Source: Alphaproteobacteria bacterium
Lineage (GTDB): Bacteria > Pseudomonadota > Alphaproteobacteria > Micavibrionales > Micavibrionaceae
NCBI GenBank assembly: GCA_028289285.1
Contig: JANQRF010000002.1
Span: 62,001 to 126,000 of the forward strand
Direction: 5' to 3'
DNA length: 64,000 nucleotides
Shown here: positions 1 through 64,000 of the stretch, in pieces
Position numbering within the stretch: the stretch's first letter is position 1
Layout: each line of letters starts with the position of its first letter
Position numbers and translations under genes: made by a program
The notes under the pieces: generated by a model
What the model was told of the DNA's origin: nothing
The model's database searches: none
Seen by the model: the letters and a program-made list of their open reading frames with translations, nothing else

Positions 1-2
1 CA

Positions 3-275
3 CAAGGGGAAGACGATAAATCTTACAATGTATTAGTTACAGGTCTGCCTTACATGTACCGCGTACCGCTCACTCAGCGTTATCTGGGCCGGGTGATGAC
101 GCAGGCGATTGCACGCGGGGATACGGATACACAGCAAAAGGCCATGCAATCGCTTAAGCTCTACCATGCGCTTGTGAAAAAGACGGAGCAGCAAAGCCGC
201 TCAGGGGCGCTAGGCGTTATTTTTGCGCGGGAAAAAAGAGCGGATATTTCAGAAAGTTTAGGCGGCCTTTTTTGA
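3..275 (+). CDS. 3' end of an unidentified protein (partial at window start)
   Basis: This reading frame is already open at the first bases of the window and ends at a TGA at 273-275, so only the last 90 or so residues are visible. The tail is rich in Lys, Arg and Gln, looks helical and soluble, and ends in the residues ESLGGLF. An internal ATG at 54 is unlikely to be the true start because the frame stays open upstream of it. The last 18 bp overlap the end of the convergent transporter gene. I do not recognise the family. Confidence 0.55.
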   Translation, partial: QGEDDKSYNVLVTGLPYMYRVPLTQRYLGRVMTQAIARGDTDTQQKAMQSLKLYHALVKKTEQQSRSGALGVIFAREKRADISESLGGLF

Positions 276-1151
276 GGAAAAGAACAGGACCAGCCCGCTG
301 CTGACAATAATAAATGCACCGATACCAACCCATATATCCAGCACGTCTCCAAAGACCAAAAAGCCAAGTAAGACACCCCACAGCATCTGGATGTAATGCA
401 TAGAGGCGGCGAAAGCGATTTTCGCCCTGGAAAAGCCCATCCCCATAAACATCACTGCAATACCGGATAAAGCGCCTGAAACGATTAAAAGGCTGCTCAT
501 ATAAAGATCCGGTATGACAAAACCTTCATAGGCTACAATAAGACCGGAAATAATGAATGTAACAATGATGGGATAGAGGGCAAAGCTGAGCTTCGTTTCC
601 GTTTGCGGGATGGTGCGGTTTACGAAATTGCCAAGCGATAATAAAAACAGGGAACAAAAAACATATAAAAACCCGGTTTCAAAATCGGCAATGCCGGGTC
701 TTAAGATGATGAGCACGCCGCCCAGGCCGGTGAGAATAGCGATCCAGTGAATAAGCGCCGGTTTTTCCTTTAGAAAAAAATATGCCAGCAAGGTTGTAAC
801 AAAAGGCGCGCAGAACATAATCGCATAAACATTAGCCAGCGGCATAAGACTAAATGCCTTAATGATAACAAAAAACTGCGCCGTCAGGAAAAGTCCCCTG
901 AGCATATGACGCGTTTTATGTTTTGAGTTCAGCGTTGCTTTAAAACCGCCAAGGCGCGGGGCCAAAATGCATACGGTCAAAAGGGCGACGACATCATTCC
1001 AGAAAATTAGCTGGGCTACGGTCAGCGTATCTGTCCCCCATTTCAGGATAGCATCCGCCCAGCTGAAAAAACTGTAGGCCAGCGCTGTTAACGCCATGCC
1101 CAGAAGGTTTGCGGACGTGCCTATATGTTTTAAAAATCGGGATATAGCCAT
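258..1151 (-). CDS. EamA/DMT-family transporter (RhaT-like)
   Basis: A 297-residue, very hydrophobic protein with about ten predicted membrane helices arranged as two EamA halves, the usual size and layout of drug/metabolite transporters. The first half ends with a helix followed by FFLKEKP, a pattern typical of the EamA repeat boundary. Members sit in the inner membrane and export or import small metabolites such as amino acids, purines or S-adenosylmethionine; the substrate cannot be read from sequence. It is divergent from sspB, with 152 bp between them that must hold both promoters, and convergent with the partial gene at the window edge. Confidence 0.85.
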   Translation of the reverse strand: MAISRFLKHIGTSANLLGMALTALAYSFFSWADAILKWGTDTLTVAQLIFWNDVVALLTVCILAPRLGGFKATLNSKHKTRHMLRGLFLTAQFFVIIKAFSLMPLANVYAIMFCAPFVTTLLAYFFLKEKPALIHWIAILTGLGGVLIILRPGIADFETGFLYVFCSLFLLSLGNFVNRTIPQTETKLSFALYPIIVTFIISGLIVAYEGFVIPDLYMSSLLIVSGALSGIAVMFMGMGFSRAKIAFAASMHYIQMLWGVLLGFLVFGDVLDIWVGIGAFIIVSSGLVLFFSSKKAA

Positions 1152-1303
1152 ATGTTTTCCACAGTTTCGTTGGACTCCGAAAGGCCCTGCCTCTCGCTTT
1201 TGGGACGGGAGTGTGTCATGAAAGGAGAGAAATTTACATACTTTTATGCAAGCATAGAAGAACGCCTTGATTTTCCACGCAGTTCCTGCGACGAATAGAT
1301 AAG

Positions 1304-1801
1304 ATGATGGATGACGACGACGAAGATATTCTGCGCTATGACCGTATGGTCGAACAGGCCCTGCGCGGGGTTGTACGCGAAGCTGTCAATGAAGTGATGG
1401 AAGACGGCCTGCCGGGCGATCATCATTTTTATATTACTTTTATGACAGACCATCCGGGCGTGAAGATTCCCGATTATCTGCGCGAGCGCTATCCTGGAGA
1501 AATGACCATCGTGCTTCAATACCAGTTCTACGATCTGGGTGTGGATGACGAGATCATGAAAGTGACGCTTTCTTTTAATAACGTGCCGGAGCGTTTGGAA
1601 ATACCCTTGGCGGCAATTACCATTTTTGCAGACCCGTCTGTTAATTTTGCGCTTCAGTTTCAGCCTCTTGGTGAAGACCTGGAACCTGACTTCGATCCGG
1701 ATGGGGACGGGCCCGATGGCGGCGGTTTTGATCCGTCCGATGAAGATGGTGAAGGTAAAACCGGCGAAGTCGTCTCTCTTGATCAATTCAGGAAAAAATA
1801 A
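1304..1801 (+). CDS. sspB: ClpXP adaptor protein SspB, alphaproteobacterial type
   Basis: A 165-residue protein matching the alphaproteobacterial SspB family: a folded SspB domain over about residues 10-125, then a flexible acidic and Gly/Asp-rich linker, then a short C-terminal tail. The tail residues VVSLDQFRKK match the conserved ClpX-binding (XB) peptide that docks the adaptor on ClpX. In this family SspB delivers ssrA-tagged and selected regulatory substrates to the cytoplasmic ClpXP protease. Two ATGs stand in tandem at 1304 and 1307 and no strong Shine-Dalgarno sequence decides between them. The stop codon shares one base with the next gene's ATG, so translation is probably coupled. 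Confidence 0.88.
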   Translation: MMDDDDEDILRYDRMVEQALRGVVREAVNEVMEDGLPGDHHFYITFMTDHPGVKIPDYLRERYPGEMTIVLQYQFYDLGVDDEIMKVTLSFNNVPERLEIPLAAITIFADPSVNFALQFQPLGEDLEPDFDPDGDGPDGGGFDPSDEDGEGKTGEVVSLDQFRKK

Positions 1802-2745
1802 TGTCGGCCTTTTGGCGCGATGACATTGATCCGGCGCATGAGCCGCATAAGGTCAATATTGTGCGTGATGTGCTGGTTGATCAGGTGCGTGATGGACGCC
1901 CGGTCAAGCTTAAAGTCTATTACCCGGTTAATCATAGTATGACGAACCTGCCGGTAATTTTCTGGTCTCACGGGCTGGGCGGGTCTGTAGATGGAGCCTC
2001 TTTTATCTCCCGCTTTCTGGCCAGCCACGGATATGTGATGGTCCATGTCCAGCATCACGGCACGGACGGCACGCTCTGGGAAGGTAAGAAGGGCCATCCA
2101 TGGGATATTATTCGAAGCACTCATATTCCGCGCAGTGCGACGCTGGAGCGTTTTGCCGATGTGCCTTTCGTACTGGAGCAGCTAGAGGGCTGGATGGCGC
2201 AGCATGATGATGTTGCCCCGCATGCAGATCTGAGCCGGATCGGCATGTCAGGGCATTCTTTCGGGTCAATGACCACACAGGTCATGTGCGGAATGATGTT
2301 TCCGGATGAAAGCGGTATTTTGAGATCCTTTAAGCAAGATCAATTTATGTGCGGGTTAACCTATAGTCCGGTGCCAATCCAGCATATTGCTCTGGATGAC
2401 CCGCGTGATATTTATGGCGCGATCAACCGGCCGATGTTTTTTATGACAGGTACGGAGGATGCTTCGCCAGTAGAAGGGTGGGATTACACCAAACGGCTTG
2501 TCGTGCATGACTATTGCGGGCATGAGGACAAGCACCTGCAAATCCTCAAAGATGGGGATCATATGGTCTATAATGGCTCGCGCGGGAAACTCGGTGACAA
2601 TCCCAACCGGCACATTCATGAAGAGATCATCAAACTTTCTGCGCTGGCCTGGTGGGATGCAAAGCTGAAAGAAGACAAGGGTGCGCTGGAATGGTTAAAC
2701 GGGGCAGGTTCTGCGGGTAGCTATAGTGATTATCTTGTGACCTAA
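1801..2745 (+). CDS. alpha/beta hydrolase, dienelactone-hydrolase/PAF-acetylhydrolase-like
   Basis: A 314-residue alpha/beta hydrolase without signal peptide. The oxyanion region SHGLGG lies at about residues 56-61, the nucleophile elbow GHSFG at 151-155 with Ser153, a plausible acid Asp follows in TGTEDAS, and the catalytic His is in DGDHMVYN near residue 260. This set matches the predicted dienelactone hydrolases and bacterial PAF-acetylhydrolase-like esterases; the natural ester is not predictable. The ATG overlaps the sspB stop codon (TAATG), so the gene is co-translated with sspB, although no functional link to ClpXP is evident. Confidence 0.8.
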   Translation: MSAFWRDDIDPAHEPHKVNIVRDVLVDQVRDGRPVKLKVYYPVNHSMTNLPVIFWSHGLGGSVDGASFISRFLASHGYVMVHVQHHGTDGTLWEGKKGHPWDIIRSTHIPRSATLERFADVPFVLEQLEGWMAQHDDVAPHADLSRIGMSGHSFGSMTTQVMCGMMFPDESGILRSFKQDQFMCGLTYSPVPIQHIALDDPRDIYGAINRPMFFMTGTEDASPVEGWDYTKRLVVHDYCGHEDKHLQILKDGDHMVYNGSRGKLGDNPNRHIHEEIIKLSALAWWDAKLKEDKGALEWLNGAGSAGSYSDYLVT

Positions 2746-2752
2746 GCTTTTC

Positions 2753-2780
2753 TTGCTTTTATTCTATTCAAACTTATATT
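2753..2780 (+). promoter_or_regulatory. candidate sigma-70 promoter with almost no leader
   Basis: TTGCTT at 2753-2758 and TATATT at 2775-2780 are separated by 16 bp. The expected transcription start is within a base or two of the ATG at 2788, so the ABC-ATPase message would be leaderless. No Shine-Dalgarno sequence is visible before that ATG. Confidence 0.45.
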
Positions 2781-2787
2781 CAGCCCT

Positions 2788-3717
2788 ATGTCCGAAAACG
2801 CGATTGAAATTTCAAATCTTCAAAAAACCTATGCGCCTTCGGGGAAATCCCCGGAAAAAGTGGCCTTGCATGGAATTGATCTGAATATCCCGAAAGGCTC
2901 TATTTTCGGGCTTTTGGGGCCGAACGGGGCGGGCAAGTCGACGATCATCAATATAATGGCCGGGCTTGTCGTAAAAACGTCGGGCACGGTCAAAATCTGG
3001 GATCTGGATATTGATAAAAACCCGCGCAACGCGCGCTCCCAGATCGGTATTGTCCCGCAGGAGATTAGCTTTGACCCGTTCTTTACACCGCTTGGCATGC
3101 TGGATATTCAGGCCGGGCTGTACGGGGTTCCGAAAAATGAGCGCCAGAGTGAAGCGCTTTTGGACCTGGTTGGACTGAAAGATAAAGCGCATGCCTATTC
3201 CCGGACGCTCTCCGGCGGGATGAAACGGCGTTTGATGGTGGCCAAAGCGCTGGTCCATACACCGCCCATTCTGGTTTTGGATGAACCCACTGCAGGTGTG
3301 GATGTAGAGCTCCGCCAGATGCTGTGGGAAAAGGTACGCATGCTAAATGCGCAAGGGGTAACGATTTTGCTTACCACTCATTATCTGGAAGAAGCTGAAG
3401 AGCTCTGCGATACGATTGCCATTATCAATCACGGGAAAATTGTTGCACATGAAGAAAAAGAAACGCTTCTGGCGCGCATTGATAATAAGGGAATGACATT
3501 GCGTTTTGATCAGGAAATCACAAATATTCCAGAAGGTCTGGATGCTTATCATCCGCGTAAAGACGGTAATCGCAGTATTACTTTGCGCTATTCACCGCAG
3601 GATCAATGTGTCGGGGAAATTATCGAGGTTGTTCAAAAGGCCGGGCTTGATATCTGCGATATATCAACCGATGAAAGCGATCTGGAAGACGTATTCCTGC
3701 AGCTCACCCGCGCTTAA
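2788..3717 (+). CDS. ABC transporter ATP-binding protein (ABC-2/YadG-like), orphan
   Basis: A 309-residue ABC ATPase with Walker A GPNGAGKS at residues 44-51, signature LSGGMKRR at 141-148 and Walker B ILVLDEP at 161-167, followed by an H-loop in TTHYLEEAEEL. The YadG/CcmA-like sequence and C-terminal extension of about 80 residues fit ABC-2 type exporters, which pair with a separate six-helix permease. No permease gene is adjacent: upstream is a hydrolase, downstream a convergent sulfotransferase overlapping by 4 bp. The partner must be encoded elsewhere. The promoter directly abuts the ATG. Confidence 0.88.
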   Translation: MSENAIEISNLQKTYAPSGKSPEKVALHGIDLNIPKGSIFGLLGPNGAGKSTIINIMAGLVVKTSGTVKIWDLDIDKNPRNARSQIGIVPQEISFDPFFTPLGMLDIQAGLYGVPKNERQSEALLDLVGLKDKAHAYSRTLSGGMKRRLMVAKALVHTPPILVLDEPTAGVDVELRQMLWEKVRMLNAQGVTILLTTHYLEEAEELCDTIAIINHGKIVAHEEKETLLARIDNKGMTLRFDQEITNIPEGLDAYHPRKDGNRSITLRYSPQDQCVGEIIEVVQKAGLDICDISTDESDLEDVFLQLTRA

Positions 3718-5240
3718 ACATCCTCATAGCCGAATTTTTCAATCCAGGGCTGAAGCTTATCCATCACTGGTTCGAAATGGTGCGCATAGTTTTTCCAGCG
3801 ATATTTTGCGCTTTGGTAGATGGGTTGATTAACCTGCGCATAACTGGCGGATGTCACAAGCGCTTTATCTTCATTCTCATAGAAGCGTAAAACTTTTTCA
3901 TCCCAGGGAAGTTCCAGAAATTCCAGAAGATATTCTGACTCCTCGCTCTGGTTTTCAACAAGATCTTCATAGCGTAGTTCATAAAAAGAGGCATTCGGAA
4001 ACACGCGCTGAAAATGTTCTAAAAGCTCAAAGCTTTTGGTGTAATATAAAACAGCGCTTTCCAGATCGGCCATCATGACTGTCCCGCGATTAACGGTAAA
4101 GACCTGCATCAGGCAGCTTAAGATGCAATCCAGAGGGTGGCGGAGCATGATGATGGTTTTCATATCCGGGAACAGGCGGAGCATATAGCCCAGACGCGCA
4201 ACGTTAAACGGGTTTTTATCGAGCAATATCTGATCATCTGAAAAATCTGCATAATCGCGCGCATAGTCAAAATAGCGTGCCTGGAAATCTGATATTTGCC
4301 CTGGTGTTAAATCAGCAAGGTTCTTCACAAAACTGCCACAAGCCTGATCCAGATCGCCTGCTGTGCGGTCGCTAACCGGTGTTTCTTCCATCCCAACCAC
4401 GCTTGGATGCGCTTGCAGGATTTGATCAATCAATGTTGTGCCGGATCGAGGATAGCCGACCACTTGTACGGGAGCAGGGCGCTTGGGGAGTGGGGTTTGT
4501 GTCCAGGAAGCAATCCAGGGCGGATTAAAGGCCTGGCGCATTGTGTCCATGAGTAAAATGATATCGTCCTGGCGGGCGCACTGTGCGTCATATTGCTGCA
4601 GCCAGAGTTGCCCACTCTTAATCATTTGATCATAAGATTCATCATATCTTTTTTGCAGATCATATATTTTGGCAAGCTCATATCCCTTGAAGATTTGATG
4701 GCGCAATACATTTAAGTCGGACTCATTGATTGCTTCCAGCGTTTTAGCTGCATCCTCCAGTTTTTTCTGTCGGCGCAAAAGCCGTGCCTTGGTGATCAAT
4801 AAGTATGGATCATTTTTTTGTGCGCTCGGCGCATCGTCAATAAGCACGATTGCATCATCTATCCGGTTTAGCTTTTCATAGATATTTCCAAGATTGCCGC
4901 GTGTGACGGTGCATTCGGGGTTGATTTTTAAAGCGCGCTCAAACGCTGCGCAGGCATTTTCAAAATCTATGCAAAGCTCGTAATAGCTACCAACATTGGT
5001 GTGATGCGCATAGTTTTCGGGGGCAATTTCAGCAGCTCTCAAGCCGTGTTTAAGCGCTTCTTTGGGCTTGCCGCTTTCTCTATATAAAATGGAAAGTTGG
5101 CTGATAAGAATATCGTTTTCAGGGTCTGCCTCGATGGCTTTTGCAAGCATTTCGATCGCTTGCGGAACCTGCCCGGATGTCGTCAAAGCATTTGTTTTTT
5201 CAAGGATATCTTCGGTTTTGGGCACGGCAGAAGCAGTCAT
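3714..5240 (-). CDS. tetratricopeptide-repeat sulfotransferase
   Basis: A 508-residue fusion: TPR repeats over about residues 1-230, then a sulfotransferase domain. The PAPS 5'-phosphosulfate loop is PRSGTTL near residues 264-270, and the 3'-phosphate motif is in MLRHPLDCILSC about 100 residues later. Proteins with this architecture transfer sulfate from PAPS to glycans or proteins; the TPR part probably binds the acceptor or partners. No signal peptide is seen, so it probably acts in the cytoplasm. A second, unrelated-length sulfotransferase lies just beyond the tRNA gene. The stop overlaps the ABC gene stop by 4 bp. Confidence 0.85.
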   Translation of the reverse strand: MTASAVPKTEDILEKTNALTTSGQVPQAIEMLAKAIEADPENDILISQLSILYRESGKPKEALKHGLRAAEIAPENYAHHTNVGSYYELCIDFENACAAFERALKINPECTVTRGNLGNIYEKLNRIDDAIVLIDDAPSAQKNDPYLLITKARLLRRQKKLEDAAKTLEAINESDLNVLRHQIFKGYELAKIYDLQKRYDESYDQMIKSGQLWLQQYDAQCARQDDIILLMDTMRQAFNPPWIASWTQTPLPKRPAPVQVVGYPRSGTTLIDQILQAHPSVVGMEETPVSDRTAGDLDQACGSFVKNLADLTPGQISDFQARYFDYARDYADFSDDQILLDKNPFNVARLGYMLRLFPDMKTIIMLRHPLDCILSCLMQVFTVNRGTVMMADLESAVLYYTKSFELLEHFQRVFPNASFYELRYEDLVENQSEESEYLLEFLELPWDEKVLRFYENEDKALVTSASYAQVNQPIYQSAKYRWKNYAHHFEPVMDKLQPWIEKFGYEDV

Positions 5241-5256
5241 ATAAAGCGCTTTTTCA

Positions 5257-5286
5257 TTGACAGTTTGGGTATGGTCTCTTTAATAC
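5257..5286 (+). promoter_or_regulatory. promoter of tRNA-Arg
   Basis: A consensus TTGACA at 5257-5262, an 18-bp spacer and TAATAC at 5281-5286. The expected start is near 5293, about 45 bases before the mature tRNA 5' end. Confidence 0.6.
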
Positions 5287-5337
5287 CCTTTCAAATGCAG
5301 CCGTTTCTGTCAATCACGCGTGGGAAGCGGCAAAATT

Positions 5338-5413
5338 GCGCCCGTAGCTCAGGGGATAGAGCACCGGTTTCCGGAACCGGGTGTCGGAGGTTCGAATCCT
5401 TCCGGGCGTGCCA
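5338..5413 (+). tRNA. tRNA-Arg (anticodon CCG)
   Basis: A 76-nt cloverleaf with encoded CCA. The acceptor stem pairs 5338-5344 with 5403-5409 (one terminal G-U). The D arm is GCTC/GAGC, the anticodon stem CCGGT/ACCGG encloses loop TTCCGGA with anticodon CCG at 5371-5373, and the T arm GGAGG/CCTTC encloses TTCGAAT. It decodes CGG arginine codons. No terminator follows; the sulfotransferase ATG is only 19 bp beyond the CCA, so the tRNA and that gene probably share a transcript. Confidence 0.95.
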
Positions 5414-5432
5414 TTTCTTTTAAAGGATATTC

Positions 5433-6371
5433 ATGGCTGGTAAAAAACCATCTTTTTTCATTGTGGGTGCACCGAAATGTGCGACGACAGCTTTGTATGG
5501 ATATCTGAAAGATCATCCATCTATCTTTATGCCTGAGAAAAAAGAGCCGCATTATTTTGCTAACGAACTGTCCGATTTTTTTGTGTTTATGCGGGCAGAG
5601 AAGGATTATCTGAGTTTATTTGCAGATTGCCGAAATAACCAAATTTGCGGGGAAGCCTCGGTGATGTATTTGCAATCACCAAATGCGGTTAAAAATATTT
5701 TGATGTTTGACCCAAAAGCAAAGCTTATCGCGATGGTACGCAACCCTGTTGAAGCTGCGATTTCTATGCATACGCAAAATATTAAATCAGGCCATGAAGA
5801 TCAGATTTCGTTCCAGGTAGCTTGGGATTTGCAGGAGGATCGCGTACGTGGCCTAAATGTCCCCAAAGGGGCAACTGATCCCGGTATGTTGCAATACCTG
5901 GATTTACTTGCCTTCGGCACGCAGCTGGAACGCTTTATAGCTGATGTGCCGGAAGAGCAGCGCATGATTATTCTCTATGATGATTTCAAGACCGATACGA
6001 AAGCGGTATACGATAAAGTGGTAGCATTTTTAGGATTAGAGCCGGATGCGCGTGAAGCGTTCCCGGTGATTAATCCAACCACGCGGCATATGTCACCGCT
6101 ACTTGAAAAACGCCTGAGCCGCATTCGCAACTTTCATAAGCCTGTGATCGGCCCGCTGATCTATTTCTGTCACCGGGTTTATATCTATTATATCCGGCCG
6201 AAACTCCGTCCCGGCTTTCGCCCGGCTCCGCCGCCAAAACCTCCGGAAAGCGTCTATGAAATGCTAGAAGAGCATTTCACGCCTGAAATACAAAAGATGG
6301 AACAACTACTCGGGCGGGATTTAAGCCACTGGTTTAAATATACGAAGGCTGCGCCTAAAAAGGCAGCTTAA
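5433..6371 (+). CDS. sulfotransferase (Sulfotransfer_1, heparan-sulfate-type)
   Basis: A 312-residue single-domain sulfotransferase. The PAPS-binding loop GAPKCATTAL is at residues 12-21, followed by a KEPHYF motif typical of the heparan-sulfate N- and 3-O-sulfotransferase branch, and a 3'-phosphate motif in MVRNPVEAAISMH near residue 100. The likely acceptor is a sugar hydroxyl or amine on a polysaccharide or glycolipid. A purine-rich AAAGGA precedes the ATG. The gene starts 19 bp after tRNA-Arg and its last 4 bp overlap the convergent UbiB-family gene. Distinct in length and layout from the TPR sulfotransferase on the other side of the tRNA. Confidence 0.85.
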   Translation: MAGKKPSFFIVGAPKCATTALYGYLKDHPSIFMPEKKEPHYFANELSDFFVFMRAEKDYLSLFADCRNNQICGEASVMYLQSPNAVKNILMFDPKAKLIAMVRNPVEAAISMHTQNIKSGHEDQISFQVAWDLQEDRVRGLNVPKGATDPGMLQYLDLLAFGTQLERFIADVPEEQRMIILYDDFKTDTKAVYDKVVAFLGLEPDAREAFPVINPTTRHMSPLLEKRLSRIRNFHKPVIGPLIYFCHRVYIYYIRPKLRPGFRPAPPPKPPESVYEMLEEHFTPEIQKMEQLLGRDLSHWFKYTKAAPKKAA

Positions 6372-7744
6372 GCCAGTTTAAATTTTTTAAGTGTGTCTTT
6401 CTGGCGTTTATCCAGTTTCTTCACATCGAAATCCTGAATAAGCTCGTTGAAGACGCGGTACCAGTTAATCTCGGCTTTGAGATGGAGAAAGACGGACCCA
6501 AGACCAAGCGCAGCGCGGTCCATAAAAACAAATTCGCGCGGCACGGCCACGCCGCCCTTGTCGCGGCTGAGTGCGCGGAGTTTTTTATGCACCTCTTCGG
6601 CGATTTCGCGCCCATAGACACCATTTGTGACTTCGCCAATCGGGCGGATTTTATCATCCATGATCGGACCGTATAAAAACTTCGCCCAGATATTCAAGGT
6701 TTCAATATGATCTTTAGTCAGGTTTTCAAAGCCCCAGGTTTCATAGGCATGTACAGCGCGTGGAATATCATCTTCCATGAGTGCGTGGTACAGATCGATA
6801 ACGCCGCCAACGAAACTGGCCGGGAAAACCCGCACGCAGCCAAAATCCAGAAGGTTGATAGAGTCATCCGCGCGCACTGTGTAATTGCCCAGATGCGGGT
6901 CGCCGTGAATGACGCCGTAATAATAAAGCGGGACATACCAGGCGCGGAACATATTCATGGCCAGAGTGTTGCGCTGTTCCTGCGGTGCGTCTGTATAGTT
7001 TAAAATTTTCTCCCCCGTCAGCCAGGTGGAGCATAAAAGCCGCCCGGTGGAAAGATCATCAATCACGTCGGGGACATAAACATGCGCTTCATCTTCCAGC
7101 ATATGAGCATAAAGCTTTGTGTGCGTGGCTTCACGTTTATAATCGAGTTCTTCGTAAAGACGCTCGGATAGTTCCGCATGAATATGTTCGGTTTTAATGG
7201 AGCTGTCGTAACGCTCATAAATGGAAAAAATAATTTTAAGCTGGTGCAGGTCGGCTTCAATCGCGCTTTGCATATCCGGGTATTGAAGTTTGCAGGCAAT
7301 ATCTTGCCCGTCCAGCGTCACAGCGCGGTGGACCTGCCCTAGGCTGGCGGCTGCTGCAGCGTCCTGTTCAAAGGATTTAAACTTGCTTTCCCAATCGGCG
7401 CCAAGCTCTGCCTTCATCCGCCTACGGACAAAATTCCAGCGCATGGGCGGGGCGTCGGACTGGAGCTGCTGGAGCTCGGTCGCATATTCGCTTGGCACGG
7501 CTTCGGGAATAGTCGCTAAAATTTGCCCGACTTTCATCAGCGGGCCTTTGAGATTGCCCAGCGCTTGGGTCAGCTGAGCCGCATGATCGGCGCGGTCGAT
7601 CTTCAGGCCGAAATAGCGCTCGCCGGCAAGGCGTGCGGCCAGTCCGGCCATGGTCGTACCAACCTGGCCATAGCGTTTGACTCGGGCGCCCAAAGATTTT
7701 TCTTCGGTCGATTTTTTCTGCTGATCTTCTTTTTCTGTCTGCAT
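6368..7744 (-). CDS. ABC1/UbiB-family atypical kinase (AarF/ADCK-like)
   Basis: A 458-residue ABC1-family protein. The family-specific KxGQ motif is KVGQ at 71-74, the alanine-rich loop that replaces the glycine loop is at about 129-137 (AAAASLGQ), Lys152 lies in CKLQYPD, and the catalytic loop HGDPHLGN is followed by LLDFG. Relatives UbiB and ADCK3/COQ8 are ATPases needed for ubiquinone synthesis. This protein lacks the C-terminal membrane helices of classic UbiB, so it is closer to the soluble ADCK-like branch. It is divergent from a COQ9 gene 56 bp away, which supports a ubiquinone role. Confidence 0.85.
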   Translation of the reverse strand: MQTEKEDQQKKSTEEKSLGARVKRYGQVGTTMAGLAARLAGERYFGLKIDRADHAAQLTQALGNLKGPLMKVGQILATIPEAVPSEYATELQQLQSDAPPMRWNFVRRRMKAELGADWESKFKSFEQDAAAAASLGQVHRAVTLDGQDIACKLQYPDMQSAIEADLHQLKIIFSIYERYDSSIKTEHIHAELSERLYEELDYKREATHTKLYAHMLEDEAHVYVPDVIDDLSTGRLLCSTWLTGEKILNYTDAPQEQRNTLAMNMFRAWYVPLYYYGVIHGDPHLGNYTVRADDSINLLDFGCVRVFPASFVGGVIDLYHALMEDDIPRAVHAYETWGFENLTKDHIETLNIWAKFLYGPIMDDKIRPIGEVTNGVYGREIAEEVHKKLRALSRDKGGVAVPREFVFMDRAALGLGSVFLHLKAEINWYRVFNELIQDFDVKKLDKRQKDTLKKFKLA

Positions 7745-7800
7745 TGCTTTATATATTTTAAATAGAGTGTTTGTTGTATCAGTCCAGAGGGAAAAACGCT

Positions 7801-8394
7801 ATGCGCAAAAGCACTGAAAAAACCCGCGATGCGATTTTGCTGCGGCTTTTGCCAGAGGTGCCCTTTGACGGCTGGACGCTTACCGCGGCGCGAAAGGCTT
7901 CTATTGAGGCAGGCTTTCAGGCAGAGATGGCAGATGCCGTTTTTCCAAAGGGCGCTGAGGATCTGGTTTCTCATTTTGCCGACTGGGCAGACCGGCAAAT
8001 GCTGGCGAAGCTGAAAAAAGAAAAGACGGATACGATGCGTGTGCAAGATAAAATCCGCCTTGCCGTGCGCACGCGGATTGAAGTTCTGGTCCCGCATAAA
8101 GAAGCCGAGCGCGCGGCGCTGTCTTTCTGGGCGCGGCCTTTGCGGAAATTTAAAGGGGTGAAAACCCTCTGGCGTACGGCGAACAGAATCTGGGTCTGGG
8201 CGGGGGATACTTCCACCGATTACAACCATTATACAAAACGCAGTCTGCTATCCGGTGTCATTGCCTCTACGATGATGGCCTGGATGGCGGAGGACTCTGA
8301 TGATCTCGGTGAAGTGCTTGCATTTTTGGATCGGCGCATCGACAATGTTATGATGGTTGGTCAAATGATCGGTAAATTCAGGAAAAAGGCTTAA
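7801..8394 (+). CDS. COQ9-family ubiquinone biosynthesis protein
   Basis: A 197-residue protein with the COQ9 layout: a TetR-like helical N-terminal part (ILLRLLPEVPFDGWT) and the conserved C-terminal COQ9 domain with WAGDTSTDYNHYTKRS near residues 139-154. In yeast and human COQ9 binds lipid intermediates and presents them to the hydroxylase COQ7. The ATG at 7801 is preceded by GAGGGA at a good distance; an upstream TTG at 7771 would only add ten atypical residues. The gene is divergent from the UbiB-family kinase, so the two form a probable ubiquinone pair. Confidence 0.85.
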   Translation: MRKSTEKTRDAILLRLLPEVPFDGWTLTAARKASIEAGFQAEMADAVFPKGAEDLVSHFADWADRQMLAKLKKEKTDTMRVQDKIRLAVRTRIEVLVPHKEAERAALSFWARPLRKFKGVKTLWRTANRIWVWAGDTSTDYNHYTKRSLLSGVIASTMMAWMAEDSDDLGEVLAFLDRRIDNVMMVGQMIGKFRKKA

Positions 8395-8399
8395 AGAAC

Positions 8400-9038
8400 G
8401 TGCTGCCTGTGCTGACACAAAAATGGATGTTTCGGGGATTTCTGATCCTCTGCCTGATAAGCTTTTTATCTATTTTTATATATGCCTATCACACGGAAGT
8501 GAGCGGCGGGCCGCAGCAGGAAATCGCGCCTTTTTATGAGGAGTTTGTCGGCGATCCGCAAAACGGACCGGGAGAAGCCGATTTAACCCGCCCGCACAGA
8601 ACATCGACAGAGCTTCAAAACTGGGTGTCATTGGCGGTGTCAGAAGGATTGATGCTGGATGCCCGCAATTATACGCGTCAGGTTGCCGCTGTGCGCGGAC
8701 ATTATTCTGCGGATGGGTATGAAGATTTTCAAACTTATCTGACCGAAGCCGATCTTCAAAAAACGCTAGAGGCTAGTGATTTGCGGGTCAGTATGATCGT
8801 TGAGCAACCACCCTTGCTTTTGAATGAAGGGGTTGTCGGGGATAGCTATCGCTGGCTCTTCCAGATGCCTGTGACTGTCAGTTACACGCCGCGGCTTGCC
8901 AATGAATACCGCCCGGGGGATACCGCTAATGCGCGTAAGCTGACGATCCGTGTTCAGATCGGTCGGTATCAGACGAGCGCGGAAGATGAGCACGGCCTGA
9001 AAATCGAGAGTTTTTCGGTTTTACCGCGGCGCGATTAA
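8400..9038 (+). CDS. DotI/IcmL/TraM-like membrane protein, orphan
   Basis: A 212-residue protein with one N-terminal membrane helix (about residues 12-30) and a periplasmic domain. The pattern of a 'YTRQ...F..YLTEADL' segment, then a residue run MIVEQPPLL and an RWLFQMPVTVSY strand, resembles the NTF2-like periplasmic domain of DotI/IcmL of type IVB secretion and TraM of IncI conjugation. No other dot/icm or tra gene is in the window. It starts with GTG five bases after the COQ9 stop; an in-frame ATG follows at 8427. Role unknown; similarity is judged by eye, so the family call is moderate. Confidence 0.6.
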   Translation: MLPVLTQKWMFRGFLILCLISFLSIFIYAYHTEVSGGPQQEIAPFYEEFVGDPQNGPGEADLTRPHRTSTELQNWVSLAVSEGLMLDARNYTRQVAAVRGHYSADGYEDFQTYLTEADLQKTLEASDLRVSMIVEQPPLLLNEGVVGDSYRWLFQMPVTVSYTPRLANEYRPGDTANARKLTIRVQIGRYQTSAEDEHGLKIESFSVLPRRD

Positions 9039-9124
9039 TATCTGTTGAAGATGTGCGGGCAGGGCTTTACCCGTCCCCTTTCGCGCCCTATAACATTTAG
9101 ATCATTAAATGAATGGAGTGACAT

Positions 9125-9418
9125 ATGAGTAGTGCACAGGTTGCGCGGCTGGAAGAAGGCGCGGAAGATGAGACATCAGAAATTGAAGGTGTTGCCGGAA
9201 AACGGCTAAAAGCGTTTATTGAGCGTATTGAACGTTTGGAAGAAGAAAAGGCGGCTCTGGGTGAAGATATCAAGGAAGTATACGGCGAAGCCAAGGCGGT
9301 CGGGTTTGATACAAAAACCATGCGCAAACTTGTGCGCCTGCGCAAAATGGATATCGAAAAACGCCGTGAGGAAGACGAGCTCTTAGAGCTCTACAAAGCT
9401 GCAATCGGGCTAGAATAA
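9125..9418 (+). CDS. gapR: nucleoid-associated protein GapR (DUF2312)
   Basis: A 97-residue all-helical protein carrying the DUF2312 signature: IERIERLEEEKAAL, then IKEVYGEAKAVGFD, then RKLVRLRKMD. In Caulobacter GapR forms a tetramer that clamps around overtwisted AT-rich DNA ahead of replication and transcription forks and stimulates topoisomerases. The ATG at 9125 follows GGAGTGAC. The upstream gap (9039-9124) contains a 6-bp inverted repeat CATTTA/TAAATG at 9094-9111, which may be an operator. Length and motifs are normal for the family. Confidence 0.92.
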   Translation: MSSAQVARLEEGAEDETSEIEGVAGKRLKAFIERIERLEEEKAALGEDIKEVYGEAKAVGFDTKTMRKLVRLRKMDIEKRREEDELLELYKAAIGLE

Positions 9419-9443
9419 TTCATATAAATCAAATTGTTATGCC

Positions 9444-9475
9444 TTAACTGCTTGGTAATCTTTTTTCTCTATACT
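9444..9475 (+). promoter_or_regulatory. near-consensus CtrA box with -10 element
   Basis: TTAA at 9444-9447, seven bases, then GTAA at 9455-9458 gives 7 of 8 CtrA-consensus positions. TATACT follows at 9470-9475, 11 bp away. The geometry resembles the flp promoter at 48651-48681. The gene served would be the coiled-coil protein at 9507. Confidence 0.35.
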
Positions 9476-9506
9476 GCAGCCTATAAAGCCAAGGTGGGGA
9501 GAAAAG

Positions 9507-10067
9507 ATGCAAGCTGCTTCACTGCAAAGCATATTGAATGATGTCTCGAAACGCCTGGATGCGTTTCAGGAAGAAGAGGCACCTGTCACTCAGGACCTGA
9601 TGAGTGAGCTTGACGTATTTGCACGTCTGGATCCACTTCTAGGCGATCTTCAAAAACAATATCGTAATGCGCAGCTAACGCGACGCCAGCAGGAGAAACA
9701 ATTTGGGCATGATAGCGCTATGGCAGATGTGGCTCTGGAAGCGCAGGATAGCGCTTGGTGCGCGATGCAAACCCGCTATATGGAAGTGCGTAAAGATCGC
9801 AGTTTAATGCATAAAGTGCAGTCTATTTTACACAGACAAAAGCAAGAACAGTTGCAGCAACAAGAAGAGAAACTGCAAACAGAGCGGACCCATAAAGCCG
9901 AGCAGCTTCGGTTATATCACCAACTTCGCCAAAATACTGATATAAGACGTGATCAAAAAGGTGGAGGAGATATTTTACTCGCCTGGCTGTGGCTGTTTAT
10001 CTTTCATGAAAAGATGCGTTTTGCTCATAGCTTTGAGCGTTTTGCTGCGCCGTTACGTGCGGCTTAA
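9507..10067 (+). CDS. coiled-coil protein of unknown function
   Basis: A 186-residue Gln- and charge-rich protein; residues 60-150 are nearly all helix-formers with heptad-like spacing (KQEQLQQQEEKLQTERTH), suggesting a coiled coil. There is a short aromatic hydrophobic patch (LLAWLWLFIFHEK) near residue 155 that might touch a membrane but is too short and interrupted for a confident helix. No signal peptide. AGGTGGGGAGAAAAG before the ATG is a strong ribosome site. I do not recognise the family. Upstream lies a near-consensus CtrA box with a -10 element. Confidence 0.7.
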   Translation: MQAASLQSILNDVSKRLDAFQEEEAPVTQDLMSELDVFARLDPLLGDLQKQYRNAQLTRRQQEKQFGHDSAMADVALEAQDSAWCAMQTRYMEVRKDRSLMHKVQSILHRQKQEQLQQQEEKLQTERTHKAEQLRLYHQLRQNTDIRRDQKGGGDILLAWLWLFIFHEKMRFAHSFERFAAPLRAA

Positions 10068-10086
10068 AAATTTTTCCTAAAAGTAC

Positions 10087-10118
10087 TTGACAAGACAGAT
10101 ATAATTTAGGAATATAAT
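10087..10118 (+). promoter_or_regulatory. candidate promoter upstream of the LamG-like gene
   Basis: TTGACA at 10087-10092 and TATAAT at 10113-10118 are both perfect, but the spacer is 20 bp, longer than ideal. A second TATAAT lies at 10100-10105. A start near 10125 would place the terminator hairpin at 10132 directly in the leader. Confidence 0.4.
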
Positions 10119-10131
10119 CCTTATCAACAGG

Positions 10132-10175
10132 AAAGCTGCGCCTTTTTCATGGAAAAGCGCGGCTTTTTTATTTTT
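10132..10175 (+). terminator. intrinsic terminator / possible attenuator
   Basis: AAAGCTGCGC at 10132-10141 pairs with GCGCGGCTTT at 10157-10166 (one G-U), with further A/T pairs inside. TTTTTTATTTTT follows. It ends transcription from the coiled-coil gene, but it also sits between a promoter-like sequence and the LamG-like gene. Confidence 0.75.
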
Positions 10176-10189
10176 CCAAGAGAGTTTTT

Positions 10190-10924
10190 ATGATGTTTAC
10201 GTTTCTAAATGGGGTCGGTAAGCCATTCCGTAGCCTTGCTGGTGGTGCGGCGCCTGCTTTTGCGCCAACTGATATTTCGAATCTGGCCTTGTGGCTGGAT
10301 GCGGATGATACGGCAACAATTACACATACGAGCGGCAGTGTTTCGCAGTGGGATGATAAAAGCGGGAATGCATATCATGCGGTGCAGGCATCCGGGTCTT
10401 CTCAGCCAGTTACAGGTACGCGTACGCTCAACGGTTTGAATGTTCTGGATCTGGATGGATCGAATGATTTTATGACCTTATCGAGTGGTCTATATGATTT
10501 TCCGGCAGGCGCCAATACGGTTATCTTTACCTGTCAATCCGATACAAACGCCGCAAGCCAGGCTTTTTTCCGGGAAAGCGCTTACCGCATTGAAATTCTG
10601 GGCGGAACCAGTCAGGTCCGCATGTATAACGGTAGCGGCCAGCGTGTGGTGAATGACATTGACAGCGCACTGCCGGGTATTATCGTCGCGCGTCGAGACG
10701 GGACAAATCTTACGCTGAATCACAGCAATGGAAAAAGTTCGACCGGAACAGGCGCAACAAACGCGACGCTTTCACAACTGCGGTTAGGGACTGCCGGGTT
10801 TAATTATTTTAACGGCATTTTTGCCGAAATCTGTGTCTATAAAAAATCGTTAAGCGATGCTGAGGTCAATCAGCTTGGAGAGTATCTGGGCACGAAATGG
10901 GGAATCACCTGGACAGCGATTTAA
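10190..10924 (+). CDS. LamG/concanavalin-A-like jelly-roll domain protein
   Basis: A 244-residue protein. After about 25 Gly/Ala-rich residues comes PTDISNLALWLDADD, the characteristic opening of LamG-type laminin-G/concanavalin-like domains, then VSQWDDKSGN and LDLDGSNDFM, and the closing segment GIFAEICVYKKSLSDAEV. Such domains bind carbohydrate or act as structural parts of surface and phage proteins. No convincing signal peptide is present. It follows a terminator hairpin and its last 4 bp overlap the convergent kinase-like gene of the exopolysaccharide cluster, so a role in binding the polymer is possible but unproven. Confidence 0.75.
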   Translation: MMFTFLNGVGKPFRSLAGGAAPAFAPTDISNLALWLDADDTATITHTSGSVSQWDDKSGNAYHAVQASGSSQPVTGTRTLNGLNVLDLDGSNDFMTLSSGLYDFPAGANTVIFTCQSDTNAASQAFFRESAYRIEILGGTSQVRMYNGSGQRVVNDIDSALPGIIVARRDGTNLTLNHSNGKSSTGTGATNATLSQLRLGTAGFNYFNGIFAEICVYKKSLSDAEVNQLGEYLGTKWGITWTAI

Positions 10925-11619
10925 TTTTTGAAGAATAATTTGTAAATCCATCCGGGGATATGAAACTGCCTCCCGCTAAATATTGCACCGATAATATTGG
11001 CGCCATGTTCTTCAAGTTTCTCTTTTAGCTGGCGAATGACCGGCGCGCGCGTCCGCTCAGCTTGCACAACCAGCATAGTGCTATTAGCAAGGCTTGCAAT
11101 ACTGGCTGTGTTCTCACTGACTAAAACGCCTTCTGCATAAAGAATGATAATCTCAAAGGTGGATTTAAGATCTTCTAAAACAGGTTTTAAGGCTTCTGCT
11201 GAGATAATATGCGCTGTTCCGTTTTGCACCGGGTAAAGACGGCAGACAGATAAGGTCGTGCCCTGAATATTATAAACGCACGTGGCTTGCGTATTTGATT
11301 TACCAGTATAGTCACTCAGGCTTGTTAAGACATGCTCCATGACTGGTTGTAAGCTATCCGGCACGGCCATAGAGGCATCAATAAATAGGATATTGGCCTG
11401 TGTTTCACTGCTCATCAAATGGGCTGTTTCAAAGGCAATTTGAGCTGTGCCTTCCCCGTTATAGGCGCTGACAAACTGGAAGATATGGTCATCTTCAGGA
11501 TCTGTTTTTTGAATCAAAGACTGGCAAAGCGCGGCAAGTTTCCGGTGCGGCAAACCCGGCGCCAGTTTTGGCCCTATTGATTTGATATGGGCGGCTTTCT
11601 TTTCTGCTACAGCACTCAT
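10921..11619 (-). CDS. CapB/ExoP-C-like tyrosine-kinase homologue with degenerate P-loop
   Basis: A 232-residue MinD-like protein in the position of the cytoplasmic kinase half of polysaccharide co-polymerases. Where active BY-kinases have a Walker A GxxxGEGKS/T, this one reads SAYNGEGTAQIAFETA at residues 51-66, lacking the Lys. The Walker A' strand NILFIDAS (76-83) and later strand IIILYAEGV are recognisable. The Tyr cluster expected at the C-terminus is absent; only one Tyr is near the end. It overlaps the GumC-like gene by 4 bp (ATGA), so it is translated with it. Probably a scaffold or regulator rather than an active kinase. Confidence 0.7.
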   Translation of the reverse strand: MSAVAEKKAAHIKSIGPKLAPGLPHRKLAALCQSLIQKTDPEDDHIFQFVSAYNGEGTAQIAFETAHLMSSETQANILFIDASMAVPDSLQPVMEHVLTSLSDYTGKSNTQATCVYNIQGTTLSVCRLYPVQNGTAHIISAEALKPVLEDLKSTFEIIILYAEGVLVSENTASIASLANSTMLVVQAERTRAPVIRQLKEKLEEHGANIIGAIFSGRQFHIPGWIYKLFFKN

Positions 11620-12890
11620 GCACCACCCTCTTTTTTATTAAAGGTGGCAAGGACGGGAACGCTGAGAAAATGTTGAAGCTGGTCAGGTGTAGAAAAACTA
11701 TCATCCGTGACTTCACGGGCTACCACACCACCAAGCCCTAAAAACGCCCCTGCAAACAAGGCGGCCAGTAAAATCATTTTCTTGTTTGGGCCGCCGGGTG
11801 AAACAGGCACAGCAGGATTATCCAGAACGCTGATGCGCGTGATATTTTCCTGGTTCAACATGGCATTGACCCGGGCTTCTTCTGCGCGCTGCTGGTAATA
11901 TTCAAGATTACTTTCTTCCATTTCCACGCGTTTTTCAAGTTCATTGAACTGTCCACGCTGTGCCTCCAGATGGGCGATGCGTGCATCAATCGTTTTTATC
12001 TTTTCAGCCAAAGGCCCGCCGGTCTCTTCTGTAGCTGCCAGGTCGGCTTTACGTGTTTCAAGTTCCGCGCGCGCGACGCCGATTTTCTTATTGAGCCTGC
12101 GCATCACATCACTATCCGGACGGTAGGTGCTGCGCGCCTGCGCGGCCTGTGCTTCAGCTTCTGATAAAGAGGCTTGCGCCTGTGTCAAGGCTTCAAAGGC
12201 AATGGCGGAGAGCGCGCTTTTTTCAGAAATAAGCTGTTCCATCTCTATATCTATTTCAGACACACCGGCCTGATTTTTAAAATTTAAGAAATCAAGCTGT
12301 GCCTGTTCATAGCGCTGTTCTATGTCACGAATTTGTTTGTCCAGAAAATCTTTTTGAGAAGACTCATAAATACGCGTTTGTTTGGGGATAAATTCACGCA
12401 TTAAAATCTCTGTAAATTGCGCTGCGGCTTCTGGGTTTTGGTTCTTCACATAGACTTCAATGATGTTACTGCGTAAAGCTGCTTCGATACGCACATCTCC
12501 GCCGAGTAAAATCCGAACAGCTGTTTCTACAGGATCTTTTTGTGTGTCTGTATTGTCTGTCAAAAACGGGTAAAGTTTGCCCGGACCCATTTCCCGCACA
12601 GCTGTACGCAGGAGATTATGACTTCGTAGGATCTGAATGTAGGACTGCATCAGCTCTGAGCGGTCACTATAGGAAAATTCGCGTGGTGTTCCACGTGAAA
12701 CAGAAATATCGGGCCGGGCATTTTCACCGAACTTAACAACAAAGCTTCCGCGCGCTTCATAAAAAGCAGGTGTTTTGTAAATGTAATACGCACCTGCCGC
12801 TGCGCACAGACCAAATAAAAGCAAAAAGATCCAGATTTGCCGGAAGAAGCTGTTGAGAAAACCATGAAGATTATAGTCCATATGGATCAT
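11616..12890 (-). CDS. GumC/Wzz-type polysaccharide co-polymerase
   Basis: A 424-residue inner-membrane protein with an N-terminal helix (about residues 16-36), a long periplasmic coiled-coil region (170-350) and a C-terminal helix near 385-405 preceded by the Pro/Gly motif PAVPVSPGGPNKK. This is the chain-length-determinant architecture of ExoP-N/GumC, which sets polymer length and links the cytoplasm to the Wza-like channel. The kinase half is a separate downstream gene overlapping by 4 bp. The start is at 12890 or the ATG at 12881. A consensus parS site lies inside the coding sequence. Confidence 0.85.
   Translation of the reverse strand: MIHMDYNLHGFLNSFFRQIWIFLLLFGLCAAAGAYYIYKTPAFYEARGSFVVKFGENARPDISVSRGTPREFSYSDRSELMQSYIQILRSHNLLRTAVREMGPGKLYPFLTDNTDTQKDPVETAVRILLGGDVRIEAALRSNIIEVYVKNQNPEAAAQFTEILMREFIPKQTRIYESSQKDFLDKQIRDIEQRYEQAQLDFLNFKNQAGVSEIDIEMEQLISEKSALSAIAFEALTQAQASLSEAEAQAAQARSTYRPDSDVMRRLNKKIGVARAELETRKADLAATEETGGPLAEKIKTIDARIAHLEAQRGQFNELEKRVEMEESNLEYYQQRAEEARVNAMLNQENITRISVLDNPAVPVSPGGPNKKMILLAALFAGAFLGLGGVVAREVTDDSFSTPDQLQHFLSVPVLATFNKKEGGA
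12687..12702. other. parS centromere-like site (ParB binding)
   Basis: TGTTCCACGTGAAACA matches the bacterial parS consensus TGTTNCACGTGAAACA at all specified positions. It is palindromic apart from the N pair. It lies within the gumC-like reading frame. Chromosomal parS sites are usually close to the replication origin. Confidence 0.75.
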
Positions 12891-12905
12891 TTTTTATCTT
12901 TTATC

Positions 12906-13730
12906 CTATTCATTCAGATCATAGCCGACACCAAACGAGGCCGGCAGAAATTGTTGTACATATTGACGGTAATAATGATAGGCGTTGGCGATACCGCTAC
13001 GCGGCACGATAACAATATCCTGCGCAGCCAGGCGCATATCATGCGAAAGATTGCGGCCTTTAAAGGCGGCCTCGAAATTAATTTCAAACACTTCTTCAGT
13101 TTTACCCGGTGCCCGGCGCAATATTAAGATGCGGCCGCGTTCAGCAGAGGCCAGCATACCACCGGCACGGGCGATAGCCTGTAAGACAGTGGGGTTAGCA
13201 TCGACACTGACAAATTCCCCTGGCGCATTGACTTCACCGAGAACGTAAACACGTGTTGGAGCAAAAGACTGGACGATGACGGAAAGTTTCGGATCGGCAA
13301 GCTGGGTTTTGTAATATTTAACAAGCTCGTTTTGAAGCTCAAGCGGTGTTAACCCATAAGCTGAAAGATTTTGTACCAAAAGGGTGGAGATCATCCCATC
13401 CGGGCGGATGATTACATCTTCATCTAGTTCGGGATTAAGGAGCAGGCGGATACGCAAGACATCTCCAACCTGGAGCCTGTAAGGCGGCAAGGCAGGCGCG
13501 GCCGCAGCGGGCTGGATCTCCGGCAAATCCTGCGGGTCTATCTCTGCGGTTTTAATATCTTCTGTAGAAGGAAGAACAGCTTGCGGCGTTTGCGCTGTAT
13601 AAAAAGGTGGTGGATCAGCATTGCGTACCTGTACATGTTCAGCAGAACTCTCCGTGCAGGCGCTTAAAGCAAGGCCGATAAAGCCTAAAACCATCCCTTT
13701 ATATACATACGCTCTAAGTCCCATACACAT
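12906..13730 (-). CDS. Wza/GumB-type polysaccharide export lipoprotein
   Basis: A 274-residue outer-membrane export protein. The N-terminal signal peptide ends in the lipobox LSAC (residues 22-25, lipid-modified Cys25). A Poly_export domain starts at about residue 88 (YRLQVGDVLRIRL) and an SLBB domain follows (RVYVLGEVNAPGEF). Family members form the outer-membrane channel for exopolysaccharide and interact with the GumC/Wzc periplasmic domain. The gumC-like gene follows 15 bp downstream and the kinase-like gene after that, so 13730-10921 is one operon encoding the export complex. Confidence 0.9.
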   Translation of the reverse strand: MCMGLRAYVYKGMVLGFIGLALSACTESSAEHVQVRNADPPPFYTAQTPQAVLPSTEDIKTAEIDPQDLPEIQPAAAAPALPPYRLQVGDVLRIRLLLNPELDEDVIIRPDGMISTLLVQNLSAYGLTPLELQNELVKYYKTQLADPKLSVIVQSFAPTRVYVLGEVNAPGEFVSVDANPTVLQAIARAGGMLASAERGRILILRRAPGKTEEVFEINFEAAFKGRNLSHDMRLAAQDIVIVPRSGIANAYHYYRQYVQQFLPASFGVGYDLNE

Positions 13731-13823
13731 AATTCTGCCAGCACTCGTTTAAGGCACTGCAGTCTCAAGATTTTTTAGATTATTTGATTAAGCCAGCACA
13801 CTCATAGGTATGCAACGCCAAAA

Positions 13824-14315
13824 CTAGTCATTTAGCCGGATATCCAGACTTTGATGGAAAAGCGGGTTTTCCGGGGGCTGAAGCGGGTCCGGAAAGAGCG
13901 AGTTGCTTTGCGAATCACCGCGGGGGCTTGCCGGAATATCAGGCCGCAGACGGCTTTGGCGAATCTCTTCCAAGGAGCTTGTGGATTGAATTTTTGTAAT
14001 ACACAGGCCGTTTCTGCGATTTGCTTCACGCTCGCACGGCGCAAAAGAATGATAAACGCATTGTGGATTACCAGCAGAGAGCACAAGGCAAAATGATCCG
14101 GGACTGTGGGTCGGCAGGTTAATTTCCTGATAATTGGCTGCACAGATACCGTTTTTGCGCCGGGCTTCTTTACGGCATTCATGCACATCATGATAATGGC
14201 AAAAACCTTTGAGGCCCGGCGCCTGAATACAAAACGGTGCAGCGTGCACAGGAGGTGCAGTGATAATTACTAGTATAAAGCTTATCCAAAATGTGAGACG
14301 CATGGATTTTAGCAT
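13824..14315 (-). CDS. secreted protein with duplicated four-cysteine (DUF3551-like) module
   Basis: A 163-residue protein with a signal peptide (cleavage probably after VHAA, residue 26). The mature part holds two copies of a small module: Cys29, 39, 47, 58 and Cys76, 86, 94, 105, with identical spacing (C-x9-C-x7-C-x10-C) and shared residues around CxxEAxRxNGxC. This resembles the DUF3551 small secreted proteins of alphaproteobacteria, here in tandem. The Pro/Ser-rich tail of about 55 residues looks unstructured. The four cysteines per module probably form two disulfides in the periplasm. Function unknown; it sits between the export operon and the glycosyltransferases. Confidence 0.7.
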   Translation of the reverse strand: MLKSMRLTFWISFILVIITAPPVHAAPFCIQAPGLKGFCHYHDVHECRKEARRKNGICAANYQEINLPTHSPGSFCLVLSAGNPQCVYHSFAPCEREANRRNGLCITKIQSTSSLEEIRQSRLRPDIPASPRGDSQSNSLFPDPLQPPENPLFHQSLDIRLND

Positions 14316-14374
14316 AAAGAGATTCCTGTAAAAGACTATAGAATTTCAGTTTTAATCCAGCCACACTGAGCACT

Positions 14375-15310
14375 ATGACAGGATATCCAGATATTGCCGT
14401 GATCATCGCTTGTTATAATGCGGCGGATACGATTGAGCGGGCGGTTTGCTCCGCGCTGGCGCAAGATCAAGTGCGTGAAGTCGTCATTATCGATGATGCA
14501 TCCACTGATGATACAGTGGTGCGCGTCCAAGATATTTTAACCAAAGATGTCCGCCTGTCTTTTGAAAGGCTTTCTGAGAATAAAGGTCCGGCTCATGCGC
14601 GCAATATCGGCATTCAGAAAACAGCCGCGCCGTGGATTGCCGTTCTGGATGCAGATGATGTATTTTTGCCCGGGCGGTTTGATGCTTTTGAACCGTACTT
14701 AAAGGATTTCGATTTTCTGGCCGATGATCTTGAGATTCATCAAGGAAAAGCTGTAGACCATCTGTTTGGCGGTCGCGTTCTTGATGTCACGCCTGTTCAC
14801 CTGGACGCATATCTTGCGCAGAATTTTCCAGATCCTAAACATCCGCGCAAAGAGCTGTCTTTTATAAAGCCGTTAATGCGGCGTACCTTTCTTGAAAAAT
14901 ATGCATTATCTTATAATGAAAAGCTTCGGCTTGGCGAAGACCATGAATTTTACACGCGCTGCCTGATACATGGTGCGCGCATGGGTGTAATCCCACAGGC
15001 AGGGTATGTTTATAACGTGCGTAAATCCTCTTTAAGTGGAGCGCACAGCATGAACGATCTTGAATCTCTGTGGGAAGAGATGGAAAAACTACGCCGGCAG
15101 GCTGAAATTTCCGCTACGGAGAACAAATTGTTCAGAAAACTCAACCAGACCCTGGAATGCCGGTATCAGTGGCGTAAACTGATTGATGCTGTGAAAGGTA
15201 AGAATATATCCGAGGCAACAAAGTGTTTTTGCCGCCCGCCGCCTGTGCCGTTTTACCTTGCTTGTCAGTTAGCTTCTGAAGCTTCAAAACGTTTTTTGCG
15301 CCGGGCATAA
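14375..15310 (+). CDS. family 2 glycosyltransferase
   Basis: A 311-residue GT-A enzyme. The nucleotide-binding start VIIACYNAADTI, the IDDASTDDT motif (39-47) and the metal-binding DAD at residues 92-94 (VLDADDVF) are all present, with an acceptor-side GEDHEFYTRC motif near residue 190. It adds one sugar to the lipid-linked repeat unit at the cytoplasmic face; the sugar is not predictable. It is the only + strand gene in the middle of the exopolysaccharide cluster, and its last 46 bp overlap the convergent O-antigen-ligase-like gene. Confidence 0.85.
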   Translation: MTGYPDIAVIIACYNAADTIERAVCSALAQDQVREVVIIDDASTDDTVVRVQDILTKDVRLSFERLSENKGPAHARNIGIQKTAAPWIAVLDADDVFLPGRFDAFEPYLKDFDFLADDLEIHQGKAVDHLFGGRVLDVTPVHLDAYLAQNFPDPKHPRKELSFIKPLMRRTFLEKYALSYNEKLRLGEDHEFYTRCLIHGARMGVIPQAGYVYNVRKSSLSGAHSMNDLESLWEEMEKLRRQAEISATENKLFRKLNQTLECRYQWRKLIDAVKGKNISEATKCFCRPPPVPFYLACQLASEASKRFLRRA

Positions 15311-16509
15311 AGGCTAAGCCGCGGCAGGATCATGTAAAATAACATGCTGCCCATACCGAACGGACCCCACATATCCACTTCGACTATGGTGCGGATTAAA
15401 AACATCAGTGTCAGGCCTGCCAGAAATGCTGTTTCACGGTTCATCCCATAACGTAAAACTGTTCTGAGTGCGATGAAGGCTGTGGTCAGAATAATGAGTG
15501 TTATTAATGCAAGCCCGGCCGCTCCCAGATCAACAAAGGCCTGAATGAAGAAATTATGAAAGTGAAAACCGGTCTTGGCGGTGATGTAAAAGGCCTCCCA
15601 TAAATATTCTGCCGGATTATGACCGGGCACCCAAAAGGCCCGGTAGCCATGTCCTAGAAGCGGATGCACGAGGGCGTTCTCAATGCCTTGCGCCCATAAA
15701 AAAGTACGGCCTGTGAGTGTGGGGTCCCGGTTTAAAATATTAAGCGTCCCACCAAGTGCATCCAGATCAAAGCCAATCGCGAAACTTAAAGCCGATAGCG
15801 CCGCACATAGCAATGCAAACAGGGCCGGCCAGTGAAAGATGCGCGGCAGTTTTTGAATACAGGCAAGAAGGGCAAGGCCTGCAATCACTGTTGCTATGGC
15901 AATGTAAGAAGAGGCAGAGTGGCTAAGAGCCAGGCTCGTTCCGCTGATGGCTAAAGCCGGAAGCGCAAAAAAGAGTTTTGTTTTAAGAGATGCTTTGCAG
16001 AGTAAAAGGACAAGACCTGTTAAAACGCCGACAGACGCAAAAAAGCCGACAATATTTTTAGAGCCGAAATAGCCAACCAAGATTTGCCTGCCTGTAAAAT
16101 AATCGGTTGCATAGTTACCGCTTGCCAGGGAGATGGCAAGCACAAGCGTTACGCCAAGTGCCAGGCCTTTTAACAGGGAATCGATATCTACGCTACGCGC
16201 GATAATGATCGTGCAGACAATCATCGAAGCAAACTGCACGCCATGATAAAGGGTTTTTACAAAATAATCTGACCAGAAAGCGGAAAAACAACATAAAAGC
16301 GGGAGGCTTAAAAGCAAAAGCAGGTCGGGTGAGGGGGTAAGTAAAAATGGTCGCCGTAGGATTAAAAGCGGTAACCATAGCGCGTAAAACACCAAAATTG
16401 GTAAAACCTCGACTAATATGGAATAGGCCATGATAAGTGTGCTGAGTGCAACAAAGCCCGTCCCTATGAGCGGTGGAAGTGGCTTAAAGTCGAGCGCAAA
16501 AAAGGTCAT
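15265..16509 (-). CDS. O-antigen ligase / exopolysaccharide polymerase (Wzy/ExoQ-like)
   Basis: A 414-residue polytopic membrane protein with about ten to eleven helices and the Wzy_C (O-antigen ligase) region. The large periplasmic loop contains RTFLWAQGIENALVHPLLGHG, written here in part, and the motif HNFFIQAFVDLGAAGL, typical of Wzy/WaaL/ExoQ. It polymerises lipid-linked repeat units or ligates polymer; next to a GumC-like co-polymerase the polymerase role is more likely. The downstream end overlaps the convergent glycosyltransferase by 46 bp. The next upstream gene in the same direction is 8 bp away. Confidence 0.8.
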   Translation of the reverse strand: MTFFALDFKPLPPLIGTGFVALSTLIMAYSILVEVLPILVFYALWLPLLILRRPFLLTPSPDLLLLLSLPLLCCFSAFWSDYFVKTLYHGVQFASMIVCTIIIARSVDIDSLLKGLALGVTLVLAISLASGNYATDYFTGRQILVGYFGSKNIVGFFASVGVLTGLVLLLCKASLKTKLFFALPALAISGTSLALSHSASSYIAIATVIAGLALLACIQKLPRIFHWPALFALLCAALSALSFAIGFDLDALGGTLNILNRDPTLTGRTFLWAQGIENALVHPLLGHGYRAFWVPGHNPAEYLWEAFYITAKTGFHFHNFFIQAFVDLGAAGLALITLIILTTAFIALRTVLRYGMNRETAFLAGLTLMFLIRTIVEVDMWGPFGMGSMLFYMILPRLSLYARRKKRFEASEAN

Positions 16510-16517
16510 ATTCTGTT

Positions 16518-17513
16518 TTACTTCATCAGGGAGCGATATGCATCCAGATATATCTGCATGCTTTGTGCTGCGGATAGGTTTTCTTCAATAAATTGCCTTG
16601 GATGATATGTCTCAAGCTGCTTAAGAAATATTTCAAGAGAGTTTTCCAGATTGGCTATTTGAAATCGTAAGCCTGCCTGCGGGCTAAAATAGGGAACGGA
16701 GCTGACCCCAATATCTTTTTCAACATAAGGCTTGAGTGCCGGGTCCATTATTTTTCCCTCATCCCATGCGAGAACGGGGAGATTGCGGGCCATGGCTTCA
16801 TGGCAGGCCATACCTTGTGTTTCATGAACGCTTAGCCAAATCAGCGCCTTTGATTGATGCAGAAGATTTTTGTAAGTCGATGTTATATGTTTGCCATAGC
16901 GTAGTATTTTGTAATGCAGTTTTTTTTGATTCAGTAAATCCGTAAGTTTATCCAGAACGGCCTTCTTATATGTTTCACGTTCAAAATAAATTTTGTCATA
17001 GATCAGAAAATCGTATGTCTTTTTCTTCTGCCCTGTATCTGGCCAATCCTGTATGTCAAAACCTGTGAAAAAACTTTGAACAGGCTTATTTGTATAAGAG
17101 CTGTAAAGATTTTTCATCCAACCCGATTTGACTAGAAAAGACTTAATACGCGGGTTTTTTGCGGTGTGTTGAAATGCATCTGGAGACTTAAGCTCGCCAG
17201 ACCCGTATAGAACAGGATTTTGAAGATCTTTAGTTTTATCCAGAACACTAAAAAAGCCATGAAGGCCGATTGGATGATCCGGATTTTGCCGTGCGACCTT
17301 AAAGTTGTTTATGTACACTTTATGCCCGGCCTTTTGAAGCTGACGGCAAAGTGTGTAAAAAGATACATAATAGCCGGTATGAATTTGCTGTCTAAACAGT
17401 GTGCGCTTAAGAGTGCGGGCATAATAGTGACCTGCAGAAAAGACTTTACCTGTTAGGCCTTCCAAGGCTTTCAAATCATGTCCATCATAAAAAAGATAAA
17501 TGTCTTCAGGCAT
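16518..17513 (-). CDS. GT-B type glycosyltransferase, low-similarity
   Basis: A 331-residue soluble protein with a GT-B fold signature in its C-terminal half: SKALIWLSVHETQGMACHEA, where the glutamate-rich acceptor/donor site resembles the EGFGLPxxEA motif of GT4 enzymes, followed by NLPVLAWDEGK. The N-terminal half (YLFYDGHD..., HYYARTLKRTLF) does not match a family I can name. Lys-rich with lower GC than neighbours. It starts one base after the stop of the upstream glycosyltransferase, so it is in the same operon and probably adds one sugar of the repeat unit. Confidence 0.7.
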   Translation of the reverse strand: MPEDIYLFYDGHDLKALEGLTGKVFSAGHYYARTLKRTLFRQQIHTGYYVSFYTLCRQLQKAGHKVYINNFKVARQNPDHPIGLHGFFSVLDKTKDLQNPVLYGSGELKSPDAFQHTAKNPRIKSFLVKSGWMKNLYSSYTNKPVQSFFTGFDIQDWPDTGQKKKTYDFLIYDKIYFERETYKKAVLDKLTDLLNQKKLHYKILRYGKHITSTYKNLLHQSKALIWLSVHETQGMACHEAMARNLPVLAWDEGKIMDPALKPYVEKDIGVSSVPYFSPQAGLRFQIANLENSLEIFLKQLETYHPRQFIEENLSAAQSMQIYLDAYRSLMK

Positions 17514-17514
17514 A

Positions 17515-18432
17515 TTAAAATGTTTTCAGGTGTTGTTTCCAGCCGCATATACGGTTTAAGAGAGGTTGATACAACATAAGAGCGCTTTGCGGGGAGCTTA
17601 GGGCATTTTTCAAAGCCTGTCCGAAAGCTTTATCTTTTATATCTTGTATGATTGCTTCATAGGTCATATGCGCTTTTAAGCGGGATACATATTTTTGTCC
17701 AAGCCGTTTTGACGTTGCATCTAGATCATATCTGTCCAAAAACTGGCAGAGTTGTTCGATTTGCTTTTCAATGCTCTCGCTGTGCGAACGGAAAGAAATT
17801 GAACTACTTCTTTGCGTGTAAATATACCCGCCGGACGGACCAATGACGCATTTTGCGCCGGATGCCAAGGCCTCTACTATGAGCTGGTAATCTTCGCCAA
17901 TCTTTAGGTTAGAGTCGTACTGAAGCTTATGCTCTTTTAAAAAAGAAGCTTTAAAAACCGGCTTTAGATATCCAAGTTCCGGGTGCTTTAGAAAATCATC
18001 CAAGGATAAAAGGGTATTCTCCTGTAATTGTATCTTTTGAAATAAAGGCGCTTGTGCCTGCGTTTCTTCGTGAACTGTAACAGGGTTATCTACAACAATA
18101 TCTGCATTTTGATTATTGGCCGTCTTAAGAAGATTTTCCAGGCGTGCGGGGTGCATCCAGTCATCTCCATCCAAAACAGCGATCCATGCGCCGTTTGCAC
18201 GGGATAAAGCCGTATTACGTGCGGTGGCCGGCCCCTGATTGGCGTCATGTTTAAGGCAGATAAGTCGCTCATCTTCAATTTTCTGAGCGATATTAAAGGT
18301 GTTATCTGTTGAAGCATCATCTACAAGAATGACTTCGAGACTGGCATGTGTTTGGTCAAGGGCGCTGCGTACGGCTTTTTCAATATAGGGCCCAGTATTA
18401 TAGGCGGCAATTATCACAGATAGATCAGGCAT
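17515..18432 (-). CDS. family 2 glycosyltransferase
   Basis: A 305-residue GT-A enzyme: VIIAAYNTGPYIEKAV at the N-terminus, VDDASTDNT around 38-46, and DGD at residues 88-90 (VLDGDDWM) as the metal-binding site. A GEDYQL motif near residue 180 marks the acceptor side. It is similar in layout to the glycosyltransferase at 14375 and both carry a 'KPVFKASFL/KPLMRRTFL' segment, suggesting they are paralogues adding related sugars. Its first 8 bp overlap the exoA-like gene upstream. Confidence 0.85.
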   Translation of the reverse strand: MPDLSVIIAAYNTGPYIEKAVRSALDQTHASLEVILVDDASTDNTFNIAQKIEDERLICLKHDANQGPATARNTALSRANGAWIAVLDGDDWMHPARLENLLKTANNQNADIVVDNPVTVHEETQAQAPLFQKIQLQENTLLSLDDFLKHPELGYLKPVFKASFLKEHKLQYDSNLKIGEDYQLIVEALASGAKCVIGPSGGYIYTQRSSSISFRSHSESIEKQIEQLCQFLDRYDLDATSKRLGQKYVSRLKAHMTYEAIIQDIKDKAFGQALKNALSSPQSALMLYQPLLNRICGWKQHLKTF

Positions 18433-19405
18433 GGCGTAAGCCTATTAGCCTGTTTAAAAAGCCTGCTGTAAATCCAAGAGCCCAGGCAAAATGCATGATC
18501 ATGGCGGCCAGGCCACTTAAGGTAAAAACAAACATATCTTTTTCTTTTACCCCCAATATCATCCCATAGGTAAGACAGATTCCTGCCCAAAGTAGAAGTG
18601 GTAAGCTAGAGAAGGGGAGTAAAATGACAGCGCCTAAGGCGCCCAGTGGTAAAAGTTGACGGAGCTTGAGGCGAAGTTTATGTTTGGTCACTGTCTGAAA
18701 CCGCCCACGTCCATAGCCGAAATATTGTTTAAATAATGAGGTAAAATCTTCACGTGGAAAATAATTTGCGTACGTTTTATCAGTGAGCCAGATTTTATAA
18801 CCGGCTTGTATAAGGCGCACATCAAGCTCTGCGTCTTCGTTATGTGTAAAACCTTCATCATATCCACCAATATCCTGAAAGGCCTTCATGGAGATCAGGG
18901 CATGATGGCCGTGGTCAACCCACTTTCCATTGGTTTGCGTGCGCCTGTGAGCCGATCCGCCATTGCCCAGAACAGAATTTTGGGCCGCTGCAATCGCGCG
19001 CTGAACGGGGCTTTTGCCAATAGTTTTAAGCGTTACACAGATACTATCTGCGCCTGTTTTCAGAACTTCTTTTAGCAGACAATCAATATAATCATCTGGA
19101 TATACACAATGCGCATCGATCCGGATTATGGTTTCATAATTCTGTGCGTATGTTTGGACGGCAAGGTTTACAGCACTGCTTTGAATTTTTTTAGGATTGT
19201 GTAGGTATCTTATCTTTTCATGGTCTTTCGCCAGCTTTTTGACAATATTGATTGTCTCATCTGTGCTGCCACCATCGGCACAAATAATGAGAGAATCCAG
19301 ATTTTCGGTCATCAATAAAAGCTGCTGAAGCAGAGGTCCGATAAACACTTCTTCATTCAGGCAGGGGATAACGATCAGAAAATTCTGTGTGCTTTCTTTC
19401 ATCAT
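18425..19405 (-). CDS. ExoA-like family 2 glycosyltransferase with C-terminal membrane helices
   Basis: A 326-residue protein: VIPCLNEEVFI at 12-22, ADGGSTDET at 43-51 and metal site DAH at 97-99, then the segment LGNGGSAHRR that is characteristic of ExoA of succinoglycan synthesis, then about three hydrophobic helices after residue 245. In Sinorhizobium ExoA adds the third sugar, a beta-1,3-glucose, on the lipid carrier. Here the gene follows an ExoL-like and a GH16 ExoK-like gene in the same order as exoK-exoL-exoA. It overlaps the ExoL-like gene by 4 bp. Sugar specificity is inferred from synteny only. Confidence 0.8.
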   Translation of the reverse strand: MMKESTQNFLIVIPCLNEEVFIGPLLQQLLLMTENLDSLIICADGGSTDETINIVKKLAKDHEKIRYLHNPKKIQSSAVNLAVQTYAQNYETIIRIDAHCVYPDDYIDCLLKEVLKTGADSICVTLKTIGKSPVQRAIAAAQNSVLGNGGSAHRRTQTNGKWVDHGHHALISMKAFQDIGGYDEGFTHNEDAELDVRLIQAGYKIWLTDKTYANYFPREDFTSLFKQYFGYGRGRFQTVTKHKLRLKLRQLLPLGALGAVILLPFSSLPLLLWAGICLTYGMILGVKEKDMFVFTLSGLAAMIMHFAWALGFTAGFLNRLIGLRHA

Positions 19406-20511
19406 AAATCTGTATATGTCTTTAACTGATCAACCAGCTTAATGCAGTCTTTATGAGAAAACTGCCAGCATGTCTGTGGAACGGTATTATATTTATTTGT
19501 CAGTTCTTTATAAGATTCTGGCGTCAGGGTTTTAAAAAAATCATAGATATCCTTTTCAGGGCTTTCAAAAGATACGCCAAGGCCAAGATTTTGTAGAAAA
19601 GAAGCCGTCTGGGTGCCCGCACGCGCCAGGTGTACAAGCTGCAACGCGCCGACTTCGTATAGCCTGTTGGGTAAGAGCCAATCGGAATTATACCCTTCTT
19701 CATAAAAATCAATTGTCCAACAAAAATGGATATCTTCATAGATATCTGCCAGTGTTTCTAAAGAACCATATGGGCCTGTATAGGACATGTGATTTGACTG
19801 ACTGACAAGGCTGTCAAAATCAGGAATTTGATCATAAGCTGGCTTGCCGGAGAGAATAACTTCAACCTCTCCGTCTAAGAATTTTGATAGATCTATAAGA
19901 ATGTCTAAGCTTTTTTTACATCTCAACATACCATGCCAGCCGATCCGCCATGGTTTTTGTGTCGGAGGTAGGGTTGGTGTTTTCGAAAGGGCAGGATAGA
20001 TTTTATTTTCAGTGAGTAATCGATCACAAGAAAGATGATTATATTTCTCAAAATAGTTTTCCAAAAACCCAGGAGAGCTTGTGATGACAGCGCTTGCATA
20101 TTTTCCTGCCCATTTTTCAAGTGTACGTAAAGTGCAGGAAATAATATTCTTTTGAATCATTAATCTGTGAATATCCAAGACTTCATAAATTAGGGGTTTT
20201 TTCAGCTTGAAACAGATCAGGGCCCAGCGTGCAATCACAAGCATCTCAAGATTGCGCACAAGAATAAGGTCTGTGTTTTCAAAGGATGTACGGTAAGAAA
20301 AAATCCGGATGCATGCTTTTAATATGCTGAAAATACGTTTGACCAGCCGCGCATTTTCAGTTTTCCCAAAATCAAGCAAGACGTTACGATCAGGAGCTCC
20401 ACGCCGAAATCCACCAAGAGTAACCTGCGCGCCGCCATCTTCCATCATGCGCTTTCGTTTTTGGACGGCAGCATCATGAATATCATGGACAAGGTACAGG
20501 ATATGAACCAT
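19402..20511 (-). CDS. ExoL-like glycosyltransferase
   Basis: A 369-residue GT-B enzyme without membrane helices. It begins ILYLVHDIHDAAVQKRKRMM followed by a VTLGGFRR motif, which resembles the start of ExoL, the succinoglycan glucosyltransferase. The central WRIGWHGMLRCKKSLDIL segment and the later LPNRLYEVGALQ donor-site region fit GT4-type folds. It sits between the GH16 gene (6 bp gap) and the exoA-like gene (4 bp overlap), matching exo gene order. Specific sugar unknown. The AT-rich composition matches its immediate neighbours. Confidence 0.75.
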   Translation of the reverse strand: MVHILYLVHDIHDAAVQKRKRMMEDGGAQVTLGGFRRGAPDRNVLLDFGKTENARLVKRIFSILKACIRIFSYRTSFENTDLILVRNLEMLVIARWALICFKLKKPLIYEVLDIHRLMIQKNIISCTLRTLEKWAGKYASAVITSSPGFLENYFEKYNHLSCDRLLTENKIYPALSKTPTLPPTQKPWRIGWHGMLRCKKSLDILIDLSKFLDGEVEVILSGKPAYDQIPDFDSLVSQSNHMSYTGPYGSLETLADIYEDIHFCWTIDFYEEGYNSDWLLPNRLYEVGALQLVHLARAGTQTASFLQNLGLGVSFESPEKDIYDFFKTLTPESYKELTNKYNTVPQTCWQFSHKDCIKLVDQLKTYTDL

Positions 20512-20517
20512 TCAGCT

Positions 20518-21276
20518 TTAAGTTTCTTCTGAAAAGGGTGTAAATTTTACCCACTGAATATGCGCCTGTTTAGGCTCTTCGTATGTGAAAATCCCAAGCC
20601 AGTCTTTTTTCTCGGGCCCTCCGGACCATAGACTGAGGAATATTTTGGATGGTTGATCGGGAATATCTGTATCTTCCGGTGTTTCATAGACGAGCTTGTC
20701 ATTGATAAACCATTTGAGAGAGTCTTTGCGCCATTCAAACGCATATGTATTGAAACTTGTTGCAGCATCAAAACCTAAATCTATTTTTTGAACTTTGGCT
20801 TGTTTTCCATTGTGCCAATAGGTGATATCTACGCGCCGTGTATTTTTACCCAGAATTTCAAAATCAATTTCATCGTGAATTTTATTGCCGTGTGGTGGGC
20901 CGGTATAAGTGAAAAAAGCCGTATTCAATCCTCTACCAGAGGCGGCTTTAAGCCGAGCTTCATAGCGTCCGTAATGAAATGTTTCACGGCTTTGAATCTC
21001 CCCACAACTAATCGGCCTTTTTTCTGCGGCTTTTGGGGAGAGAGTTATTACAAGCGTATTATTTTCTTGGGAAAGCGCTTCCTTACGCCATTCACAGGAT
21101 TGCCAGTGCGCATTCGCCCAGCCGTGTGAGATATACCAGATGTGTTCATTAATCTGTCCTCTGGTATCAAATAAAGGTAATATATGAGATTGCGCAAAAG
21201 AAAACCCGCTCAGGACGAAAGCCATCAATCCGGTTAAGAGAAAACCATACATAAAAGAGAGTTTAGTAGGCGCCAC
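20518..21276 (-). CDS. GH16 endo-beta-glucanase-like protein (ExoK-like)
   Basis: A 252-residue secreted glycoside hydrolase. A signal peptide covers about residues 1-29 (ending FSFAQ). The GH16 active site DEIDFEILG lies at 135-143, with Glu136 as nucleophile, Asp138 and Glu140 as acid/base. In Sinorhizobium ExoK trims nascent succinoglycan to lower-molecular-weight chains; a similar exopolysaccharide-processing role is likely here. The start overlaps the exoY-like gene by 14 bp; an internal ATG at residue 9 is an alternative start with less signal-peptide charge. Confidence 0.85.
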   Translation of the reverse strand: MAPTKLSFMYGFLLTGLMAFVLSGFSFAQSHILPLFDTRGQINEHIWYISHGWANAHWQSCEWRKEALSQENNTLVITLSPKAAEKRPISCGEIQSRETFHYGRYEARLKAASGRGLNTAFFTYTGPPHGNKIHDEIDFEILGKNTRRVDITYWHNGKQAKVQKIDLGFDAATSFNTYAFEWRKDSLKWFINDKLVYETPEDTDIPDQPSKIFLSLWSGGPEKKDWLGIFTYEEPKQAHIQWVKFTPFSEET

Positions 21277-21955
21277 GTGCAGAAGCTACAACAAAAATGG
21301 TTCTAATAAGAATGACGATATCATTGCACAAAGACCAGTTACGGACATAGCGGCGATCAAGTTCAACACGTTCTTCATAAGATGTATCGTTCCGTCCGCT
21401 GACTTGCCACAATCCGGTGATACCCGGTTTGACGGAAGCATATTCCTTGATAGCATCGCCATAATATTTACGTTCTTCGCGTACGATCGGACGCGGGCCA
21501 ATCAGGCTCATTTCTCCACGTATTACGTTATAAAGTTGTGGCAATTCATCAAGGCTGTATTTACGCAGAATTTTGCCCAGTTTTGTGATACGCGGATCAT
21601 CTTTGAGTTTATACGTGTTCTCAAATTCCTGTTGTGCAGATTTATCCTGCGTAAGGTGATCTTGTAAAATATCAGATGCATTTGTCACCATTGTTCTGAA
21701 TTTGTAGCATCTGAAAGGTTTGTTATTCTTGCCGATACGGATCTGAGCGTAAAAGGCCGGGCCGCCATCTCTTCTTATTAGTAAAGCGAGGATCAAAAAT
21801 AACCAGGAGGTGCATATAAGGAGCAATAAAGACAAAAGCCACTCGCTATTATACTTAAAGGATGTTTTTAAGTATCTTGATGTGGCATCGAATGCTTTAT
21901 TCTGCCGTACTGTAAAAAATTTTTCCATTGAGCTATAACCGCATGAATATGCCAT
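21263..21955 (-). CDS. ExoY-like undecaprenyl-phosphate sugar-1-phosphate transferase
   Basis: A 230-residue bacterial sugar transferase of the PHPT family. One membrane segment lies near residues 35-58, then KFRTM, DDPRITKLGKILRKYSLDELPQ, GPRP and a closing ARGAY, the last being the characteristic ExoY/WbaP C-terminus. It moves a hexose-1-phosphate from a UDP-sugar to undecaprenyl phosphate and starts each repeat unit. It is the short, single-domain form without the N-terminal helices of WbaP. It is the first gene of the leftward operon exoY-K-L-A-GT-GT-polymerase; 64 bp separate it from the divergent glycosyltransferase. Confidence 0.9.
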   Translation of the reverse strand: MAYSCGYSSMEKFFTVRQNKAFDATSRYLKTSFKYNSEWLLSLLLLICTSWLFLILALLIRRDGGPAFYAQIRIGKNNKPFRCYKFRTMVTNASDILQDHLTQDKSAQQEFENTYKLKDDPRITKLGKILRKYSLDELPQLYNVIRGEMSLIGPRPIVREERKYYGDAIKEYASVKPGITGLWQVSGRNDTSYEERVELDRRYVRNWSLCNDIVILIRTIFVVASARGAY

Positions 21956-22019
21956 ACAATGGTATTACAAATATACTTGTATTTAAATCTAAAAATTTTA
22001 TTTTTATTAGGTAAAATAG

Positions 22020-22934
22020 TTGCGCCCAAATTTTTTTGACATAAGTATGTGTGTGGCATCCTTTAATGCACATGAGACGATTGGAAATGCATTAGAGAGC
22101 GCTTGTACACAGAACTGGCCAAAGGACCGATTTGAAGTCATTGTGGTTGATGATGCGTCAACTGATGAGACACCATCTGTTTTAAAAGAGCTTCAGGAAA
22201 CGCTGTCATTCCGGCTTATTGTGAATGAAGAAAACAGGGGGGTAGGAACTGTGCGCAATCAATTGATCAAACAAGCTAAAGGCGAATTTATTGCCTTCTT
22301 TGATGATGATGATGTGAGTGATCCGGACCGCATTCAAAAGCAATATGAACGGATTTGTATATACGAAGAAAAATTTGCACAAGGCATGCCGGTTATCTGC
22401 CATACGGCACGAATGCAAATTTTCTCAGATGGCAGGCAACGCATTGAGCCAACCGTTGGTGTAAATCCGGGTATTGTTGCGCCGAACGGGGAAGAGATGC
22501 TCCGGCGTTTACTGGTCGGCGAAAAGACAGAACAAACAAAAGGGTCTGTTGCAACATGCGCACAAATGGCACGGCGCAGTGTTTATGAAAACATTGGCGG
22601 CTTTGATGAAAAAGCCCGCCGTAGTGAAGATACGGAATTTTGTATCCGGGCAGCGCGAGAAGGGGCTCATTTTGTAGGAATTTCTGAGCCACTTGTCACA
22701 CAATATATAACATCTGGAACAGACAAATCTCCGGACGCTGAAGTAGAAAACATGATCTATGTGCTCGCCAAACATAAAGATCTTGTGAACAGTTATGGCA
22801 GTTACGAGTTTGAAAAAAGTTGGGTTGAACTGAAATATGATCTGAAAATGCGCCGATTTCTACCGGTTTTAGTTAATTTCGGACGTATTGTACTGAAATA
22901 TCCCGAATATCTTTACCGAAAAGCCATCAGTTAA
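22020..22934 (+). CDS. family 2 glycosyltransferase (TTG start)
   Basis: A 304-residue GT-A enzyme: MCVASFNAHETIGNAL, VVDDASTDET at 42-51 and a DDDD metal site at 95-98, and RSEDTEFCIRAAR on the acceptor side. The frame is closed by TAG at 22017-22019, so the start must be the TTG at 22020 (preceded by AGG about 10 bases upstream) or an ATG at residue 10, which would truncate the first beta strand; TTG is preferred. It is divergent from exoY and probably part of the same polymer pathway. Confidence 0.8.
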   Translation: MRPNFFDISMCVASFNAHETIGNALESACTQNWPKDRFEVIVVDDASTDETPSVLKELQETLSFRLIVNEENRGVGTVRNQLIKQAKGEFIAFFDDDDVSDPDRIQKQYERICIYEEKFAQGMPVICHTARMQIFSDGRQRIEPTVGVNPGIVAPNGEEMLRRLLVGEKTEQTKGSVATCAQMARRSVYENIGGFDEKARRSEDTEFCIRAAREGAHFVGISEPLVTQYITSGTDKSPDAEVENMIYVLAKHKDLVNSYGSYEFEKSWVELKYDLKMRRFLPVLVNFGRIVLKYPEYLYRKAIS

Positions 22935-22963
22935 ACTCCTTGTTTTTCCTTATCTTTTGAGCC

Positions 22964-22972
22964 TGTGGATAA
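22964..22972. promoter_or_regulatory. DnaA box upstream of podJL
   Basis: TGTGGATAA is the exact complement of the DnaA consensus TTATCCACA, 88 bp before the podJL ATG. A single box is not an origin. Confidence 0.5.
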
Positions 22973-23059
22973 TTTATAACGGACTTTAGACACTCTTATG
23001 CAATTTCTTTATGGTGGATTTAGCTTCCACATTGTTAAAGAGTAAGGGTTCAAGGCGTT

Positions 23060-25228
23060 ATGAGATCTAATCGTATACCTGACAGGGTTCATGTTGTTCG
23101 TCCACCGGAGCAAGACGGCGCCACGCGCGATCCGCGTATGGTTCAGATTGTCAGGACTCTGGCGCAAATCAGCGACAAATTAAAACGCAGTGAAGCCGAG
23201 CGCTATGAGCTTTTACGGGAAATGCGTGAATACCGCAAGACGCTTGGCGATATGGAAGAGCGCAATGCCGCAACAGAGCGAAATTACAAATCCCTTTTAA
23301 AAGAAATCGAAAACCGCAATACGCAGATTAAATCCGAGCAGGCTAAATTGCTGGTTGAAATGGAGCGGCGTAAAAAACAGGTTGATCAGAGTTACCTTGC
23401 CCTTGAAGATAAATTTAAAAGCCGCGAGAAAATCGATTCTGAAATATCACAGCGTCAGGCGCGGTTTGAGCGGGCGGTACGTGAGGCTGAAAACAAGCTG
23501 GTGAAAGCCGCTGCCGGGCAAACCCTGATTGAACAGCGCCTGAAAGATGCGGATGATAAATACGCCACCGTTCATCAGCGCCTGGATGAAACCATCTCCG
23601 AGCAGGCGCGTCTGGACCGTGTCATGGAAAAAACCGCGCAGGAAAAAGCACGTATTTATCGCAAGGTTGAACGGCTTGAAGAAATTGCCATGGAGACAAA
23701 AGAGTCTCTTCAAGCAAAAGCTATGGTGCTTTTAACTGATCAATCGACAGCGGCGCAATCAGGCCTGCCAAGACTTGGGGCGTCTGAGGATATATCGTAT
23801 GCGGGCTCTGAGCCGTGGTGGCGGTCTGCAGGCTTTCAGGGCGCTGCTATGATGGCGCTTGTGGTTGGTGCGCTACTATCTGGTTGGGCAATCAACCAGA
23901 TTCAACAGCCGCGGCTTGCGCAAATGCCTATGCCCCAAAGTCAAACCGCCTCAGTGCCAACAGCTGCACCGGATGAGTTTGCGCTGACAACGCCGGATCT
24001 GTCAGATTTTGAAGCAATTGATCTGGGCGAAGTAACTGTTCCGGAAACGCTGGATATTCAGGATAGCGAACTCGTTTTAGTTGATCCGCCTGTAGAACAA
24101 GCGCCTATTGAACAAACACCTGCTGCGCAGGAGGTTTTAAATGCAAGCGATGAAGAATTGCTTGCGGCAATGGAAGCGGATCCGGATGCGCTGGCAGCGC
24201 AGATGAATGAAATTGCACCCGCCGCCCGTCAGGCACTTGATCTAGAAGAGGCGCCCACGCCGGAGCAGCAGTTCAATTTTTCACCTGCCGCTTTTGTTCA
24301 GGAGTCAAAAATAGAGCAGGAGATAACGGCGCAGAATTTGCAAGGCACACTTGAGAGCCGCATTACGCCAGACCAGAATTTACCTGAGTCTGTTGCGATT
24401 ATCGAGATGCAAGCCCTTGCAGGTAATGCTGAAGCCCAGCATGATCTGGCAGCTATCTATACCGCAGGTCATGCAGGTGTGGCTCAAAACTTTGACCGCG
24501 CTGTCTTCTGGTTCCGGGAAGCATCCAATGCAGGGATTGCCAATGCACAATATAATCTGGGTGTGCTGAACCATCAGGGGCTTGGGATTGAGCGTTCTTT
24601 AGACCATGCGCTTTATTGGTACCGGGAAGCAGCGCGCCGGGGACACCCCGAAGCGCAATACAATCTTGGTATCGCGCATATTGAAGGAATTGGCACAACC
24701 TATAACCCAACTTTGGCGGCCGAGTTTTTTGAAGCTTCTGCCAATCAGGGTGTGATGGAAGCGGCCTATAATCTCGGTCTTATTCACGAAAACGGCTTGA
24801 TGGGCGAAGCCAAGCCGGAGCAGGCTTTGATGTGGTATAAAATTGCCGCCGACCAGGGCAGCCCGGATGCGCGTTCAGCCATGGAGCAACTTGCGGCCTC
24901 TTTGCAGATCGGCCTTGAAGATGTGGACCGTCTGGTGGAACGCATGCAGCAGATCAATATCTCTGAAACGGGGCGGCGCGCAGGTCCTGAAGGGATTGGC
25001 AGTGCGCCTGAAAGCCGTGCAGCTGTTGATAGCATGACAGAAGAGCAGATCCTGATTTCAAAAATTCAGGAACTACTTAAAGAGGCTGAATTGTATCCAG
25101 GACCTGCAGACGGGATCATGGGGCCGCAAACAGCAGATGCTATTCGTTCTTATCAAAGAACAAACAACATGGATATTACCGGTGAGCCCAGCGATGCGCT
25201 GCTCAGCCATATGATCCGCGCAAATTAA
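23060..25228 (+). CDS. podJ: PodJ-like polarity factor (coiled coil, membrane anchor, Sel1 repeats, peptidoglycan-binding domain)
   Basis: A 722-residue single-pass protein. Residues 25-215 are a cytoplasmic coiled coil, 260-279 a membrane helix (AAMMALVVGALLSGWAINQ), 290-440 an acidic Pro/Ala linker, 451-610 Sel1-type TPR repeats (AQYNLGVL..., AEAQHDLAAI), and 667-715 a PG_binding_1 domain (PADGIMGPQTADAIRSYQ). This order is that of Caulobacter PodJ, which organises the flagellar/pilus pole; the cytoplasmic part is shorter here. The peptidoglycan domain faces the periplasm. The upstream gap has a consensus DnaA box. It overlaps ispE by 4 bp convergently. Confidence 0.82.
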   Translation: MRSNRIPDRVHVVRPPEQDGATRDPRMVQIVRTLAQISDKLKRSEAERYELLREMREYRKTLGDMEERNAATERNYKSLLKEIENRNTQIKSEQAKLLVEMERRKKQVDQSYLALEDKFKSREKIDSEISQRQARFERAVREAENKLVKAAAGQTLIEQRLKDADDKYATVHQRLDETISEQARLDRVMEKTAQEKARIYRKVERLEEIAMETKESLQAKAMVLLTDQSTAAQSGLPRLGASEDISYAGSEPWWRSAGFQGAAMMALVVGALLSGWAINQIQQPRLAQMPMPQSQTASVPTAAPDEFALTTPDLSDFEAIDLGEVTVPETLDIQDSELVLVDPPVEQAPIEQTPAAQEVLNASDEELLAAMEADPDALAAQMNEIAPAARQALDLEEAPTPEQQFNFSPAAFVQESKIEQEITAQNLQGTLESRITPDQNLPESVAIIEMQALAGNAEAQHDLAAIYTAGHAGVAQNFDRAVFWFREASNAGIANAQYNLGVLNHQGLGIERSLDHALYWYREAARRGHPEAQYNLGIAHIEGIGTTYNPTLAAEFFEASANQGVMEAAYNLGLIHENGLMGEAKPEQALMWYKIAADQGSPDARSAMEQLAASLQIGLEDVDRLVERMQQINISETGRRAGPEGIGSAPESRAAVDSMTEEQILISKIQELLKEAELYPGPADGIMGPQTADAIRSYQRTNNMDITGEPSDALLSHMIRAN

Positions 25229-26109
25229 TTCTTCGGTGATTTTAAACGGGCAGGCATGCACCGCCAGTCCGGATGATCGAAGCTAAGGATTTCTGCTGCG
25301 CTGGTTGCCTCCTCATATTTTCCAAAAAGACCAAAGCAGGCTGATCCGCTGCCGCTCATGCGCGCGATCTGAAGGCCTTGTTGCTCTTCAATGGCTTTTA
25401 AGACAATCTGAATTTCCGGGCATAGAGAAATTGCAGCTTCTGTTAGATCGTTCTTAGTATTTTGAAGTACGCTTATAAAATCACCTTGCTCAAAATGTGC
25501 TTTTTCAGCAGGCCCAGACCACGCGGATTGATCCAAGGCTTTATAAACCTCCGCCGTATCGCACGGGATGCCCGGATACACTATTACGAAAGACAGGTCC
25601 GGCAGGTCCGGGGCAGGGGTCAGGTGATCCCCAATGCCTTCCATGAAAGCATGTTGTTGTTTAAAACAGGCCGGCACATCTGCCCCTAAGGAGATCAATA
25701 TCTGATCCAGCTCTTCTTGCTGCATATCAATTTGCAAAAAATCTATGAGTGCGCGGACAATCCCGGCCGCATTCGCAGACCCGCCACCCAGTCCTGCGCC
25801 CGGCGGAATATTCTTTTCAATATGAATGTCATAGGAAAACGGTTTATTACAGACACCTGCAAAAATCATTGCGGCCCGTAAGGCCAGATTATCGCTTGGG
25901 TGCAAATGTTCAAGAGCAGGGGCAAACGGGCCTTTTAAAAGACATGCAGGCGCTTCATTTTCCTGCGGGAAAAAGGAAATGCGGTCTGCCAGGTTTGTAA
26001 AAACTGTCAGGCTATCCAGAAGGTGATACCCGTCTTCTCTTTTGCCGGTGATGTGCAAAAAGAGATTTAGCTTTGCGTGCGCATAAATGTCCGGGGGCAG
26101 GTCGGTCAT
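25225..26109 (-). CDS. ispE: 4-diphosphocytidyl-2-C-methyl-D-erythritol kinase
   Basis: A 294-residue GHMP kinase. The opening AHAKLNLFLHITGKREDGYH is the IspE signature with catalytic Lys, the ATP loop PPGAGLGGGSANAAG is at residues 102-116, and MSGSGSACFG near residue 260 is the third GHMP motif. It phosphorylates CDP-methylerythritol in the cytoplasmic MEP pathway to isoprenoids, including the ubiquinone side chain. It lies 4 bp after the TPR lipoprotein gene, the last gene of a three-gene operon with ETF-QO. Confidence 0.95.
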   Translation of the reverse strand: MTDLPPDIYAHAKLNLFLHITGKREDGYHLLDSLTVFTNLADRISFFPQENEAPACLLKGPFAPALEHLHPSDNLALRAAMIFAGVCNKPFSYDIHIEKNIPPGAGLGGGSANAAGIVRALIDFLQIDMQQEELDQILISLGADVPACFKQQHAFMEGIGDHLTPAPDLPDLSFVIVYPGIPCDTAEVYKALDQSAWSGPAEKAHFEQGDFISVLQNTKNDLTEAAISLCPEIQIVLKAIEEQQGLQIARMSGSGSACFGLFGKYEEATSAAEILSFDHPDWRCMPARLKSPKN

Positions 26110-26113
26110 AAGG

Positions 26114-27850
26114 CTAGTCTGTTTGAAGAATGTCAGTCTGCGCTTGCTGAATTTGTGTTTTTTCAGCTATGGGCAGGCCGTTATTCAGTTTTTCTTCTAT
26201 CACCGCTAGATCGGTTTCTTCGTTGGCGTAGTTAATGGCACGTTTCCATTGAAAGCGTGCTTCGGCTTTACGTCCTGTTTTCCAATAGGCATCCCCCAGA
26301 TGGTCATTAATTGTCGGGTCATAGGGCAGAAGTGAAATAGCGCGTTCAAGCGTGATAACAGCTTCTTCATAACGCTCTAAACGGTAATAGACCCAGCCGA
26401 GTGAATCCACGATATACCCATCCCGCGGACGTAAGGCGACAGCCTTTTGAATCATCTCCAGTGCGCGATCCAGATTTTTGCCGTGATCGGCCCAGCTATA
26501 GCCAAGGTAATTTAGAATGTAAGGGTTGTTTGGTTGAAACTCGATTGCGCGCAGTAAATCTTTTTCAGCTAAATCCATATTGTCCAGACGTTCATAGGTG
26601 ATGCCACGTGCATAAAATAGATTCCATTTATCTGCCGGGACATCATCTCCCAAACTCTCAAAAGCCTGATCATAGATTGCAAGCGCCTGATCGTAATTTT
26701 CAGCAGAGCGGTGAATGTCACCGATGAGAATGAGTGAATCCAGGTCGTTCTTTTCAGTGTGGAGATGTTCTAAAAGCGCAATCGCCGCTTCATGGCGCCC
26801 AAGCTGATCCATTAAATCGGCGGCGCGTTGCTGGGCGCGCAGGTGAAGCGGGCTGGCTTCAGGGACATTCAGGTAATAGGGAATGGCCAGCTCTTTTTGG
26901 TCATTGCGTGTATATATGTCGGCGAGCAGGATAGAGGCATCCGGAAAAGATGTGTGCAGATGCAGTGCCAGCCGTGCAAAGATAATCGCGCTGTCATCAC
27001 TATATTCACGGAATAAGACGCGGGCCATATCAAAAAGCGCTTCGGCAGCGCCTTGCTGTGCAGACGTGATCCGGTCTTTTTCAAAATAATGATGTGTCTG
27101 CCCGTCTTCGAGCGCCCGGATTTTATGTTCCAAAGACTTACTTTTAAATTCTTGATTTTGAATCAGACCATATAGTTTTTTAGCATCTTCTACTTTTCCA
27201 TGGCGGGAGAGAATATCCGCAATTTTTTCAAGCTCATAAATATCAATCGTATAACCTGATAAAATCGCAGGCAGGTAGTCTTCCGGATTTTCAAGCGTGC
27301 CCAGAAAATCTTCAATCAACAGTGCGTGATAGGCATGGAGCGGGCTGTTATTCAAAAGGCTTTTCGTATCGGCTTCGCCCAATCCGGCCTGCGCCCAGGC
27401 AGTTAGAAGCGGTCCGATAAAATCGGAAATACTGCCTTGGGAAATTTTTTGCAAAATCTCTAAAGCCTGTTCAAAATTCTGCTGCTCGATTTCATAAGCC
27501 GCCAGAAACATCAGGGCAAGTGCATTATCCGGGCTGGTTTGTAAAATTGTCCGGGCCGTGGCTATACCGCGCTGCACTTCTCCTGACCCGATGGCCAGCA
27601 CCATTGCCCGGCGCTGTAGTTCCGGATTATCCGGGTCGTAATTTAAAACGCGCTGAATATAATCTTCAGCTGTTTTCCAGTCTTTGCGGTTCTGGGCAAA
27701 ACGGCTGGCGAGATAATCACCGGACAGCGTATGGCGGATCGGCGGGAGCGGTTTTTCAAGTTCTTTTTGAACCTGTTCTTGCGTTGAAGTGTCCTGCACT
27801 CCACATGCTCCGATCACGCCCCACAGACAAAAATTCAAAAATAATTTCAT
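26114..27850 (-). CDS. tetratricopeptide-repeat lipoprotein
   Basis: A 578-residue protein with a short signal peptide and lipobox VIGAC (Cys16), then at least ten TPR repeats spread over residues 50-560 (for example PNNPYILNYLGYSWADHG and RDGYIVDSLGWVYYRLERYE). The C-terminal group matches TPR proteins commonly found beside ispE in alphaproteobacteria. Being lipid-anchored it is probably a periplasmic or outer-membrane scaffold. The gene is 15 bp from ETF-QO and 4 bp from ispE, so it is co-transcribed with both. Partners are unknown. Confidence 0.85.
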   Translation of the reverse strand: MKLFLNFCLWGVIGACGVQDTSTQEQVQKELEKPLPPIRHTLSGDYLASRFAQNRKDWKTAEDYIQRVLNYDPDNPELQRRAMVLAIGSGEVQRGIATARTILQTSPDNALALMFLAAYEIEQQNFEQALEILQKISQGSISDFIGPLLTAWAQAGLGEADTKSLLNNSPLHAYHALLIEDFLGTLENPEDYLPAILSGYTIDIYELEKIADILSRHGKVEDAKKLYGLIQNQEFKSKSLEHKIRALEDGQTHHYFEKDRITSAQQGAAEALFDMARVLFREYSDDSAIIFARLALHLHTSFPDASILLADIYTRNDQKELAIPYYLNVPEASPLHLRAQQRAADLMDQLGRHEAAIALLEHLHTEKNDLDSLILIGDIHRSAENYDQALAIYDQAFESLGDDVPADKWNLFYARGITYERLDNMDLAEKDLLRAIEFQPNNPYILNYLGYSWADHGKNLDRALEMIQKAVALRPRDGYIVDSLGWVYYRLERYEEAVITLERAISLLPYDPTINDHLGDAYWKTGRKAEARFQWKRAINYANEETDLAVIEEKLNNGLPIAEKTQIQQAQTDILQTD

Positions 27851-27865
27851 GCTTTATACAGTATA

Positions 27866-29518
27866 TCACATATTCGGATAATTTGGCCCCCCGCCGCCCT
27901 GCGGCACGCTCCAGGTAATATTCTGAGCCGGGTCCTTAATATCACAGGTTTTACAATGCACGCAGTTCTGGGCATTGATAACAAATTTTTTCTGATCTCC
28001 GTCTTCCACCACTTCATAGACTGCGGCCGGGCAATAACGTTGCGCAGGCTCTGCATAGTCGGGCAGGTTTTGGGCAATCGGCACGGACGGGTCTTTGAGT
28101 TTCAGGTGGCTTGGCTGATTTTCTTCATGATTGGTATTGGATAGCTGTACGCTGCTCAAGCGATCGAAGGTCAAAACACCATCAGGCTTTGGGTAGTCAA
28201 TCGGCGCGTAATTTTCAGCTTTTTCAAGCTGCGCGTGATCTGCATGGTTTTTGAGCGTATAGGGCAGGCGCCAGCCGCCAAGTGTTTGAAACGCCGCATG
28301 GAGCAATCCGAACCACATGCCTTTGTGAAAGCCGGGGCGGATATTGCGCACTTTATAAAGCTCTTTATAGAGCCAGCTTGCTTTATAATTTTTCTCATAG
28401 GTCGGGCAGGCCCAGCCATACCTGCCGCCATCTTCATGATGCAGGCAATGGAAAAGACTTTCGGCAGCGATCATGCCCGATTTCATGGCGGCGTGATTGC
28501 CCTTGATTTTCGGCACATTCAAAAAGCCTGCACTGTCTCCGATCAAAACGCCGCCGGGAAAGGTCAGTTTCGGTTGGGATTGCAAACCACCCTCCACCAA
28601 TGCCCGCGCGCCGTAAGAAACCCGCCGTCCACCTTCCAGATAGTGACGGATCGCCGGGTGGGTTTTATAACGCTGCATTTCCTCAAACGGGGAAAGGTAG
28701 GGGTTCTGGTAATCCAGCCCGACGACAAAACCGATTGAGACCAGATTATCTTTCATATGATACATCCACGACCCGCCATAGGTTTGTGTATCCATCGGCC
28801 AGCCGATTGTGTGCAGGATCAGGCCTTCGGAATGTTTATCCGGGTCGATTTCCCAAACTTCTTTAATGCCAAGCCCGTAAGTTTGCGGGTCGGAATTTTC
28901 ACGCAGATTATATTTGTCTATGACCATTTTGGTTAGCGACCCGTGACAGCCTTCAGCTAAAAGAGTCTGGCGGGCGTGAAGCTCGACGCCGGGCTCAAAC
29001 ATGTCTGTCTGTTCACCGTCTTTGCCGATCCCCATATCGCCTGTCGCAACACCGATCACCGCGCCATCTTCATTATAAAGAACTTCCGCGCCTGCAAAGC
29101 CTGCGAAAATTTCAACACCCAGGCTTTCGGCTTGTTCGCCCAGCCAGCGGCCAAGTGCCCCTAAACTGATAATATAATTCCCGTGATTGTGCATTTGGGG
29201 CGGCACGGGAAAGGAAATTGCTTTGTCTTCTGTCAGGAATAAAAATTTATCTTTGCCGGCAGGCGTGTCCAAAGGCGCGCCTTTACCTTTCCAGTCCGGG
29301 ATAAGTTCATCCAAAGCACGCGTTTCAAACACAGCCCCGGACAGCAAATGCGCGCCGACTTCAGAGCCTTTTTCAAGCACGCAGACGGAAAGCTCTTTAC
29401 CCGTTTCTTCGGCCAGTTGTTTGAGGCGGATCGCTGCTGACAGGCCTGCAGGTCCAGCGCCCACGATCAGCACATCATATTCCATGGCATCTCTGTCGGG
29501 GCGGATCGGGTCTGGCAT
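27866..29518 (-). CDS. electron transfer flavoprotein-ubiquinone oxidoreductase
   Basis: A 550-residue flavoprotein. The FAD dinucleotide fold VLIVGAGPAGLSAAIRL starts at residue 16, the ubiquinone-binding middle region includes GGLQSQPKLTFPGG, and the C-terminal 4Fe-4S ligands are in CPAAVYEV and CVHCKTCDIKDP. It passes electrons from ETF, reduced by acyl-CoA and other dehydrogenases, into the ubiquinone pool at the inner membrane. Length and cysteines are normal. First gene of the operon with the TPR lipoprotein and ispE; divergent from the uracil-DNA glycosylase. Confidence 0.95.
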   Translation of the reverse strand: MPDPIRPDRDAMEYDVLIVGAGPAGLSAAIRLKQLAEETGKELSVCVLEKGSEVGAHLLSGAVFETRALDELIPDWKGKGAPLDTPAGKDKFLFLTEDKAISFPVPPQMHNHGNYIISLGALGRWLGEQAESLGVEIFAGFAGAEVLYNEDGAVIGVATGDMGIGKDGEQTDMFEPGVELHARQTLLAEGCHGSLTKMVIDKYNLRENSDPQTYGLGIKEVWEIDPDKHSEGLILHTIGWPMDTQTYGGSWMYHMKDNLVSIGFVVGLDYQNPYLSPFEEMQRYKTHPAIRHYLEGGRRVSYGARALVEGGLQSQPKLTFPGGVLIGDSAGFLNVPKIKGNHAAMKSGMIAAESLFHCLHHEDGGRYGWACPTYEKNYKASWLYKELYKVRNIRPGFHKGMWFGLLHAAFQTLGGWRLPYTLKNHADHAQLEKAENYAPIDYPKPDGVLTFDRLSSVQLSNTNHEENQPSHLKLKDPSVPIAQNLPDYAEPAQRYCPAAVYEVVEDGDQKKFVINAQNCVHCKTCDIKDPAQNITWSVPQGGGGPNYPNM

Positions 29519-29624
29519 ATAGGGCCTTTCTTGTGGGTGAACGCTTTGGTTTTATTGCAAAATTTCAGTCTACGCGGTATTGGTTAAGAATTCTTATATA
29601 TAAAGTGTAAGGCTTTTTGACGCG

Positions 29625-30443
29625 ATGGCCAATGCCCAAATATCACCGGAATACGCGGCGCTCAGCTTCCTTGTGGAAAGCGGGGTGGATGAGGCTCTGA
29701 CCGAAACGCCGCAGGACCGGACGGTAATGCCTGAGCCTGCCGCCCGCCCGCCTGAAAAGCCGGCCTTTAAGCTTGTGCCTCAAAACACGGCGGCTCTGGA
29801 AGGGGCACATGCACTGAAGAAAAAAGCAGCGGAGTTGGCTGCAGCTTGTTCCAGCCTTGAAGATTTAAAACAGGCCATTGCCGATTTTGACGGGCTTGAG
29901 GTGAAAAAGACGGCAACGCAAATCGTCTTTTCAGATGGCAACGCCAAAGCCAAAATTATGCTGATCGGCGAAGCACCTGGCGCAGATGAGGATCGGCAGG
30001 GCAAAGCTTTTGTCGGGCGCAGCGGTCAGCTTTTGGATAAAATTTTAGCGGCGATAAATCTGGATCGTCACAGTGAAGAGGCTGATAAAGCCGTTTATAT
30101 TTCGAACATCCTGAACTGGCGTCCGCCCGGCAACCGTACGCCGACCGAAGCTGAAATGGCGATTGCTTTACCGTTTATTGAAAAGCATATTCAGTTAATT
30201 GCGCCGGACTATCTGATTTTATGCGGCGGCGTTTCCGCTAAAACGCTTTTAGCATCCACGCAAAGTATTTCCCGTCTGCGCGGCGCCTTTCACAATTATA
30301 AAACTCTGACATCTGAATTAGGTGACTCTCAACCTATTCAGGCAATGGCAACTTATCATCCGTCTTACCTGTTGCGCACACCGTCTCAGAAAAAACTGGT
30401 CTGGCAGGATATGCTGCGGCTTCGCACCCGGCTCGACTCTTAA
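29625..30443 (+). CDS. uracil-DNA glycosylase, family 4-like
   Basis: A 272-residue protein. Motif A GEAPGADEDRQG is at 115-126 with FVGRSGQLLDK after it, and motif B HPSYLLR is near residue 240; both are diagnostic of family 4 UDGs, which remove uracil from DNA. The N-terminal 60 residues are a Pro/Ala-rich extension. Positions that hold iron-sulfur cysteines in Thermus-type family 4 enzymes read Leu91, Trp165 and Ala181 here; only Cys75 and a Cys in LILCGG remain. A 12-bp palindrome TAAGAATTCTTA lies upstream at 29584-29595. gmd follows 24 bp downstream. Confidence 0.85.
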   Translation: MANAQISPEYAALSFLVESGVDEALTETPQDRTVMPEPAARPPEKPAFKLVPQNTAALEGAHALKKKAAELAAACSSLEDLKQAIADFDGLEVKKTATQIVFSDGNAKAKIMLIGEAPGADEDRQGKAFVGRSGQLLDKILAAINLDRHSEEADKAVYISNILNWRPPGNRTPTEAEMAIALPFIEKHIQLIAPDYLILCGGVSAKTLLASTQSISRLRGAFHNYKTLTSELGDSQPIQAMATYHPSYLLRTPSQKKLVWQDMLRLRTRLDS

Positions 30444-30467
30444 GGGTAAATATTGTAATACAACTGT

Positions 30468-31508
30468 ATGGCGAAGATAGCGCTCATTACAGGCATAACG
30501 GGTCAGGACGGGGCTGTCCTCGCCCGCTTTCTTCTTGAAAAAGGATATGACGTTCACGGGCTGCGGCCCTATAGCGCTGTGCCTGATGAAGGGCGTTTAT
30601 CTGATATTTCGGATGATATTCATCTGCATTATGCGGATATGACGGATACATCCAGCCTTTTGCGCCTTGTCGAAACATATCAGCCCGATGAAATTTATAA
30701 TCTCGCCGCGATGAGCCATGTGCATGTCAGTTTTGACATGCCTGAACTCACCGCCAATGTGAATGCGCTGGGCACGCTACGCCTTTTGGAGGTTTTACGC
30801 ATTATGGGTCCGCAAAGCGGTATGCGTATGTATCAGGCCAGCAGCTCTGAAATGTTCGGTCATGCGCCGGCGCCTCAAAATGAGAACACATCGTTTGAAC
30901 CTTGCAGTCCATATGGAACATCAAAACTTTTCGGATACTGGTCCGTACGTAATTACCGTGAAGCTTACGGGCTTCATGCCTCGAACGGGATTTTGTTTAA
31001 TCATGAAAGCCCGCTTCGCGGGGAAGAATTTGTCACGCGCAAAATTATAAAAGCGGTGTGTGAAATTGAGGCGGGACAAAGAGATAAAATCCTGCTCGGC
31101 AATTTGCATGCAAAGCGCGACTGGGGTCATGCGCGTGATTATATGCGCGGGGCCTGGATGATGTTACAACAAGACATTCCGGATGATTACGTGCTGGCCA
31201 CCGGGCAAGCACGAAGTGTGAAAGAGTTTGTTGAAGCCGCGTTTTCTTACATAGGCCGCAGGATTGACTGGCGCGGGCAGGGGGTAGATGAAAAAGGATA
31301 TGACTCTAAAACAGGCGCCTGCCTTGTCGAGGTTGATCCGGCGCTGTTCCGGCCGACCGAAGTGCGCCATCTTTTAGGCGATGCCTCCAGGGCAAAAGAG
31401 ATTCTTGGATGGGAACCGGAGATTTCATTTGAACAGCTTGTTGAAGAAATGATGGAGGCTGACCGGGTTCTTCCTTATGGCCAGACCACAAAACGCTATG
31501 CCGCTTAA
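30468..31508 (+). CDS. gmd: GDP-mannose 4,6-dehydratase
   Basis: A 346-residue extended short-chain dehydrogenase. The NADP fold motif GITGQDG is at residues 9-15, followed by the Gmd-type TDTSSLLRLV, the catalytic region QASSSEMFG, the YGTSK motif (YxxxK) and NHESPLRGEEFVTRKI, diagnostic of GDP-mannose dehydratases. It converts GDP-D-mannose to GDP-4-keto-6-deoxymannose. The next gene, the GDP-fucose synthase, begins inside its last codons, so the two-step GDP-L-fucose pathway is a translationally coupled pair. Confidence 0.95.
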   Translation: MAKIALITGITGQDGAVLARFLLEKGYDVHGLRPYSAVPDEGRLSDISDDIHLHYADMTDTSSLLRLVETYQPDEIYNLAAMSHVHVSFDMPELTANVNALGTLRLLEVLRIMGPQSGMRMYQASSSEMFGHAPAPQNENTSFEPCSPYGTSKLFGYWSVRNYREAYGLHASNGILFNHESPLRGEEFVTRKIIKAVCEIEAGQRDKILLGNLHAKRDWGHARDYMRGAWMMLQQDIPDDYVLATGQARSVKEFVEAAFSYIGRRIDWRGQGVDEKGYDSKTGACLVEVDPALFRPTEVRHLLGDASRAKEILGWEPEISFEQLVEEMMEADRVLPYGQTTKRYAA

Positions 31509-32448
31509 TCTTTCAGAAAAGAAAGTTTTTGTCGCCGGGGAGACAGGCCTTGTCGGTCGTGCGCTTGTTAGTGCGTTAAAAAATGAAAATATAAATCTTT
31601 TATCTGCGCCGCATAACGAGCTTGATCTCACCGATCAAAAGCGGGTGCGTGACTGGTTTGAAATCAACAGGCCAGAAATTGTTATCATGGCTGCCGGTCG
31701 GGTTGGCGGCATTCTTGCCAATCAAAGCCAGCCAGCCGATTTTATCGCTGATAATCTGGCGATGGCGTTGAATGTGATAGACGCATCACACAAAAACAAC
31801 GTCGAAAAGCTTTTATATCTGGGGACCTCCTGTATTTATCCGCGCGATTGCCCGCAGCCTATTGAGGAAGAATATATTTTAACAGGGGCTTTGGAAGAGA
31901 CAAATAAACCCTATGCGCTGGCCAAGATTGCAGGCATTCAGCTTTGTCAGTCTTACCGCATGCAATATGGATGTGATTTTATCTCAGCCATGCCGACAAA
32001 TCTCTACGGGCCTTATGACAGGTTTGATACGCACGGTTCGCATGTGATGCCAGCACTAATGCTGAAGCTGCATGATGCGAAAATCAAAAATGCACCGGTA
32101 CTTTCCCTAATGGGCACGGGGCAGGCCTTGCGGGAGTTTTTATATGTCGATGACCTGGCTGAAGCACTTTTACTTTTATTGAAAAATTATTCTGCATCAG
32201 AGCCCATCAATATCGGTAGCGGACAGGAGGTTTCAATTCAGGAACTTGTATATCTGATTGCCGAGACTGTTGGATATATAGGAAACATTCAATTTGCTGG
32301 TGATGGACCCGATGGTACACCACGTAAATTTCTAGACTCTTCCAAAATCAACGCGTTGGGCTGGAAGGCAAAGACACCTTTAAAAGAAGGTCTTGCACAA
32401 ACCTATCAATGGTTTTTAGAAAATCACGATATAAAGAAAGCTGCTTAA
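31498..32448 (+). CDS. fcl: GDP-L-fucose synthase
   Basis: A 316-residue NAD(P)-dependent epimerase/reductase. VFVAGETGLVGRALV holds the Rossmann glycines, YALAK the catalytic Tyr-Lys, and TNLYGPYDRFD the GDP-fucose synthase signature. It epimerises and reduces GDP-4-keto-6-deoxymannose to GDP-L-fucose. I chose the ATG at 31498 (MPLNLSEKK), which overlaps the gmd stop by 11 bp; an in-frame ATG at 31477 would add seven unlikely residues. The 3' end overlaps the convergent hypothetical gene by 4 bp. Confidence 0.92.
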   Translation: MPLNLSEKKVFVAGETGLVGRALVSALKNENINLLSAPHNELDLTDQKRVRDWFEINRPEIVIMAAGRVGGILANQSQPADFIADNLAMALNVIDASHKNNVEKLLYLGTSCIYPRDCPQPIEEEYILTGALEETNKPYALAKIAGIQLCQSYRMQYGCDFISAMPTNLYGPYDRFDTHGSHVMPALMLKLHDAKIKNAPVLSLMGTGQALREFLYVDDLAEALLLLLKNYSASEPINIGSGQEVSIQELVYLIAETVGYIGNIQFAGDGPDGTPRKFLDSSKINALGWKAKTPLKEGLAQTYQWFLENHDIKKAA

Positions 32449-32819
32449 TCGCCAATCCGGCGCATCGTTAAGAATGTGACATCGGGTCCGTATTCAATCT
32501 GACCGGACATCTGAATTTTATCCCCTTTACGGGCGAGCTTTAAAACGGTGCGGTATTCAACCGGTTCGCGGGTCGGCTCACCCCGCGGTGTGGTTAAAAG
32601 AAAATCAACATCAGCTTCGGACGGGTCTGCCAGAGATACCATTTCAACTTCATTGTCATTTAAAATTATAAAGCTGCTGGTCCATTTGCAATTTGCATCA
32701 TCCCGGCGCTCCGTCTTGCCGCCGTCAATGCGCGTTTGCCCGTCACTCTTTTTCTGAAGCGGGCCCTGGTAATTGCTGGTGCTGGTGACCTGATACAGGC
32801 CGTCTAGGTCATGAGTCAT
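32445..32819 (-). CDS. hypothetical protein, 124 residues
   Basis: A small soluble protein without signal peptide or membrane helix. It starts MTHDLDGLYQVTS and is rich in beta-forming stretches (SSFIILNDNEVEMVSL, VTFLTMRRIG), so a small beta-barrel or sandwich is plausible. A single Cys is at about residue 44. I do not recognise the family. It overlaps fcl by 4 bp at the 3' end and is divergent from the helical protein that begins at 32913. Confidence 0.6.
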   Translation of the reverse strand: MTHDLDGLYQVTSTSNYQGPLQKKSDGQTRIDGGKTERRDDANCKWTSSFIILNDNEVEMVSLADPSEADVDFLLTTPRGEPTREPVEYRTVLKLARKGDKIQMSGQIEYGPDVTFLTMRRIGD

Positions 32820-32877
32820 ATACTTAAGATATATCAGGCGGGGTGCGGAGAAAAGTTAGAAAAAGACCAATTATTTA

Positions 32878-32905
32878 TTGACATAATTATAAGTTATGGT
32901 AATTT
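32878..32905 (+). promoter_or_regulatory. candidate promoter placing the start of transcription at an ATG
   Basis: TTGACA at 32878-32883, a 16-bp spacer and TAATTT at 32900-32905. The ATG at 32913 lies seven bases after the -10 element, so transcript and coding sequence would start together. This favours 32913 over the upstream in-frame ATG at 32811. Confidence 0.5.
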
Positions 32906-32912
32906 TAGCGCC

Positions 32913-33269
32913 ATGACAGTGCATGCAGTACAAGATGTTTATGATGTGATGGAGGCCCGCTATGGCGCGGCCTTTACGCAGGATATCCGCGATAAGCTTG
33001 CGGTCGTTCAGGCGCGAGAGATTCAGTATCTTGAAATGAAACAAATGGTGGAGATTATGTTTCGCTACCGTGAGCGCTTGCGCGCCTTTATCGTTCAATA
33101 CCGGAAATGGAAGCATGACTATGCGCTTGAAACGGATACTGTTGAAAAGGTCTATAAAGGGTATGAAGGTCTCTTCCTGCGCCGCCAGCTGAAAGATGCC
33201 TGGCAGCTTTATCTCATGGCCAATCGTGACTATCACGAAATGCAGCGCACCTATCTGTCACAGATTTAA
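32913..33269 (+). CDS. small helical protein of unknown function
   Basis: A 118-residue, highly charged all-helical protein (MTVHAVQDVYDVMEARYG start; later RERLRAFIVQYRKWKHDY and LRRQLKDAWQLYLMANRDY) with many Tyr, Arg and Glu. No signal peptide, no cysteine. The reading frame is open back to an ATG at 32811, but the promoter at 32878-32905 and the loss of helical character upstream point to the start at 32913. Not recognised. A strong hairpin follows at 33297-33319. Confidence 0.55.
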   Translation: MTVHAVQDVYDVMEARYGAAFTQDIRDKLAVVQAREIQYLEMKQMVEIMFRYRERLRAFIVQYRKWKHDYALETDTVEKVYKGYEGLFLRRQLKDAWQLYLMANRDYHEMQRTYLSQI

Positions 33270-33296
33270 TTTTTTCCAGATCTAAAACATAAAAAA

Positions 33297-33319
33297 TCCG
33301 GCGGGTATACCACGCCGGA
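33297..33319 (-). terminator. intrinsic terminator, leftward
   Basis: TCCGGCG at 33297-33303 pairs with CGCCGGA at 33313-33319, with GG/CC inside the loop. On the minus strand the hairpin is followed by TTTTTTATGTTTT, so it ends the message of the methyltransferase-like gene at 33380. Confidence 0.7.
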
Positions 33320-33379
33320 AAATCTTTTATCTTCTAAGCCAAACAGCCAAGCGGCTTAATTTTTTAATTTAAATCAGAT

Positions 33380-34639
33380 TTAAGCTACTGCTAATTTTAT
33401 TTGATGGGGCCTTGTGTTGCCTACTATTAAAGAGGTTGCTCTTGGTCTTCTGCTGCGGTTAGAAAGAGTGGGCATTTGATGTTTTTCCAATACTGCCGGG
33501 CGATGGTCTGTTTTTTCAAAAATATAAAAGTTTAAACCAGTATTCTCTCCCATATTCACATCATGAGTCATGCCAGTATTATTTGTGCTTCTACTAGTTA
33601 TTACATCTTGCGGAGGTCTCAAAGAGTACATCATATGCAAGGTGCTATATTGAGGAATATCAACATCAACATGTTTGTTGCCCCCATTCATAACCTGAAT
33701 GGTCTGTCTTTGTTGTGCAACCAGTCTATGTGCGTAAAGAGCTGATCTTGTATAGAATTTTGGATCGTAAGTGAAAAGTAAAGCACCTTCCTCATCATGT
33801 ATTTCTAAACCTTTGATTTCCTCGGGGCCTTCCCTGCGTATTACTTCTAATCCGTTCAGGAAAAACTCGTCCAACTTTGGAGATCTGTAATATCCCTGAC
33901 TTTCGTCATAACCGCTAAAACAATCAAACCCAATTACAGATCCTTCTGCTCCAAATTCGCCTAAAAGAGCCATTCTTTTGTCTATGGTGCCGGTTGGTAT
34001 TGTTTCCGTGTTTGGGACCTCTTCGATATTTCCGAAAGTGGCCCCTGTGCTGATAACGCCCGTTTTTACATTTTTTCTTGATTGGCTGTCAAAATGCTCG
34101 CGCATAATCTGATCGAATTTTTTACCAGATATTCGGGTAAAATCTGCCTGAATCGCCCTAACAACAAAATCTGCTCCTATTTCATGTCCCAGGTCATGCA
34201 GCGCTCTTATATTTTCTTTTAGAAAATCTAAGGAAACATCTACAAGGACTACCTCGATTTTTTTATTTTTACCGCGCTGTTCAATGACCTCTCTGATAAG
34301 GGCGCCTTCCTGATTCATAAACGCGTCATAACTTCCGGCGCCTATGATTACTAATCGATCAACATCTCTGTATCTTGTTGCTATCGTTCTTGCATGATCT
34401 TTAAATATTCTCGCTGGAGCAGTATCTTCTAGTCTCCTATCAGTACGTTCTTTTAAAAAGTCAGTATATAATTTTGAGCCTTTTTCATCTCCATATAATA
34501 CTGGCGCAGCAATACCGCGCACCTGACTGTGGAGCAAAAGCGTGCCTATTCTTTTTGCTTCTCTGTGGAGATCAAAGCCCGCAAATGAAATATGCTGCTC
34601 TAAATCTATTAAGTTATCTTTATCTATGTCACTTAGCAT
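33380..34639 (-). CDS. EgtD-like (Methyltransf_33) SAM-dependent methyltransferase homologue
   Basis: A 419-residue protein. The motif order follows EgtD, the histidine N-alpha-methyltransferase: GDEKGSKLYTDFL near residue 50 (EgtD: DERGSELFEAI), a SAM strand LVIIGAGSYD at about 95-104, VVLVDVSLDFLKENI, then TGATFGNIEEVP in place of GSTIGNF, and IGFDCFSGYD in place of the D-x-x-K-D motif. The C-terminal 130 residues, Asn/Arg/Thr-rich, have no counterpart I know. Sequence is AT-rich relative to neighbours. It lies 8 bp after an XRE regulator gene. Ergothioneine partners such as EgtB are not nearby, so the substrate is open. Confidence 0.55.
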   Translation of the reverse strand: MLSDIDKDNLIDLEQHISFAGFDLHREAKRIGTLLLHSQVRGIAAPVLYGDEKGSKLYTDFLKERTDRRLEDTAPARIFKDHARTIATRYRDVDRLVIIGAGSYDAFMNQEGALIREVIEQRGKNKKIEVVLVDVSLDFLKENIRALHDLGHEIGADFVVRAIQADFTRISGKKFDQIMREHFDSQSRKNVKTGVISTGATFGNIEEVPNTETIPTGTIDKRMALLGEFGAEGSVIGFDCFSGYDESQGYYRSPKLDEFFLNGLEVIRREGPEEIKGLEIHDEEGALLFTYDPKFYTRSALYAHRLVAQQRQTIQVMNGGNKHVDVDIPQYSTLHMMYSLRPPQDVITSRSTNNTGMTHDVNMGENTGLNFYIFEKTDHRPAVLEKHQMPTLSNRSRRPRATSLIVGNTRPHQIKLAVA

Positions 34640-34647
34640 GATTTTTT

Positions 34648-35310
34648 TTATAAATGCTTTTGTATATTTTCACCTGAGATTTTGCTGGCTCTTTGCCACA
34701 TATCGTCAAATTGAACCTTGTAAGCCTCGGCAATGCTGGCATATTTCAAAACGATGATGGAGGGTGTTCCATCAAAAAGAAAAATGGCCAGAGTGTTGCC
34801 GAACACGTAAAACGGCACGGATGCAAATAGCTCTTTTGGTATCCATTTATATTCTGCATAATTGGAACCCGGCGCGTAATCATCTCCTTCTTTTGTCAAA
34901 ATTTTATAACATTTTCTATTCAAGTCACTAACACGATCAACATGCACTTTTGCATATTCATCGAGGGCTTTAACAAATAAACGTTCATCAACATTACTTA
35001 CAAATACGTGTTCATTATATTCACGCAAAAAGTTATAAATATCGTCATAAAATTCTATAAACCCATCTTTACCCCTGAATACGCGGACATCGCCACTTCT
35101 TTGCCGGATACCGTCGAGCCCGATAAATTCAATACCTGAATTTTCAAACGTCTTCCTAAGAGTCTTTAACGTACTCTCTCTTGGACTTGTCGTTCCGTTT
35201 TCAATTGCGCCGATCGATGTTGCAGAGATTCCCGTGCGCTGCGATAGGTCCTGCTGGCTCCATCCTAAAATACCGCGCGCACCGCGTATCTGTGCTGTTG
35301 TAATACTCAT
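34648..35310 (-). CDS. XRE-family regulator with sensor-like C-terminal domain
   Basis: A 220-residue protein. A helix-turn-helix of the XRE type covers residues 3-60 (RGARGILGWSQQDLSQRTG, then ISATSIGAIENGTTSPRE). The C-terminal 130 residues (FYDDIYNFLREYNEHVFVSNVDE ... EYKWIPKELFASVPFYVFGN ... IIVLKYASIAEAYKVQFD) resemble the effector-binding domain of TrmB-like regulators, given here in part. I chose the ATG at 35310; a GTG at 35322 only adds MWTK. Two inverted repeats lie upstream. It probably controls itself and the methyltransferase-like gene downstream. Confidence 0.75.
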   Translation of the reverse strand: MSITTAQIRGARGILGWSQQDLSQRTGISATSIGAIENGTTSPRESTLKTLRKTFENSGIEFIGLDGIRQRSGDVRVFRGKDGFIEFYDDIYNFLREYNEHVFVSNVDERLFVKALDEYAKVHVDRVSDLNRKCYKILTKEGDDYAPGSNYAEYKWIPKELFASVPFYVFGNTLAIFLFDGTPSIIVLKYASIAEAYKVQFDDMWQRASKISGENIQKHL

Positions 35311-35322
35311 CTTTGTCCACAC

Positions 35323-35335
35323 AACGTCTGACGTT
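35323..35335. promoter_or_regulatory. candidate XRE operator
   Basis: AACGT-CTG-ACGTT, a perfect 5-bp inverted repeat 13 bp before the XRE start codon, in the leader or core promoter of that gene. Confidence 0.4.
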
Positions 35336-35398
35336 ATTACGCTTCGTTATACACCCATATAGTCTTAAAGTGACCTCTTTCTATTATAATCTGTAAAA

Positions 35399-35419
35399 TA
35401 ACGCAAGCAAAAAGCGTTA
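35399..35419. promoter_or_regulatory. second inverted repeat between XRE gene and RNA promoter
   Basis: TAACGC (35399-35404), nine bases, GCGTTA (35414-35419): a perfect 6-bp inverted repeat. It contains the same AACG/CGTT core as the repeat at 35323 and lies 20 bp upstream of the rightward promoter. Confidence 0.35.
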
Positions 35420-35439
35420 AAATTGTGTAAATATTTTCG

Positions 35440-35468
35440 TTGACATTATGGCAAAAATTATGAATTAT
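35440..35468 (+). promoter_or_regulatory. rightward promoter of the structured RNA candidate
   Basis: TTGACA at 35440-35445, 17-bp spacer, AATTAT at 35463-35468. The -35 is perfect, the -10 weaker. No convincing gene follows on this strand before 35660. Confidence 0.5.
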
Positions 35469-35474
35469 GCAAGC

Positions 35475-35640
35475 CAAACTTATAAATGACATAAGTTTTT
35501 TGTCTGGAAGCAAGATTCTTTCTCCTCTGAGAACAACTATTGCCCCGGACGATTCTCTTTATGGTGGTAAAGAGAGCGTGTACCCCACACACGTTGAAAC
35601 GGAGCGTTTGGTTTACCCGGCGCTCCGTTTCTTCATTAAA
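35475..35640 (+). ncRNA. candidate structured non-coding RNA, novel
   Basis: The gap between the XRE gene (35310) and the peptidase gene (35660) holds five hairpins placed almost end to end behind a promoter. P1: AAACTTAT 35476-35483 with ATAAGTTT 35491-35498. P2, an imperfect rod: GTCTGG 35502-35507 with CCGGAC 35545-35550, GCAA 35510-35513 with TTGC 35540-35543, TTCTC 35520-35524 with GAGAA 35529-35533. P3: TCTCTTTA 35554-35561 with TAAAGAGA 35568-35575. P4: CGTGT 35577-35581 with ACACG 35589-35593. P5: an 11-bp stem, the terminator. A 61-codon reading frame starting at 35467 lies in the -10 element and has no ribosome site, so I do not call a protein. I cannot match it to a known RNA family. 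Confidence 0.45.
35596..35631 (+). terminator. terminator hairpin, possibly bidirectional
   Basis: GAAACGGAGCG at 35596-35606 pairs perfectly with CGCTCCGTTTC at 35621-35631. A short T-rich TTTCTTCATT follows on the + strand. It may also end the leftward peptidase message, whose stop is at 35660. Confidence 0.6.
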
Positions 35641-35659
35641 TCAATAAGTTAATGGGTTT

Positions 35660-37705
35660 TTACGCTGCTTGCTTATCCAGTAGCCCTTCACGCCTGAAGA
35701 GCGCTTGCGGATCGGCCTCCCGGCCCCGGAACCGCTTATACAGGGTTGCCGGGTGCTCCGATCCGCCTTTGGACAGAATGTGTATGATAAAAGATTCAGC
35801 GGCTTTGGCATCATATAACCCTTCTTCCATAAAGAGTTCAAAGGTATCTGCATCCAGCACTTCCGCCCATTTATAGCTGTAAAAGCCGGCCGCGTAGCCG
35901 CCGCCGAATATATGAGAAAAGGCAGCCGAAAACAGGCCTGCATAGCGCGGAAAGAAACTGGTGTCTTTCATGTGGGTATCCTCAAAGGCGCATACATCCG
36001 TAATCTCAGTAGAATCAGTTGTGTGATACATCATATCCAGAAGCGAAAATCCTACCTGTCGCAAATTGCTCCAGCCGCCCATAAAATTTTTGGCGGCAGC
36101 GACTTTATCGATCAAATCTTTCGGGATCGATTCGCCTGTTTCGTAATGCCGGGCAAAGAGGTCGAGTGTCTCTTTTTTATACAGCCAGTTTTCCTGAAGT
36201 TGTGAGGGGAGCTCTACAAAATCCCATAACGTGGAATAGCCTGCATGCGAAGCATACGTCACATCAGAGAGAAGCACATGGGTTGCATGTCCCATTTCAT
36301 GAAACAGGGTCAGCACTTCATCGAAGGTGAGCAGGGAAGGTTTGTCTTTTGTCGGTTTGGTAAAGTTACAGACGATCGCTGCAACAGGGCGTTTTATCTC
36401 TCCGGCATGAAGGCCCTGGTTGCGGTAATATGTTGCCCATGCACCGGTTTTTTTACCTGTACGCGGGAAGAAATCCGCATAAAGTACGCCCATAAAGTTT
36501 CCGTTTTTTGACCCGGTTACGTCATAGGCCACAACATCCTCATGCCAGACCGGATATGCTTCGTTTTTGGTGAAGCGTAATCCGAAGAGTTTTTCGAAAT
36601 GGGTAAACGTCCCGTCTAACACTTGTTCCAGCGGGAAATAAGGCCGCAGGTCTTCGGATGAATAATCGTACAGCTTTTTTTTCAGTTTTTCCGAATAATA
36701 GGAAATATCCCAGGGTTTCAGGTCTTCGGACCCGTCCGCTTCCTTTGCAAACTCTTTTAAGGTTTCAAGGTCGTGCTGCGCGGCGGGTTTATAAACGGTT
36801 TTTAGTTTATCTAAAAAAACAAAAACGGAGTCTGGCGTTTCGGCCATACGGCGTTCCAGAACAAACGCAGCATGATTGTCATAGCCAAGCAGTTTTGCCC
36901 GTTCATCACGAAGGGAAACGGTATTTAAAATAGTTTCACAATTATCGTATTCGCCGCCAAAGCCTCGGCTTGAAAAGGCCTGCCAAATCTGTTCGCGTAA
37001 GGTCCGGTTATCTGCATAAGTGACAAAGGGTATATAGCTTGGATAATCCAGCGTGAAGATCCAGCCTTCCAGTCCTTTTTCCTCTGCGGCATGCTTGGCC
37101 ATGCCAAGTACGCTTTCCGGAAGTCCGGCGAGATCTTTTTCATTTGTAATATGAAGGGTAAATGCATCAGCTGATTTTTTTACATTATTGTTAAAAGCAG
37201 GCCCGAGTTTGGAAAGCTCTTCGTTAATCTCGCGCAGGCGTGTTTTTTTATCGTCGGGTAAAAGTGCGCCGCCGCGGACAAAATTCTTGTAACAGTCGTC
37301 CAAAAGTGTTTCTTGTTCAATCGTTAAATCCAGCGACTCTTTTTGATCATAAACCGCTTTCACGCGTGCGAAGATATCCGGGTCCAGGGCAACGTCGCTG
37401 GAAAAATTTGCACTCAAAGGGCCGATCTCTTCGGCTAGTTTTTCCAGCGCGTCCGTCCCGGCAGCGGAAAGTAAATTGTAAAAAACACTTGTAACGATAT
37501 CCAGGCGCTCTGAACAGGTTTCAAGCGCGATGATCGTGTTTTCAAAATTAGGGGTATCCGGGTTGTTTTTCAGGGTTTGAATATTCTGCCGTGCCTCTTC
37601 AATCGCCTGTTTTACGGCAGGCAGGTAATGCTCTTCTTGAATAATATCAAAGGGTGGGGCCTCGTGCGGGGCAGTAAACGGGGCAAGCAACGGATTTTCA
37701 GACAT
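35660..37705 (-). CDS. M3-family oligopeptidase (oligopeptidase A / Dcp-like)
   Basis: A 681-residue zinc metallopeptidase, normal length for the thimet oligopeptidase family. The zinc motif HEMGH is at about residues 469-473 with the third ligand in WDFVELPSQ some 25 residues on; a C-terminal FGGGYAAGFYSYKWAEV segment is typical of the family. No signal peptide, so it acts in the cytoplasm on oligopeptides, including cleaved signal peptides in E. coli PrlC. It is divergent from mnmC with 46 bp between them. Confidence 0.93.
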   Translation of the reverse strand: MSENPLLAPFTAPHEAPPFDIIQEEHYLPAVKQAIEEARQNIQTLKNNPDTPNFENTIIALETCSERLDIVTSVFYNLLSAAGTDALEKLAEEIGPLSANFSSDVALDPDIFARVKAVYDQKESLDLTIEQETLLDDCYKNFVRGGALLPDDKKTRLREINEELSKLGPAFNNNVKKSADAFTLHITNEKDLAGLPESVLGMAKHAAEEKGLEGWIFTLDYPSYIPFVTYADNRTLREQIWQAFSSRGFGGEYDNCETILNTVSLRDERAKLLGYDNHAAFVLERRMAETPDSVFVFLDKLKTVYKPAAQHDLETLKEFAKEADGSEDLKPWDISYYSEKLKKKLYDYSSEDLRPYFPLEQVLDGTFTHFEKLFGLRFTKNEAYPVWHEDVVAYDVTGSKNGNFMGVLYADFFPRTGKKTGAWATYYRNQGLHAGEIKRPVAAIVCNFTKPTKDKPSLLTFDEVLTLFHEMGHATHVLLSDVTYASHAGYSTLWDFVELPSQLQENWLYKKETLDLFARHYETGESIPKDLIDKVAAAKNFMGGWSNLRQVGFSLLDMMYHTTDSTEITDVCAFEDTHMKDTSFFPRYAGLFSAAFSHIFGGGYAAGFYSYKWAEVLDADTFELFMEEGLYDAKAAESFIIHILSKGGSEHPATLYKRFRGREADPQALFRREGLLDKQAA

Positions 37706-37751
37706 ATAAACAAACCTTTCTTTTTTTGGTCTGACTTATTATATGGGGTGA

Positions 37752-39458
37752 ATGACCCGGCCGCCAAGATCAGAAATGTTTGATGATGTGTATTTTTCAG
37801 CCCTGGGGGGACTGGAAGAAACACGGCATGTCTTTATAGACGGTAATAACCTGCCCGCGCGCTGGGTAGATCAAAGCCGTTTTACGGTTTGTGAAACAGG
37901 ATTCGGTACAGGCCTGAATTTTCTCACCGCCTGGGCGTTATTTGAAGAAACGGCCCCCGCAGATGCTGTTCTGGATTATATTTCTTTTGAAAAATACCCG
38001 TTAAAGCCGGAAGATATAAAAACCTATCTTGCGCCGTGGAATCATGTTTTTGGAAGCAGGCTGGACCATCTCTGCCGGGAATACCCAATGCGTGCGCCCG
38101 GCTTTCACCGGATTGTATTTTTGCCGCGGGTTATTCTAACGCTGATCTTTGACGATGTGAATGAGGCTTTGCCGGAACTAGAAGCCAATGTTGATTGCTG
38201 GTTTTTAGATGGATTTACGCCTGCCAAAAACCCAGAGATGTGGACCCAGACCGTGTTTGAAAATATGGTGCGGCTTAGCAATAAAGATGCAAGCTTTGCC
38301 ACCTTTACAGCAGCAGGAGATGTTCGCCGTGGTCTCGAACAAGCCGGATTTGAGGTACGTAAAGAAAAAGGCTTTGCGCATAAACGCGACATGCTCTGCG
38401 GGCGTTTTACCGGACCGGGAAGAGAGAAAAAGAAAAAGCATAAATCCGTTTCCATTCTCGGCGGCGGCCTGGCAGGTACGGCCTGTGCGCATGTCTTTCA
38501 ACAATATGGGCTTGACCCGGTTTTATATGAGAAGACTTTAGAACTGGGGGCAGGAGCCTCGGGTAATCAAACAGGGCTTTATAATCCGCGCCTGACGGCT
38601 TTGCGTGACCCGGTTTCAAATTTTTATGCGCCAGCTTTTATGCAGGGTCTGCGTAGCTTTTCTAAATCTAAAGATATTGATTTTCATCCATGTGGCGCAT
38701 TGCATCTCGTCACCAACGAGGATAAGAAAAAGCGTTTTGCTCAAACCGCTCAAAACTGGAGCTGGCAGGAAGGGGCGCTTCAATATCTTAATTCCGATCA
38801 GGCATCTGATATTGCAGGTATAGAGCTTGATCATGAAGCGCTTTACCTGCCGCAATCAGGCAGTATCAATCCAAAAAAATTATGTGAAGCTTATGCGGAA
38901 GGCACAGAAATTTATTTTAACAAAACGCCTGCTCTTGAAGAATTAAAAACAGATGCAGTTTGTCTGGCAAATGGTGCAGGTGTTTTGGATATATGTGCCA
39001 ATCTTCCCGTTCATACGGTCCGCGGACAGGTGAGCTATGTTGCGCCAACATCCATTAGTCAAAAACTGAAAACAGCTTTATGTTATAGTGGGTATATTTC
39101 TCCGATCGTAAATGGAGAGCATGTCATCGGATCGACCTTTCAAAAATGGCTCACCCATACGGATATTCTAGAAGAAGATCATGAAACTAATCTTTCAAAA
39201 CTTGTCGAAGCTGTGCCTGCCTTATACGGTTTGAAAGCACAGCACGGCTGGGCGGCATTACGCACGACATCCAAAGATCACTTTCCGGTGATTGGGCATT
39301 ATAAAGATAATGTTTACATGAGCACGGCGCACGGATCGCATGGATCGCTCAGTACATTGATGGGCGCGCATTTATTAGCCGATCTACTGCGTGGTGGGCC
39401 GCTTTGCTTGCCGAAATTCTCTGTAAAAGCACTCACACCAGACCGGTTTTTTAAATAA
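37752..39458 (+). CDS. mnmC: bifunctional tRNA 5-methylaminomethyl-2-thiouridine biosynthesis protein MnmC
   Basis: A 568-residue two-domain enzyme. Residues 1-225 are the MnmC2/MnmD methyltransferase (ETGFGTGLN at 48-56, WFLDGFTPAKNPEMW), and from about residue 232 the MnmC1 FAD-dependent oxidoreductase (SILGGGLAGTACAHVF). Together they turn cmnm5(s2)U34 into mnm5(s2)U34 in tRNAs for Lys, Glu and others. GGGGTGA precedes the ATG closely. Both halves look intact. Compared with the 668-residue E. coli enzyme it is about 100 residues shorter. Confidence 0.93.
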   Translation: MTRPPRSEMFDDVYFSALGGLEETRHVFIDGNNLPARWVDQSRFTVCETGFGTGLNFLTAWALFEETAPADAVLDYISFEKYPLKPEDIKTYLAPWNHVFGSRLDHLCREYPMRAPGFHRIVFLPRVILTLIFDDVNEALPELEANVDCWFLDGFTPAKNPEMWTQTVFENMVRLSNKDASFATFTAAGDVRRGLEQAGFEVRKEKGFAHKRDMLCGRFTGPGREKKKKHKSVSILGGGLAGTACAHVFQQYGLDPVLYEKTLELGAGASGNQTGLYNPRLTALRDPVSNFYAPAFMQGLRSFSKSKDIDFHPCGALHLVTNEDKKKRFAQTAQNWSWQEGALQYLNSDQASDIAGIELDHEALYLPQSGSINPKKLCEAYAEGTEIYFNKTPALEELKTDAVCLANGAGVLDICANLPVHTVRGQVSYVAPTSISQKLKTALCYSGYISPIVNGEHVIGSTFQKWLTHTDILEEDHETNLSKLVEAVPALYGLKAQHGWAALRTTSKDHFPVIGHYKDNVYMSTAHGSHGSLSTLMGAHLLADLLRGGPLCLPKFSVKALTPDRFFK

Positions 39459-39533
39459 AATTCGAAGTGATTTTCGCAGGTTTTTTTGCCTATCCATGTT
39501 ATAATGGTATTTGGAAACGAAAAGGATGAGTTT

Positions 39534-39719
39534 ATGAAATCTTTTATTTTCAACTACTTACGCTTAGAGCATGGAGCTACAGCCATTGAATACGGTCTGA
39601 TTGCATCGGGTGTATGTTTGGTGATTGCCGCCTCTATTTTTGGGTTCGGTGCAGAGCTTGAATCTATGATCACGGGCTTTTCAAGTGCGCTGGACGGTGA
39701 TCCTACGAATAATAACTAA
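39534..39719 (+). CDS. Flp/Fap pilin, second copy (convergent to Tad operon)
   Basis: A 61-residue type IVb prepilin. The leader ends at Gly14 and is cleaved before Ala15; the mature N-terminus ATAIEYGLIA has Glu at +5, followed by a hydrophobic helix. I chose the ATG at 39534 (GGATGAGTTT before it); upstream in-frame codons to 39486 precede the conserved pilin start. A TATAAT at 39500-39505 is a good -10, but no clear -35 is seen. The stop at 39717-39719 abuts the tadC stop. Its sequence differs from the main flp at 48385, so it is a diverged paralogue. Confidence 0.88.
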   Translation: MKSFIFNYLRLEHGATAIEYGLIASGVCLVIAASIFGFGAELESMITGFSSALDGDPTNNN

Positions 39720-40658
39720 TTACATTGTCGCTTCAATAATTGCCGGGCCGAGAATGACAACAAACAAGGCTGGCAGGAAAAATAAAATCATCGGCACGGT
39801 TAGTTTCGGCGGAAGTGCAGCTGCTTTTTGCTCGGCAATCGACATGCGGATTTCCCGCAATTCATCAGACATAACTTTTAAAGCTTGCGAAATTGATGTT
39901 CCGTATTGTTCTGCCTGAATAAGCGCGGTTGAAAAAGATTTCCCGTATCCGCCGACACGTCGTCCAAAATCACTTAACGCCGTCCGACGGTCGTTCAGCA
40001 TTGCCATTTCGGCTGTGAGAATACCAAGCTCTTCCGCAAGCGTTTCATTATGTTCGGCTGTTTCAGCGGCGACACGGTCAATGGCTTGTTCAATACCGAT
40101 CCCGCCTTGTACGCAGATCACCATCATATCAAGCGCATCCGGAAAGGATGTATTCAGATCTTCCTGGCGTTTAATGCCCTGGTTCTTGATCAGAATGCGC
40201 GGCAGGAAAAACCCACCAAAAATAGCGCCAAGCAGGATCAGCATCTGCATGCCGCCGGATACTTCTTTTTCACCTGCGGCCAGAATGATCATAGCAAAAA
40301 CAACAAAGAAAACAGGTAAGCCAATCATAGCGCCTAAATATTTCATCGGCGCATTTGGATCGCGAATTCCGGCAAGAAGGAGTTGGTCGCGCAGCTTTTC
40401 TCCAAAGCTTCCGAACATTTGCTGCATTTTGAAAAAGCTTGCGACAGAATCTTTAGCGGAGACGGCTTGCTGGCCTTTCTTTTCAAGATCACTTTTATGT
40501 TGCGCCATGAGGTCTTTGCGGCGTTTTTCAATGATTTCCTTATAGCGCTCGCGTCGGCGGGAGCGTTGGATGAATAGTCCAGAGAATACAGCAATCGAGA
40601 CCAACGCTGCGACAATGGTTAGGGGAAGAATAAAATCTGAACCTTCAAGACCAAACAT
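39720..40658 (-). CDS. tadC: Tad pilus inner-membrane protein TadC
   Basis: A 312-residue T2SSF-domain membrane protein. An N-terminal helix is followed by a basic cytoplasmic part (RSRRRERYKEIIEKRRKDL), then two central helices and the F-domain (SFPDALDMMVICVQGGIGIE), and a C-terminal helix FFLPALFVVILGPAIIEA. TadC pairs with TadB as the platform on which the TadA ATPase drives Flp assembly. The gene begins 3 bp after tadB ends and is the last visible gene of the operon. No tadD/E/F/G follow in this window. Confidence 0.92.
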   Translation of the reverse strand: MFGLEGSDFILPLTIVAALVSIAVFSGLFIQRSRRRERYKEIIEKRRKDLMAQHKSDLEKKGQQAVSAKDSVASFFKMQQMFGSFGEKLRDQLLLAGIRDPNAPMKYLGAMIGLPVFFVVFAMIILAAGEKEVSGGMQMLILLGAIFGGFFLPRILIKNQGIKRQEDLNTSFPDALDMMVICVQGGIGIEQAIDRVAAETAEHNETLAEELGILTAEMAMLNDRRTALSDFGRRVGGYGKSFSTALIQAEQYGTSISQALKVMSDELREIRMSIAEQKAAALPPKLTVPMILFFLPALFVVILGPAIIEATM

Positions 40659-40661
40659 ATT

Positions 40662-41648
40662 TTATACCTTAAAGTTAATCATCTGGCGCATGACGATGAT
40701 CCCTAAAAACATCCAAAAAATCGCGCCACCCAAAACAAATTTGCCGGGCGGTGTGATAAAGAGCACTTCAATATAATCCGGGTTAATGAAGTACATGCCT
40801 GTTGCCACCAAGACGGGCAGGGCGCCGATAATCATGGCAGACGCTTTGGCTTCTGAAGACAGCGCATCAATTTTACGTTTTAAACGAAACCGTGCGCGGA
40901 TCATGTTTGCCAGATTGGCCAGCACCTCAGACAGGCTGGAGCCTGTTTGTGATTGAATAGCGACAGCCGTTGCGAACATCTGCATTTCCGGGAGCGGCAT
41001 ACGTTTGGCGCTATTCAGAATAGCCTCTGGCAAGGAGATACCAATTTTTTGTTCATCATAAACGCGGCCCATTTCCTCGCCGACAGGGCCTGTAAATTCG
41101 CGCGCAACCATTTTCACGGCTTCACTGACAGGCATCCCGGATTTTAAAAGACGGCCCATGGAATCAAGCGCATCTGCGAAATCATCCAGGAATTTTTTCT
41201 GCCGACTTTTGGCTTTCATTTTTAAAAAGAGACGCGGCACGCCCATAAACGAAATAATCGCAATTAGAATGGTCATGAGTGTGGATTGACCGGTAATCAC
41301 GGTAATCACAGTCGCAAAAATACCGAAAATGGCAGAGCCAATCCAGTATTGCTTGACCGTAAAACTCATCCCTGTCTGCAAAATAAGCTGCGGGAGAACG
41401 GCGCCTTTTTCGGCTTTTTCGACTTCTCCTGCCTCTTTAAGCTTTTTAGCCAGGTCCGCACGGCGTTGATCTTGTGCGTTAACTTTACTTTTCTTGTCCT
41501 TGTTTTCATGCTGTCCCTGCACGACGTTCAAAATACGTTTGCGGCGGTCGGACTGGATTTTCAAAACACCGGCTACAACAAAAACAATGACACCGATCCC
41601 GATCACGGTGCCAAGCAAAATCATGATGGCCATGCTGCTTCCGCTCAT
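40662..41648 (-). CDS. tadB: Tad pilus inner-membrane protein TadB
   Basis: A 328-residue T2SSF-domain membrane protein. An N-terminal helix (AIMILLGTVIGIGVIVFVV) leads to a basic stretch, two helices near residues 100-145, the F-domain (DDFADALDSMGRLLKSGMPV, SQTGSSLSEVLANLANMIR), and two C-terminal helices. It forms the assembly platform with TadC, 3 bp downstream, and is 3 bp after cpaF, so the three are tightly co-translated. Confidence 0.92.
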   Translation of the reverse strand: MSGSSMAIMILLGTVIGIGVIVFVVAGVLKIQSDRRKRILNVVQGQHENKDKKSKVNAQDQRRADLAKKLKEAGEVEKAEKGAVLPQLILQTGMSFTVKQYWIGSAIFGIFATVITVITGQSTLMTILIAIISFMGVPRLFLKMKAKSRQKKFLDDFADALDSMGRLLKSGMPVSEAVKMVAREFTGPVGEEMGRVYDEQKIGISLPEAILNSAKRMPLPEMQMFATAVAIQSQTGSSLSEVLANLANMIRARFRLKRKIDALSSEAKASAMIIGALPVLVATGMYFINPDYIEVLFITPPGKFVLGGAIFWMFLGIIVMRQMINFKV

Positions 41649-41651
41649 AAA

Positions 41652-43220
41652 TTAGTCCTCGTCATAAGCTTCTTCCATGGCTTCAAGAACCATTTCATGA
41701 ACACCGAACTGGCGGGCATTGTCCCAGAATTTCGGACGAATGCCCGAAGATTTGAGTTTTGTAATCAGCTTACCGTTTTCATCTTCGCCGAGAAATTCAA
41801 GAACAAATAGATCCTGCATAGTGACGACTTCACCTTCCATACCTGTAATCTCTGAGATATGGGTGACTTTCCGGGATCCATCACGCAAACGTTGTACCTG
41901 GATAATCACATTCACGGCAGAGGCAATCTGTTCCCGCACGGCAACAGTCGGTAAGTTGAGGCCGCCCATCGCGATCATATTCTCCATCCGGGAAATGGCT
42001 TCGCGCGGATTGTTTGCGTGCACAGTACCCATTGATCCATCGTGACCTGTATTCATCGCCTGAAGAAGATCAAAGGCTTCGGGGCCACGTACCTCGCCGA
42101 CGATAATACGTTCGGGGCGCATCCGCAGGCAGTTTTTAACGAGGTCCCGCATGGTAATCTCGCCAACGCCTTCCAGGTTCGGTGGGCGTGTTTCCAGGCG
42201 CACAACATGTGGCTGCTGGAGCTGCAATTCACACGCATCTTCGCAGGTGATAATCCGCTCACCCGGTTCGATATATCGGGTCAGGCAGTTCAACATTGTT
42301 GTTTTCCCGGACCCAGTTCCGCCGGAGATCAGGGCATTCACCCGGCACCGGCCAATCGCCATGATCAGCTTGGCTGCACTTGGCGTCATGGCGCCGAATT
42401 CCAAAAGTTTATCAAGGGTCAGCTTATCTTTTTTAAATTTCCGGATGGTCATGCACGCGCCATCGACAGCCAGCGGCGGGATAATCGCATTTACACGCGA
42501 ACCATCAGGCAGGCGCGCATCACAAATCGGAGAAGATTCATCCACGCGTCTTCCGATCGCGCCAACGATACGCTGACAGATTGTCACAAGATGCTGGTTG
42601 TCACGAAATTTAATGGAGGATTTTTCAATCTTTCCATTCACTTCAATATAAGTGATATCCGGACCATTAATCATGATGTCGGCGATGTCGTCACGCTCTA
42701 AAAGCTCTTCTAAAGGGCCAAAGCCAAGCATATCATCGCCGCATTCCTTGGCGATTTTTGTGAGTTCCACAGGCGTGAGATCAAGATTACGAAAGCGGGC
42801 AATTTCCTCAACGGCGCTGCGTACTTCCTCACGCGCTTCTTCTGCTTTCATGCGGGCAAGGGCTTTGAGATCAATCCCGTCCCGCAAGTCTGCCCAGATC
42901 CGGTTACGCGCGCGCTGCAGACGCATGGAGGTCATAGAGTTATCGTCGCCTGCAGCTTCTTCCTCTTCTTCCTCATGCAAAAGCAATCCGTCATCAATCG
43001 AGGCAGGTGGGTCTTTTTTTGCTTCCGGTGCAGGCGGCGCTTCGACAGGCTCAGCTTTTTCCTGCGGCGCAGGGGCTTGTTCCTGCACCTCTTCTGTTTT
43101 TACGTCCGGGGCTGGTTCCTGTTCTTCTTTGTCCGGTGTGTCTTCAGGTGTGCTGACTGGTGACGGGGTTTTTGCACCGCTGGCAGGTGATTTTGATCCT
43201 GTCGATTTTTTCCCAAACAT
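41652..43220 (-). CDS. cpaF: Tad pilus assembly ATPase CpaF/TadA
   Basis: A 522-residue secretion ATPase. The core starts near residue 105: an N-terminal helical domain, then GGTGSGKTTMLN (Walker A, near residue 300), ITCEDACELQ (Asp box), GEVRGPEAFDLLQAMNTGHDG (Walker B/His box, quoted in part). It powers both extension and retraction of Tad pili in Caulobacter. The first 100 residues are an unusual Pro/Glu/Ala-rich, strongly acidic extension with a run EEEEEEAAGDD, predicted disordered. Three base pairs separate it from cpaE and tadB. Confidence 0.95.
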   Translation of the reverse strand: MFGKKSTGSKSPASGAKTPSPVSTPEDTPDKEEQEPAPDVKTEEVQEQAPAPQEKAEPVEAPPAPEAKKDPPASIDDGLLLHEEEEEEAAGDDNSMTSMRLQRARNRIWADLRDGIDLKALARMKAEEAREEVRSAVEEIARFRNLDLTPVELTKIAKECGDDMLGFGPLEELLERDDIADIMINGPDITYIEVNGKIEKSSIKFRDNQHLVTICQRIVGAIGRRVDESSPICDARLPDGSRVNAIIPPLAVDGACMTIRKFKKDKLTLDKLLEFGAMTPSAAKLIMAIGRCRVNALISGGTGSGKTTMLNCLTRYIEPGERIITCEDACELQLQQPHVVRLETRPPNLEGVGEITMRDLVKNCLRMRPERIIVGEVRGPEAFDLLQAMNTGHDGSMGTVHANNPREAISRMENMIAMGGLNLPTVAVREQIASAVNVIIQVQRLRDGSRKVTHISEITGMEGEVVTMQDLFVLEFLGEDENGKLITKLKSSGIRPKFWDNARQFGVHEMVLEAMEEAYDED

Positions 43221-43223
43221 GAT

Positions 43224-44456
43224 CTATTTCTTTCCGAGGAGCCCGCCGAGTAATCCACCGGATTTTTTGACTGGCTCCTCTTCTTCGCCGCTTTGACCTT
43301 CGATGATATCGCTGATAAGCGGCACAAGGCTGTCAATAATCTCCATCCCTGCTTTATCCTCAGACATTGGGCGGCCGTCTGCTTCTAAGCCAATAAACAT
43401 ACCTGAATTAAAAGGTACAAAGACACTCGCTTCACGATCCATGGCGGTAGAGATGTCCCCGCGCGGAACTTCGCGCCCCGCGGCAAAACCCTGCATGTTG
43501 ACCACCAGTTCAATGCCGCTATCTGCTCCACCGTGCAGGGTTTTGATTTCACTGATAAGGGTTCGTGCACTGCGTAAAGAAGATAGGGCAGGTGTTGTCA
43601 CGACAAATGTTTTATGTGTTTTGTTTAACACCGTGCGTTTTAAAGAAGGCACGGAAGAAGATAAATCTGCCACCACGACCGGGTAGGCAGCCATCATCGA
43701 ATCCAAAAGCGCTTCATATTGCTGGGCCTGCACGGTGGCATCTAAAAGCGGTTCAGCCCCCGTGGCCAGTATGTGAAGGCGCTCCGTCTTTTTATTGATC
43801 ATGCGCGATAGCGTATCTTCATCAGCCATAGCCGCAGCACGCACAGCCTCATTTTGTGATCCGCCAGGTTCAAAGGCAAAAGAGACACTTAAAGATGACC
43901 AGCCCCCGGCAGCATCCATTAAAAAGGTTTTTTGTTTGCGTTTTTCCGTACAGGCAAGTGCGACGGCTTGTGCAATCGCAGAGGTGCCGACGCCACCTTT
44001 TGCACCAATCACGCTAATCAAGCGGCTGTCTGTTGTGCCCAGATTTTCGATGAGTGTTGAGGCGATCACTTCCCCTAAAACATCCTGCGCGACCGGTTTG
44101 ACCAGATAATCCTGCACGCCCATGGAGGTTAGGCTGCGATAGAGATTCACATCATTGACCGGGCCGATAATGATCGCATTCGTGCCTTCCGCGCAGTTAC
44201 CTGCAAGTGCACCAAGGCGCTCGATAAAACTTTCGTCTGTTGTATTCGTTTCAATTATCACAAGGGTCGGTGAGGCGCTTTGGCCGTACATGTTAATTGC
44301 GGTTTCAACATCGCCGTCATGAACGCTTACATTCACGCGCGCAAAGCGCCAGTCTTCGCTGAGCGCTTTGGCTGCTTCACTTGTTGCGCCGTCTTTCAAA
44401 AAAAGATCAACGCCTGCTGTTGGAAGCAAGATCTGCGTATGTGTTGCCTCTGTCAT
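43224..44456 (-). CDS. cpaE: pilus localisation ATPase CpaE/TadZ
   Basis: A 410-residue MinD/ParA-like protein. Residues 1-135 are a receiver-like domain without clear phosphoacceptor logic; the deviant Walker A GAKGGVGTS is at 151-159, followed by QKTFLMDAA. In Caulobacter CpaE goes to the pole ahead of the secretin and positions pilus assembly. A Gly/Leu-rich tail SGGLLGGLLGKK ends the protein. AAGGGC precedes the ATG. A GCCGCC/GGCGGC hairpin lies at 44471-44490 in the 50-bp gap from cpaD. Confidence 0.92.
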   Translation of the reverse strand: MTEATHTQILLPTAGVDLFLKDGATSEAAKALSEDWRFARVNVSVHDGDVETAINMYGQSASPTLVIIETNTTDESFIERLGALAGNCAEGTNAIIIGPVNDVNLYRSLTSMGVQDYLVKPVAQDVLGEVIASTLIENLGTTDSRLISVIGAKGGVGTSAIAQAVALACTEKRKQKTFLMDAAGGWSSLSVSFAFEPGGSQNEAVRAAAMADEDTLSRMINKKTERLHILATGAEPLLDATVQAQQYEALLDSMMAAYPVVVADLSSSVPSLKRTVLNKTHKTFVVTTPALSSLRSARTLISEIKTLHGGADSGIELVVNMQGFAAGREVPRGDISTAMDREASVFVPFNSGMFIGLEADGRPMSEDKAGMEIIDSLVPLISDIIEGQSGEEEEPVKKSGGLLGGLLGKK

Positions 44457-44507
44457 GCCCTTATTACCTTGCCGCCATTTACACGGCGGCGACCTCCTTG
44501 CTCTTGT

Positions 44508-45161
44508 TTAATCTTCCTGCGTGCCCCAAACAGCCAGATCTCCACTTGTGCGTGCACCTGCAACGCCCTGACGCGCATCAATAACATTCGTATCACGGCG
44601 CCCGTCTGCATGCTCTGTATGATCCACGCCGCGTAAATCTGCAGGCCGGGCTATCTGGCGGGCGATATTTGTTTCAATCGCGCAGCCAAAGCGATAATTT
44701 GAGACATCTGAGGTCACGTTATAATCATACATGCCAGGCATTTCGTTACAGGAGCTCGGGCCCTGCACGCCGACTGTATCAAAGGCCACCATCAAAGCAG
44801 GTTCCTGCCCGTCAACGGGGAGCGTCTGTGTCGTCAAATTATGAACGCCTTTTTTCTGCAGGCGTGAAGACAGATCAGCGAGCGTATTGACCGCCTTCAT
44901 CGCTGTGAAGTCTTTATCAGAAGGATCATAGGTCATGGTCAGCTCAACAGGCCCGTCACCATATTTGCGCACCTGTTCAGCCAGAACATTTAAGTAGGAT
45001 TCATCAACCGTTGTGAGTTCTTGTCTATCCAGAACGCTTTGTTCAACCAGCTCGGCGCGGTTTGCGTTTACCATGCTCGGCATAGTGTCTCCAAGACGGC
45101 CGCAGCCGGTCAGAAGAGTTGTGCCGATCAAGGCACCTAAAAGAATATATATGTGTTTCAT
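44508..45161 (-). CDS. cpaD: pilus biogenesis lipoprotein CpaD
   Basis: A 217-residue outer-membrane lipoprotein; the lipobox LTGC ends at Cys20. The CpaD domain contains SSCNEMPGMYDYNVTSDVSN and GCAIETNIARQIARPADL, quoted in part, both conserved in Caulobacter CpaD. It is thought to assist secretin assembly. I chose the ATG at 45161, which has GGGGAG at an ideal distance; a TTG 15 bp upstream would destroy the signal peptide. Downstream of cpaC with an 18-bp gap. Confidence 0.88.
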   Translation of the reverse strand: MKHIYILLGALIGTTLLTGCGRLGDTMPSMVNANRAELVEQSVLDRQELTTVDESYLNVLAEQVRKYGDGPVELTMTYDPSDKDFTAMKAVNTLADLSSRLQKKGVHNLTTQTLPVDGQEPALMVAFDTVGVQGPSSCNEMPGMYDYNVTSDVSNYRFGCAIETNIARQIARPADLRGVDHTEHADGRRDTNVIDARQGVAGARTSGDLAVWGTQED

Positions 45162-45179
45162 GGATGTTCTCCCCAAACC

Positions 45180-46688
45180 TTAATCAATCAAATATCCAAA
45201 AGAGCCCGTATCCTGCAGCAGGCTTTCCGGTGCGCGGTCGCCATAGACACGGCGCAGCGTGTTGCTGAATGTCTGTCCCAGCACGTTTGGTCTTTGGACA
45301 GGTGTATCCGGTGTGTAAGGTACATATGGGGCATCTTCTTCCAGCGCTCCCGGTGGTAGCGGCGGGATAGACGGCATAGAAGGCATATTAGAAGGCGCTG
45401 CATCTGCCTGATTAAGCGCAAACGGCTCTACCAGATAAGGCGTAATCATCACGACCACTTCGGTTTCTTCGCGGTTAAACGTATCTGATTTCAACAGATC
45501 GCCAATCACCGGCATATTACCGACACCCGGTACCTGGTTCAGGCCGGAAACAGTATCTGCGCTGATCAGACCAGCAATCATCAAGGTGGCGCCGCTGGCC
45601 ATTTCAACTGTTGTCTGCGCGCGGCGGACGTTAAAGGCCGGAATACTGAGCCCGTTCAATTCAAAGTCATTTGAAAAATCTGTTGCAGAAATTTCTGTCG
45701 AGATTTCAAGACTGATCCGTTCTCTGGACATGACCACCGGGCGGAAATTCAAGGACACCCCGAACGGCTCAAGCGCAAAACCGATATTCCCCTGGTTATC
45801 AATTTCAGACGGAACAGGGACGCGTCCACCCGCCAGAAAGCCTGCCTGTTCACCTGAAATAGCGGTCAGGTTTGGTTCTGCCAGTGTGTTGACAATGCCT
45901 TCTTCTTCAAGTGCGCGGACGACTGTTTGAAGCGGTCCAAAGTTACTTGTCAGATAGTTAAGGGCTAAAACACCCATTTGTACAGGAGCCGTCAAGCCAA
46001 GAGCGTTTGCAGCTGTCAAAGATGAGGTCAGCTGACCGGAATTTTCCTGGTAGCTGGTTTCAACGCCAAGCTCTTTAAGCGAGTTGCGCTGAGCCTCAAC
46101 GATTTTCACGCGCAACATGACTTGCTGTTCTCCGCGGACATTGAGCATATTGGTAATAACTTCATCGACACTGCCCGCATCTGCGCCCTGAATTTCAGCG
46201 ACATATTGGGCCACGATGTTTGAAATACGGTTTGCTGTGACGGGTGTGGAGACATCCCCGGTGAGAACAATCTGATCTGTCAGGGCATTGATCTGAACTG
46301 TTTCATGCGGGTAAAGCTCATTGATCATGGCTTCCAGTTTTTCCGTATCCATCTGAACATGGATATTCATGCGCTTCAGCACATTGCCTTGTGCATCTAA
46401 AACCATGATGTTTGTTTCCCCAAGATTGGTGCCAACAAGGTAAAGACGGTCAGAGCGCACGGCCATGACATCGACAACACTTGGATCTGCAACCAGAATG
46501 TCGGAGACATCACCGCTAATTTCAACCATGTCGGCTTTCCCGAGCATCAAATTGATATTCGGCGTTCTATGCGTCAGGCCAAGAAAGGCTGGATTTCTTT
46601 TATCCGCAAAAGCATCTGCGATCGGCAGGATGAGCATTGCTGCCAGAACCAGAAAGGCCGTTAAGATGCGCGTGTGTGTATGTGTCAT
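45180..46688 (-). CDS. cpaC: Tad pilus secretin CpaC/RcpA
   Basis: A 502-residue outer-membrane secretin. Signal peptide to about residue 28, N-terminal BON/pilus-type domain (DPSVVDVMAVRSDRLYLVG), then the secretin domain with AEPNLTAISGEQAGFLAGG and the closing VPGVGNMPVIGDLLKS. A Pro-rich tail of about 60 residues follows (SMPSIPPLPPGALEE). I chose the ATG at 46688 because AAGGTG lies before it; the GTG at 46697 is inside that Shine-Dalgarno. It forms the pore for the Flp pilus. Confidence 0.93.
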   Translation of the reverse strand: MTHTHTRILTAFLVLAAMLILPIADAFADKRNPAFLGLTHRTPNINLMLGKADMVEISGDVSDILVADPSVVDVMAVRSDRLYLVGTNLGETNIMVLDAQGNVLKRMNIHVQMDTEKLEAMINELYPHETVQINALTDQIVLTGDVSTPVTANRISNIVAQYVAEIQGADAGSVDEVITNMLNVRGEQQVMLRVKIVEAQRNSLKELGVETSYQENSGQLTSSLTAANALGLTAPVQMGVLALNYLTSNFGPLQTVVRALEEEGIVNTLAEPNLTAISGEQAGFLAGGRVPVPSEIDNQGNIGFALEPFGVSLNFRPVVMSRERISLEISTEISATDFSNDFELNGLSIPAFNVRRAQTTVEMASGATLMIAGLISADTVSGLNQVPGVGNMPVIGDLLKSDTFNREETEVVVMITPYLVEPFALNQADAAPSNMPSMPSIPPLPPGALEEDAPYVPYTPDTPVQRPNVLGQTFSNTLRRVYGDRAPESLLQDTGSFGYLID

Positions 46689-46713
46689 GACGTTCACCTT
46701 TTTAAAAGAGCGG

Positions 46714-47604
46714 TTATTGCGCTACTTCTCCTTCAATATCTTCTATGGGTTCAATTTGACGTACGGTGATGTTTTCAACGGCGTCACCGTTATAAATCCG
46801 GATCATGTTGGCACTGCCGCCATTTTCAATCCGGGCAAGGTCTTTTAAGACCTTTGAGGTTTTTGAATCCGTTGTAAGCGTGCGTTTCGTGCTTTTTGTA
46901 TCATCACCAATGCCGCGTAAAGAAAGCGTCAGATCCCCCATCTCAGAGACGAGTGCCAGTTTTTGGGCATCATTGGGTGCAACCTCAAGCGTGATCGTAC
47001 GCGCAACCTTGGCTTTATCTTCTTCGCGTTTAGCTGTCTGGTCGATCGCCAGAACGCGGACATTCTCTAAAATTGTTTCTGAGGCGTAGCGGTTAATCAT
47101 GGAAGCCACTTCCGCATCATCACGGTTCCGGACACGTACCTTGTGCGTGAGAATCACATCAACATAATCGCCCGGGCCGACAAATCCGCCGACCATGCTA
47201 CGGGCTTTGACGCTAATCGCAACAGCGCGCATGCCTTCACGCAATGTCACGGCCAGAAAATTTCCTTTGCCGTCACCTGCCAGCATATCCGGGTGAACAG
47301 GTTGGCCTGCGCCAAGTGTAAAGAGAACTTTTCCACTTGCGGCATCTAAAACACTCTGATCATCTTTGCGTTTAATTGCGCCTTTAAACAGAGCTTCTTC
47401 CGGCCAGACCTGCCATTTCAGATCGGCTTCGGTTAAATCTTTGCCAAGTTTGATATCGCGCGCTGCGACAAGAATTTCAGTCTTTTTAATTGCTGCAACA
47501 GGTTTAGGGTCTTCCTTGCCGCCCATCATGGATGACATCAGCACAACAAGCAAAATGACGACCAGAAATCCGCCAGCCAGAATGATCAATAGATTCTTGT
47601 TCAT
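46714..47604 (-). CDS. cpaB: Tad pilus protein CpaB/RcpC
   Basis: A 296-residue protein with one N-terminal membrane helix (LLIILAGGFLVVILLVVLM), an SAF domain (ILVAARDIKLGKDLTEADL) and the RcpC/CpaB domain (MRAVAISVKARSMVGGFV, GDYVDVILTHKV). It stabilises the secretin in the periplasm. AAGGAT lies 8 bp before the ATG. It is the first gene of the cpaB-C-D-E-F-tadB-tadC operon; a terminator separates it from cpaA, so it probably has its own promoter in 47605-47740. Confidence 0.92.
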   Translation of the reverse strand: MNKNLLIILAGGFLVVILLVVLMSSMMGGKEDPKPVAAIKKTEILVAARDIKLGKDLTEADLKWQVWPEEALFKGAIKRKDDQSVLDAASGKVLFTLGAGQPVHPDMLAGDGKGNFLAVTLREGMRAVAISVKARSMVGGFVGPGDYVDVILTHKVRVRNRDDAEVASMINRYASETILENVRVLAIDQTAKREEDKAKVARTITLEVAPNDAQKLALVSEMGDLTLSLRGIGDDTKSTKRTLTTDSKTSKVLKDLARIENGGSANMIRIYNGDAVENITVRQIEPIEDIEGEVAQ

Positions 47605-47742
47605 GCGTTTTATCCTTTTTACTAAAAGCCGGGTAGAAATACTCTTTTATGTGCGGGACCAGAAACAGCAGAATTGCAGGCCCTTTAAGGGCTATCCCAC
47701 TCTCAACTTAATCCAGAGATGTTAAAAAACTCTAAAATTTTC

Positions 47743-47778
47743 TTTGTATTTTCAGCCTTAAGCTCTTGAGAATACAAA
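47743..47778 (-). terminator. terminator between cpaA and cpaB
   Basis: TTTGTATTTTCA (47743-47754) and TGAGAATACAAA (47767-47778) are complementary at 11 of 12 positions. On the minus strand the stem is followed by GAAAATTTT. It ends the flp-cpaA message. The rest of the 188-bp gap (47605-47792) shows a short GCCC/GGGC hairpin at 47680-47692 and a 7-of-8 CtrA-like box at 47722-47736. Confidence 0.55.
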
Positions 47779-47792
47779 ATAATTACATAATA

Positions 47793-48317
47793 CTAAAATG
47801 TGAGATACCCGGCATGTACAAAGCCCATGATTGCGCCAAACGCAATCGCGGTTCCATAAGGAATTGCGCCATTACCACCCTGGAGCCCGTCAATCCAGCT
47901 TCCGGGCGTAGCGGCCTTAAAAGGCTTTGTTTTTTGGATAATAAGCGCGGCCAGGCCTAAAACACCACCAAAAACTGTCATATAAAATAAAAAGGCTGGC
48001 AGGCCGCTTAAGCCCACCCATATGCCGTACACGCTGGCCAGTTTGGAATCACCCGCGCCCAGCAATTTCAGGCTGTATAAAATCACTGTCAGGACAAACA
48101 TAATCCCACCTGCCATCAGATGGGAGGTTATGGCGTGAAACACGCGCACGTCTTCAGAGACGTAATCCAGCCCGAAGGCAAGTGCGAAAAGCCCTAAGAC
48201 ACCGATACTGTGCAGGTTCGGGATTTTCAGGCCTTTCAGGTCCGTCCAGCCCGAGGCCAGCCCGATTACAAGGGCCCCGATGGAGCAGAGTAAAATTATG
48301 AGCGGGATCATCATCAA
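47793..48317 (-). CDS. cpaA: prepilin peptidase CpaA/TadV
   Basis: A 174-residue, six-helix aspartic prepilin peptidase of family A24. The two catalytic aspartates are Asp26 in TDLKGLKIPN and Asp90 in GAGDSKL (GxGD motif). It lacks the N-methyltransferase domain of PilD, as usual for TadV/CpaA. It cleaves the Flp prepilins. The gene follows flp after a terminator hairpin, and precedes the cpaB operon. Confidence 0.9.
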   Translation of the reverse strand: MMMIPLIILLCSIGALVIGLASGWTDLKGLKIPNLHSIGVLGLFALAFGLDYVSEDVRVFHAITSHLMAGGIMFVLTVILYSLKLLGAGDSKLASVYGIWVGLSGLPAFLFYMTVFGGVLGLAALIIQKTKPFKAATPGSWIDGLQGGNGAIPYGTAIAFGAIMGFVHAGYLTF

Positions 48318-48331
48318 ACAGTCAAAAGAAA

Positions 48332-48368
48332 GGCCTGCGAAGCATATATATCTTCGGCAGGCCCTCTT
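48332..48368 (-). terminator. terminator after flp
   Basis: On the minus strand GGCCTGCCGAAG pairs with CTTCGCAGGCC across an ATATATATG loop (48332-48363), followed by TTTCTTTT. It lets the pilin be expressed above cpaA. Confidence 0.75.
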
Positions 48369-48384
48369 TTAAATAAGTTTAAGA

Positions 48385-48561
48385 TTAGTTAGTTGCGTCG
48401 CCGTCCAGAGCACCTGTCAGGTCGCTAAAGAGCGTACCGAGGTCCTCACCAAACGCAAAAACAGAGGCAACGATCACGAGGGAAATACCCGCTGCGATCA
48501 GGCCGTATTCGATTGCTGTGGCGCCGTCTTCTTTTTTCAAGTAAGCAAGAATTGTTTTCAT
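48385..48561 (-). CDS. flp: Flp/Fap pilin, main copy
   Basis: A 58-residue type IVb prepilin. Processing site Gly13/Ala14, mature N-terminus ATAIEYGLIA with Glu at +5, then a hydrophobic helix and a short polar C-terminus. I chose the ATG at 48561, preceded by AAGGAG at ideal distance; upstream in-frame codons to 48612 are not pilin-like. It is the major pilin candidate because it opens the Tad locus and has its own CtrA-type promoter and terminator. Confidence 0.92.
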   Translation of the reverse strand: MKTILAYLKKEDGATAIEYGLIAAGISLVIVASVFAFGEDLGTLFSDLTGALDGDATN

Positions 48562-48615
48562 ATCTAAAGTCTCCTTCATAGGTTTCCAGCTAAGTTTTTT
48601 CTTATTTATCATTTC

Positions 48616-48633
48616 CGGTAATTCAAATTACCG
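48616..48633. promoter_or_regulatory. inverted repeat in the flp leader
   Basis: CGGTAAT (48616-48622), TCAA, ATTACCG (48627-48633): a perfect 7-bp repeat between the flp -10 element and its start codon. It could be an operator or a leader hairpin. Confidence 0.4.
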
Positions 48634-48650
48634 CAAATCACTCATACCAG

Positions 48651-48681
48651 AATATAGCACACGCTTTTAAAAAGGTCTTAA
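48651..48681 (-). promoter_or_regulatory. flp promoter with consensus CtrA box
   Basis: TTAA-N7-TTAA (48667-48681) is a full CtrA consensus. On the minus strand TATATT (48651-48656) follows it by 10 bp, so the box covers the -35 region, the usual place in CtrA-activated promoters. The rest of the gap 48634-48785 is AT-rich with nothing else I can name. Confidence 0.55.
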
Positions 48682-48785
48682 AAAAAGATACAGTTTTATT
48701 ATTTTCTATAATTAAAAACAAAGACTTAGACAAAAATATCTCTCAAATTTTATCTATCTGCAAAGATAATATGAAAAACAAATAG

Positions 48786-49292
48786 TTAGGCATTTTCCTG
48801 TGCCTGTGGTTTTTCTGCAGGAAAGCCATATTGATCCAGTGGCAACTTGCCGCTCACTTCCTTGCCCCATTTTTCCTCCATGTCTTCATGTATCTTTTCG
48901 ATCTCCTTGATTCTGGCTTTACCGCGCTCAAGCACGATAGAAGTTGTAATGTTCGAAACTGCCCATTCAATCATGTAGCCGATGGCTGCAGAAAAATACA
49001 TGACAACAATGGTCCGTGGTTGCGTCATAAACATCACTGCATTTTGGAAGTTATGGCCTTGTACCCAAAGCTCTAGAATAAAAGGAAGGCATCCGGCCAG
49101 ATTCATGGCGCCGACGGTGAGTGCTTTCAGTTTTCCACGGGAGCGATCGATGAGCAAAGCAACAAAAGTCGGCAGCATGCCAATGCCCAGCATAAAGCTT
49201 GTCGGCAAAAAGACGATCGCCATGGCAACGGCGGCCATCAAGATAATACGTCCGCGCCAGCTTAATTTCGTTTTTTTGCGTCTATGTGGCAT
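48786..49292 (-). CDS. small inner-membrane protein of unknown function
   Basis: A 168-residue protein with a basic N-terminus (MPHRRKKTKLSWRGR) and about four hydrophobic helices between residues 14 and 115, then a charged helical tail (ARIKEIEKIHEDMEEKWG) in the cytoplasm. No family recognised. It begins 3 bp after the pseudokinase gene and is certainly co-transcribed with it; the membrane part may be a partner of the kinase-like protein. Confidence 0.7.
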   Translation of the reverse strand: MPHRRKKTKLSWRGRIILMAAVAMAIVFLPTSFMLGIGMLPTFVALLIDRSRGKLKALTVGAMNLAGCLPFILELWVQGHNFQNAVMFMTQPRTIVVMYFSAAIGYMIEWAVSNITTSIVLERGKARIKEIEKIHEDMEEKWGKEVSGKLPLDQYGFPAEKPQAQENA

Positions 49293-49295
49293 ATC

Positions 49296-51377
49296 CTAAA
49301 GCTCCACCATAACTGTAAAAGCAATCACAAGGGCTGCAACAAAACATGAAATGATTGCCGCCACAGTTCTGCCTGTAGATTGCCCGAAGGTTGGATCTTT
49401 TTCGATTCTGAGCTCCAGTGTTTTTTGTTCTTTATCCAAAAGAAGATAGTGTTTCATTGCTTCTCTATACTCATCGTAATCACGTGTGAATAGCTTATCA
49501 TTGTCGAAAAGCGCTAAAAGTTTTGTCAGGTCTCCTGATTGTTTTATTTTTTCAATATTTTCTTTAAGTTTTACACGCCTTATACGGCTGTGAATATGGG
49601 CATAGACAGGCTCCATTGCATCAGCGATCCATTTTGCAACGCCTTTAAACTTTTCCATTTTGAATTTTCGCTGAATGGCTTCCAGCACTTTAAGTTCAGC
49701 CATGACAACCTGAAATTCATCTGGAGATTGAAGATCATGTAAAAATCTTTCAACAATTTTTGAATCTTTAATAGATAAAAAGGCAACGGAGTGGCGATCA
49801 AAAAATCGTAATGGTTTATCTGCCCGGCTGGATATCTTTTCAAAAGCCCGGATCATATCTTCTGCATTACGGACATAAAACCCGTTTAACTTACTGCTTA
49901 GGCAATGCGACTCCGGATTAAGATAATAAACACAGCGTTCAAGTCCATATCCGATTTGTTTTTGTTTGATGTATTTTCTACACGTGCCAAAGCGATTTGT
50001 AAGTGAGCTGATATCTAATCCTGCACCATTGTGCATATCTATCCATTGCATCACAAAAAAATTGGCGATCAAATCATGATAACTTTGCGGGTTGGATTTA
50101 CGGATGATAGCATTGCTTAGAGATTTCCCAATACCATCTGGAAAGACGCGCAATTCTCTGTAACGGATAGGCGCTTCAGGATGAAGAGCGATTGATAAAC
50201 GTGTGGCCAGCCTGTCCGGATAATTGGAATCGCGTCCACCTTCTTGAGCAAGACCATAAGCGCGTTCATAGTTTTCGAGTAAAATTTTGCTTTCAGTGGC
50301 ACGTTTTATCCATTGAAACATATCATCATTTTCAACGCATTCTACAAGAGCAACCGGGTCTTCTGCGCTGTTATAAGCCACTAGTTCGGGTAAAGAATAT
50401 TTCTGTCCCCCGATAATAATCGGGCGTTTGGCTTTTATTTTTTTGCCCGGCGGTTTATTGGTCAGACGTTGTCCTTCCAGCCAGGCTTCAACATCTTCCA
50501 GGGTCCAGCGTTGATTTACATCATCAAATAAAAGCCCACGCATGAGTTCGAGAATAGAGCCTCCAAATCTATCCTTGGAAATCAGGGAGCTAAATGTTCC
50601 GTGTTCCATTTTATGTTGGATTATTTCCCGGTCGCTTAGGCCTTCCATGGGGTCATGTGACCTCAATAACACGGCAAGCGTTACACCGAATGAATACATG
50701 TCATCTTCAAAGGTGCCGACACCGCGTCCGATCGGGTCCGCCATCGCCCGCTCAACTGTTTCATAAAGGGCCGGCATATCGACACCGCAAGGCAAAGACA
50801 GGCAATCTCCAAATGCAATACTCTCAATAGATTGCGCTTTTTGACGGCCGAATAAATTGCCGGGGCGGATAGCGCCGTGAATAAGATCTTTGTTACGCAT
50901 ATCGGTAAGTGCGCTAACAAGGGGTTGGACAATTGCGCTTGTAACGATTTCGGGTTTTAAACCCAGCGCAATAGATGCCGTGTCGTCTTTAACTATAGGA
51001 GTCAAATTATTGTCTTCATAAAGAAACACATAACATTGTTGTTTATCTTGCGGCCAGTCGATCACACCCTTTGTCACCAATCTTGGCAGACAAGGGTTGA
51101 TCAGTGTGGCATAGCTTGAAGCCTTATTCGTGCGCGGTGAATATTGAGGATGACAGATAAGAGCATAGAGCTTGGAGGGCGCTTTTCCCGATCCGGTTGC
51201 ACCATAAGCTTTTACAGGGCCGCGATCCAGGTGCGGTAAAGGCTGTGAAGGAAAAATGGTAATATGATCATTGAACCGCACACTGCTTGCAGAGGCAGCT
51301 GGTTTTTCGGGCGCGCTTTCTTCTGGCGCATCGGCGGCGCTGTCTGCGCCTTCAATCTGATCTTTCTGATCTTCCAT
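49296..51377 (-). CDS. membrane-anchored protein-kinase-like protein (pseudokinase)
   Basis: A 693-residue protein: Ala/Glu-rich disordered start, kinase-like domain over about residues 55-320, a long helical region, and one C-terminal membrane helix (VAAIISCFVAALVIAFTVMV). The fold is visible from DDMYSFGVTLAVLL (kinase subdomain IX) and NQRWTLEDVEAWL (XI). The catalytic loop reads HGAIRPGN at 167-174 instead of HRDLKPEN, so the catalytic Asp is Ala; no VAIK-type Lys is seen; the DFG position reads FGD. It is therefore probably catalytically dead. I chose the ATG at 51377; a GTG at 51440 lies inside the purA terminator. Confidence 0.65.
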   Translation of the reverse strand: MEDQKDQIEGADSAADAPEESAPEKPAASASSVRFNDHITIFPSQPLPHLDRGPVKAYGATGSGKAPSKLYALICHPQYSPRTNKASSYATLINPCLPRLVTKGVIDWPQDKQQCYVFLYEDNNLTPIVKDDTASIALGLKPEIVTSAIVQPLVSALTDMRNKDLIHGAIRPGNLFGRQKAQSIESIAFGDCLSLPCGVDMPALYETVERAMADPIGRGVGTFEDDMYSFGVTLAVLLRSHDPMEGLSDREIIQHKMEHGTFSSLISKDRFGGSILELMRGLLFDDVNQRWTLEDVEAWLEGQRLTNKPPGKKIKAKRPIIIGGQKYSLPELVAYNSAEDPVALVECVENDDMFQWIKRATESKILLENYERAYGLAQEGGRDSNYPDRLATRLSIALHPEAPIRYRELRVFPDGIGKSLSNAIIRKSNPQSYHDLIANFFVMQWIDMHNGAGLDISSLTNRFGTCRKYIKQKQIGYGLERCVYYLNPESHCLSSKLNGFYVRNAEDMIRAFEKISSRADKPLRFFDRHSVAFLSIKDSKIVERFLHDLQSPDEFQVVMAELKVLEAIQRKFKMEKFKGVAKWIADAMEPVYAHIHSRIRRVKLKENIEKIKQSGDLTKLLALFDNDKLFTRDYDEYREAMKHYLLLDKEQKTLELRIEKDPTFGQSTGRTVAAIISCFVAALVIAFTVMVEL

Positions 51378-51419
51378 ATATGTCTTTGAACGTAGCGGTA
51401 AATGATTAAAAGAGCGTGA

Positions 51420-51460
51420 AAACGCCCGTAAGTCATACACTTATAAGTGTACGGGCGTTT
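51420..51460 (-). terminator. purA terminator
   Basis: AAACGCCCGT (51420-51429) pairs perfectly with ACGGGCGTTT (51451-51460). Inside it is the palindrome ACACTTATAAGTGT. On the minus strand the stem ends in GTTTTC. A smaller CTGTTT/AAACAG hairpin sits at 51484-51497 right after the purA stop. Confidence 0.6.
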
Positions 51461-51497
51461 GCTCAGAAAGTAAAGAAATGCGCCTGTTTACAAACAG

Positions 51498-52790
51498 TTA
51501 AAGGCTGAATGGGTCTTGCATCAAAATAGTGTCTTCACGCTCCGGACTGGTGGAGAGCAAGGTAACGGGCGCACTGATCAGCTCTTCGATATGTTTAACA
51601 TATTTCACTGCTCCAGCAGGCAGATCGGCCCAGCTGCGCGCACCTTCCGTGCTTTCACTCCAGCCTTCAAATGTTTCATAGATGGGCTTTAAAGATGCCT
51701 GCGCCTGCTGGCCGGAGGGGATATAGTCGATTTTTTCACCGTTCAGCTCATACCCTGTACAGATTTTAATTTCCTCAAACCCATCCAGAACGTCCAGTTT
51801 GGTGAGCGCAATACCGTCAATACCGCCTGTCTTGATAGATTGCTTGACAAGCGCAGCATCGAACCAGCCGCAGCGGCGTTTGCGCCCGGTTGTCGTGCCA
51901 AATTCATGTCCGCGCGTACCGAGCTTTTCACCGACTTCATTCTCCTGTTCCGTTGGAAACGGACCTGCGCCGACACGCGTTGTATATGCTTTCGTAATAC
52001 CAAGTACATAGCCGATATGGCGTGGGCTGATACCGGCGCCTGTTGCGGCCTGCGCGGCGCAGATATTGGAAGAGGTGACAAACGGATAAGTACCGTGATC
52101 GACGTCCAGCATCATGCCCTGCGCCCCTTCAAAAAGGATTTTCTTACCTGTATTCTGGGCATCATCCAGGGTTTTCCAGACAATATCCGCATAGGACAGA
52201 ATCTCGGGCGCAATATCCTGCAAGTCTTTAAAGATAGCTTCATGATCCAGCTCTTCTGCGCCCAGACCTTTGAGCAGCGCATTATGATGCGTGACCAGCC
52301 TTTCCAGTTTTTCTTTTAAAATGTCCGGTTCTGCAAGGTCACAGACGCGGATTCCCCGCCGCGCGACTTTATCTTCATAGGCGGGGCCGATCCCGCGTTT
52401 GGTTGTGCCGATCTGGCCTTTCCCGCGTGCGGATTCTGCTGCGCCGTCCACGGCGGAATGGCAGGGCAGGATAAGTGTTGCGTTTTCAGCAAGCTTTAAG
52501 GTGGCCGGGGAAATTTCTACGCCTTGTTCCCGCACAGTCTCTATTTCTTTTAAGAGCGCCCACGGGTCGACAACGACCCCATTTCCGATCACAGAAATTT
52601 TCCCTGGCCGGACAATACCGGACGGCAGGAGATGTAGTTTATAAACCTTTCCATCAATCACCAGCGTGTGGCCTGCATTGTGACCGCCCTGAAAACGCAC
52701 AACCACATCGGCGCGGCTGGACAGCCAGTCAACGATTTTCCCTTTTCCTTCATCTCCCCATTGGGATCCGATCACTGCAACATTTGACAT
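51498..52790 (-). CDS. purA: adenylosuccinate synthetase
   Basis: A 430-residue enzyme of normal length. [16 protein letters not shown] near residue 8 is the GTP-binding/catalytic signature with Asp and Lys, [11 protein letters not shown] holds the catalytic His, and [16 protein letters not shown] is the second signature. It makes adenylosuccinate from IMP and aspartate, the first committed step to AMP. It lies 17 bp after hisZ, an arrangement common in alphaproteobacteria. GGAGG precedes the ATG. Confidence 0.97.
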
Positions 52791-52807
52791 TTTTTCCTCC
52801 CGTTAGA

Positions 52808-53896
52808 TTAAATTTTCCGTTTCACACAAAGCCCGTCATCCTGCGCGGCCCTGATCTCTTTCCAGCCTGCAGAAGCAGGCAGTATTTTAGTTTTTGGCGC
52901 GTCCTGTTTTGGCAAGGCTGGTAACAGGCTATCCATATAAAGCGTAAAGCCGGTAGCGCTTTGATCCTGGGCTTTTTCCGAAAGGGAGTAACGTCCGCCG
53001 CCGCCAAGCTCGCCGCGCACATCTTTGGAATAGAGTGTAAAGCTGATTCCGGTTTCATATTCCAGGCCGCGATGTTCCACCAGGTCAACCGTGATCTGCG
53101 CCTCAATTTCATAGGCAGCCATACCGTCTTTCAGGTCGGCGCACATCTCCTGAAGGGTTTCAATGTCTTTTAATATCTGCCCGTCCAAAGAAAAAGATTT
53201 TAGTTTTTCAAAAGCGCTTTCTTCAGGGCCGCATACTTCCAGTAAAGCGCTTAAAAGATCGGTTGCCTGCGAGGAAATACCACCAAGCGCATTTTTATCT
53301 TTTTGGGAAAGTGCCGTTTCCATCTCTTCTCTTTGTTCCTTGGGAACGCTGTAATGTTCAAAAATATGGGAGATCAGCATTGGTACAGTCAGATCAATCG
53401 TCATATTTTCTATGCCGATTTCTTTTAAAGCTGCAAGTGCAATCAACGCGATTTCGGCATCACCCTGCGGTGTATGCGCGCCGATCATTTCACATCCAAC
53501 CTGGACGAATTGCCGCGCTGGGCGAATCTGCGTGCCGTTCACACGCAGCACATCGGCAGCATAAGACAGGCGCAAAGGCCGCTCCTCCCCGGCAAGACGC
53601 GAATCTGCAATGCGAGCGATCTGCGCCGTCGTGTCGGCCCGCAAACCCATCATGCGCTGGCTGAGCGGGTCCATCAGGCGGAACGTCTGGCGGGCAAGCG
53701 CTGCGCCCGGGCCAGGGCTTAGCAAATGATCTTCAAATTCCATCAGCGGCGGTTTGACGCGGTCATAGCCAAAACGCGCAAAAACATCCATGACTGTGGT
53801 GATCGCCTGCGCCTCGCTTTGCGCATCGGGCGCAAGAAGGTCGCTCAGGCCGCTAGGCAGCAGGGCTGCGTGGTCTTGTTCACTCATTCCGGTCAT
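52808..53896 (-). CDS. hisZ: ATP phosphoribosyltransferase regulatory subunit HisZ
   Basis: A 362-residue class II aminoacyl-tRNA-synthetase-like protein related to HisRS. Motif 2-like FRLMDPLSQRMMGLRADTTA and ADVLRVNG are visible, written in part; the anticodon domain is missing, as in HisZ. It combines with short-form HisG (not in the window) to make ATP phosphoribosyltransferase and confer histidine feedback. Start is at 53896 or the internal ATG at residue 4. Only 10 bp separate it from the divergent WecA-like gene. Confidence 0.9.
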   Translation of the reverse strand: MTGMSEQDHAALLPSGLSDLLAPDAQSEAQAITTVMDVFARFGYDRVKPPLMEFEDHLLSPGPGAALARQTFRLMDPLSQRMMGLRADTTAQIARIADSRLAGEERPLRLSYAADVLRVNGTQIRPARQFVQVGCEMIGAHTPQGDAEIALIALAALKEIGIENMTIDLTVPMLISHIFEHYSVPKEQREEMETALSQKDKNALGGISSQATDLLSALLEVCGPEESAFEKLKSFSLDGQILKDIETLQEMCADLKDGMAAYEIEAQITVDLVEHRGLEYETGISFTLYSKDVRGELGGGGRYSLSEKAQDQSATGFTLYMDSLLPALPKQDAPKTKILPASAGWKEIRAAQDDGLCVKRKI

Positions 53897-53906
53897 GAGT
53901 TAAACC

Positions 53907-55103
53907 ATGAAAGCCCTTGTGGGCCAAGGATTTTTTGAGCTTGATCCGGCCCGCATCAAGCTTGTACAAAGGGGGTTAAGTATCGGGGGTGCTTTTTCAA
54001 AGATGTTTCCGTCCACGTTAACCTTGGCTTTTATTTGTCTGACCGGGTTTGCGCTGTCTTACATTCTGTTTGCCCGCGGGCAGTTTCTGGCCCGAAAACT
54101 TAAATTTGTCGATAAGGCCGTGCAGGATAAAGACCGTAAAGATCATGTCGGGGCGGTTCCGCCCATTGGCGGTCTTATTATCATTCCGGTATTCATGTTG
54201 TGCATTATCCTGGAGCGTTTACTGGGCGAGGTCTGGCTGGTCTCCTGGCCGGTCGTGGCGGCGCTCGGTGCGATCCTTGTAATGGGCGCAGTAGATGATA
54301 AATACGATCTTTCCGCCCGGTTTCGCTTTATCTTTCAATTCGCCGTTGCAACTTTCATTGTTTTGTGCGCGCAGGCGAAACTTGGTTTTCTTGGATCACT
54401 TTTTGGTCCCGGTGAAACCTATACAGGCTTTCTGGCTGTTCCATTCACGGTTTTATGCCTGGTCGTTTTGATGAATGCACTTAATATGCTGGACGGGCTG
54501 GATGGGTTATCCGGGGGGTGGTGCATGATTGTGCTCCTTATTTTTGCAGGTGCCGCCGCGCTGGAAGAGCGCTGGCCGTTTGTCTGGGCGTCTTTATTCA
54601 TGATCGGGCCTCTCTGCGCCTTTTTAATCTTTAATATGCGCCACCCCTGGCGGCGCAAAGCCTCGATCTTTATGGGCGATGCAGGCGCGCTTGCGCTTGC
54701 ATTGTTTATAGGCTGGCTTGTGATCCGCATGTCGCAGGGGGTTGAAAATGATAAATATGCCTATGTGCTTCCGCCTGCCGTGTTGATCTGGGTTTTGGCG
54801 GTCCCGATCATGGATTTATTTGCCTTGTTTTTCACGCGTCTGGCGCAAAAGCGCCATCCGTTTTCCCCTGACAGATATCATTTACATTACCGTCTCATCG
54901 CGCGTGGCTTGAGCACGGGGCAGGCAACATGGAGTATGCTCGGCATTACATTATTTTTGGCAGTAATTGGCCTTGGTTTATATGTACTTGGCACACCGGA
55001 CTATATTTTAATGTATTTGTGGATTGCTGTTTTACTGGCCCATACGGCGCGCACTTATATGAAATATGGCCGTAGTGCTATGTCTTCATCCAGCGGTCCA
55101 TAA
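53907..55103 (+). CDS. undecaprenyl-phosphate GlcNAc-1-phosphate transferase, WecA/MraY-family
   Basis: A 398-residue polytopic protein with about ten or eleven helices. Family motifs: GAVDDKYD (catalytic Asp pair), NALNMLDGLDGLSGG, MGDAGAL, and the histidine-rich cytoplasmic loop KRHPFSPDRYHLHYR. It moves a HexNAc-1-phosphate onto undecaprenyl phosphate to start a surface polysaccharide. The start is uncertain: the ATG at 53907 adds 32 atypical residues before the first helix; an ATG at 54003 is more natural for the family. It overlaps the symporter gene by 26 bp convergently. Confidence 0.88.
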   Translation: MKALVGQGFFELDPARIKLVQRGLSIGGAFSKMFPSTLTLAFICLTGFALSYILFARGQFLARKLKFVDKAVQDKDRKDHVGAVPPIGGLIIIPVFMLCIILERLLGEVWLVSWPVVAALGAILVMGAVDDKYDLSARFRFIFQFAVATFIVLCAQAKLGFLGSLFGPGETYTGFLAVPFTVLCLVVLMNALNMLDGLDGLSGGWCMIVLLIFAGAAALEERWPFVWASLFMIGPLCAFLIFNMRHPWRRKASIFMGDAGALALALFIGWLVIRMSQGVENDKYAYVLPPAVLIWVLAVPIMDLFALFFTRLAQKRHPFSPDRYHLHYRLIARGLSTGQATWSMLGITLFLAVIGLGLYVLGTPDYILMYLWIAVLLAHTARTYMKYGRSAMSSSSGP

Positions 55104-56391
55104 CCGTTGTTGCGGTTAAATCGCCGGTGACGTTAATGGTGGTGCGGCACATATCTAAAATACGGTCCACACCCAGTATGATTCCAATCCCTTCCGCAGG
55201 CACGCCAATCCCGATCAGGATGGTGGCAAGAACAATAATCCCGACCCCAGGTGTAGCAGGTGTACCGATCGAGGCACCAACCGTTGTGATGAGCAGTAGT
55301 GCGATTTCTCCCCCCGATAAATCGACCCCGAAAATCTGGCACAGGAAAATTGCCGCCACAGCCTGGTAAAGCGCTGTCCCGTCCATATTGATCGTTGCGC
55401 CGAGCGGCACGACAAAGCGTGCAATTTCAGGGCGCACATTCAATTTTTCTTCCGCGGCCTGAATAGAGAGCGGCATCACGGCGGCAGAAGAAGAAGTTGA
55501 AAAGGCTAAAAGCTGTACTTCTCGAATTGCATTTAAAAAGTCGAGTGGATTGCGCCCGGCAATGATACTGACAATCAGGATATACATACATAGCATCATC
55601 AGTAATCCGCCAAGCACGGTGATGAAATACATCCCGACCCCGGCCAGCGCATCAAACCCGATCTTGATAACGATATCCCCGATCAGTCCAAAGACTGCGT
55701 AGGGCGCCAGCATCATCGCCCAGCTGATGATCCGCATGGTGGCAACCTGCCCGAAGACGCACAGATCGTTAAACGGCTTGGTCGTTGCAGGTTTAAGGGA
55801 CAGCATCACAATGCCCAGAATAATCGCGCCGATCACAATTTTGAGCATATCGCGGTCGAGGCTGGCTTGCGTAAAATTGGTCGGTATCAGATTAGCAATA
55901 CGCTGCGGGATGGTCAGTTCTTCAAAAGTTTGTGCAGGTACGTTGCCGACATTGCTGCTCATGGCCGCCTCGATAAAACCGGCATCAATGAATTCTCCGG
56001 GCTTAACGATATGGACAATAAGGAGCCCGATTGAAATCGACAGGGCGGTTGTGAAAATAAAATAAGGCACAAGCCGTGAGCCCATATTTTTCAGGAAATC
56101 CAGCGAGCCGCTGGTGGTAATCCCGAGAATAATCGAGCATACAACCAGTGGGACAATCACCATCTGGATAAGCCCAAGGAAAATTCGCCCAGGCAGCGCA
56201 ATCCAGCTGCCGATGGTGAGCGCGGTTTCCTGTGTGACCAGTGCCAGACCTGATGGGGATAAGGCCAGGCCCACCGCAATCCCAAGCCCCATACCAATCA
56301 GGATCTTGAGCCATAAATGCTGGGCGATCATGGAACTGATGGATTTGAGAAGGGATTGCCCGCGCGGGCTTTGCGGATATGGCAAAATCAT
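55078..56391 (-). CDS. dicarboxylate/amino acid:cation symporter (DAACS family)
   Basis: A 437-residue transporter with eight helices and two re-entrant loops. The diagnostic HP1 serine-rich loop is FSTSSSAAVMPLSI, and GATINMDGTALYQAVAAIF plus GIGTPATPGVGI follow, with the N-MDGT cation site. These take up C4-dicarboxylates, glutamate or aspartate with Na+ or H+. The N-terminus MILPYPQSPRGQSL is slightly long. Convergent 26-bp overlap with the WecA-like gene; 124 bp separate it from the divergent EF-hand gene. Confidence 0.9.
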   Translation of the reverse strand: MILPYPQSPRGQSLLKSISSMIAQHLWLKILIGMGLGIAVGLALSPSGLALVTQETALTIGSWIALPGRIFLGLIQMVIVPLVVCSIILGITTSGSLDFLKNMGSRLVPYFIFTTALSISIGLLIVHIVKPGEFIDAGFIEAAMSSNVGNVPAQTFEELTIPQRIANLIPTNFTQASLDRDMLKIVIGAIILGIVMLSLKPATTKPFNDLCVFGQVATMRIISWAMMLAPYAVFGLIGDIVIKIGFDALAGVGMYFITVLGGLLMMLCMYILIVSIIAGRNPLDFLNAIREVQLLAFSTSSSAAVMPLSIQAAEEKLNVRPEIARFVVPLGATINMDGTALYQAVAAIFLCQIFGVDLSGGEIALLLITTVGASIGTPATPGVGIIVLATILIGIGVPAEGIGIILGVDRILDMCRTTINVTGDLTATTVMDRWMKT

Positions 56392-56515
56392 GACACCTAT
56401 TTAAGCACAAATCTTTTTCTTGTCACAGTCTTGATCTTTTTTGGCCCAAGGCGTTTGATACACATGGAGTATAGCTAAATTTCATAACCTTTAAATGGAA
56501 GGATAATTTTAAGAG

Positions 56516-56836
56516 ATGAAAAAACTGTTTTTATTAAGTGCAGCCGCTTTGGCTATATCTGCTACACCTGCTCTGGCTGATAACCACGGAGACAAAAGCG
56601 GAAAGATGTTTGAAAAGCATGACACGAACGGCGATGGCGTTGTGTCTGAAGCTGAGTTTCTGGACCATGCAAAACAACGTTTTGCCGAAATGGATACGGA
56701 CGGTAATGGTGAAATCTCCCAGGAAGAAGCCAAAGCTCAAAAAGAGGCCCGTAAAGAGAAAATGAAAGAAAAGCGTGAAAAATGGAAAGAAAAACGTGAA
56801 GAGAATCATGACCATGATCACGAAGATGAAGAATAA
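56516..56836 (+). CDS. secreted EF-hand protein with charged helical tail
   Basis: A 106-residue protein with a signal peptide (cleaved after PALA, residue 21). Two EF-hands follow: DTNGDGVVSEAE and DTDGNGEISQEE, both with complete calcium-coordinating D-x-N/D-x-D/N-G patterns. The last 40 residues are a KE-rich helix (KMKEKREKWKEKREEN) ending in HDHDHEDEE, which could bind metal. Periplasmic location is likely. AAGGATAATTTTAAGAG before the ATG supplies the ribosome site. A strong terminator follows at 56860. Confidence 0.88.
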   Translation: MKKLFLLSAAALAISATPALADNHGDKSGKMFEKHDTNGDGVVSEAEFLDHAKQRFAEMDTDGNGEISQEEAKAQKEARKEKMKEKREKWKEKREENHDHDHEDEE

Positions 56837-56859
56837 ATTTTTTTCTGAGATTATATCAA

Positions 56860-56891
56860 AGAGCGCATCAGGCAGATGCGCTCTTTTTTTG
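56860..56891 (+). terminator. intrinsic terminator after the EF-hand gene
   Basis: AGAGCGCATC (56860-56869), loop AGGCA, GATGCGCTCT (56875-56884), then a T-run. The stem contains the stop codon of the convergent trhO gene (56868-56870). Confidence 0.88.
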
Positions 56892-57770
56892 TTCGGCTTC
56901 ACGTATAAATTGTTGGTGGCGCATGCGGAAAGCATGCGCCTTTTCCGGTGTCAGCGTGTCAATACAATGCGGGCAAGAGACACCCTTCTCATAGCTGTCA
57001 GCTTGTTTGTCCTCTTCACTTAAAGGGTAGCGACAGCCATAACATAGATCATAGGGCGCTTCTTCTAAATCCTGTCCAACAGCAACGCGCCGGTCGAAGA
57101 CAAAGCAGGCGCCATTCCATTTACTTTCTTTAGATGGAACTTCTTCCAAGTATTTTAAAATCCCCCCTTTAAGGTGATACACTTCCTCGAAGCCCTGGCT
57201 CAGCATATAGCTGGAGGCTTTTTCACAGCGGATACCGCCCGTGCAGAACATCGCCACTTTTTTGTCTTTTGCCGGGTCCATATTCTCTGCAACCCATTTT
57301 TTAAATTGTGTAAAGGTTTTGATGTCCGGATCAACCGCTCCATCAAAAATTCCGACGGCTGTTTCATAATCATTGCGCGTATCAATTAGTTTCACATCAT
57401 CCTGTGCGATCAAATCATTCCAGTCTTTTGGTTCAATATAAGTGCCTACCTGTTTGGTTGGGTCTGCTTCCGGGGCGCGCAGCGTAACAATTTCTTTTTT
57501 GAGCCGGACTTTCATATGCCGGAAAGGCTTGTCTTCGGCGCCCGAGCGTTTCACTTCGCCTTGTGAAATGCCTGCAATGCTTTCAAGTTTGGTTTCAATG
57601 GCATCTATGGCTTCGGGTGAAGGGCCTGCAATTGTGCCGTTAATCCCCTCAGGCGCAATCAAAAGTGTACCGCAAATGCCGTTTTCCAGGCAGGCGCTTT
57701 TAATCTCCGCCTGCAGCTGCGGCAAATCCTCTAAAGCAACAAATTTGTATAAAGCCAAAACGGTCCACAT
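56868..57770 (-). CDS. trhO: tRNA uridine(34) hydroxylase TrhO (rhodanese-domain, YceA)
   Basis: A 300-residue protein: an N-terminal acylphosphatase-like domain (CGTLLIAPEGINGTIAG), a rhodanese domain over about 115-215 with active-site CTGGIRCEKA, and a C-terminal Cys-rich part (CYGCRYPL, SCPHCIDTL). TrhO hydroxylates U34 of certain tRNAs to ho5U, an oxygen-dependent route parallel to the prephenate-dependent one. The stop codon lies inside the EF-hand terminator stem. It is transcribed alone. Confidence 0.93.
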   Translation of the reverse strand: MWTVLALYKFVALEDLPQLQAEIKSACLENGICGTLLIAPEGINGTIAGPSPEAIDAIETKLESIAGISQGEVKRSGAEDKPFRHMKVRLKKEIVTLRAPEADPTKQVGTYIEPKDWNDLIAQDDVKLIDTRNDYETAVGIFDGAVDPDIKTFTQFKKWVAENMDPAKDKKVAMFCTGGIRCEKASSYMLSQGFEEVYHLKGGILKYLEEVPSKESKWNGACFVFDRRVAVGQDLEEAPYDLCYGCRYPLSEEDKQADSYEKGVSCPHCIDTLTPEKAHAFRMRHQQFIREAEQKKSASA

Positions 57771-57826
57771 AATGGCTCCAGTTTATAGGCAAATCAGCCT
57801 TAAATTTCAATAGATCTGGTTTTTTG

Positions 57827-58357
57827 TTAAGCGATTTCCGTTGTGCGTTTTGGGGTAAGCCTGTGATGGACTTTGTCATAGAAGATCATGGCCGTGAAAA
57901 TCATGCAGGCCTGTAAAGTGCAGGTTATCATGCCCGGTGTTGAGCCGATGCAAGTACAATAAGTCAGCCAGGCAAAAGCAGCAAAGAGTTCCGATAGTCT
58001 GTAAAGAAAAGGATGGTCACGCAGGTAAATGGACAGGCTGGCAATTAAAGATGCTGTAAGGGGTAAAAGGTCATAGGGAACTTTGTAGGTAAACGCTGTA
58101 AACACGAAAATAAAAACCAGGAAGATGTAAAGGGCGTAGCGCATTATTTTGTCCGAGGCAAAGGCGCCGAATGCATTTTTTGCACCGCTGGCCAGGGCAA
58201 TCGCCGTACCGATCAGGGCTTCATTGCCGATATAATGTATGCCCCACATAGTGGAAGAAATTGTAAAGCCAATCAGCGCATAGCGCGGATTGCCAATCAG
58301 ATACGACCCGATTGAAAAAACAAGAGCAATATAGCCTGCTATTTCATAGATACTCAT
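57827..58357 (-). CDS. YgjV-family inner-membrane protein
   Basis: A 176-residue protein with about six helices. The pattern IGSYLIGNPRYALIGFTISS and AIALASGAKNAFGAFASDK, the helix pairs and the length fit the YgjV/Imp-YgjV family of unknown function. Its start codon directly abuts a perfect 15-bp hairpin (58358-58393) whose 3' arm contains GGGGCG, the only Shine-Dalgarno-like sequence, so translation may be controlled by the fold. The mscS-like gene ends 17 bp upstream of the hairpin. Confidence 0.75.
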   Translation of the reverse strand: MSIYEIAGYIALVFSIGSYLIGNPRYALIGFTISSTMWGIHYIGNEALIGTAIALASGAKNAFGAFASDKIMRYALYIFLVFIFVFTAFTYKVPYDLLPLTASLIASLSIYLRDHPFLYRLSELFAAFAWLTYCTCIGSTPGMITCTLQACMIFTAMIFYDKVHHRLTPKRTTEIA

Positions 58358-58393
58358 TTTCGCCCCATAATTTCACATAATTATGGGGCGAAA
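58358..58393 (-). promoter_or_regulatory. 15-bp hairpin covering the ygjV ribosome-binding site
   Basis: TTTCGCCCCATAATT (58358-58372), loop TCACAT, AATTATGGGGCGAAA (58379-58393). On the minus strand the hairpin ends with GGGGCGAAA directly followed by the ATG. No T-run follows on either strand, so it is not a normal terminator. Confidence 0.6.
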
Positions 58394-58409
58394 GTCTTAA
58401 GATTTTCTT

Positions 58410-59762
58410 TTATTTTGAGGCTTCATGCAAAAACACTTCGCGGTGCGGGTAGGGAATCTGAATTCCATGCTCTTTAAGTGCATCCCACAAAGCAAGGAAC
58501 ACCTCACCTTTAATATTGGTGACGCCTTTTTCCGCGTCCCGAATCCAGAACCGTAAAGTGAAATCAATGGAGCTGTCGCCAAAACCCGTAATGTGACAGA
58601 TCGGTGCAGGTGTATCTTGTACGCGTTCCGGCTTTTTGGCGGCTTCCGCACAGATGCGGCGGACTTCATGCGGATCAGAGTTATAATGTACGCCGAATTT
58701 TACTTCCAGCCGTACAAGCGTATCTCCACGTGACCAGTTGACCACCTGCTGTGTAATCAGATGTTCATTCGGAATCAGGAAAGACTTATTGTCCCGCGTG
58801 ATAATTTCGGTTTGCCGCCCGCCCATTTCATTGACCCAGCCGAAGGTCGTGGTGGAGCCATCAGGCGAGGGCACTTCAATAATATCACCGGGTTTGATCG
58901 ATTGATCGACCAGCAGCATCAGGCCTGAAAACAGGTTGGAGATTCCGCGCTGCAGACCAAAACCGACACCGAGACCGACCGCTCCGCCAAAGACAGCCAG
59001 AAGCGATAAATCTATCCCGGCTGTTGTGATACCGATTAAAAGAGCAAAGATAATCAGGAACAGGCGAATGATTTTTGAAATTAGTACCTGGCTGGCGACA
59101 TTCAGGCTTTGAATTTTGGCAAGGCGGTGTTCAATAAAACCGGCAAGAAACATGGCGCCGTAGAGCATGGCGGCAAGCGCCAAAATACCTTTAATCACCC
59201 CAAGGGCGGAGATGCGGAAATCTCCAAAAGAAATGCCAAACGCATCTAGCGCAGCATTGGTTTGATCCAGCACGCCGAAGATAGATAAAGCGGCGATAGC
59301 CCAGATAATCAGGGCGAACATATTGCGCGCGAAATTATTTTCAATGAACTGCACAATTATGCGGATGAAAATCCAGGCAATCAGTAATTTAGAAACGGCT
59401 TCGCTAAAAGTAGTTTCAAATCCAAACCCTTGCGCACCTGCAATTTTGGATCCGGCAAAAATGACAATCAGGCCAATAATCGGATAGACGAGCTTTGTCA
59501 GGTTGTGCAGTACCTGTGTCAGGCGGAACGGGATTTTCGGGATCGTATTAATATAAGCAATCAGGCGGCTGCGGATCGGCGGCGCGCAGCATATGGCAAT
59601 CACAAGCGCTGTCACCAAAATACCTGCCTGCACGGCACTATCGGTCGTGAGGATATTTTCCTGTGCCCAGCTTAATAAATCCGCCTTTAAATCTTTGACA
59701 TCAACATCAAGATCAATAGGGCTTTCAATTTCAACGGTTGGCGTCTGCGCGTCCTGTGTCAT
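58410..59762 (-). CDS. MscS-family mechanosensitive channel
   Basis: A 450-residue membrane protein with about six N-terminal helices, then the MscS core: the pore helix region GGAVGLGVGFGLQRGISNLFSG, quoted in part, the beta domain (PGDIIEVPSPDGSTTTFGWV) and the C-terminal domain (FGVHYNSDPHEV, FTLRFWI). It opens on membrane tension and releases solutes after osmotic downshock. Longer than E. coli MscS because of extra N-terminal helices, similar to YnaI/YbdG-type. Transcribed leftward; ygjV follows after a hairpin. Confidence 0.88.
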   Translation of the reverse strand: MTQDAQTPTVEIESPIDLDVDVKDLKADLLSWAQENILTTDSAVQAGILVTALVIAICCAPPIRSRLIAYINTIPKIPFRLTQVLHNLTKLVYPIIGLIVIFAGSKIAGAQGFGFETTFSEAVSKLLIAWIFIRIIVQFIENNFARNMFALIIWAIAALSIFGVLDQTNAALDAFGISFGDFRISALGVIKGILALAAMLYGAMFLAGFIEHRLAKIQSLNVASQVLISKIIRLFLIIFALLIGITTAGIDLSLLAVFGGAVGLGVGFGLQRGISNLFSGLMLLVDQSIKPGDIIEVPSPDGSTTTFGWVNEMGGRQTEIITRDNKSFLIPNEHLITQQVVNWSRGDTLVRLEVKFGVHYNSDPHEVRRICAEAAKKPERVQDTPAPICHITGFGDSSIDFTLRFWIRDAEKGVTNIKGEVFLALWDALKEHGIQIPYPHREVFLHEASK

Positions 59763-59853
59763 GCCTTTTAGACTAGGCGATTACAGCCGGTGAGAAAAGG
59801 GGCTTGTTCTTTACAGGCATGACTTTAAGTTAAAGGAAGAAAAGGAGCGCACT

Positions 59854-60309
59854 ATGCAATATCTGCACACAATGATCCGGATTAAAGATATCGACCAGTC
59901 CCTGGACTTTTTCTGCAACAAGCTCGGGATGGTGGAAACCAACCGCTATGAGAATGAAGGCGGGCGCTTTACGCTGATCTTTCTGGCAGCCAATGATGAT
60001 GAGGGGCAGGGGCGTGCAAATAAAGCTCCACTTCTGGAGCTGACTTACAACTGGCCGGACGAAAACGGCAATGTCGAAGACTATGCTGGCGGGCGCAATT
60101 TCGGGCATCTGGCCTACCGGGTGGAGAATATCTATGAGACCTGTCAAAAGCTGATGGATGAAGGCGTGACCATCAACCGTCCGCCGCGCGACGGGCATAT
60201 GGCCTTTATCAAAAGCCCCGATGGAATTTCCATTGAATTGCTTCAAAAAGGTGATTCCCTGGAACCTCAGGAGCCCTGGGCCAGCATGGAAAATACCGGA
60301 AGCTGGTAG
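59854..60309 (+). CDS. gloA: lactoylglutathione lyase (glyoxalase I)
   Basis: A 151-residue VOC-family enzyme. Metal ligands by comparison with E. coli GloA are His5, Glu62, His85 and Glu128, all present; LTYNW and [12 protein letters not shown] are typical. It isomerises the hemithioacetal of methylglyoxal and glutathione. AAAGGAAGAAAAGGAG precedes the ATG. Convergent with a TetR regulator gene, one base apart. Confidence 0.93.
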
Positions 60310-60310
60310 T

Positions 60311-60925
60311 TTAAGCTGCTAAAGCTTTACGAATCATGGCCGGGATTTGCGATTCGAATGTCTGGTCAAAATCCTGCCCGGTCATCAGGCGGAAAAAGAC
60401 CGGGGCCATAATCAGGTCGATGGCCACTTCTACATCCGTTTCTTTAGCAAACTCAGCGCTCTCCTTGCCTTCATTGATATAGCGGGCCAGTGCGTCATAA
60501 CGTTGCTGGAAGAAAATCTCGATCAGCGATTTTAAAGCCTCGGGATCGCCTTGTGCATCGCCGATAATTTCAGAGACCATCCGCCCGTTCTTACCTGCCA
60601 GTTGTCGGAAGAGTTTCTCAAGCTGGGCCTGAATGCCTTCAAAAGCATTGGCAGAAGCCGGCAAAATATTGTGAAAGGCTGGCTGCGAAAAGACGGCGTC
60701 CATGACAACGGCCTGTTTGTTCGGCCACCAGCGGTAAATTGTTGTCTTGCCGACACCGGCCTTTTTGGCGATTGCTTCCACGGAAATCTTGGAGACCGGC
60801 ATATGGGTTAATAAACGGCGCGTAGCGTCCAATATTGCCCGGTGGGAATCTTCAGAGCGCGGGCGGCCTGCTTTACGGCTTTGTGGCTCTGCATCGGCGT
60901 ATGCTTGTATTTCAGAGGGTTGCAT
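60311..60925 (-). CDS. TetR/AcrR-family transcriptional regulator
   Basis: A 204-residue regulator. The N-terminal helix-turn-helix covers about residues 20-65 (ILDATRRLLTH..., ISVEAIAKKAGVGKTTIYRWW), followed by a helical ligand domain with FRLMTGQDFDQTFE near the end. I chose the ATG at 60925, which has GAGGT before it; an ATG at 60937 has none. It is divergent from tilS with 94 bp between them, in which AAAACG (60941) and CGTTTT (60973) face each other and may mark an operator. Target unknown. Confidence 0.85.
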   Translation of the reverse strand: MQPSEIQAYADAEPQSRKAGRPRSEDSHRAILDATRRLLTHMPVSKISVEAIAKKAGVGKTTIYRWWPNKQAVVMDAVFSQPAFHNILPASANAFEGIQAQLEKLFRQLAGKNGRMVSEIIGDAQGDPEALKSLIEIFFQQRYDALARYINEGKESAEFAKETDVEVAIDLIMAPVFFRLMTGQDFDQTFESQIPAMIRKALAA

Positions 60926-61019
60926 GGAAGACCTCATTTCAAAACGGAGTAAAAATAGTTATAACGGAACAGGTCGTTTTTAAAATAACAGGTGTTTTGA
61001 CACAAGACAGGAAGAGTTT

Positions 61020-61970
61020 TTGTCCACATTCTTTGAAAAATATAAAGAGGAACAAGCTATTGCCGTGGCGGTTTCCGGCGGGCCGGACAGTATGGCGCTG
61101 GCCCATCGAATCGTACATGAATGCGACGGGCCGGATATTCATCTTTTGACGGTAGATCATGGGCTTAGGGCGGACTCTTCTGAAGAATCGCAGCAGGTTT
61201 CACAATGGGTGAAAGACTGGCCGAAGACCGCGCATCATATTTTGCGCTGGGATGAGGACAAACCGGAGACAAAAATCATGGAAGAGGCACGCCGGGCCCG
61301 TTATGCTTTAATGGCAGAGTATTGCAAAACACACCGCATCAAATATTTGTTTTTAGCCCATCACATGGACGATCAGGCGGAAACATTTTTGCTGCGTCTG
61401 GCAGCGGGCAGCGGGTTGGATGGTCTGGCGGCTATGCACTCCGAACAAAAATATAGTGATGATCTAACCCTTGTACGTCCGCTTTTAAGTCAAACAAAAG
61501 AAGAGCTTATTACTTATTGTAAAGAGAATGACGTGCCGTATCTGCAGGACCCGACCAATGCCAAAACCGACTTTGCCCGTCCCCGGCTGCGCGCTGCACG
61601 GGAGATTTTGGAAGAAGAAGGGCTTACAAATAAACGCCTGTCCGTTACCGCAGCGCGCCTTGCGCGCGCCCGCGCAGCGCTGGAACATCTAACGGACTCA
61701 TTATTTGAGGATATCGCAGATATGCAGGCAGAGGGTATTCTTTTGAATTGGTCAGCCCTGAAAACACAGCCCGAAGAGCTGGTTTTACGCCTTTTAATGA
61801 AATCCATTGCGCATCTTTACCCGGAGAAAGATTATGCGCCGCGCCTTGAAAAGCTCGAAGATCTGATGGGCAGGCTCTTGCATGATCCTGATTTTAACGG
61901 GGCCACGCTGGGCGGGTGCAAGTTTGCATGGCAGGGGGATCGTCAGGCATTATATATAAGTAAAGAATGA
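61020..61970 (+). CDS. tilS: tRNA(Ile)-lysidine synthase
   Basis: A 316-residue PP-loop ATPase: SGGPDS at 19-24, LTVDHGLR, then LAHHMDDQAETFLLR (the HxxDDxxET motif). It converts C34 of tRNA-Ile(CAU) to lysidine. It starts with TTG at 61020, preceded by AGGAAGAG. At 316 residues it lacks most of the C-terminal domains of the 432-residue E. coli protein, a short form. Overlaps the next gene by 4 bp (ATGA). Confidence 0.9.
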   Translation: MSTFFEKYKEEQAIAVAVSGGPDSMALAHRIVHECDGPDIHLLTVDHGLRADSSEESQQVSQWVKDWPKTAHHILRWDEDKPETKIMEEARRARYALMAEYCKTHRIKYLFLAHHMDDQAETFLLRLAAGSGLDGLAAMHSEQKYSDDLTLVRPLLSQTKEELITYCKENDVPYLQDPTNAKTDFARPRLRAAREILEEEGLTNKRLSVTAARLARARAALEHLTDSLFEDIADMQAEGILLNWSALKTQPEELVLRLLMKSIAHLYPEKDYAPRLEKLEDLMGRLLHDPDFNGATLGGCKFAWQGDRQALYISKE

Positions 61971-62557
61971 AGCAGATTTTAACCTATATCGCCCTGATTT
62001 TATTTTCTTTTCCAGCGCATGCGGAAGAGGGGTATGTGCGTGGTTTCATTTGGGGCATCGGCAAGGAAGATGTAAAAAAATTCGAACGGGTTGTCCTGTT
62101 TGAAGAGCTCGAAAATACGCTGTTCTTTATTGATGAGTGGGATGGTGTAAAAACGCTTATCGGCTATGAGTTTTGGGAAGACCAGCTCATCCGCGCCTCA
62201 ATTAGTTTTCAAAAGGAAAATTATCCAAACCCTTCTGATGCCATTGCGTTTTATGTGGCCCGTGAATTTGACCTGAATGATGCGCTCGGTAGCAAAGGCG
62301 AACAGGAAGTGATCTGGAAAGATTACCACTATGAGAATATGCCCAATCACTTTCCGCTGGCAGTTTTGAATGGTCATGTTGATCTGGTGACGCGCTGGGA
62401 AACATCGCGCAGTGATATCACCATGGGCATGAGCGCGCAGGATTTCGAATATGCGCACCGCATCGTCTATGAGAGCAGAGAATTAATGGCCGCTCGCACG
62501 CAGGCTTTAGAAGAAGATCTGGGGCCGGTTTTGGCGCCGCCTGCGCTTCAGGAATAA
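61967..62557 (+). CDS. periplasmic protein of unknown function
   Basis: A 196-residue protein with a signal peptide (cleaved after PAHA, residue 19). The mature protein is acidic with several aromatic residues (FEELENTLFFIDEWDG, YEFWEDQLIRASISF) and looks mixed alpha/beta. No cysteines are seen in the mature part. It is translated with tilS through a 4-bp overlap and sits between tilS and ftsH, which are often direct neighbours in this class. Family not recognised. Confidence 0.7.
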   Translation: MKQILTYIALILFSFPAHAEEGYVRGFIWGIGKEDVKKFERVVLFEELENTLFFIDEWDGVKTLIGYEFWEDQLIRASISFQKENYPNPSDAIAFYVAREFDLNDALGSKGEQEVIWKDYHYENMPNHFPLAVLNGHVDLVTRWETSRSDITMGMSAQDFEYAHRIVYESRELMAARTQALEEDLGPVLAPPALQE

Positions 62558-62579
62558 ACACAAATAATTGACGGTTTTC

Positions 62580-62609
62580 TTGGACTTTTGCCCTGAAAGC
62601 GCCTAAATT
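62580..62609 (+). promoter_or_regulatory. candidate ftsH promoter with overlapping inverted repeat
   Basis: TTGGAC (62580-62585), 18-bp spacer, TAAATT (62604-62609). GCCCTG (62590-62595) and CAGGGC (62611-62616) form a perfect 6-bp inverted repeat over the -10. A TTGACG lies just upstream at 62568. Confidence 0.4.
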
Positions 62610-62638
62610 ACAGGGCATAACCAAGGATAGAGACTCTT

Positions 62639-64000
62639 ATGAATAACGGATTTGGACGCAACCTGATGTTTTGGCTGGCCATTGGCTTGCTGCTAGCCTT
62701 TTTGTTTAATGTCTTTCAGGGCGCGCAAATGAACAATCAAATGGCCGGCGCCAAGGAGCTTGCCTATAGTGAGTTCATGGAAGAAGCCACAGCCGGACGC
62801 ATTTCCGATGTCACCATCAAAGGCCAGGAAATCACAGGTCATTTCGCCAGTGGCGGTGAAGCTTTCACATCACTCGCACCGCAGGGCGAAAATGTTGTTG
62901 AACGCCTCGAAGGGACCGGTACGCGCATTGCCGCCGAAGCGGTCGATCCGAATGCAGTGAGCCCGCTTTCCGTGCTTCTCTCCTGGTTCCCGATGCTGCT
63001 TCTTATCGCGGTTTGGATTTTCTTCATGCGCCAGATGAACGGCAAAGGTGGGGGCGGCGCGATGGGCTTTGGTAAATCGCGCGCAAAATTGCTCACCGAA
63101 AAACACGGTCGTGTCACGTTCGAAGATGTTGCCGGCATTGAAGAAGCCAAAGCGGAACTCGAGGAAGTTGTTGAATTTCTCAAAGACCCGCAAAAATTTC
63201 AGCGCCTGGGCGGCAAAATTCCAAAAGGCGCTCTTTTGGTTGGACCGCCTGGAACGGGGAAAACCCTCACTGCACGAGCGGTGGCCGGGGAAGCGGAGGT
63301 TCCGTTTTTCACTATCTCGGGTTCTGACTTTGTTGAGATGTTTGTTGGTGTTGGCGCAAGCCGCGTGCGTGACATGTTCGAGCAGGCCAAAAAGAATGCA
63401 CCCTGCATTATCTTCATTGATGAAATTGATGCGGTCGGACGTCATCGCGGTGCTGGTCTTGGCGGCGGGAATGATGAACGCGAACAAACGCTCAACCAGC
63501 TTCTGGTGGAAATGGACGGGTTTGAAGCCAATGAAGGCGTGATCCTGATTGCAGCAACCAACCGTCCGGATGTTTTGGACCCAGCGCTCTTGCGTCCCGG
63601 GCGTTTTGACCGCCAGATTGTTGTGCCGCTCCCTGATGTAACAGGGCGTGAAAAAATCTTGACCGTACATATGAAGAAAGTACCGCTGGCGCAAAACGTA
63701 CAGGCAAGCGTGATTGCGCGCGGAACTCCTGGTTTTTCCGGCGCGGACCTTGCCAATCTTGTCAACGAAGCGGCATTACTTGCTGCGCGGCGTGGCAAGC
63801 GCGTTGTCGGACAATCTGAATTTGAAGATGCCAAAGATAAAGTCATGATGGGTGCCGAGCGTAAATCCATGGTCATGACTGAAGAAGAAAAGAAACTCAC
63901 CGCTTATCACGAAGCAGGTCATGCAGTGATTGCCTTGCATGAGCCTGAATCTGACCCAATCCATAAAGCAACCATTATTCCGCGCGGGCGTGCGCTGGGG
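62639..64000 (+). CDS. ftsH: ATP-dependent zinc metalloprotease FtsH (5' part, truncated by window end)
   Basis: 454 codons visible, no stop before the window ends. Two N-terminal membrane helices (about residues 8-25 and 118-135) flank a periplasmic domain. The AAA module follows: Walker A GPPGTGKT at 202-209, Walker [15 protein letters not shown] region [19 protein letters not shown]. The zinc site HEAGH is at 424-428. FtsH degrades misfolded membrane proteins and short-lived regulators. AAGGATAGAG before the ATG supplies the ribosome site. Confidence 0.97.

Follow-up and report, generated by a model that had tools for sequence, protein, structure and literature searches.

Trans-acting small RNAs (sRNAs) that work through C-rich loops are already known. 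In Listeria, the multicopy sibling sRNAs LhrC1-5 use short C-rich motifs to pair with Shine-Dalgarno regions, and the CcsR or "cuckoo" RNAs of alphaproteobacteria, processed RNAs found next to DUF1127 genes, have C-rich loops, occur in several copies and carry the motif CCUCCUCCC. PmaR of Agrobacterium tumefaciens binds its targets by an accessible C-rich single-stranded loop, and exchange of CCCA abolishes regulation; it is a single spoon-like RNA, mostly a positive regulator, and is limited to Agrobacterium and one Rhizobium strain (PMC6234868).

The RNA described here was found in a window (the whole stretch of DNA that was analysed, 64,000 nt) that forms part of contig C1 in the 2.08-Mb genome of a Micavibrio-like alphaproteobacterium; named relatives with orthologues of its XRE-type regulator are Micavibrio and uncultured Alphaproteobacteria MAGs. 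The window RNA resembles each of the known systems in part: like PmaR, it is an alphaproteobacterial sRNA with a putative C-rich pairing loop; like LhrC1-5, it would belong to multiple copies united by a C-rich motif against Shine-Dalgarno regions; and like CcsR, its family has C-rich loops and several copies. However, its sequence and fold are unrelated to those of PmaR, which has no XRE partner; LhrC copies are alike over their full length, whereas the copies here have little in common except nine seed bases adjoining the terminator; and the CcsR motif differs from the window seed, CcsR also being without an XRE regulator. The window sRNA family is thus a new one. Literature searches turned up no work on sRNAs in Micavibrio, which is an epibiotic predator.

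Structure and boundaries of the RNA

Judged from its sequence, the stretch with the five hairpins very probably encodes a genuine small regulatory RNA of predatory bacteria of the Micavibrio type. A sequence-only reading of the window had paired five hairpins by hand, and this anatomy, coordinates included, proved right: MFE and centroid folds concur on five consecutive hairpins at 35475-35640, with neighbours separated by at most one unpaired base, and correct only the lengths of P3 and P4 (given as 8 and 5 bp), each of which is 1 bp longer (Table 1). The MFE of -61.8 kcal/mol, set against dinucleotide shuffles as that reading had proposed, is matched by 0 of 200 (-35.5 +/- 3.9; z = -6.77). 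The loop of P4, ACCCCAC, contains the 5' half of the seed; at the position of the C-rich apical part of P2, homologues of genus g9 have UUCCCCACUC. The U-tract 3' of P5 is weak (UUUCUUCAUU).

The promoter sequence, also proposed earlier, is present as described, and its position predicts a start near 35475. As a bare pattern, TTGACA-N17-AATTAT is not above chance (13 found in the scan versus 10.1 expected); its TTGACA box is kept at the same place in homologues from many genera, and the -10 box is weak. At the level of sequence, the conserved promoter box and terminator P5 together delimit an independent transcription unit.

Table 1. Features of the sRNA locus and other terminator-linked seed sites of the same genome (window coordinates unless a contig is named)
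Feature	Position	Strand	Basis or remark
Small RNA, about 160 nt, five hairpins	35475..35640	+	Fold z -6.8; homologues fold alike; compensatory pairs
Promoter: TTGACA 35440-35445, 17 nt, AATTAT 35463-35468	35440..35468	+	TTGACA kept in homologues
Dyad AACTT-N11-AAGTT (hairpin P1), at RNA start	35477..35497	+	Spacer-specific count over 32 loci
P1 hairpin, 8 bp	35476-35483/35491-35498	+	MFE/centroid fold
P2 hairpin, three-helix rod, C-rich apical part UUCUCCUCU at 35520-35528	35500..35552	+	Fold
P3 hairpin, 9 bp	35554-35562/35567-35575	+	Fold, also of homologues
P4 hairpin, 6 bp	35576-35581/35589-35594 (span 35576..35594)	+	Fold
Seed CCCCACACA (nine bases)	35583..35591	+	Conservation, recurrence, target-pairing tests
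P5 hairpin, intrinsic terminator, 13 bp plus 2	35596..35631	+	Fold and terminator analysis
EgtD-like methyltransferase (Methyltransf_33), downstream of XRE gene	33380..34639	-	1.2e-9
XRE-type regulator, PLD/TrmB-like C-terminal domain	34648..35322	-	HTH_3 3.8e-10; family search; structure-model matches
M3 peptidase (oligopeptidase A/Dcp type), convergent with small RNA	35660..37705	-	Domain search; synteny kept in most relatives
Seed site at 3' end of small gene divergent from XRE paralogue	C7:55183		Terminator-linked
Seed site in short RNA upstream of another XRE paralogue	C7:63092		Terminator-linked
Seed site in separate RNA with own TTGACA promoter	C1:854546		About 4 kb from third XRE paralogue
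Seed site	C4:117588		Terminator-linked

Homologues and database comparisons

The RNA of a sister genome in the same genus (G001) is 80% identical to the window RNA, and three genomes of another genus (G009, G066 and G084) retain the RNA at the same place; those of G001 and G009, each folded independently, give the same five-hairpin chain. Some compensatory changes, on which the sequence-only reading had staked its fold, are present: in a five-sequence alignment, pairing holds in 90% of cells and the covariation is higher than in any of 500 shuffles or any slid control, which with five related sequences is modest evidence. The covariance-model search suggested earlier did find homologues but confined the chain to 5 of the 99 family genomes, in two genera only, and as a finder of remote copies the model reaches no further than these two genera.

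In many other genera, the region upstream of the XRE orthologue contains a different-looking RNA with the layout TTGACA promoter, start dyad and CCCCACAC before a strong terminator; about half of the XRE orthologue loci are without such an RNA. Three features persist across loci: the position divergent from XRE, the start dyad AACTT-N11-AAGTT, and the seed before the terminator. The earlier idea of a possible new structured RNA is supported, in that the RNA is non-coding, has a terminator of its own and falls outside Rfam, but the emphasis on the five-hairpin chain was misplaced because the chain occurs in two genera only, P1 is an operator-like dyad and the conserved part is the C-rich seed. 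Upstream of distant XRE orthologues (L084, L087, L089), another conserved sRNA-like element has ATTGATATTCTCCTTCCCC directly before its terminator and is perhaps the same system with a different seed.

In Rfam, a scan of the window at gathering thresholds gave a tRNA elsewhere as its sole match and nothing on the hairpin chain, and at relaxed thresholds no family reached its own gathering score for this RNA. BSnc120 (RF02621) matches weakly (25.1 bits, E 0.0014, against a gathering score of 114) and through terminator and tail only; the matching tail is missing from the RNA of the sister species, so the window RNA is not a member. A search of plasmid DNA was empty, a scan of the genome contigs for the tail pattern gave no match, and BLAST matches beyond G001 and G009 are short and due to chance.

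A start-site dyad and the XRE regulator

The RNA gene diverges from the XRE gene and heads towards the M3 peptidase gene. In a model of the XRE protein (pLDDT 87), the C-terminal domain matches TrmBL2/TrmB and PLD-type nucleases. Is hairpin P1 an RNA element at all? ACTT-N11-AAGT is found in 11 of 32 XRE loci at spacer 11 and in 0-2 loci at each other spacer, and the shorter CTT-N11-AAG in 21 of the 32. The dyad does not keep to the RNA: at L031-L033 it precedes the RNA start by about 75 nt, and at L040 and L051 it is within the leader of the XRE gene itself. Such constant spacing, independent of the RNA, suits a DNA-binding dimer and not a hairpin loop; the P1 dyad is thus probably an XRE operator placed at the transcription start, and the earlier suggestion that the XRE module also controls the RNA gained support from the N11 spacing. 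Separately, a perfect palindrome, AACGTCTGACGTT, lies at 35327-35339 directly upstream of the XRE start, and the sister species has GGTGTATTCACACC near the same place.

The seed and its recurrence

Upstream of XRE, CCCCACA occurs in 14 of 32 loci (shuffles: mean 0.63, maximum 3), and its opposite strand and reversed pattern in none of the 32. The window's own genome has 11 copies of the nine-base seed, five of them before or inside terminators (the window RNA and four others; Table 1). The four others lie directly before a strong terminator or in its loop, and three of them are near XRE paralogues. The genome thus has several seed copies, as in the LhrC kind, but the copies are not similar along their length; the covariance model of the five-hairpin RNA finds one copy per genome only. 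The seed also stands in sRNA-like places in G005, G025, G027, G067 and G117. A strict terminator test on 67 motif sites found 5 sense sites with a terminator and 0 antisense; a loose test gave 23 sense versus 13 antisense.

The C1:854546 RNA (L163 7547, -) has an orthologue in G027 (L276 1500, -) and is common to different genera; the sequence GGTAATAGAGGTAxGTATTCCCCACACACA is followed by the terminator and matches the target over a longer stretch than the window RNA does. In G117 (C24:18.5 kb; L281 1400-1680, +), an sRNA consists of three successive hairpins, each showing the seed, and then a terminator.

Around the two C7 seed sites (G000:C7:53-64 kb), XRE paralogues at L162 3132-5240 and 11677-13574 are each divergent from a seed-bearing transcript, and one is accompanied by an EgtD-like methyltransferase. 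A C7 seed copy lies at the 3' end of an 84-aa gene (...FFDVKELYDAAFAEK...). Two related genes of 125-130 aa (MKLPTETFFERIRNRL...; L162 7221-7613, -, and 13197-13574, +) also stand beside XRE paralogues, and GAGAGATGTGGGGGCAC before the start of one of them is a possible target site.

A probable conserved target site beside mraZ

What would such a seed pair with? In G001, G084 and G025, one and the same small gene has an exact seed-complement site at its ribosome-binding site; because the search started from the seed complement, the discovery of the gene is partly circular, and the conservation and permutation tests below are independent of that search. Its product, of about 45 residues, contains a single hydrophobic segment (MLMTLMMIALALNGGLYLGTIA...) and gave no match in a Pfam search. 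The gene adjoins an mraZ-like gene in most genomes whose flank was covered, next to the division and cell-wall cluster. A GG-x-x-x-GTI motif marks the membrane protein (L183 1501-1641; L182, L185, L191, L206 and others), which is conserved in 44 or more of the 104 family genomes.

The seed complement, GUGUGUGGGGAG, covers the Shine-Dalgarno site. GTGGG[GA] is found 4-30 nt before ATG in 28 of 33 orthologues, and column-by-column conservation of the leader is restricted to TGTGTGGGGAG; a conserved seed is thus complementary to a conserved mRNA site, as expected of a trans-acting sRNA. The leader in the window's genome, UUAAUGUGUGUGGGAG, forms 14 Watson-Crick bp with the C1:854546 RNA and, in a seed-only duplex, 13 bp with the window RNA (35584-35596, CCCACACACGUUG), the best of 128 leaders. 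In accessibility-aware co-folding the target leader ranks 4 of 128 for the window RNA and 0 of 128 for the C1:854546 RNA; full-length RNAduplex, which ignores accessibility, places the window pair only at 25 of 128, a poor ranking confounded by self-structure.

Contiguous pairing of native sRNAs and leaders spans 8-17 bp in all 14 genomes examined and at least 12 bp in nine. Across 13 genomes, native pairs total -368 kcal/mol against a mean of -331 for permuted pairs, and 0 of 5000 permutations reach the native value, with sRNA sites that were partly picked by eye from motif sites near terminators. Native pairing is better than permuted, and so the flanks beyond the common core must match too (16/16 bp in G022; 17 bp in G027). 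These comparisons suggest that the seed probably switches translation of the ~45-aa membrane protein gene.

The match is not universal. The ~45-aa gene was not found in G014, G070, G024, G019, G034, G078 and G091, which have the RNA; among the genera without the gene are g14, g19, g24 and g34. In genus g35 the target site is altered to UGUGUAAGGGG, and no sRNA with a seed exactly matching the altered site was found there; every match of the predicted compensatory seed, CCCCTTACACA, falls either on that target site or inside a coding sequence.

Seed-bearing sRNAs may have further mRNA targets, as is suggested by an excess of TGTGTGGGG shortly before ATG (in 12 genomes, 50 matches, whereas the reversed pattern gave 7). 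In G014 and G067, distantly similar proteins of about 180-206 aa (L288 and L311) have TGTGTGGGG shortly before ATG, and their common gene is a possible second target. Another possible second target is an LPG_synthase_C-like gene in an XRE-paralogue operon, with a site in G001 and G021 that is degenerate in G000. The XRE mRNA itself was rejected: its leader complementarity is confined to the window's genus and absent elsewhere.

Proposed mechanism and alternative readings

The best explanation, to which we give a probability of roughly 0.7, is an XRE-controlled family of trans-acting sibling sRNAs that block ribosome entry at the ~45-aa gene and a few other mRNAs; several RNAs of the genome would be such siblings, each with the common seed (U/A)CCCCACACA next to an intrinsic terminator. 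The divergent XRE regulator would repress or tune the small RNA via the start-site dyad. The RNA would then open P4, and its seed would pair with the ribosome-binding site of the mRNA for the ~45-aa protein and also with a small number of other mRNA leaders; with the Shine-Dalgarno site covered, ribosome entry would be blocked and translation lowered, both the expression and the sign of regulation being predictions. Hfq, whose gene is present in the genome, would probably assist pairing. The basis of this reading lies in sequence: structure, homology, conservation and recurrence of the seed, a conserved complementary site, and native pairing that exceeds permuted pairing.

A small single-span hydrophobic protein whose ribosome-binding site is complementary to an sRNA also recalls type I toxin-antitoxin modules, in which case the ~45-aa protein would be toxic and the sibling sRNAs its antitoxins. 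This is unlikely: instead of an antitoxin RNA at the toxin locus, the sRNA (C1:97.5 kb) and the target gene (C1:1167 kb) are unlinked, each target has more than one sRNA, the site is also present on other mRNAs, and the target gene is stably located beside mraZ, whereas type I modules are mobile. The conserved complementary leader site and the better native pairing would be left unexplained if the C-rich motif were a protein recognition site, and the RNA a sponge, and not a pairing seed; we consider this improbable, even though the motif is displayed in loops with up to three repeats per RNA (G117).

Could the locus produce nothing that acts elsewhere, and serve only as an operator and terminator between the XRE gene and the convergent peptidase gene? 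P1 is probably an operator and P5 a terminator, but P2-P4 form stable folds kept in homologues, and conservation of the seed is limited to one strand, with further copies at unlinked loci, which leaves a purely cis-acting element scarcely probable. Least credible of all is a short mRNA. An open frame of 61 codons (35467-35652) does run across the RNA, but it begins within the -10 box, as the sequence-only reading had seen, indels in P2 break it, and a stop follows its twelfth codon in the sister species, so that it is not a conserved protein; a coding role is refuted for this frame, and the RNA has no conserved reading frame, as is usual for a trans-acting sRNA.

Implications

The trans-acting sibling sRNA reading would tie a regulator, an operator, a seed and a conserved target into one predicted set, each open to a single-experiment test, with the seed/target match CCCCACACA/GUGUGGGG at its core. 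Covariance models and Rfam would miss such a family because conservation is limited to the nine-base seed and the layout of promoter and terminator. The mraZ neighbourhood suggests a link of the target to growth and division. More tentatively, Micavibrio-like predators may share a family-wide post-transcriptional network in which otherwise unrelated sRNAs, most of them beside XRE/PLD-like regulators, would use one nine-base seed to reach a tiny membrane protein and a handful of other genes; the seed would be the unit of inheritance, the rest of the RNA would be free to change, and the network might possibly serve as a switch between attack and growth phases.

Follow-up and report, generated by a model that had tools for sequence, protein, structure and literature searches.

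What does a kinase fold do once it can no longer phosphorylate? This question is raised by PsK, a protein encoded in the window (the whole 64,000-nucleotide stretch of an alphaproteobacterial contig that we analysed). The PsK family could reveal an answer, as it has a constant partner gene and many natural variants, and as no Hanks-type kinase besides PsK was detected in the window's genome. A preliminary description, made from the sequence alone, had presented the protein as a membrane-anchored pseudokinase that may be a scaffold or sensor in surface or pilus control. Our analysis upheld the pseudokinase, the membrane anchor and the link to a small membrane protein (SMP), and spoke against the tie to pilus control. 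We consider it probable, if well short of certain, that PsK is a catalytically dead Hanks-type pseudokinase that forms an inner-membrane scaffold together with SMP. Scaffolding is the likeliest function of PsK, and a sensor role may also apply.

Fold, membrane anchor and catalytic residues of PsK

In an AlphaFold2 model of PsK based on 71 sequences (mean pLDDT 91.3, pTM 0.85), residues 30–304 adopt a two-lobed Hanks-type kinase fold, and structure searches with Foldseek and VIA returned the same fold. The top Foldseek match of this domain was PknA (E 3e-7). The best 50 VIA entries were kinases or pseudokinases throughout (Z 20.8–23.0), with WNK3 first (Z 23.0, rmsd 2.8 over 250 residues) and PknA at Z 21.9. 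Structure prediction compared with Ser/Thr kinases, the check that the preliminary description had proposed, thus bears out the kinase fold that had been recognised there. By sequence, Pkinase was the only Pfam match of PsK up to E 1, at 25.4 bits and below the cut-off of 31.7, and NCBIfam gave no match above its cut-offs for either PsK or SMP. WNK kinases lead the VIA list by about 1 Z unit over PknA; in PsK, beta 2 has no fixed basic residue close to the WNK position, K56 being Lys in 36 and Arg in 7 of 71 members.

The disordered head, long helical region and C-terminal membrane helix that had been described also appear in the model, at residues 1–28, 305–660 and 666–692, respectively, the second of these being mostly helical by DSSP. 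We compared 71 family members in an alignment (A2) that 70 of 80 loci entered, 10 having been dropped for length or a contig end; a smaller alignment (A1) held the window and 15 further loci. All 71 members carry a hydrophobic C-terminal segment by hydropathy, and 4 of them carry a second segment elsewhere. Because this segment is universal and a median of only 6 residues (maximum 14) follows its best hydrophobic window, we take PsK to be tail-anchored. Within the helical region, C492 and D527 are invariant in the 71 members, and R528 (64/71) and H529 (68/71) are nearly so.

We call PsK a pseudokinase because two residues have been lost, the beta-3 Lys and the HRD Asp. The HRD motif of the window protein reads H167-G168-A169, and Asp occupies position 169 in none of the 71 members; Lys is likewise absent from positions 72–75 in every member. 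Both losses, an Ala for the HRD Asp and a missing VAIK Lys, had been noticed in the window protein, and both extend to the family. The DFG motif, which had been described as rearranged, is a different matter. Pairwise BLAST against one canonical relative placed AFG of PsK on DFG, which is the register of the preliminary description, whereas hhalign profile–profile alignment with three relatives (L142, L144 and L145) aligned G190-D191 with the Gly-Asp of GDFG and left the motif ungapped. Under the first register, Asp is found at position 188 in 0 of 71 members; under the second, Asp or Glu is found at position 191 in 68 of 71. From these alignments we favour the profile register, in which the metal-binding acid is probably D191, and the rearrangement of DFG is accordingly doubtful.

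Features of the PsK locus, in window coordinates
Feature	Coordinates	Strand	Basis
PsK, tail-anchored pseudokinase, 693 aa	49296..51377	(-)	ORF from ATG 51377; fold; 71-member family alignment
PsK disordered head, residues 1-29	51291..51377	(-)	AlphaFold2 pLDDT <50 at residues 1-28
PsK kinase-fold domain, residues 30-304	50466..51290	(-)	VIA Z 20.8-23.0; Pfam Pkinase 142-296
Degenerate catalytic loop HGAIRPGN, residues 167-174	50856..50879	(-)	Alignment with HRDIKPGN in relatives
DFG-equivalent AFGDCL, residues 188-193; probable acid D191	50799..50816	(-)	hhalign register; BLAST gives other
PsK helical region, residues 305-660	49398..50465	(-)	DSSP on model; column counts
PsK C-terminal membrane helix, residues 666-692	49302..49382	(-)	Model helix; hydrophobic C-terminal segment 71/71
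SMP, small polytopic membrane protein, 168 aa, PsK partner	48786..49292	(-)	ORF; AlphaFold2 pLDDT 93.4; co-occurrence
purA, common upstream neighbour	51498..52790	(-)	Pfam
hisZ, common upstream neighbour	52808..53896	(-)	Gene cluster; Azospirillum annotation
Tad pilus genes (Flp, CpaA to CpaF, TadB, TadC)	39720..48612	(-)	ORFs; CpaA by Pfam Peptidase_A24

SMP and its pairing with PsK

The SMP gene starts 3 bp downstream of PsK, a spacing that had been reported and that the open reading frames confirm. Its product had been described as a four-helix membrane protein, which is fair, given that it has three hydrophobic stretches, the first of which (residues 10–50) is long enough for a hairpin. 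Among 63 members of the SMP family we counted three such stretches in 34, two in 19, four in 8 and one in 2; the SMP alignment (A3) included 62 of 68 listed proteins, with L112, L121, L122, L127, L138 and L139 left out. The last helix of the SMP model (pLDDT 93.4) spans residues 92–142 and, at 51 residues, is too long for a single membrane crossing. Structure searches with SMP reached at best a Foldseek E of 4.5 and a VIA Z of 5.4, a PDB sequence search up to E 1 was without a match, and the window's SMP had no Pfam match above any cut-off. We set aside EMC3_TMCO1 as an assignment for SMP, as 3 of the 63 members match it weakly (best E 0.00035), which we take to be chance.

To begin with the nearest genomes, PsK was found in 56 and SMP in 55 of a kin set of 58 (the window's own included), and PsK is therefore not a chance reading frame. 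Single-protein queries in this set found PsK without SMP in G015 and G045, and SMP without PsK in G052. Profile searches of an even sample of 385 alphaproteobacterial genomes found PsK in 131 and SMP in 133, and every one of the 131 genomes with PsK also had SMP. The two genomes with SMP but no PsK match were G089 (84% complete) and G103 (75% complete). In 124 of the 131 genomes the SMP gene lies no more than 400 nt downstream of PsK in the same orientation, with each gene counted at a single place per genome and, for multi-copy genomes (for example G190, G331, G332, G361 and G409), at neighbouring places. The link between the two proteins is thus stronger than had been stated. The two matches lie on different contigs in the remaining 7 genomes. 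G359 (6 contigs) and G275 (40 contigs) both leave room around each gene and have no partner beside it, so these two genomes hold both genes although they are separated.

Copy number also varies. Tandem PsK–SMP pairs occur in G190 and G332, and extra lone copies were found of SMP in G071 and G203 and of PsK in G153 and G373. The extra SMP genes without a PsK neighbour are L147, L148 and L149 (G071) and L163 (G203), and L148 adjoins a gene for a hybrid histidine kinase. Given such lone copies, SMP may have partners other than PsK.

The distances of the two proteins are also correlated. Over the 40 of 80 loci that carry all four genes, PsK and SMP distances correlate at 0.92, with a partial r of 0.75 after the purA distance is removed, compared with 0.37 for PsK–HisZ and 0.18 for SMP–HisZ; pairs of loci are not independent, and these figures are descriptive. 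The contrast is smaller among the 25 near loci alone, for which the partial r was 0.68 for PsK–SMP, 0.49 for PsK–HisZ and 0.33 for SMP–HisZ. Joint vertical inheritance would also yield both the adjacency and the correlated distances.

Named records with PsK come from Micavibrio, Thalassospira, Terasakiella, Telmatospirillum, Tistlia and Azospirillum, and several of the named loci nearest to the window's PsK bear the Micavibrio label. In 299 genomes from across the phylum, matches outside the class were partial only: they had their centre in the kinase domain and extended no further than profile position 406.

In the scaffold that we favour, the tail helix of PsK would pack against the long last helix of SMP, and the kinase fold and helical region would lie on the cytoplasmic side, where other proteins could dock. 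Binding of a nucleotide or metal, through the retained catalytic-loop Asn and the probable Asp or Glu at the DFG position, may act as a switch, and protein phosphotransfer by PsK seems unlikely. It is possible that the PsK–SMP pair serves a motility or envelope machine.

Gene neighbourhoods, flagella and the Tad pilus

A survey of gene neighbourhoods, which had been suggested as a check, supported the pairing with SMP and revealed a further common neighbour, and it largely confined the link to Tad genes to near relatives. Of the 76 loci that allow a judgement, 68 have purA upstream of PsK in the same orientation within the stretch available, and the hisZ cluster is present in 44 of 80 loci. 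In one Azospirillum plasmid record the order is hisZ–purA–PsK–SMP, with hisZ annotated as an ATP phosphoribosyltransferase regulatory subunit. On a 919-kb plasmid of Azospirillum ramasamyi (L167), the pair is preceded by a sensor histidine kinase gene and not by purA.

One candidate for the machine is the flagellum, which PsK might serve directly or by placing it in the envelope. We regard this as possible but unlikely. FHIPEP-family proteins (FlhA and relatives) were matched in 118 of the 131 genomes with PsK, compared with 103 of 254 without it, an association that ignores relatedness and involves a family that also includes type III secretion proteins. In G190, two PsK–SMP pairs lie just upstream of an FHIPEP gene; in the window's genome, however, the FHIPEP match is about 136 kb from PsK. 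Moreover, 13 genomes have PsK without an FHIPEP match, including 9 with a completeness of 95% or more, and 6 genomes with PsK lack matches to both FHIPEP and TadE.

The second candidate is the Tad pilus, of which PsK would be a regulator or assembly factor. In the window, as had been noted, Tad genes lie beside PsK, downstream of the PsK–SMP pair on the same strand; their names other than CpaA are presumed from the sequences. Among the Tad genes near PsK we counted Flp and Cpa proteins and, on the strength of one scanned member each, the TadE and Tad/VWA clusters. We then divided the loci into 49 near loci, chosen by number and similarity and not by taxonomy (L061–L106, L113, L115 and L133), and 31 others. 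Of the near loci, 42 could be judged: Tad genes follow PsK–SMP in 35 of them, and the other 7 show none despite at least 5 kb of visible sequence; of the remaining near loci, 4 show less sequence and 3 have no SMP in the stretch. By contrast, Tad genes were found in 1 of the 31 other loci, all of which were counted whatever their flank length, some being short. This difference leaves a general pilus role for PsK unsupported. Across the 385 genomes, a TadE match was present in 69 of the 131 with PsK and 97 of the 254 others, a co-occurrence slightly above chance (odds ratio 1.8, p 0.009, relatedness ignored), and was missing from 62 of the 131.

With so many PsK genomes lacking TadE and a single one of the other loci linked, we rejected PsK as a component of the Tad system in general, and give little credence to its being a regulator or assembly factor of that system. 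The case for pilus control made by the preliminary description is weak on the same counts, and on that of the seven near loci free of Tad genes. Tad is a local, lineage-specific neighbour, and no more than that, in the window's relatives.

The surroundings of PsK vary in other respects. In the window, 173 bp alone (48613–48785) separate SMP from the Flp gene, and many near loci have genes of the TadE and Tad/VWA clusters between SMP and Flp or CpaA. The window's genome has 2 TadE matches. Among the 31 other loci, a sigma-70-family cluster is present in 19 and a pseudouridine synthase cluster in 25 (one member of each was scanned), the sigma-70-family neighbour being rpoH in an annotated Azospirillum record. 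In the tandem locus of G190 (L151; G190:C2:121000-134000), the PsK–SMP pairs and the FHIPEP gene are followed on the same strand by a MotA/ExbB-family gene and a sigma-54 activator gene.

Possible enzyme activity, known pseudokinases and signalling context

Some residues of the PsK kinase domain are strongly conserved. H167, G190 and D226 are invariant in all 71 members, the catalytic-loop Asn174 is kept in 69, and R82 (68/71) is the sole basic residue of the small lobe among the near-invariant columns listed. Judged by conservation, R82 and the acid at position 191 may leave room for an unusual enzyme activity. PsK could be a divergent enzyme with another use for a nucleotide, such as the transfer of AMP or glutamate by SelO or SidJ, and HG likewise replaces HR in E. 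coli SelO (Table 1 of PMC12599244). However, SelO and SidJ keep the beta-3 Lys according to the same table, whereas PsK has none at positions 72–75 in any member, and the conserved residues, including N174 and the acid at 191, perhaps serve the fold alone. We find such an enzyme improbable, and the catalytically dead scaffold remains our preferred reading.

EssB carries a domain beyond its membrane helix, whereas PsK ends just past its own, with no more than 14 residues following its best hydrophobic window; PsK further differs from EssB/YukC in the large helical region before the membrane helix and in its SMP partner. The two are nevertheless comparable in principle, in that EssB/YukC has a cytoplasmic, degraded kinase fold within a membrane protein and is described as a non-catalytic scaffold of type VII secretion (PMC12599244), and PsK too is a membrane protein with a kinase fold of degraded motifs.

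The same 2025 review counts seven bacterial pseudokinase families and calls bacterial pseudokinases little explored by experiment (PMC12599244). Going by the descriptions given there alone, PsK does not match any of the seven, ActPs1, ActPs2, CP1 and DYD included. The nearest by description is the GLW family of Proteobacteria, in which GLW replaces HRD, beta-3 is a poly-Leu/Trp motif and a transmembrane region follows the kinase domain (PMC12599244). PsK shares the last of these traits (71/71 by hydropathy). However, GLW occupies the HRD position in 0 of 71 members, and beta-3 of PsK mostly reads [FY]AL[VI]C, with the poly-Leu/Trp motif in none of up to 60 strings inspected by eye. DLHK pseudokinases, as described in the review, keep the HRD Asp, are fused to a helicase and lack a transmembrane region (PMC12599244); PsK differs in each respect, as it lacks both the HRD Asp and a helicase and ends in a membrane helix. 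The pseudokinase domain of MviN (ActPs3) is portrayed as a membrane-linked recruitment platform that needs PknB and the FHA protein FhaA (PMC12599244), whereas the window's genome yielded neither a further Hanks kinase nor an FHA protein.

The last comparison bears on whether PsK might act on another kinase. In the window's genome, PsK was the sole match to Pfam Pkinase up to E 1, and searches for FHA and PP2C_2 proteins up to E 0.1 gave none. Because none of these was detected, it is unlikely that PsK steers a partner Hanks kinase or is read by an FHA protein here, and for this genome we rejected both roles, as partner of an active Hanks kinase and as FHA-recruiting scaffold. In 38 kin genomes, the window's own among them, a kinase other than PsK exceeded the Pkinase cut-off only in G039, G040 and G041, and 13 of the 38, most of them PsK-bearing, have no Pkinase match at E 0.001. 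As the Pkinase model overlooks PsK in many kin genomes, other very divergent kinases could be missed too. An anti-phage role was set aside because PADLOC matches to the kinase parts of MkoA, mad6 and PD-T4-6 were weak (best 26.5 bits) and housekeeping genes are the usual neighbours.

Apart from the review PMC12599244, no title or abstract opening that we retrieved points to the PsK/SMP family. We hold as plausible, if short of probable, a wider reading in which PsK–SMP is an undescribed two-protein membrane module, near-universal in Micavibrio-like bacteria and common in Rhodospirillales, whose kinase fold was turned into a membrane scaffold or nucleotide-gated switch before these lineages split, in cells without detectable Hanks-type Ser/Thr signalling. 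If the pseudokinase reading is true, the label 'serine/threonine protein kinase' in two annotated Azospirillum records is misleading.

We examined five outside proteins with the longer matches to PsK (L141–L145), of which L143 is from within the class. Three of them, L141, L144 and L145, are canonical kinases with a helical region after the kinase domain, and these gave the best kinase-domain scores of the five (E 1.9e-18 to 3.1e-15, Z fixed at 100,000); in contrast to PsK, they keep HRD and DFG intact, and the likeness of their helical regions to that of PsK is weak (E 0.015 at best, Z fixed at 100,000). The alignment of L142, L144 and L145 with PsK had an hhalign probability of 99.5%. L142, a distant relative of PsK, is a kinase–helicase fusion with the motifs AVLT, HRDLRPS and GFG, which is the DLHK motif set in Table 1 of PMC12599244, and its likeness to PsK after the kinase domain is weak. 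L142 (G570) and L143 (G614) both combine a kinase fold with a DUF4011/AAA_11 helicase, and L142 also has a REase_MTES_1575 end; in NCBIfam and PADLOC the two best resemble the anti-phage proteins ProA, Hhe and PDC-S37, with scores under the NCBIfam cut-offs. Among the kin genomes, G041, which is 73% complete and has no PsK match, encodes two strong Hanks kinases.
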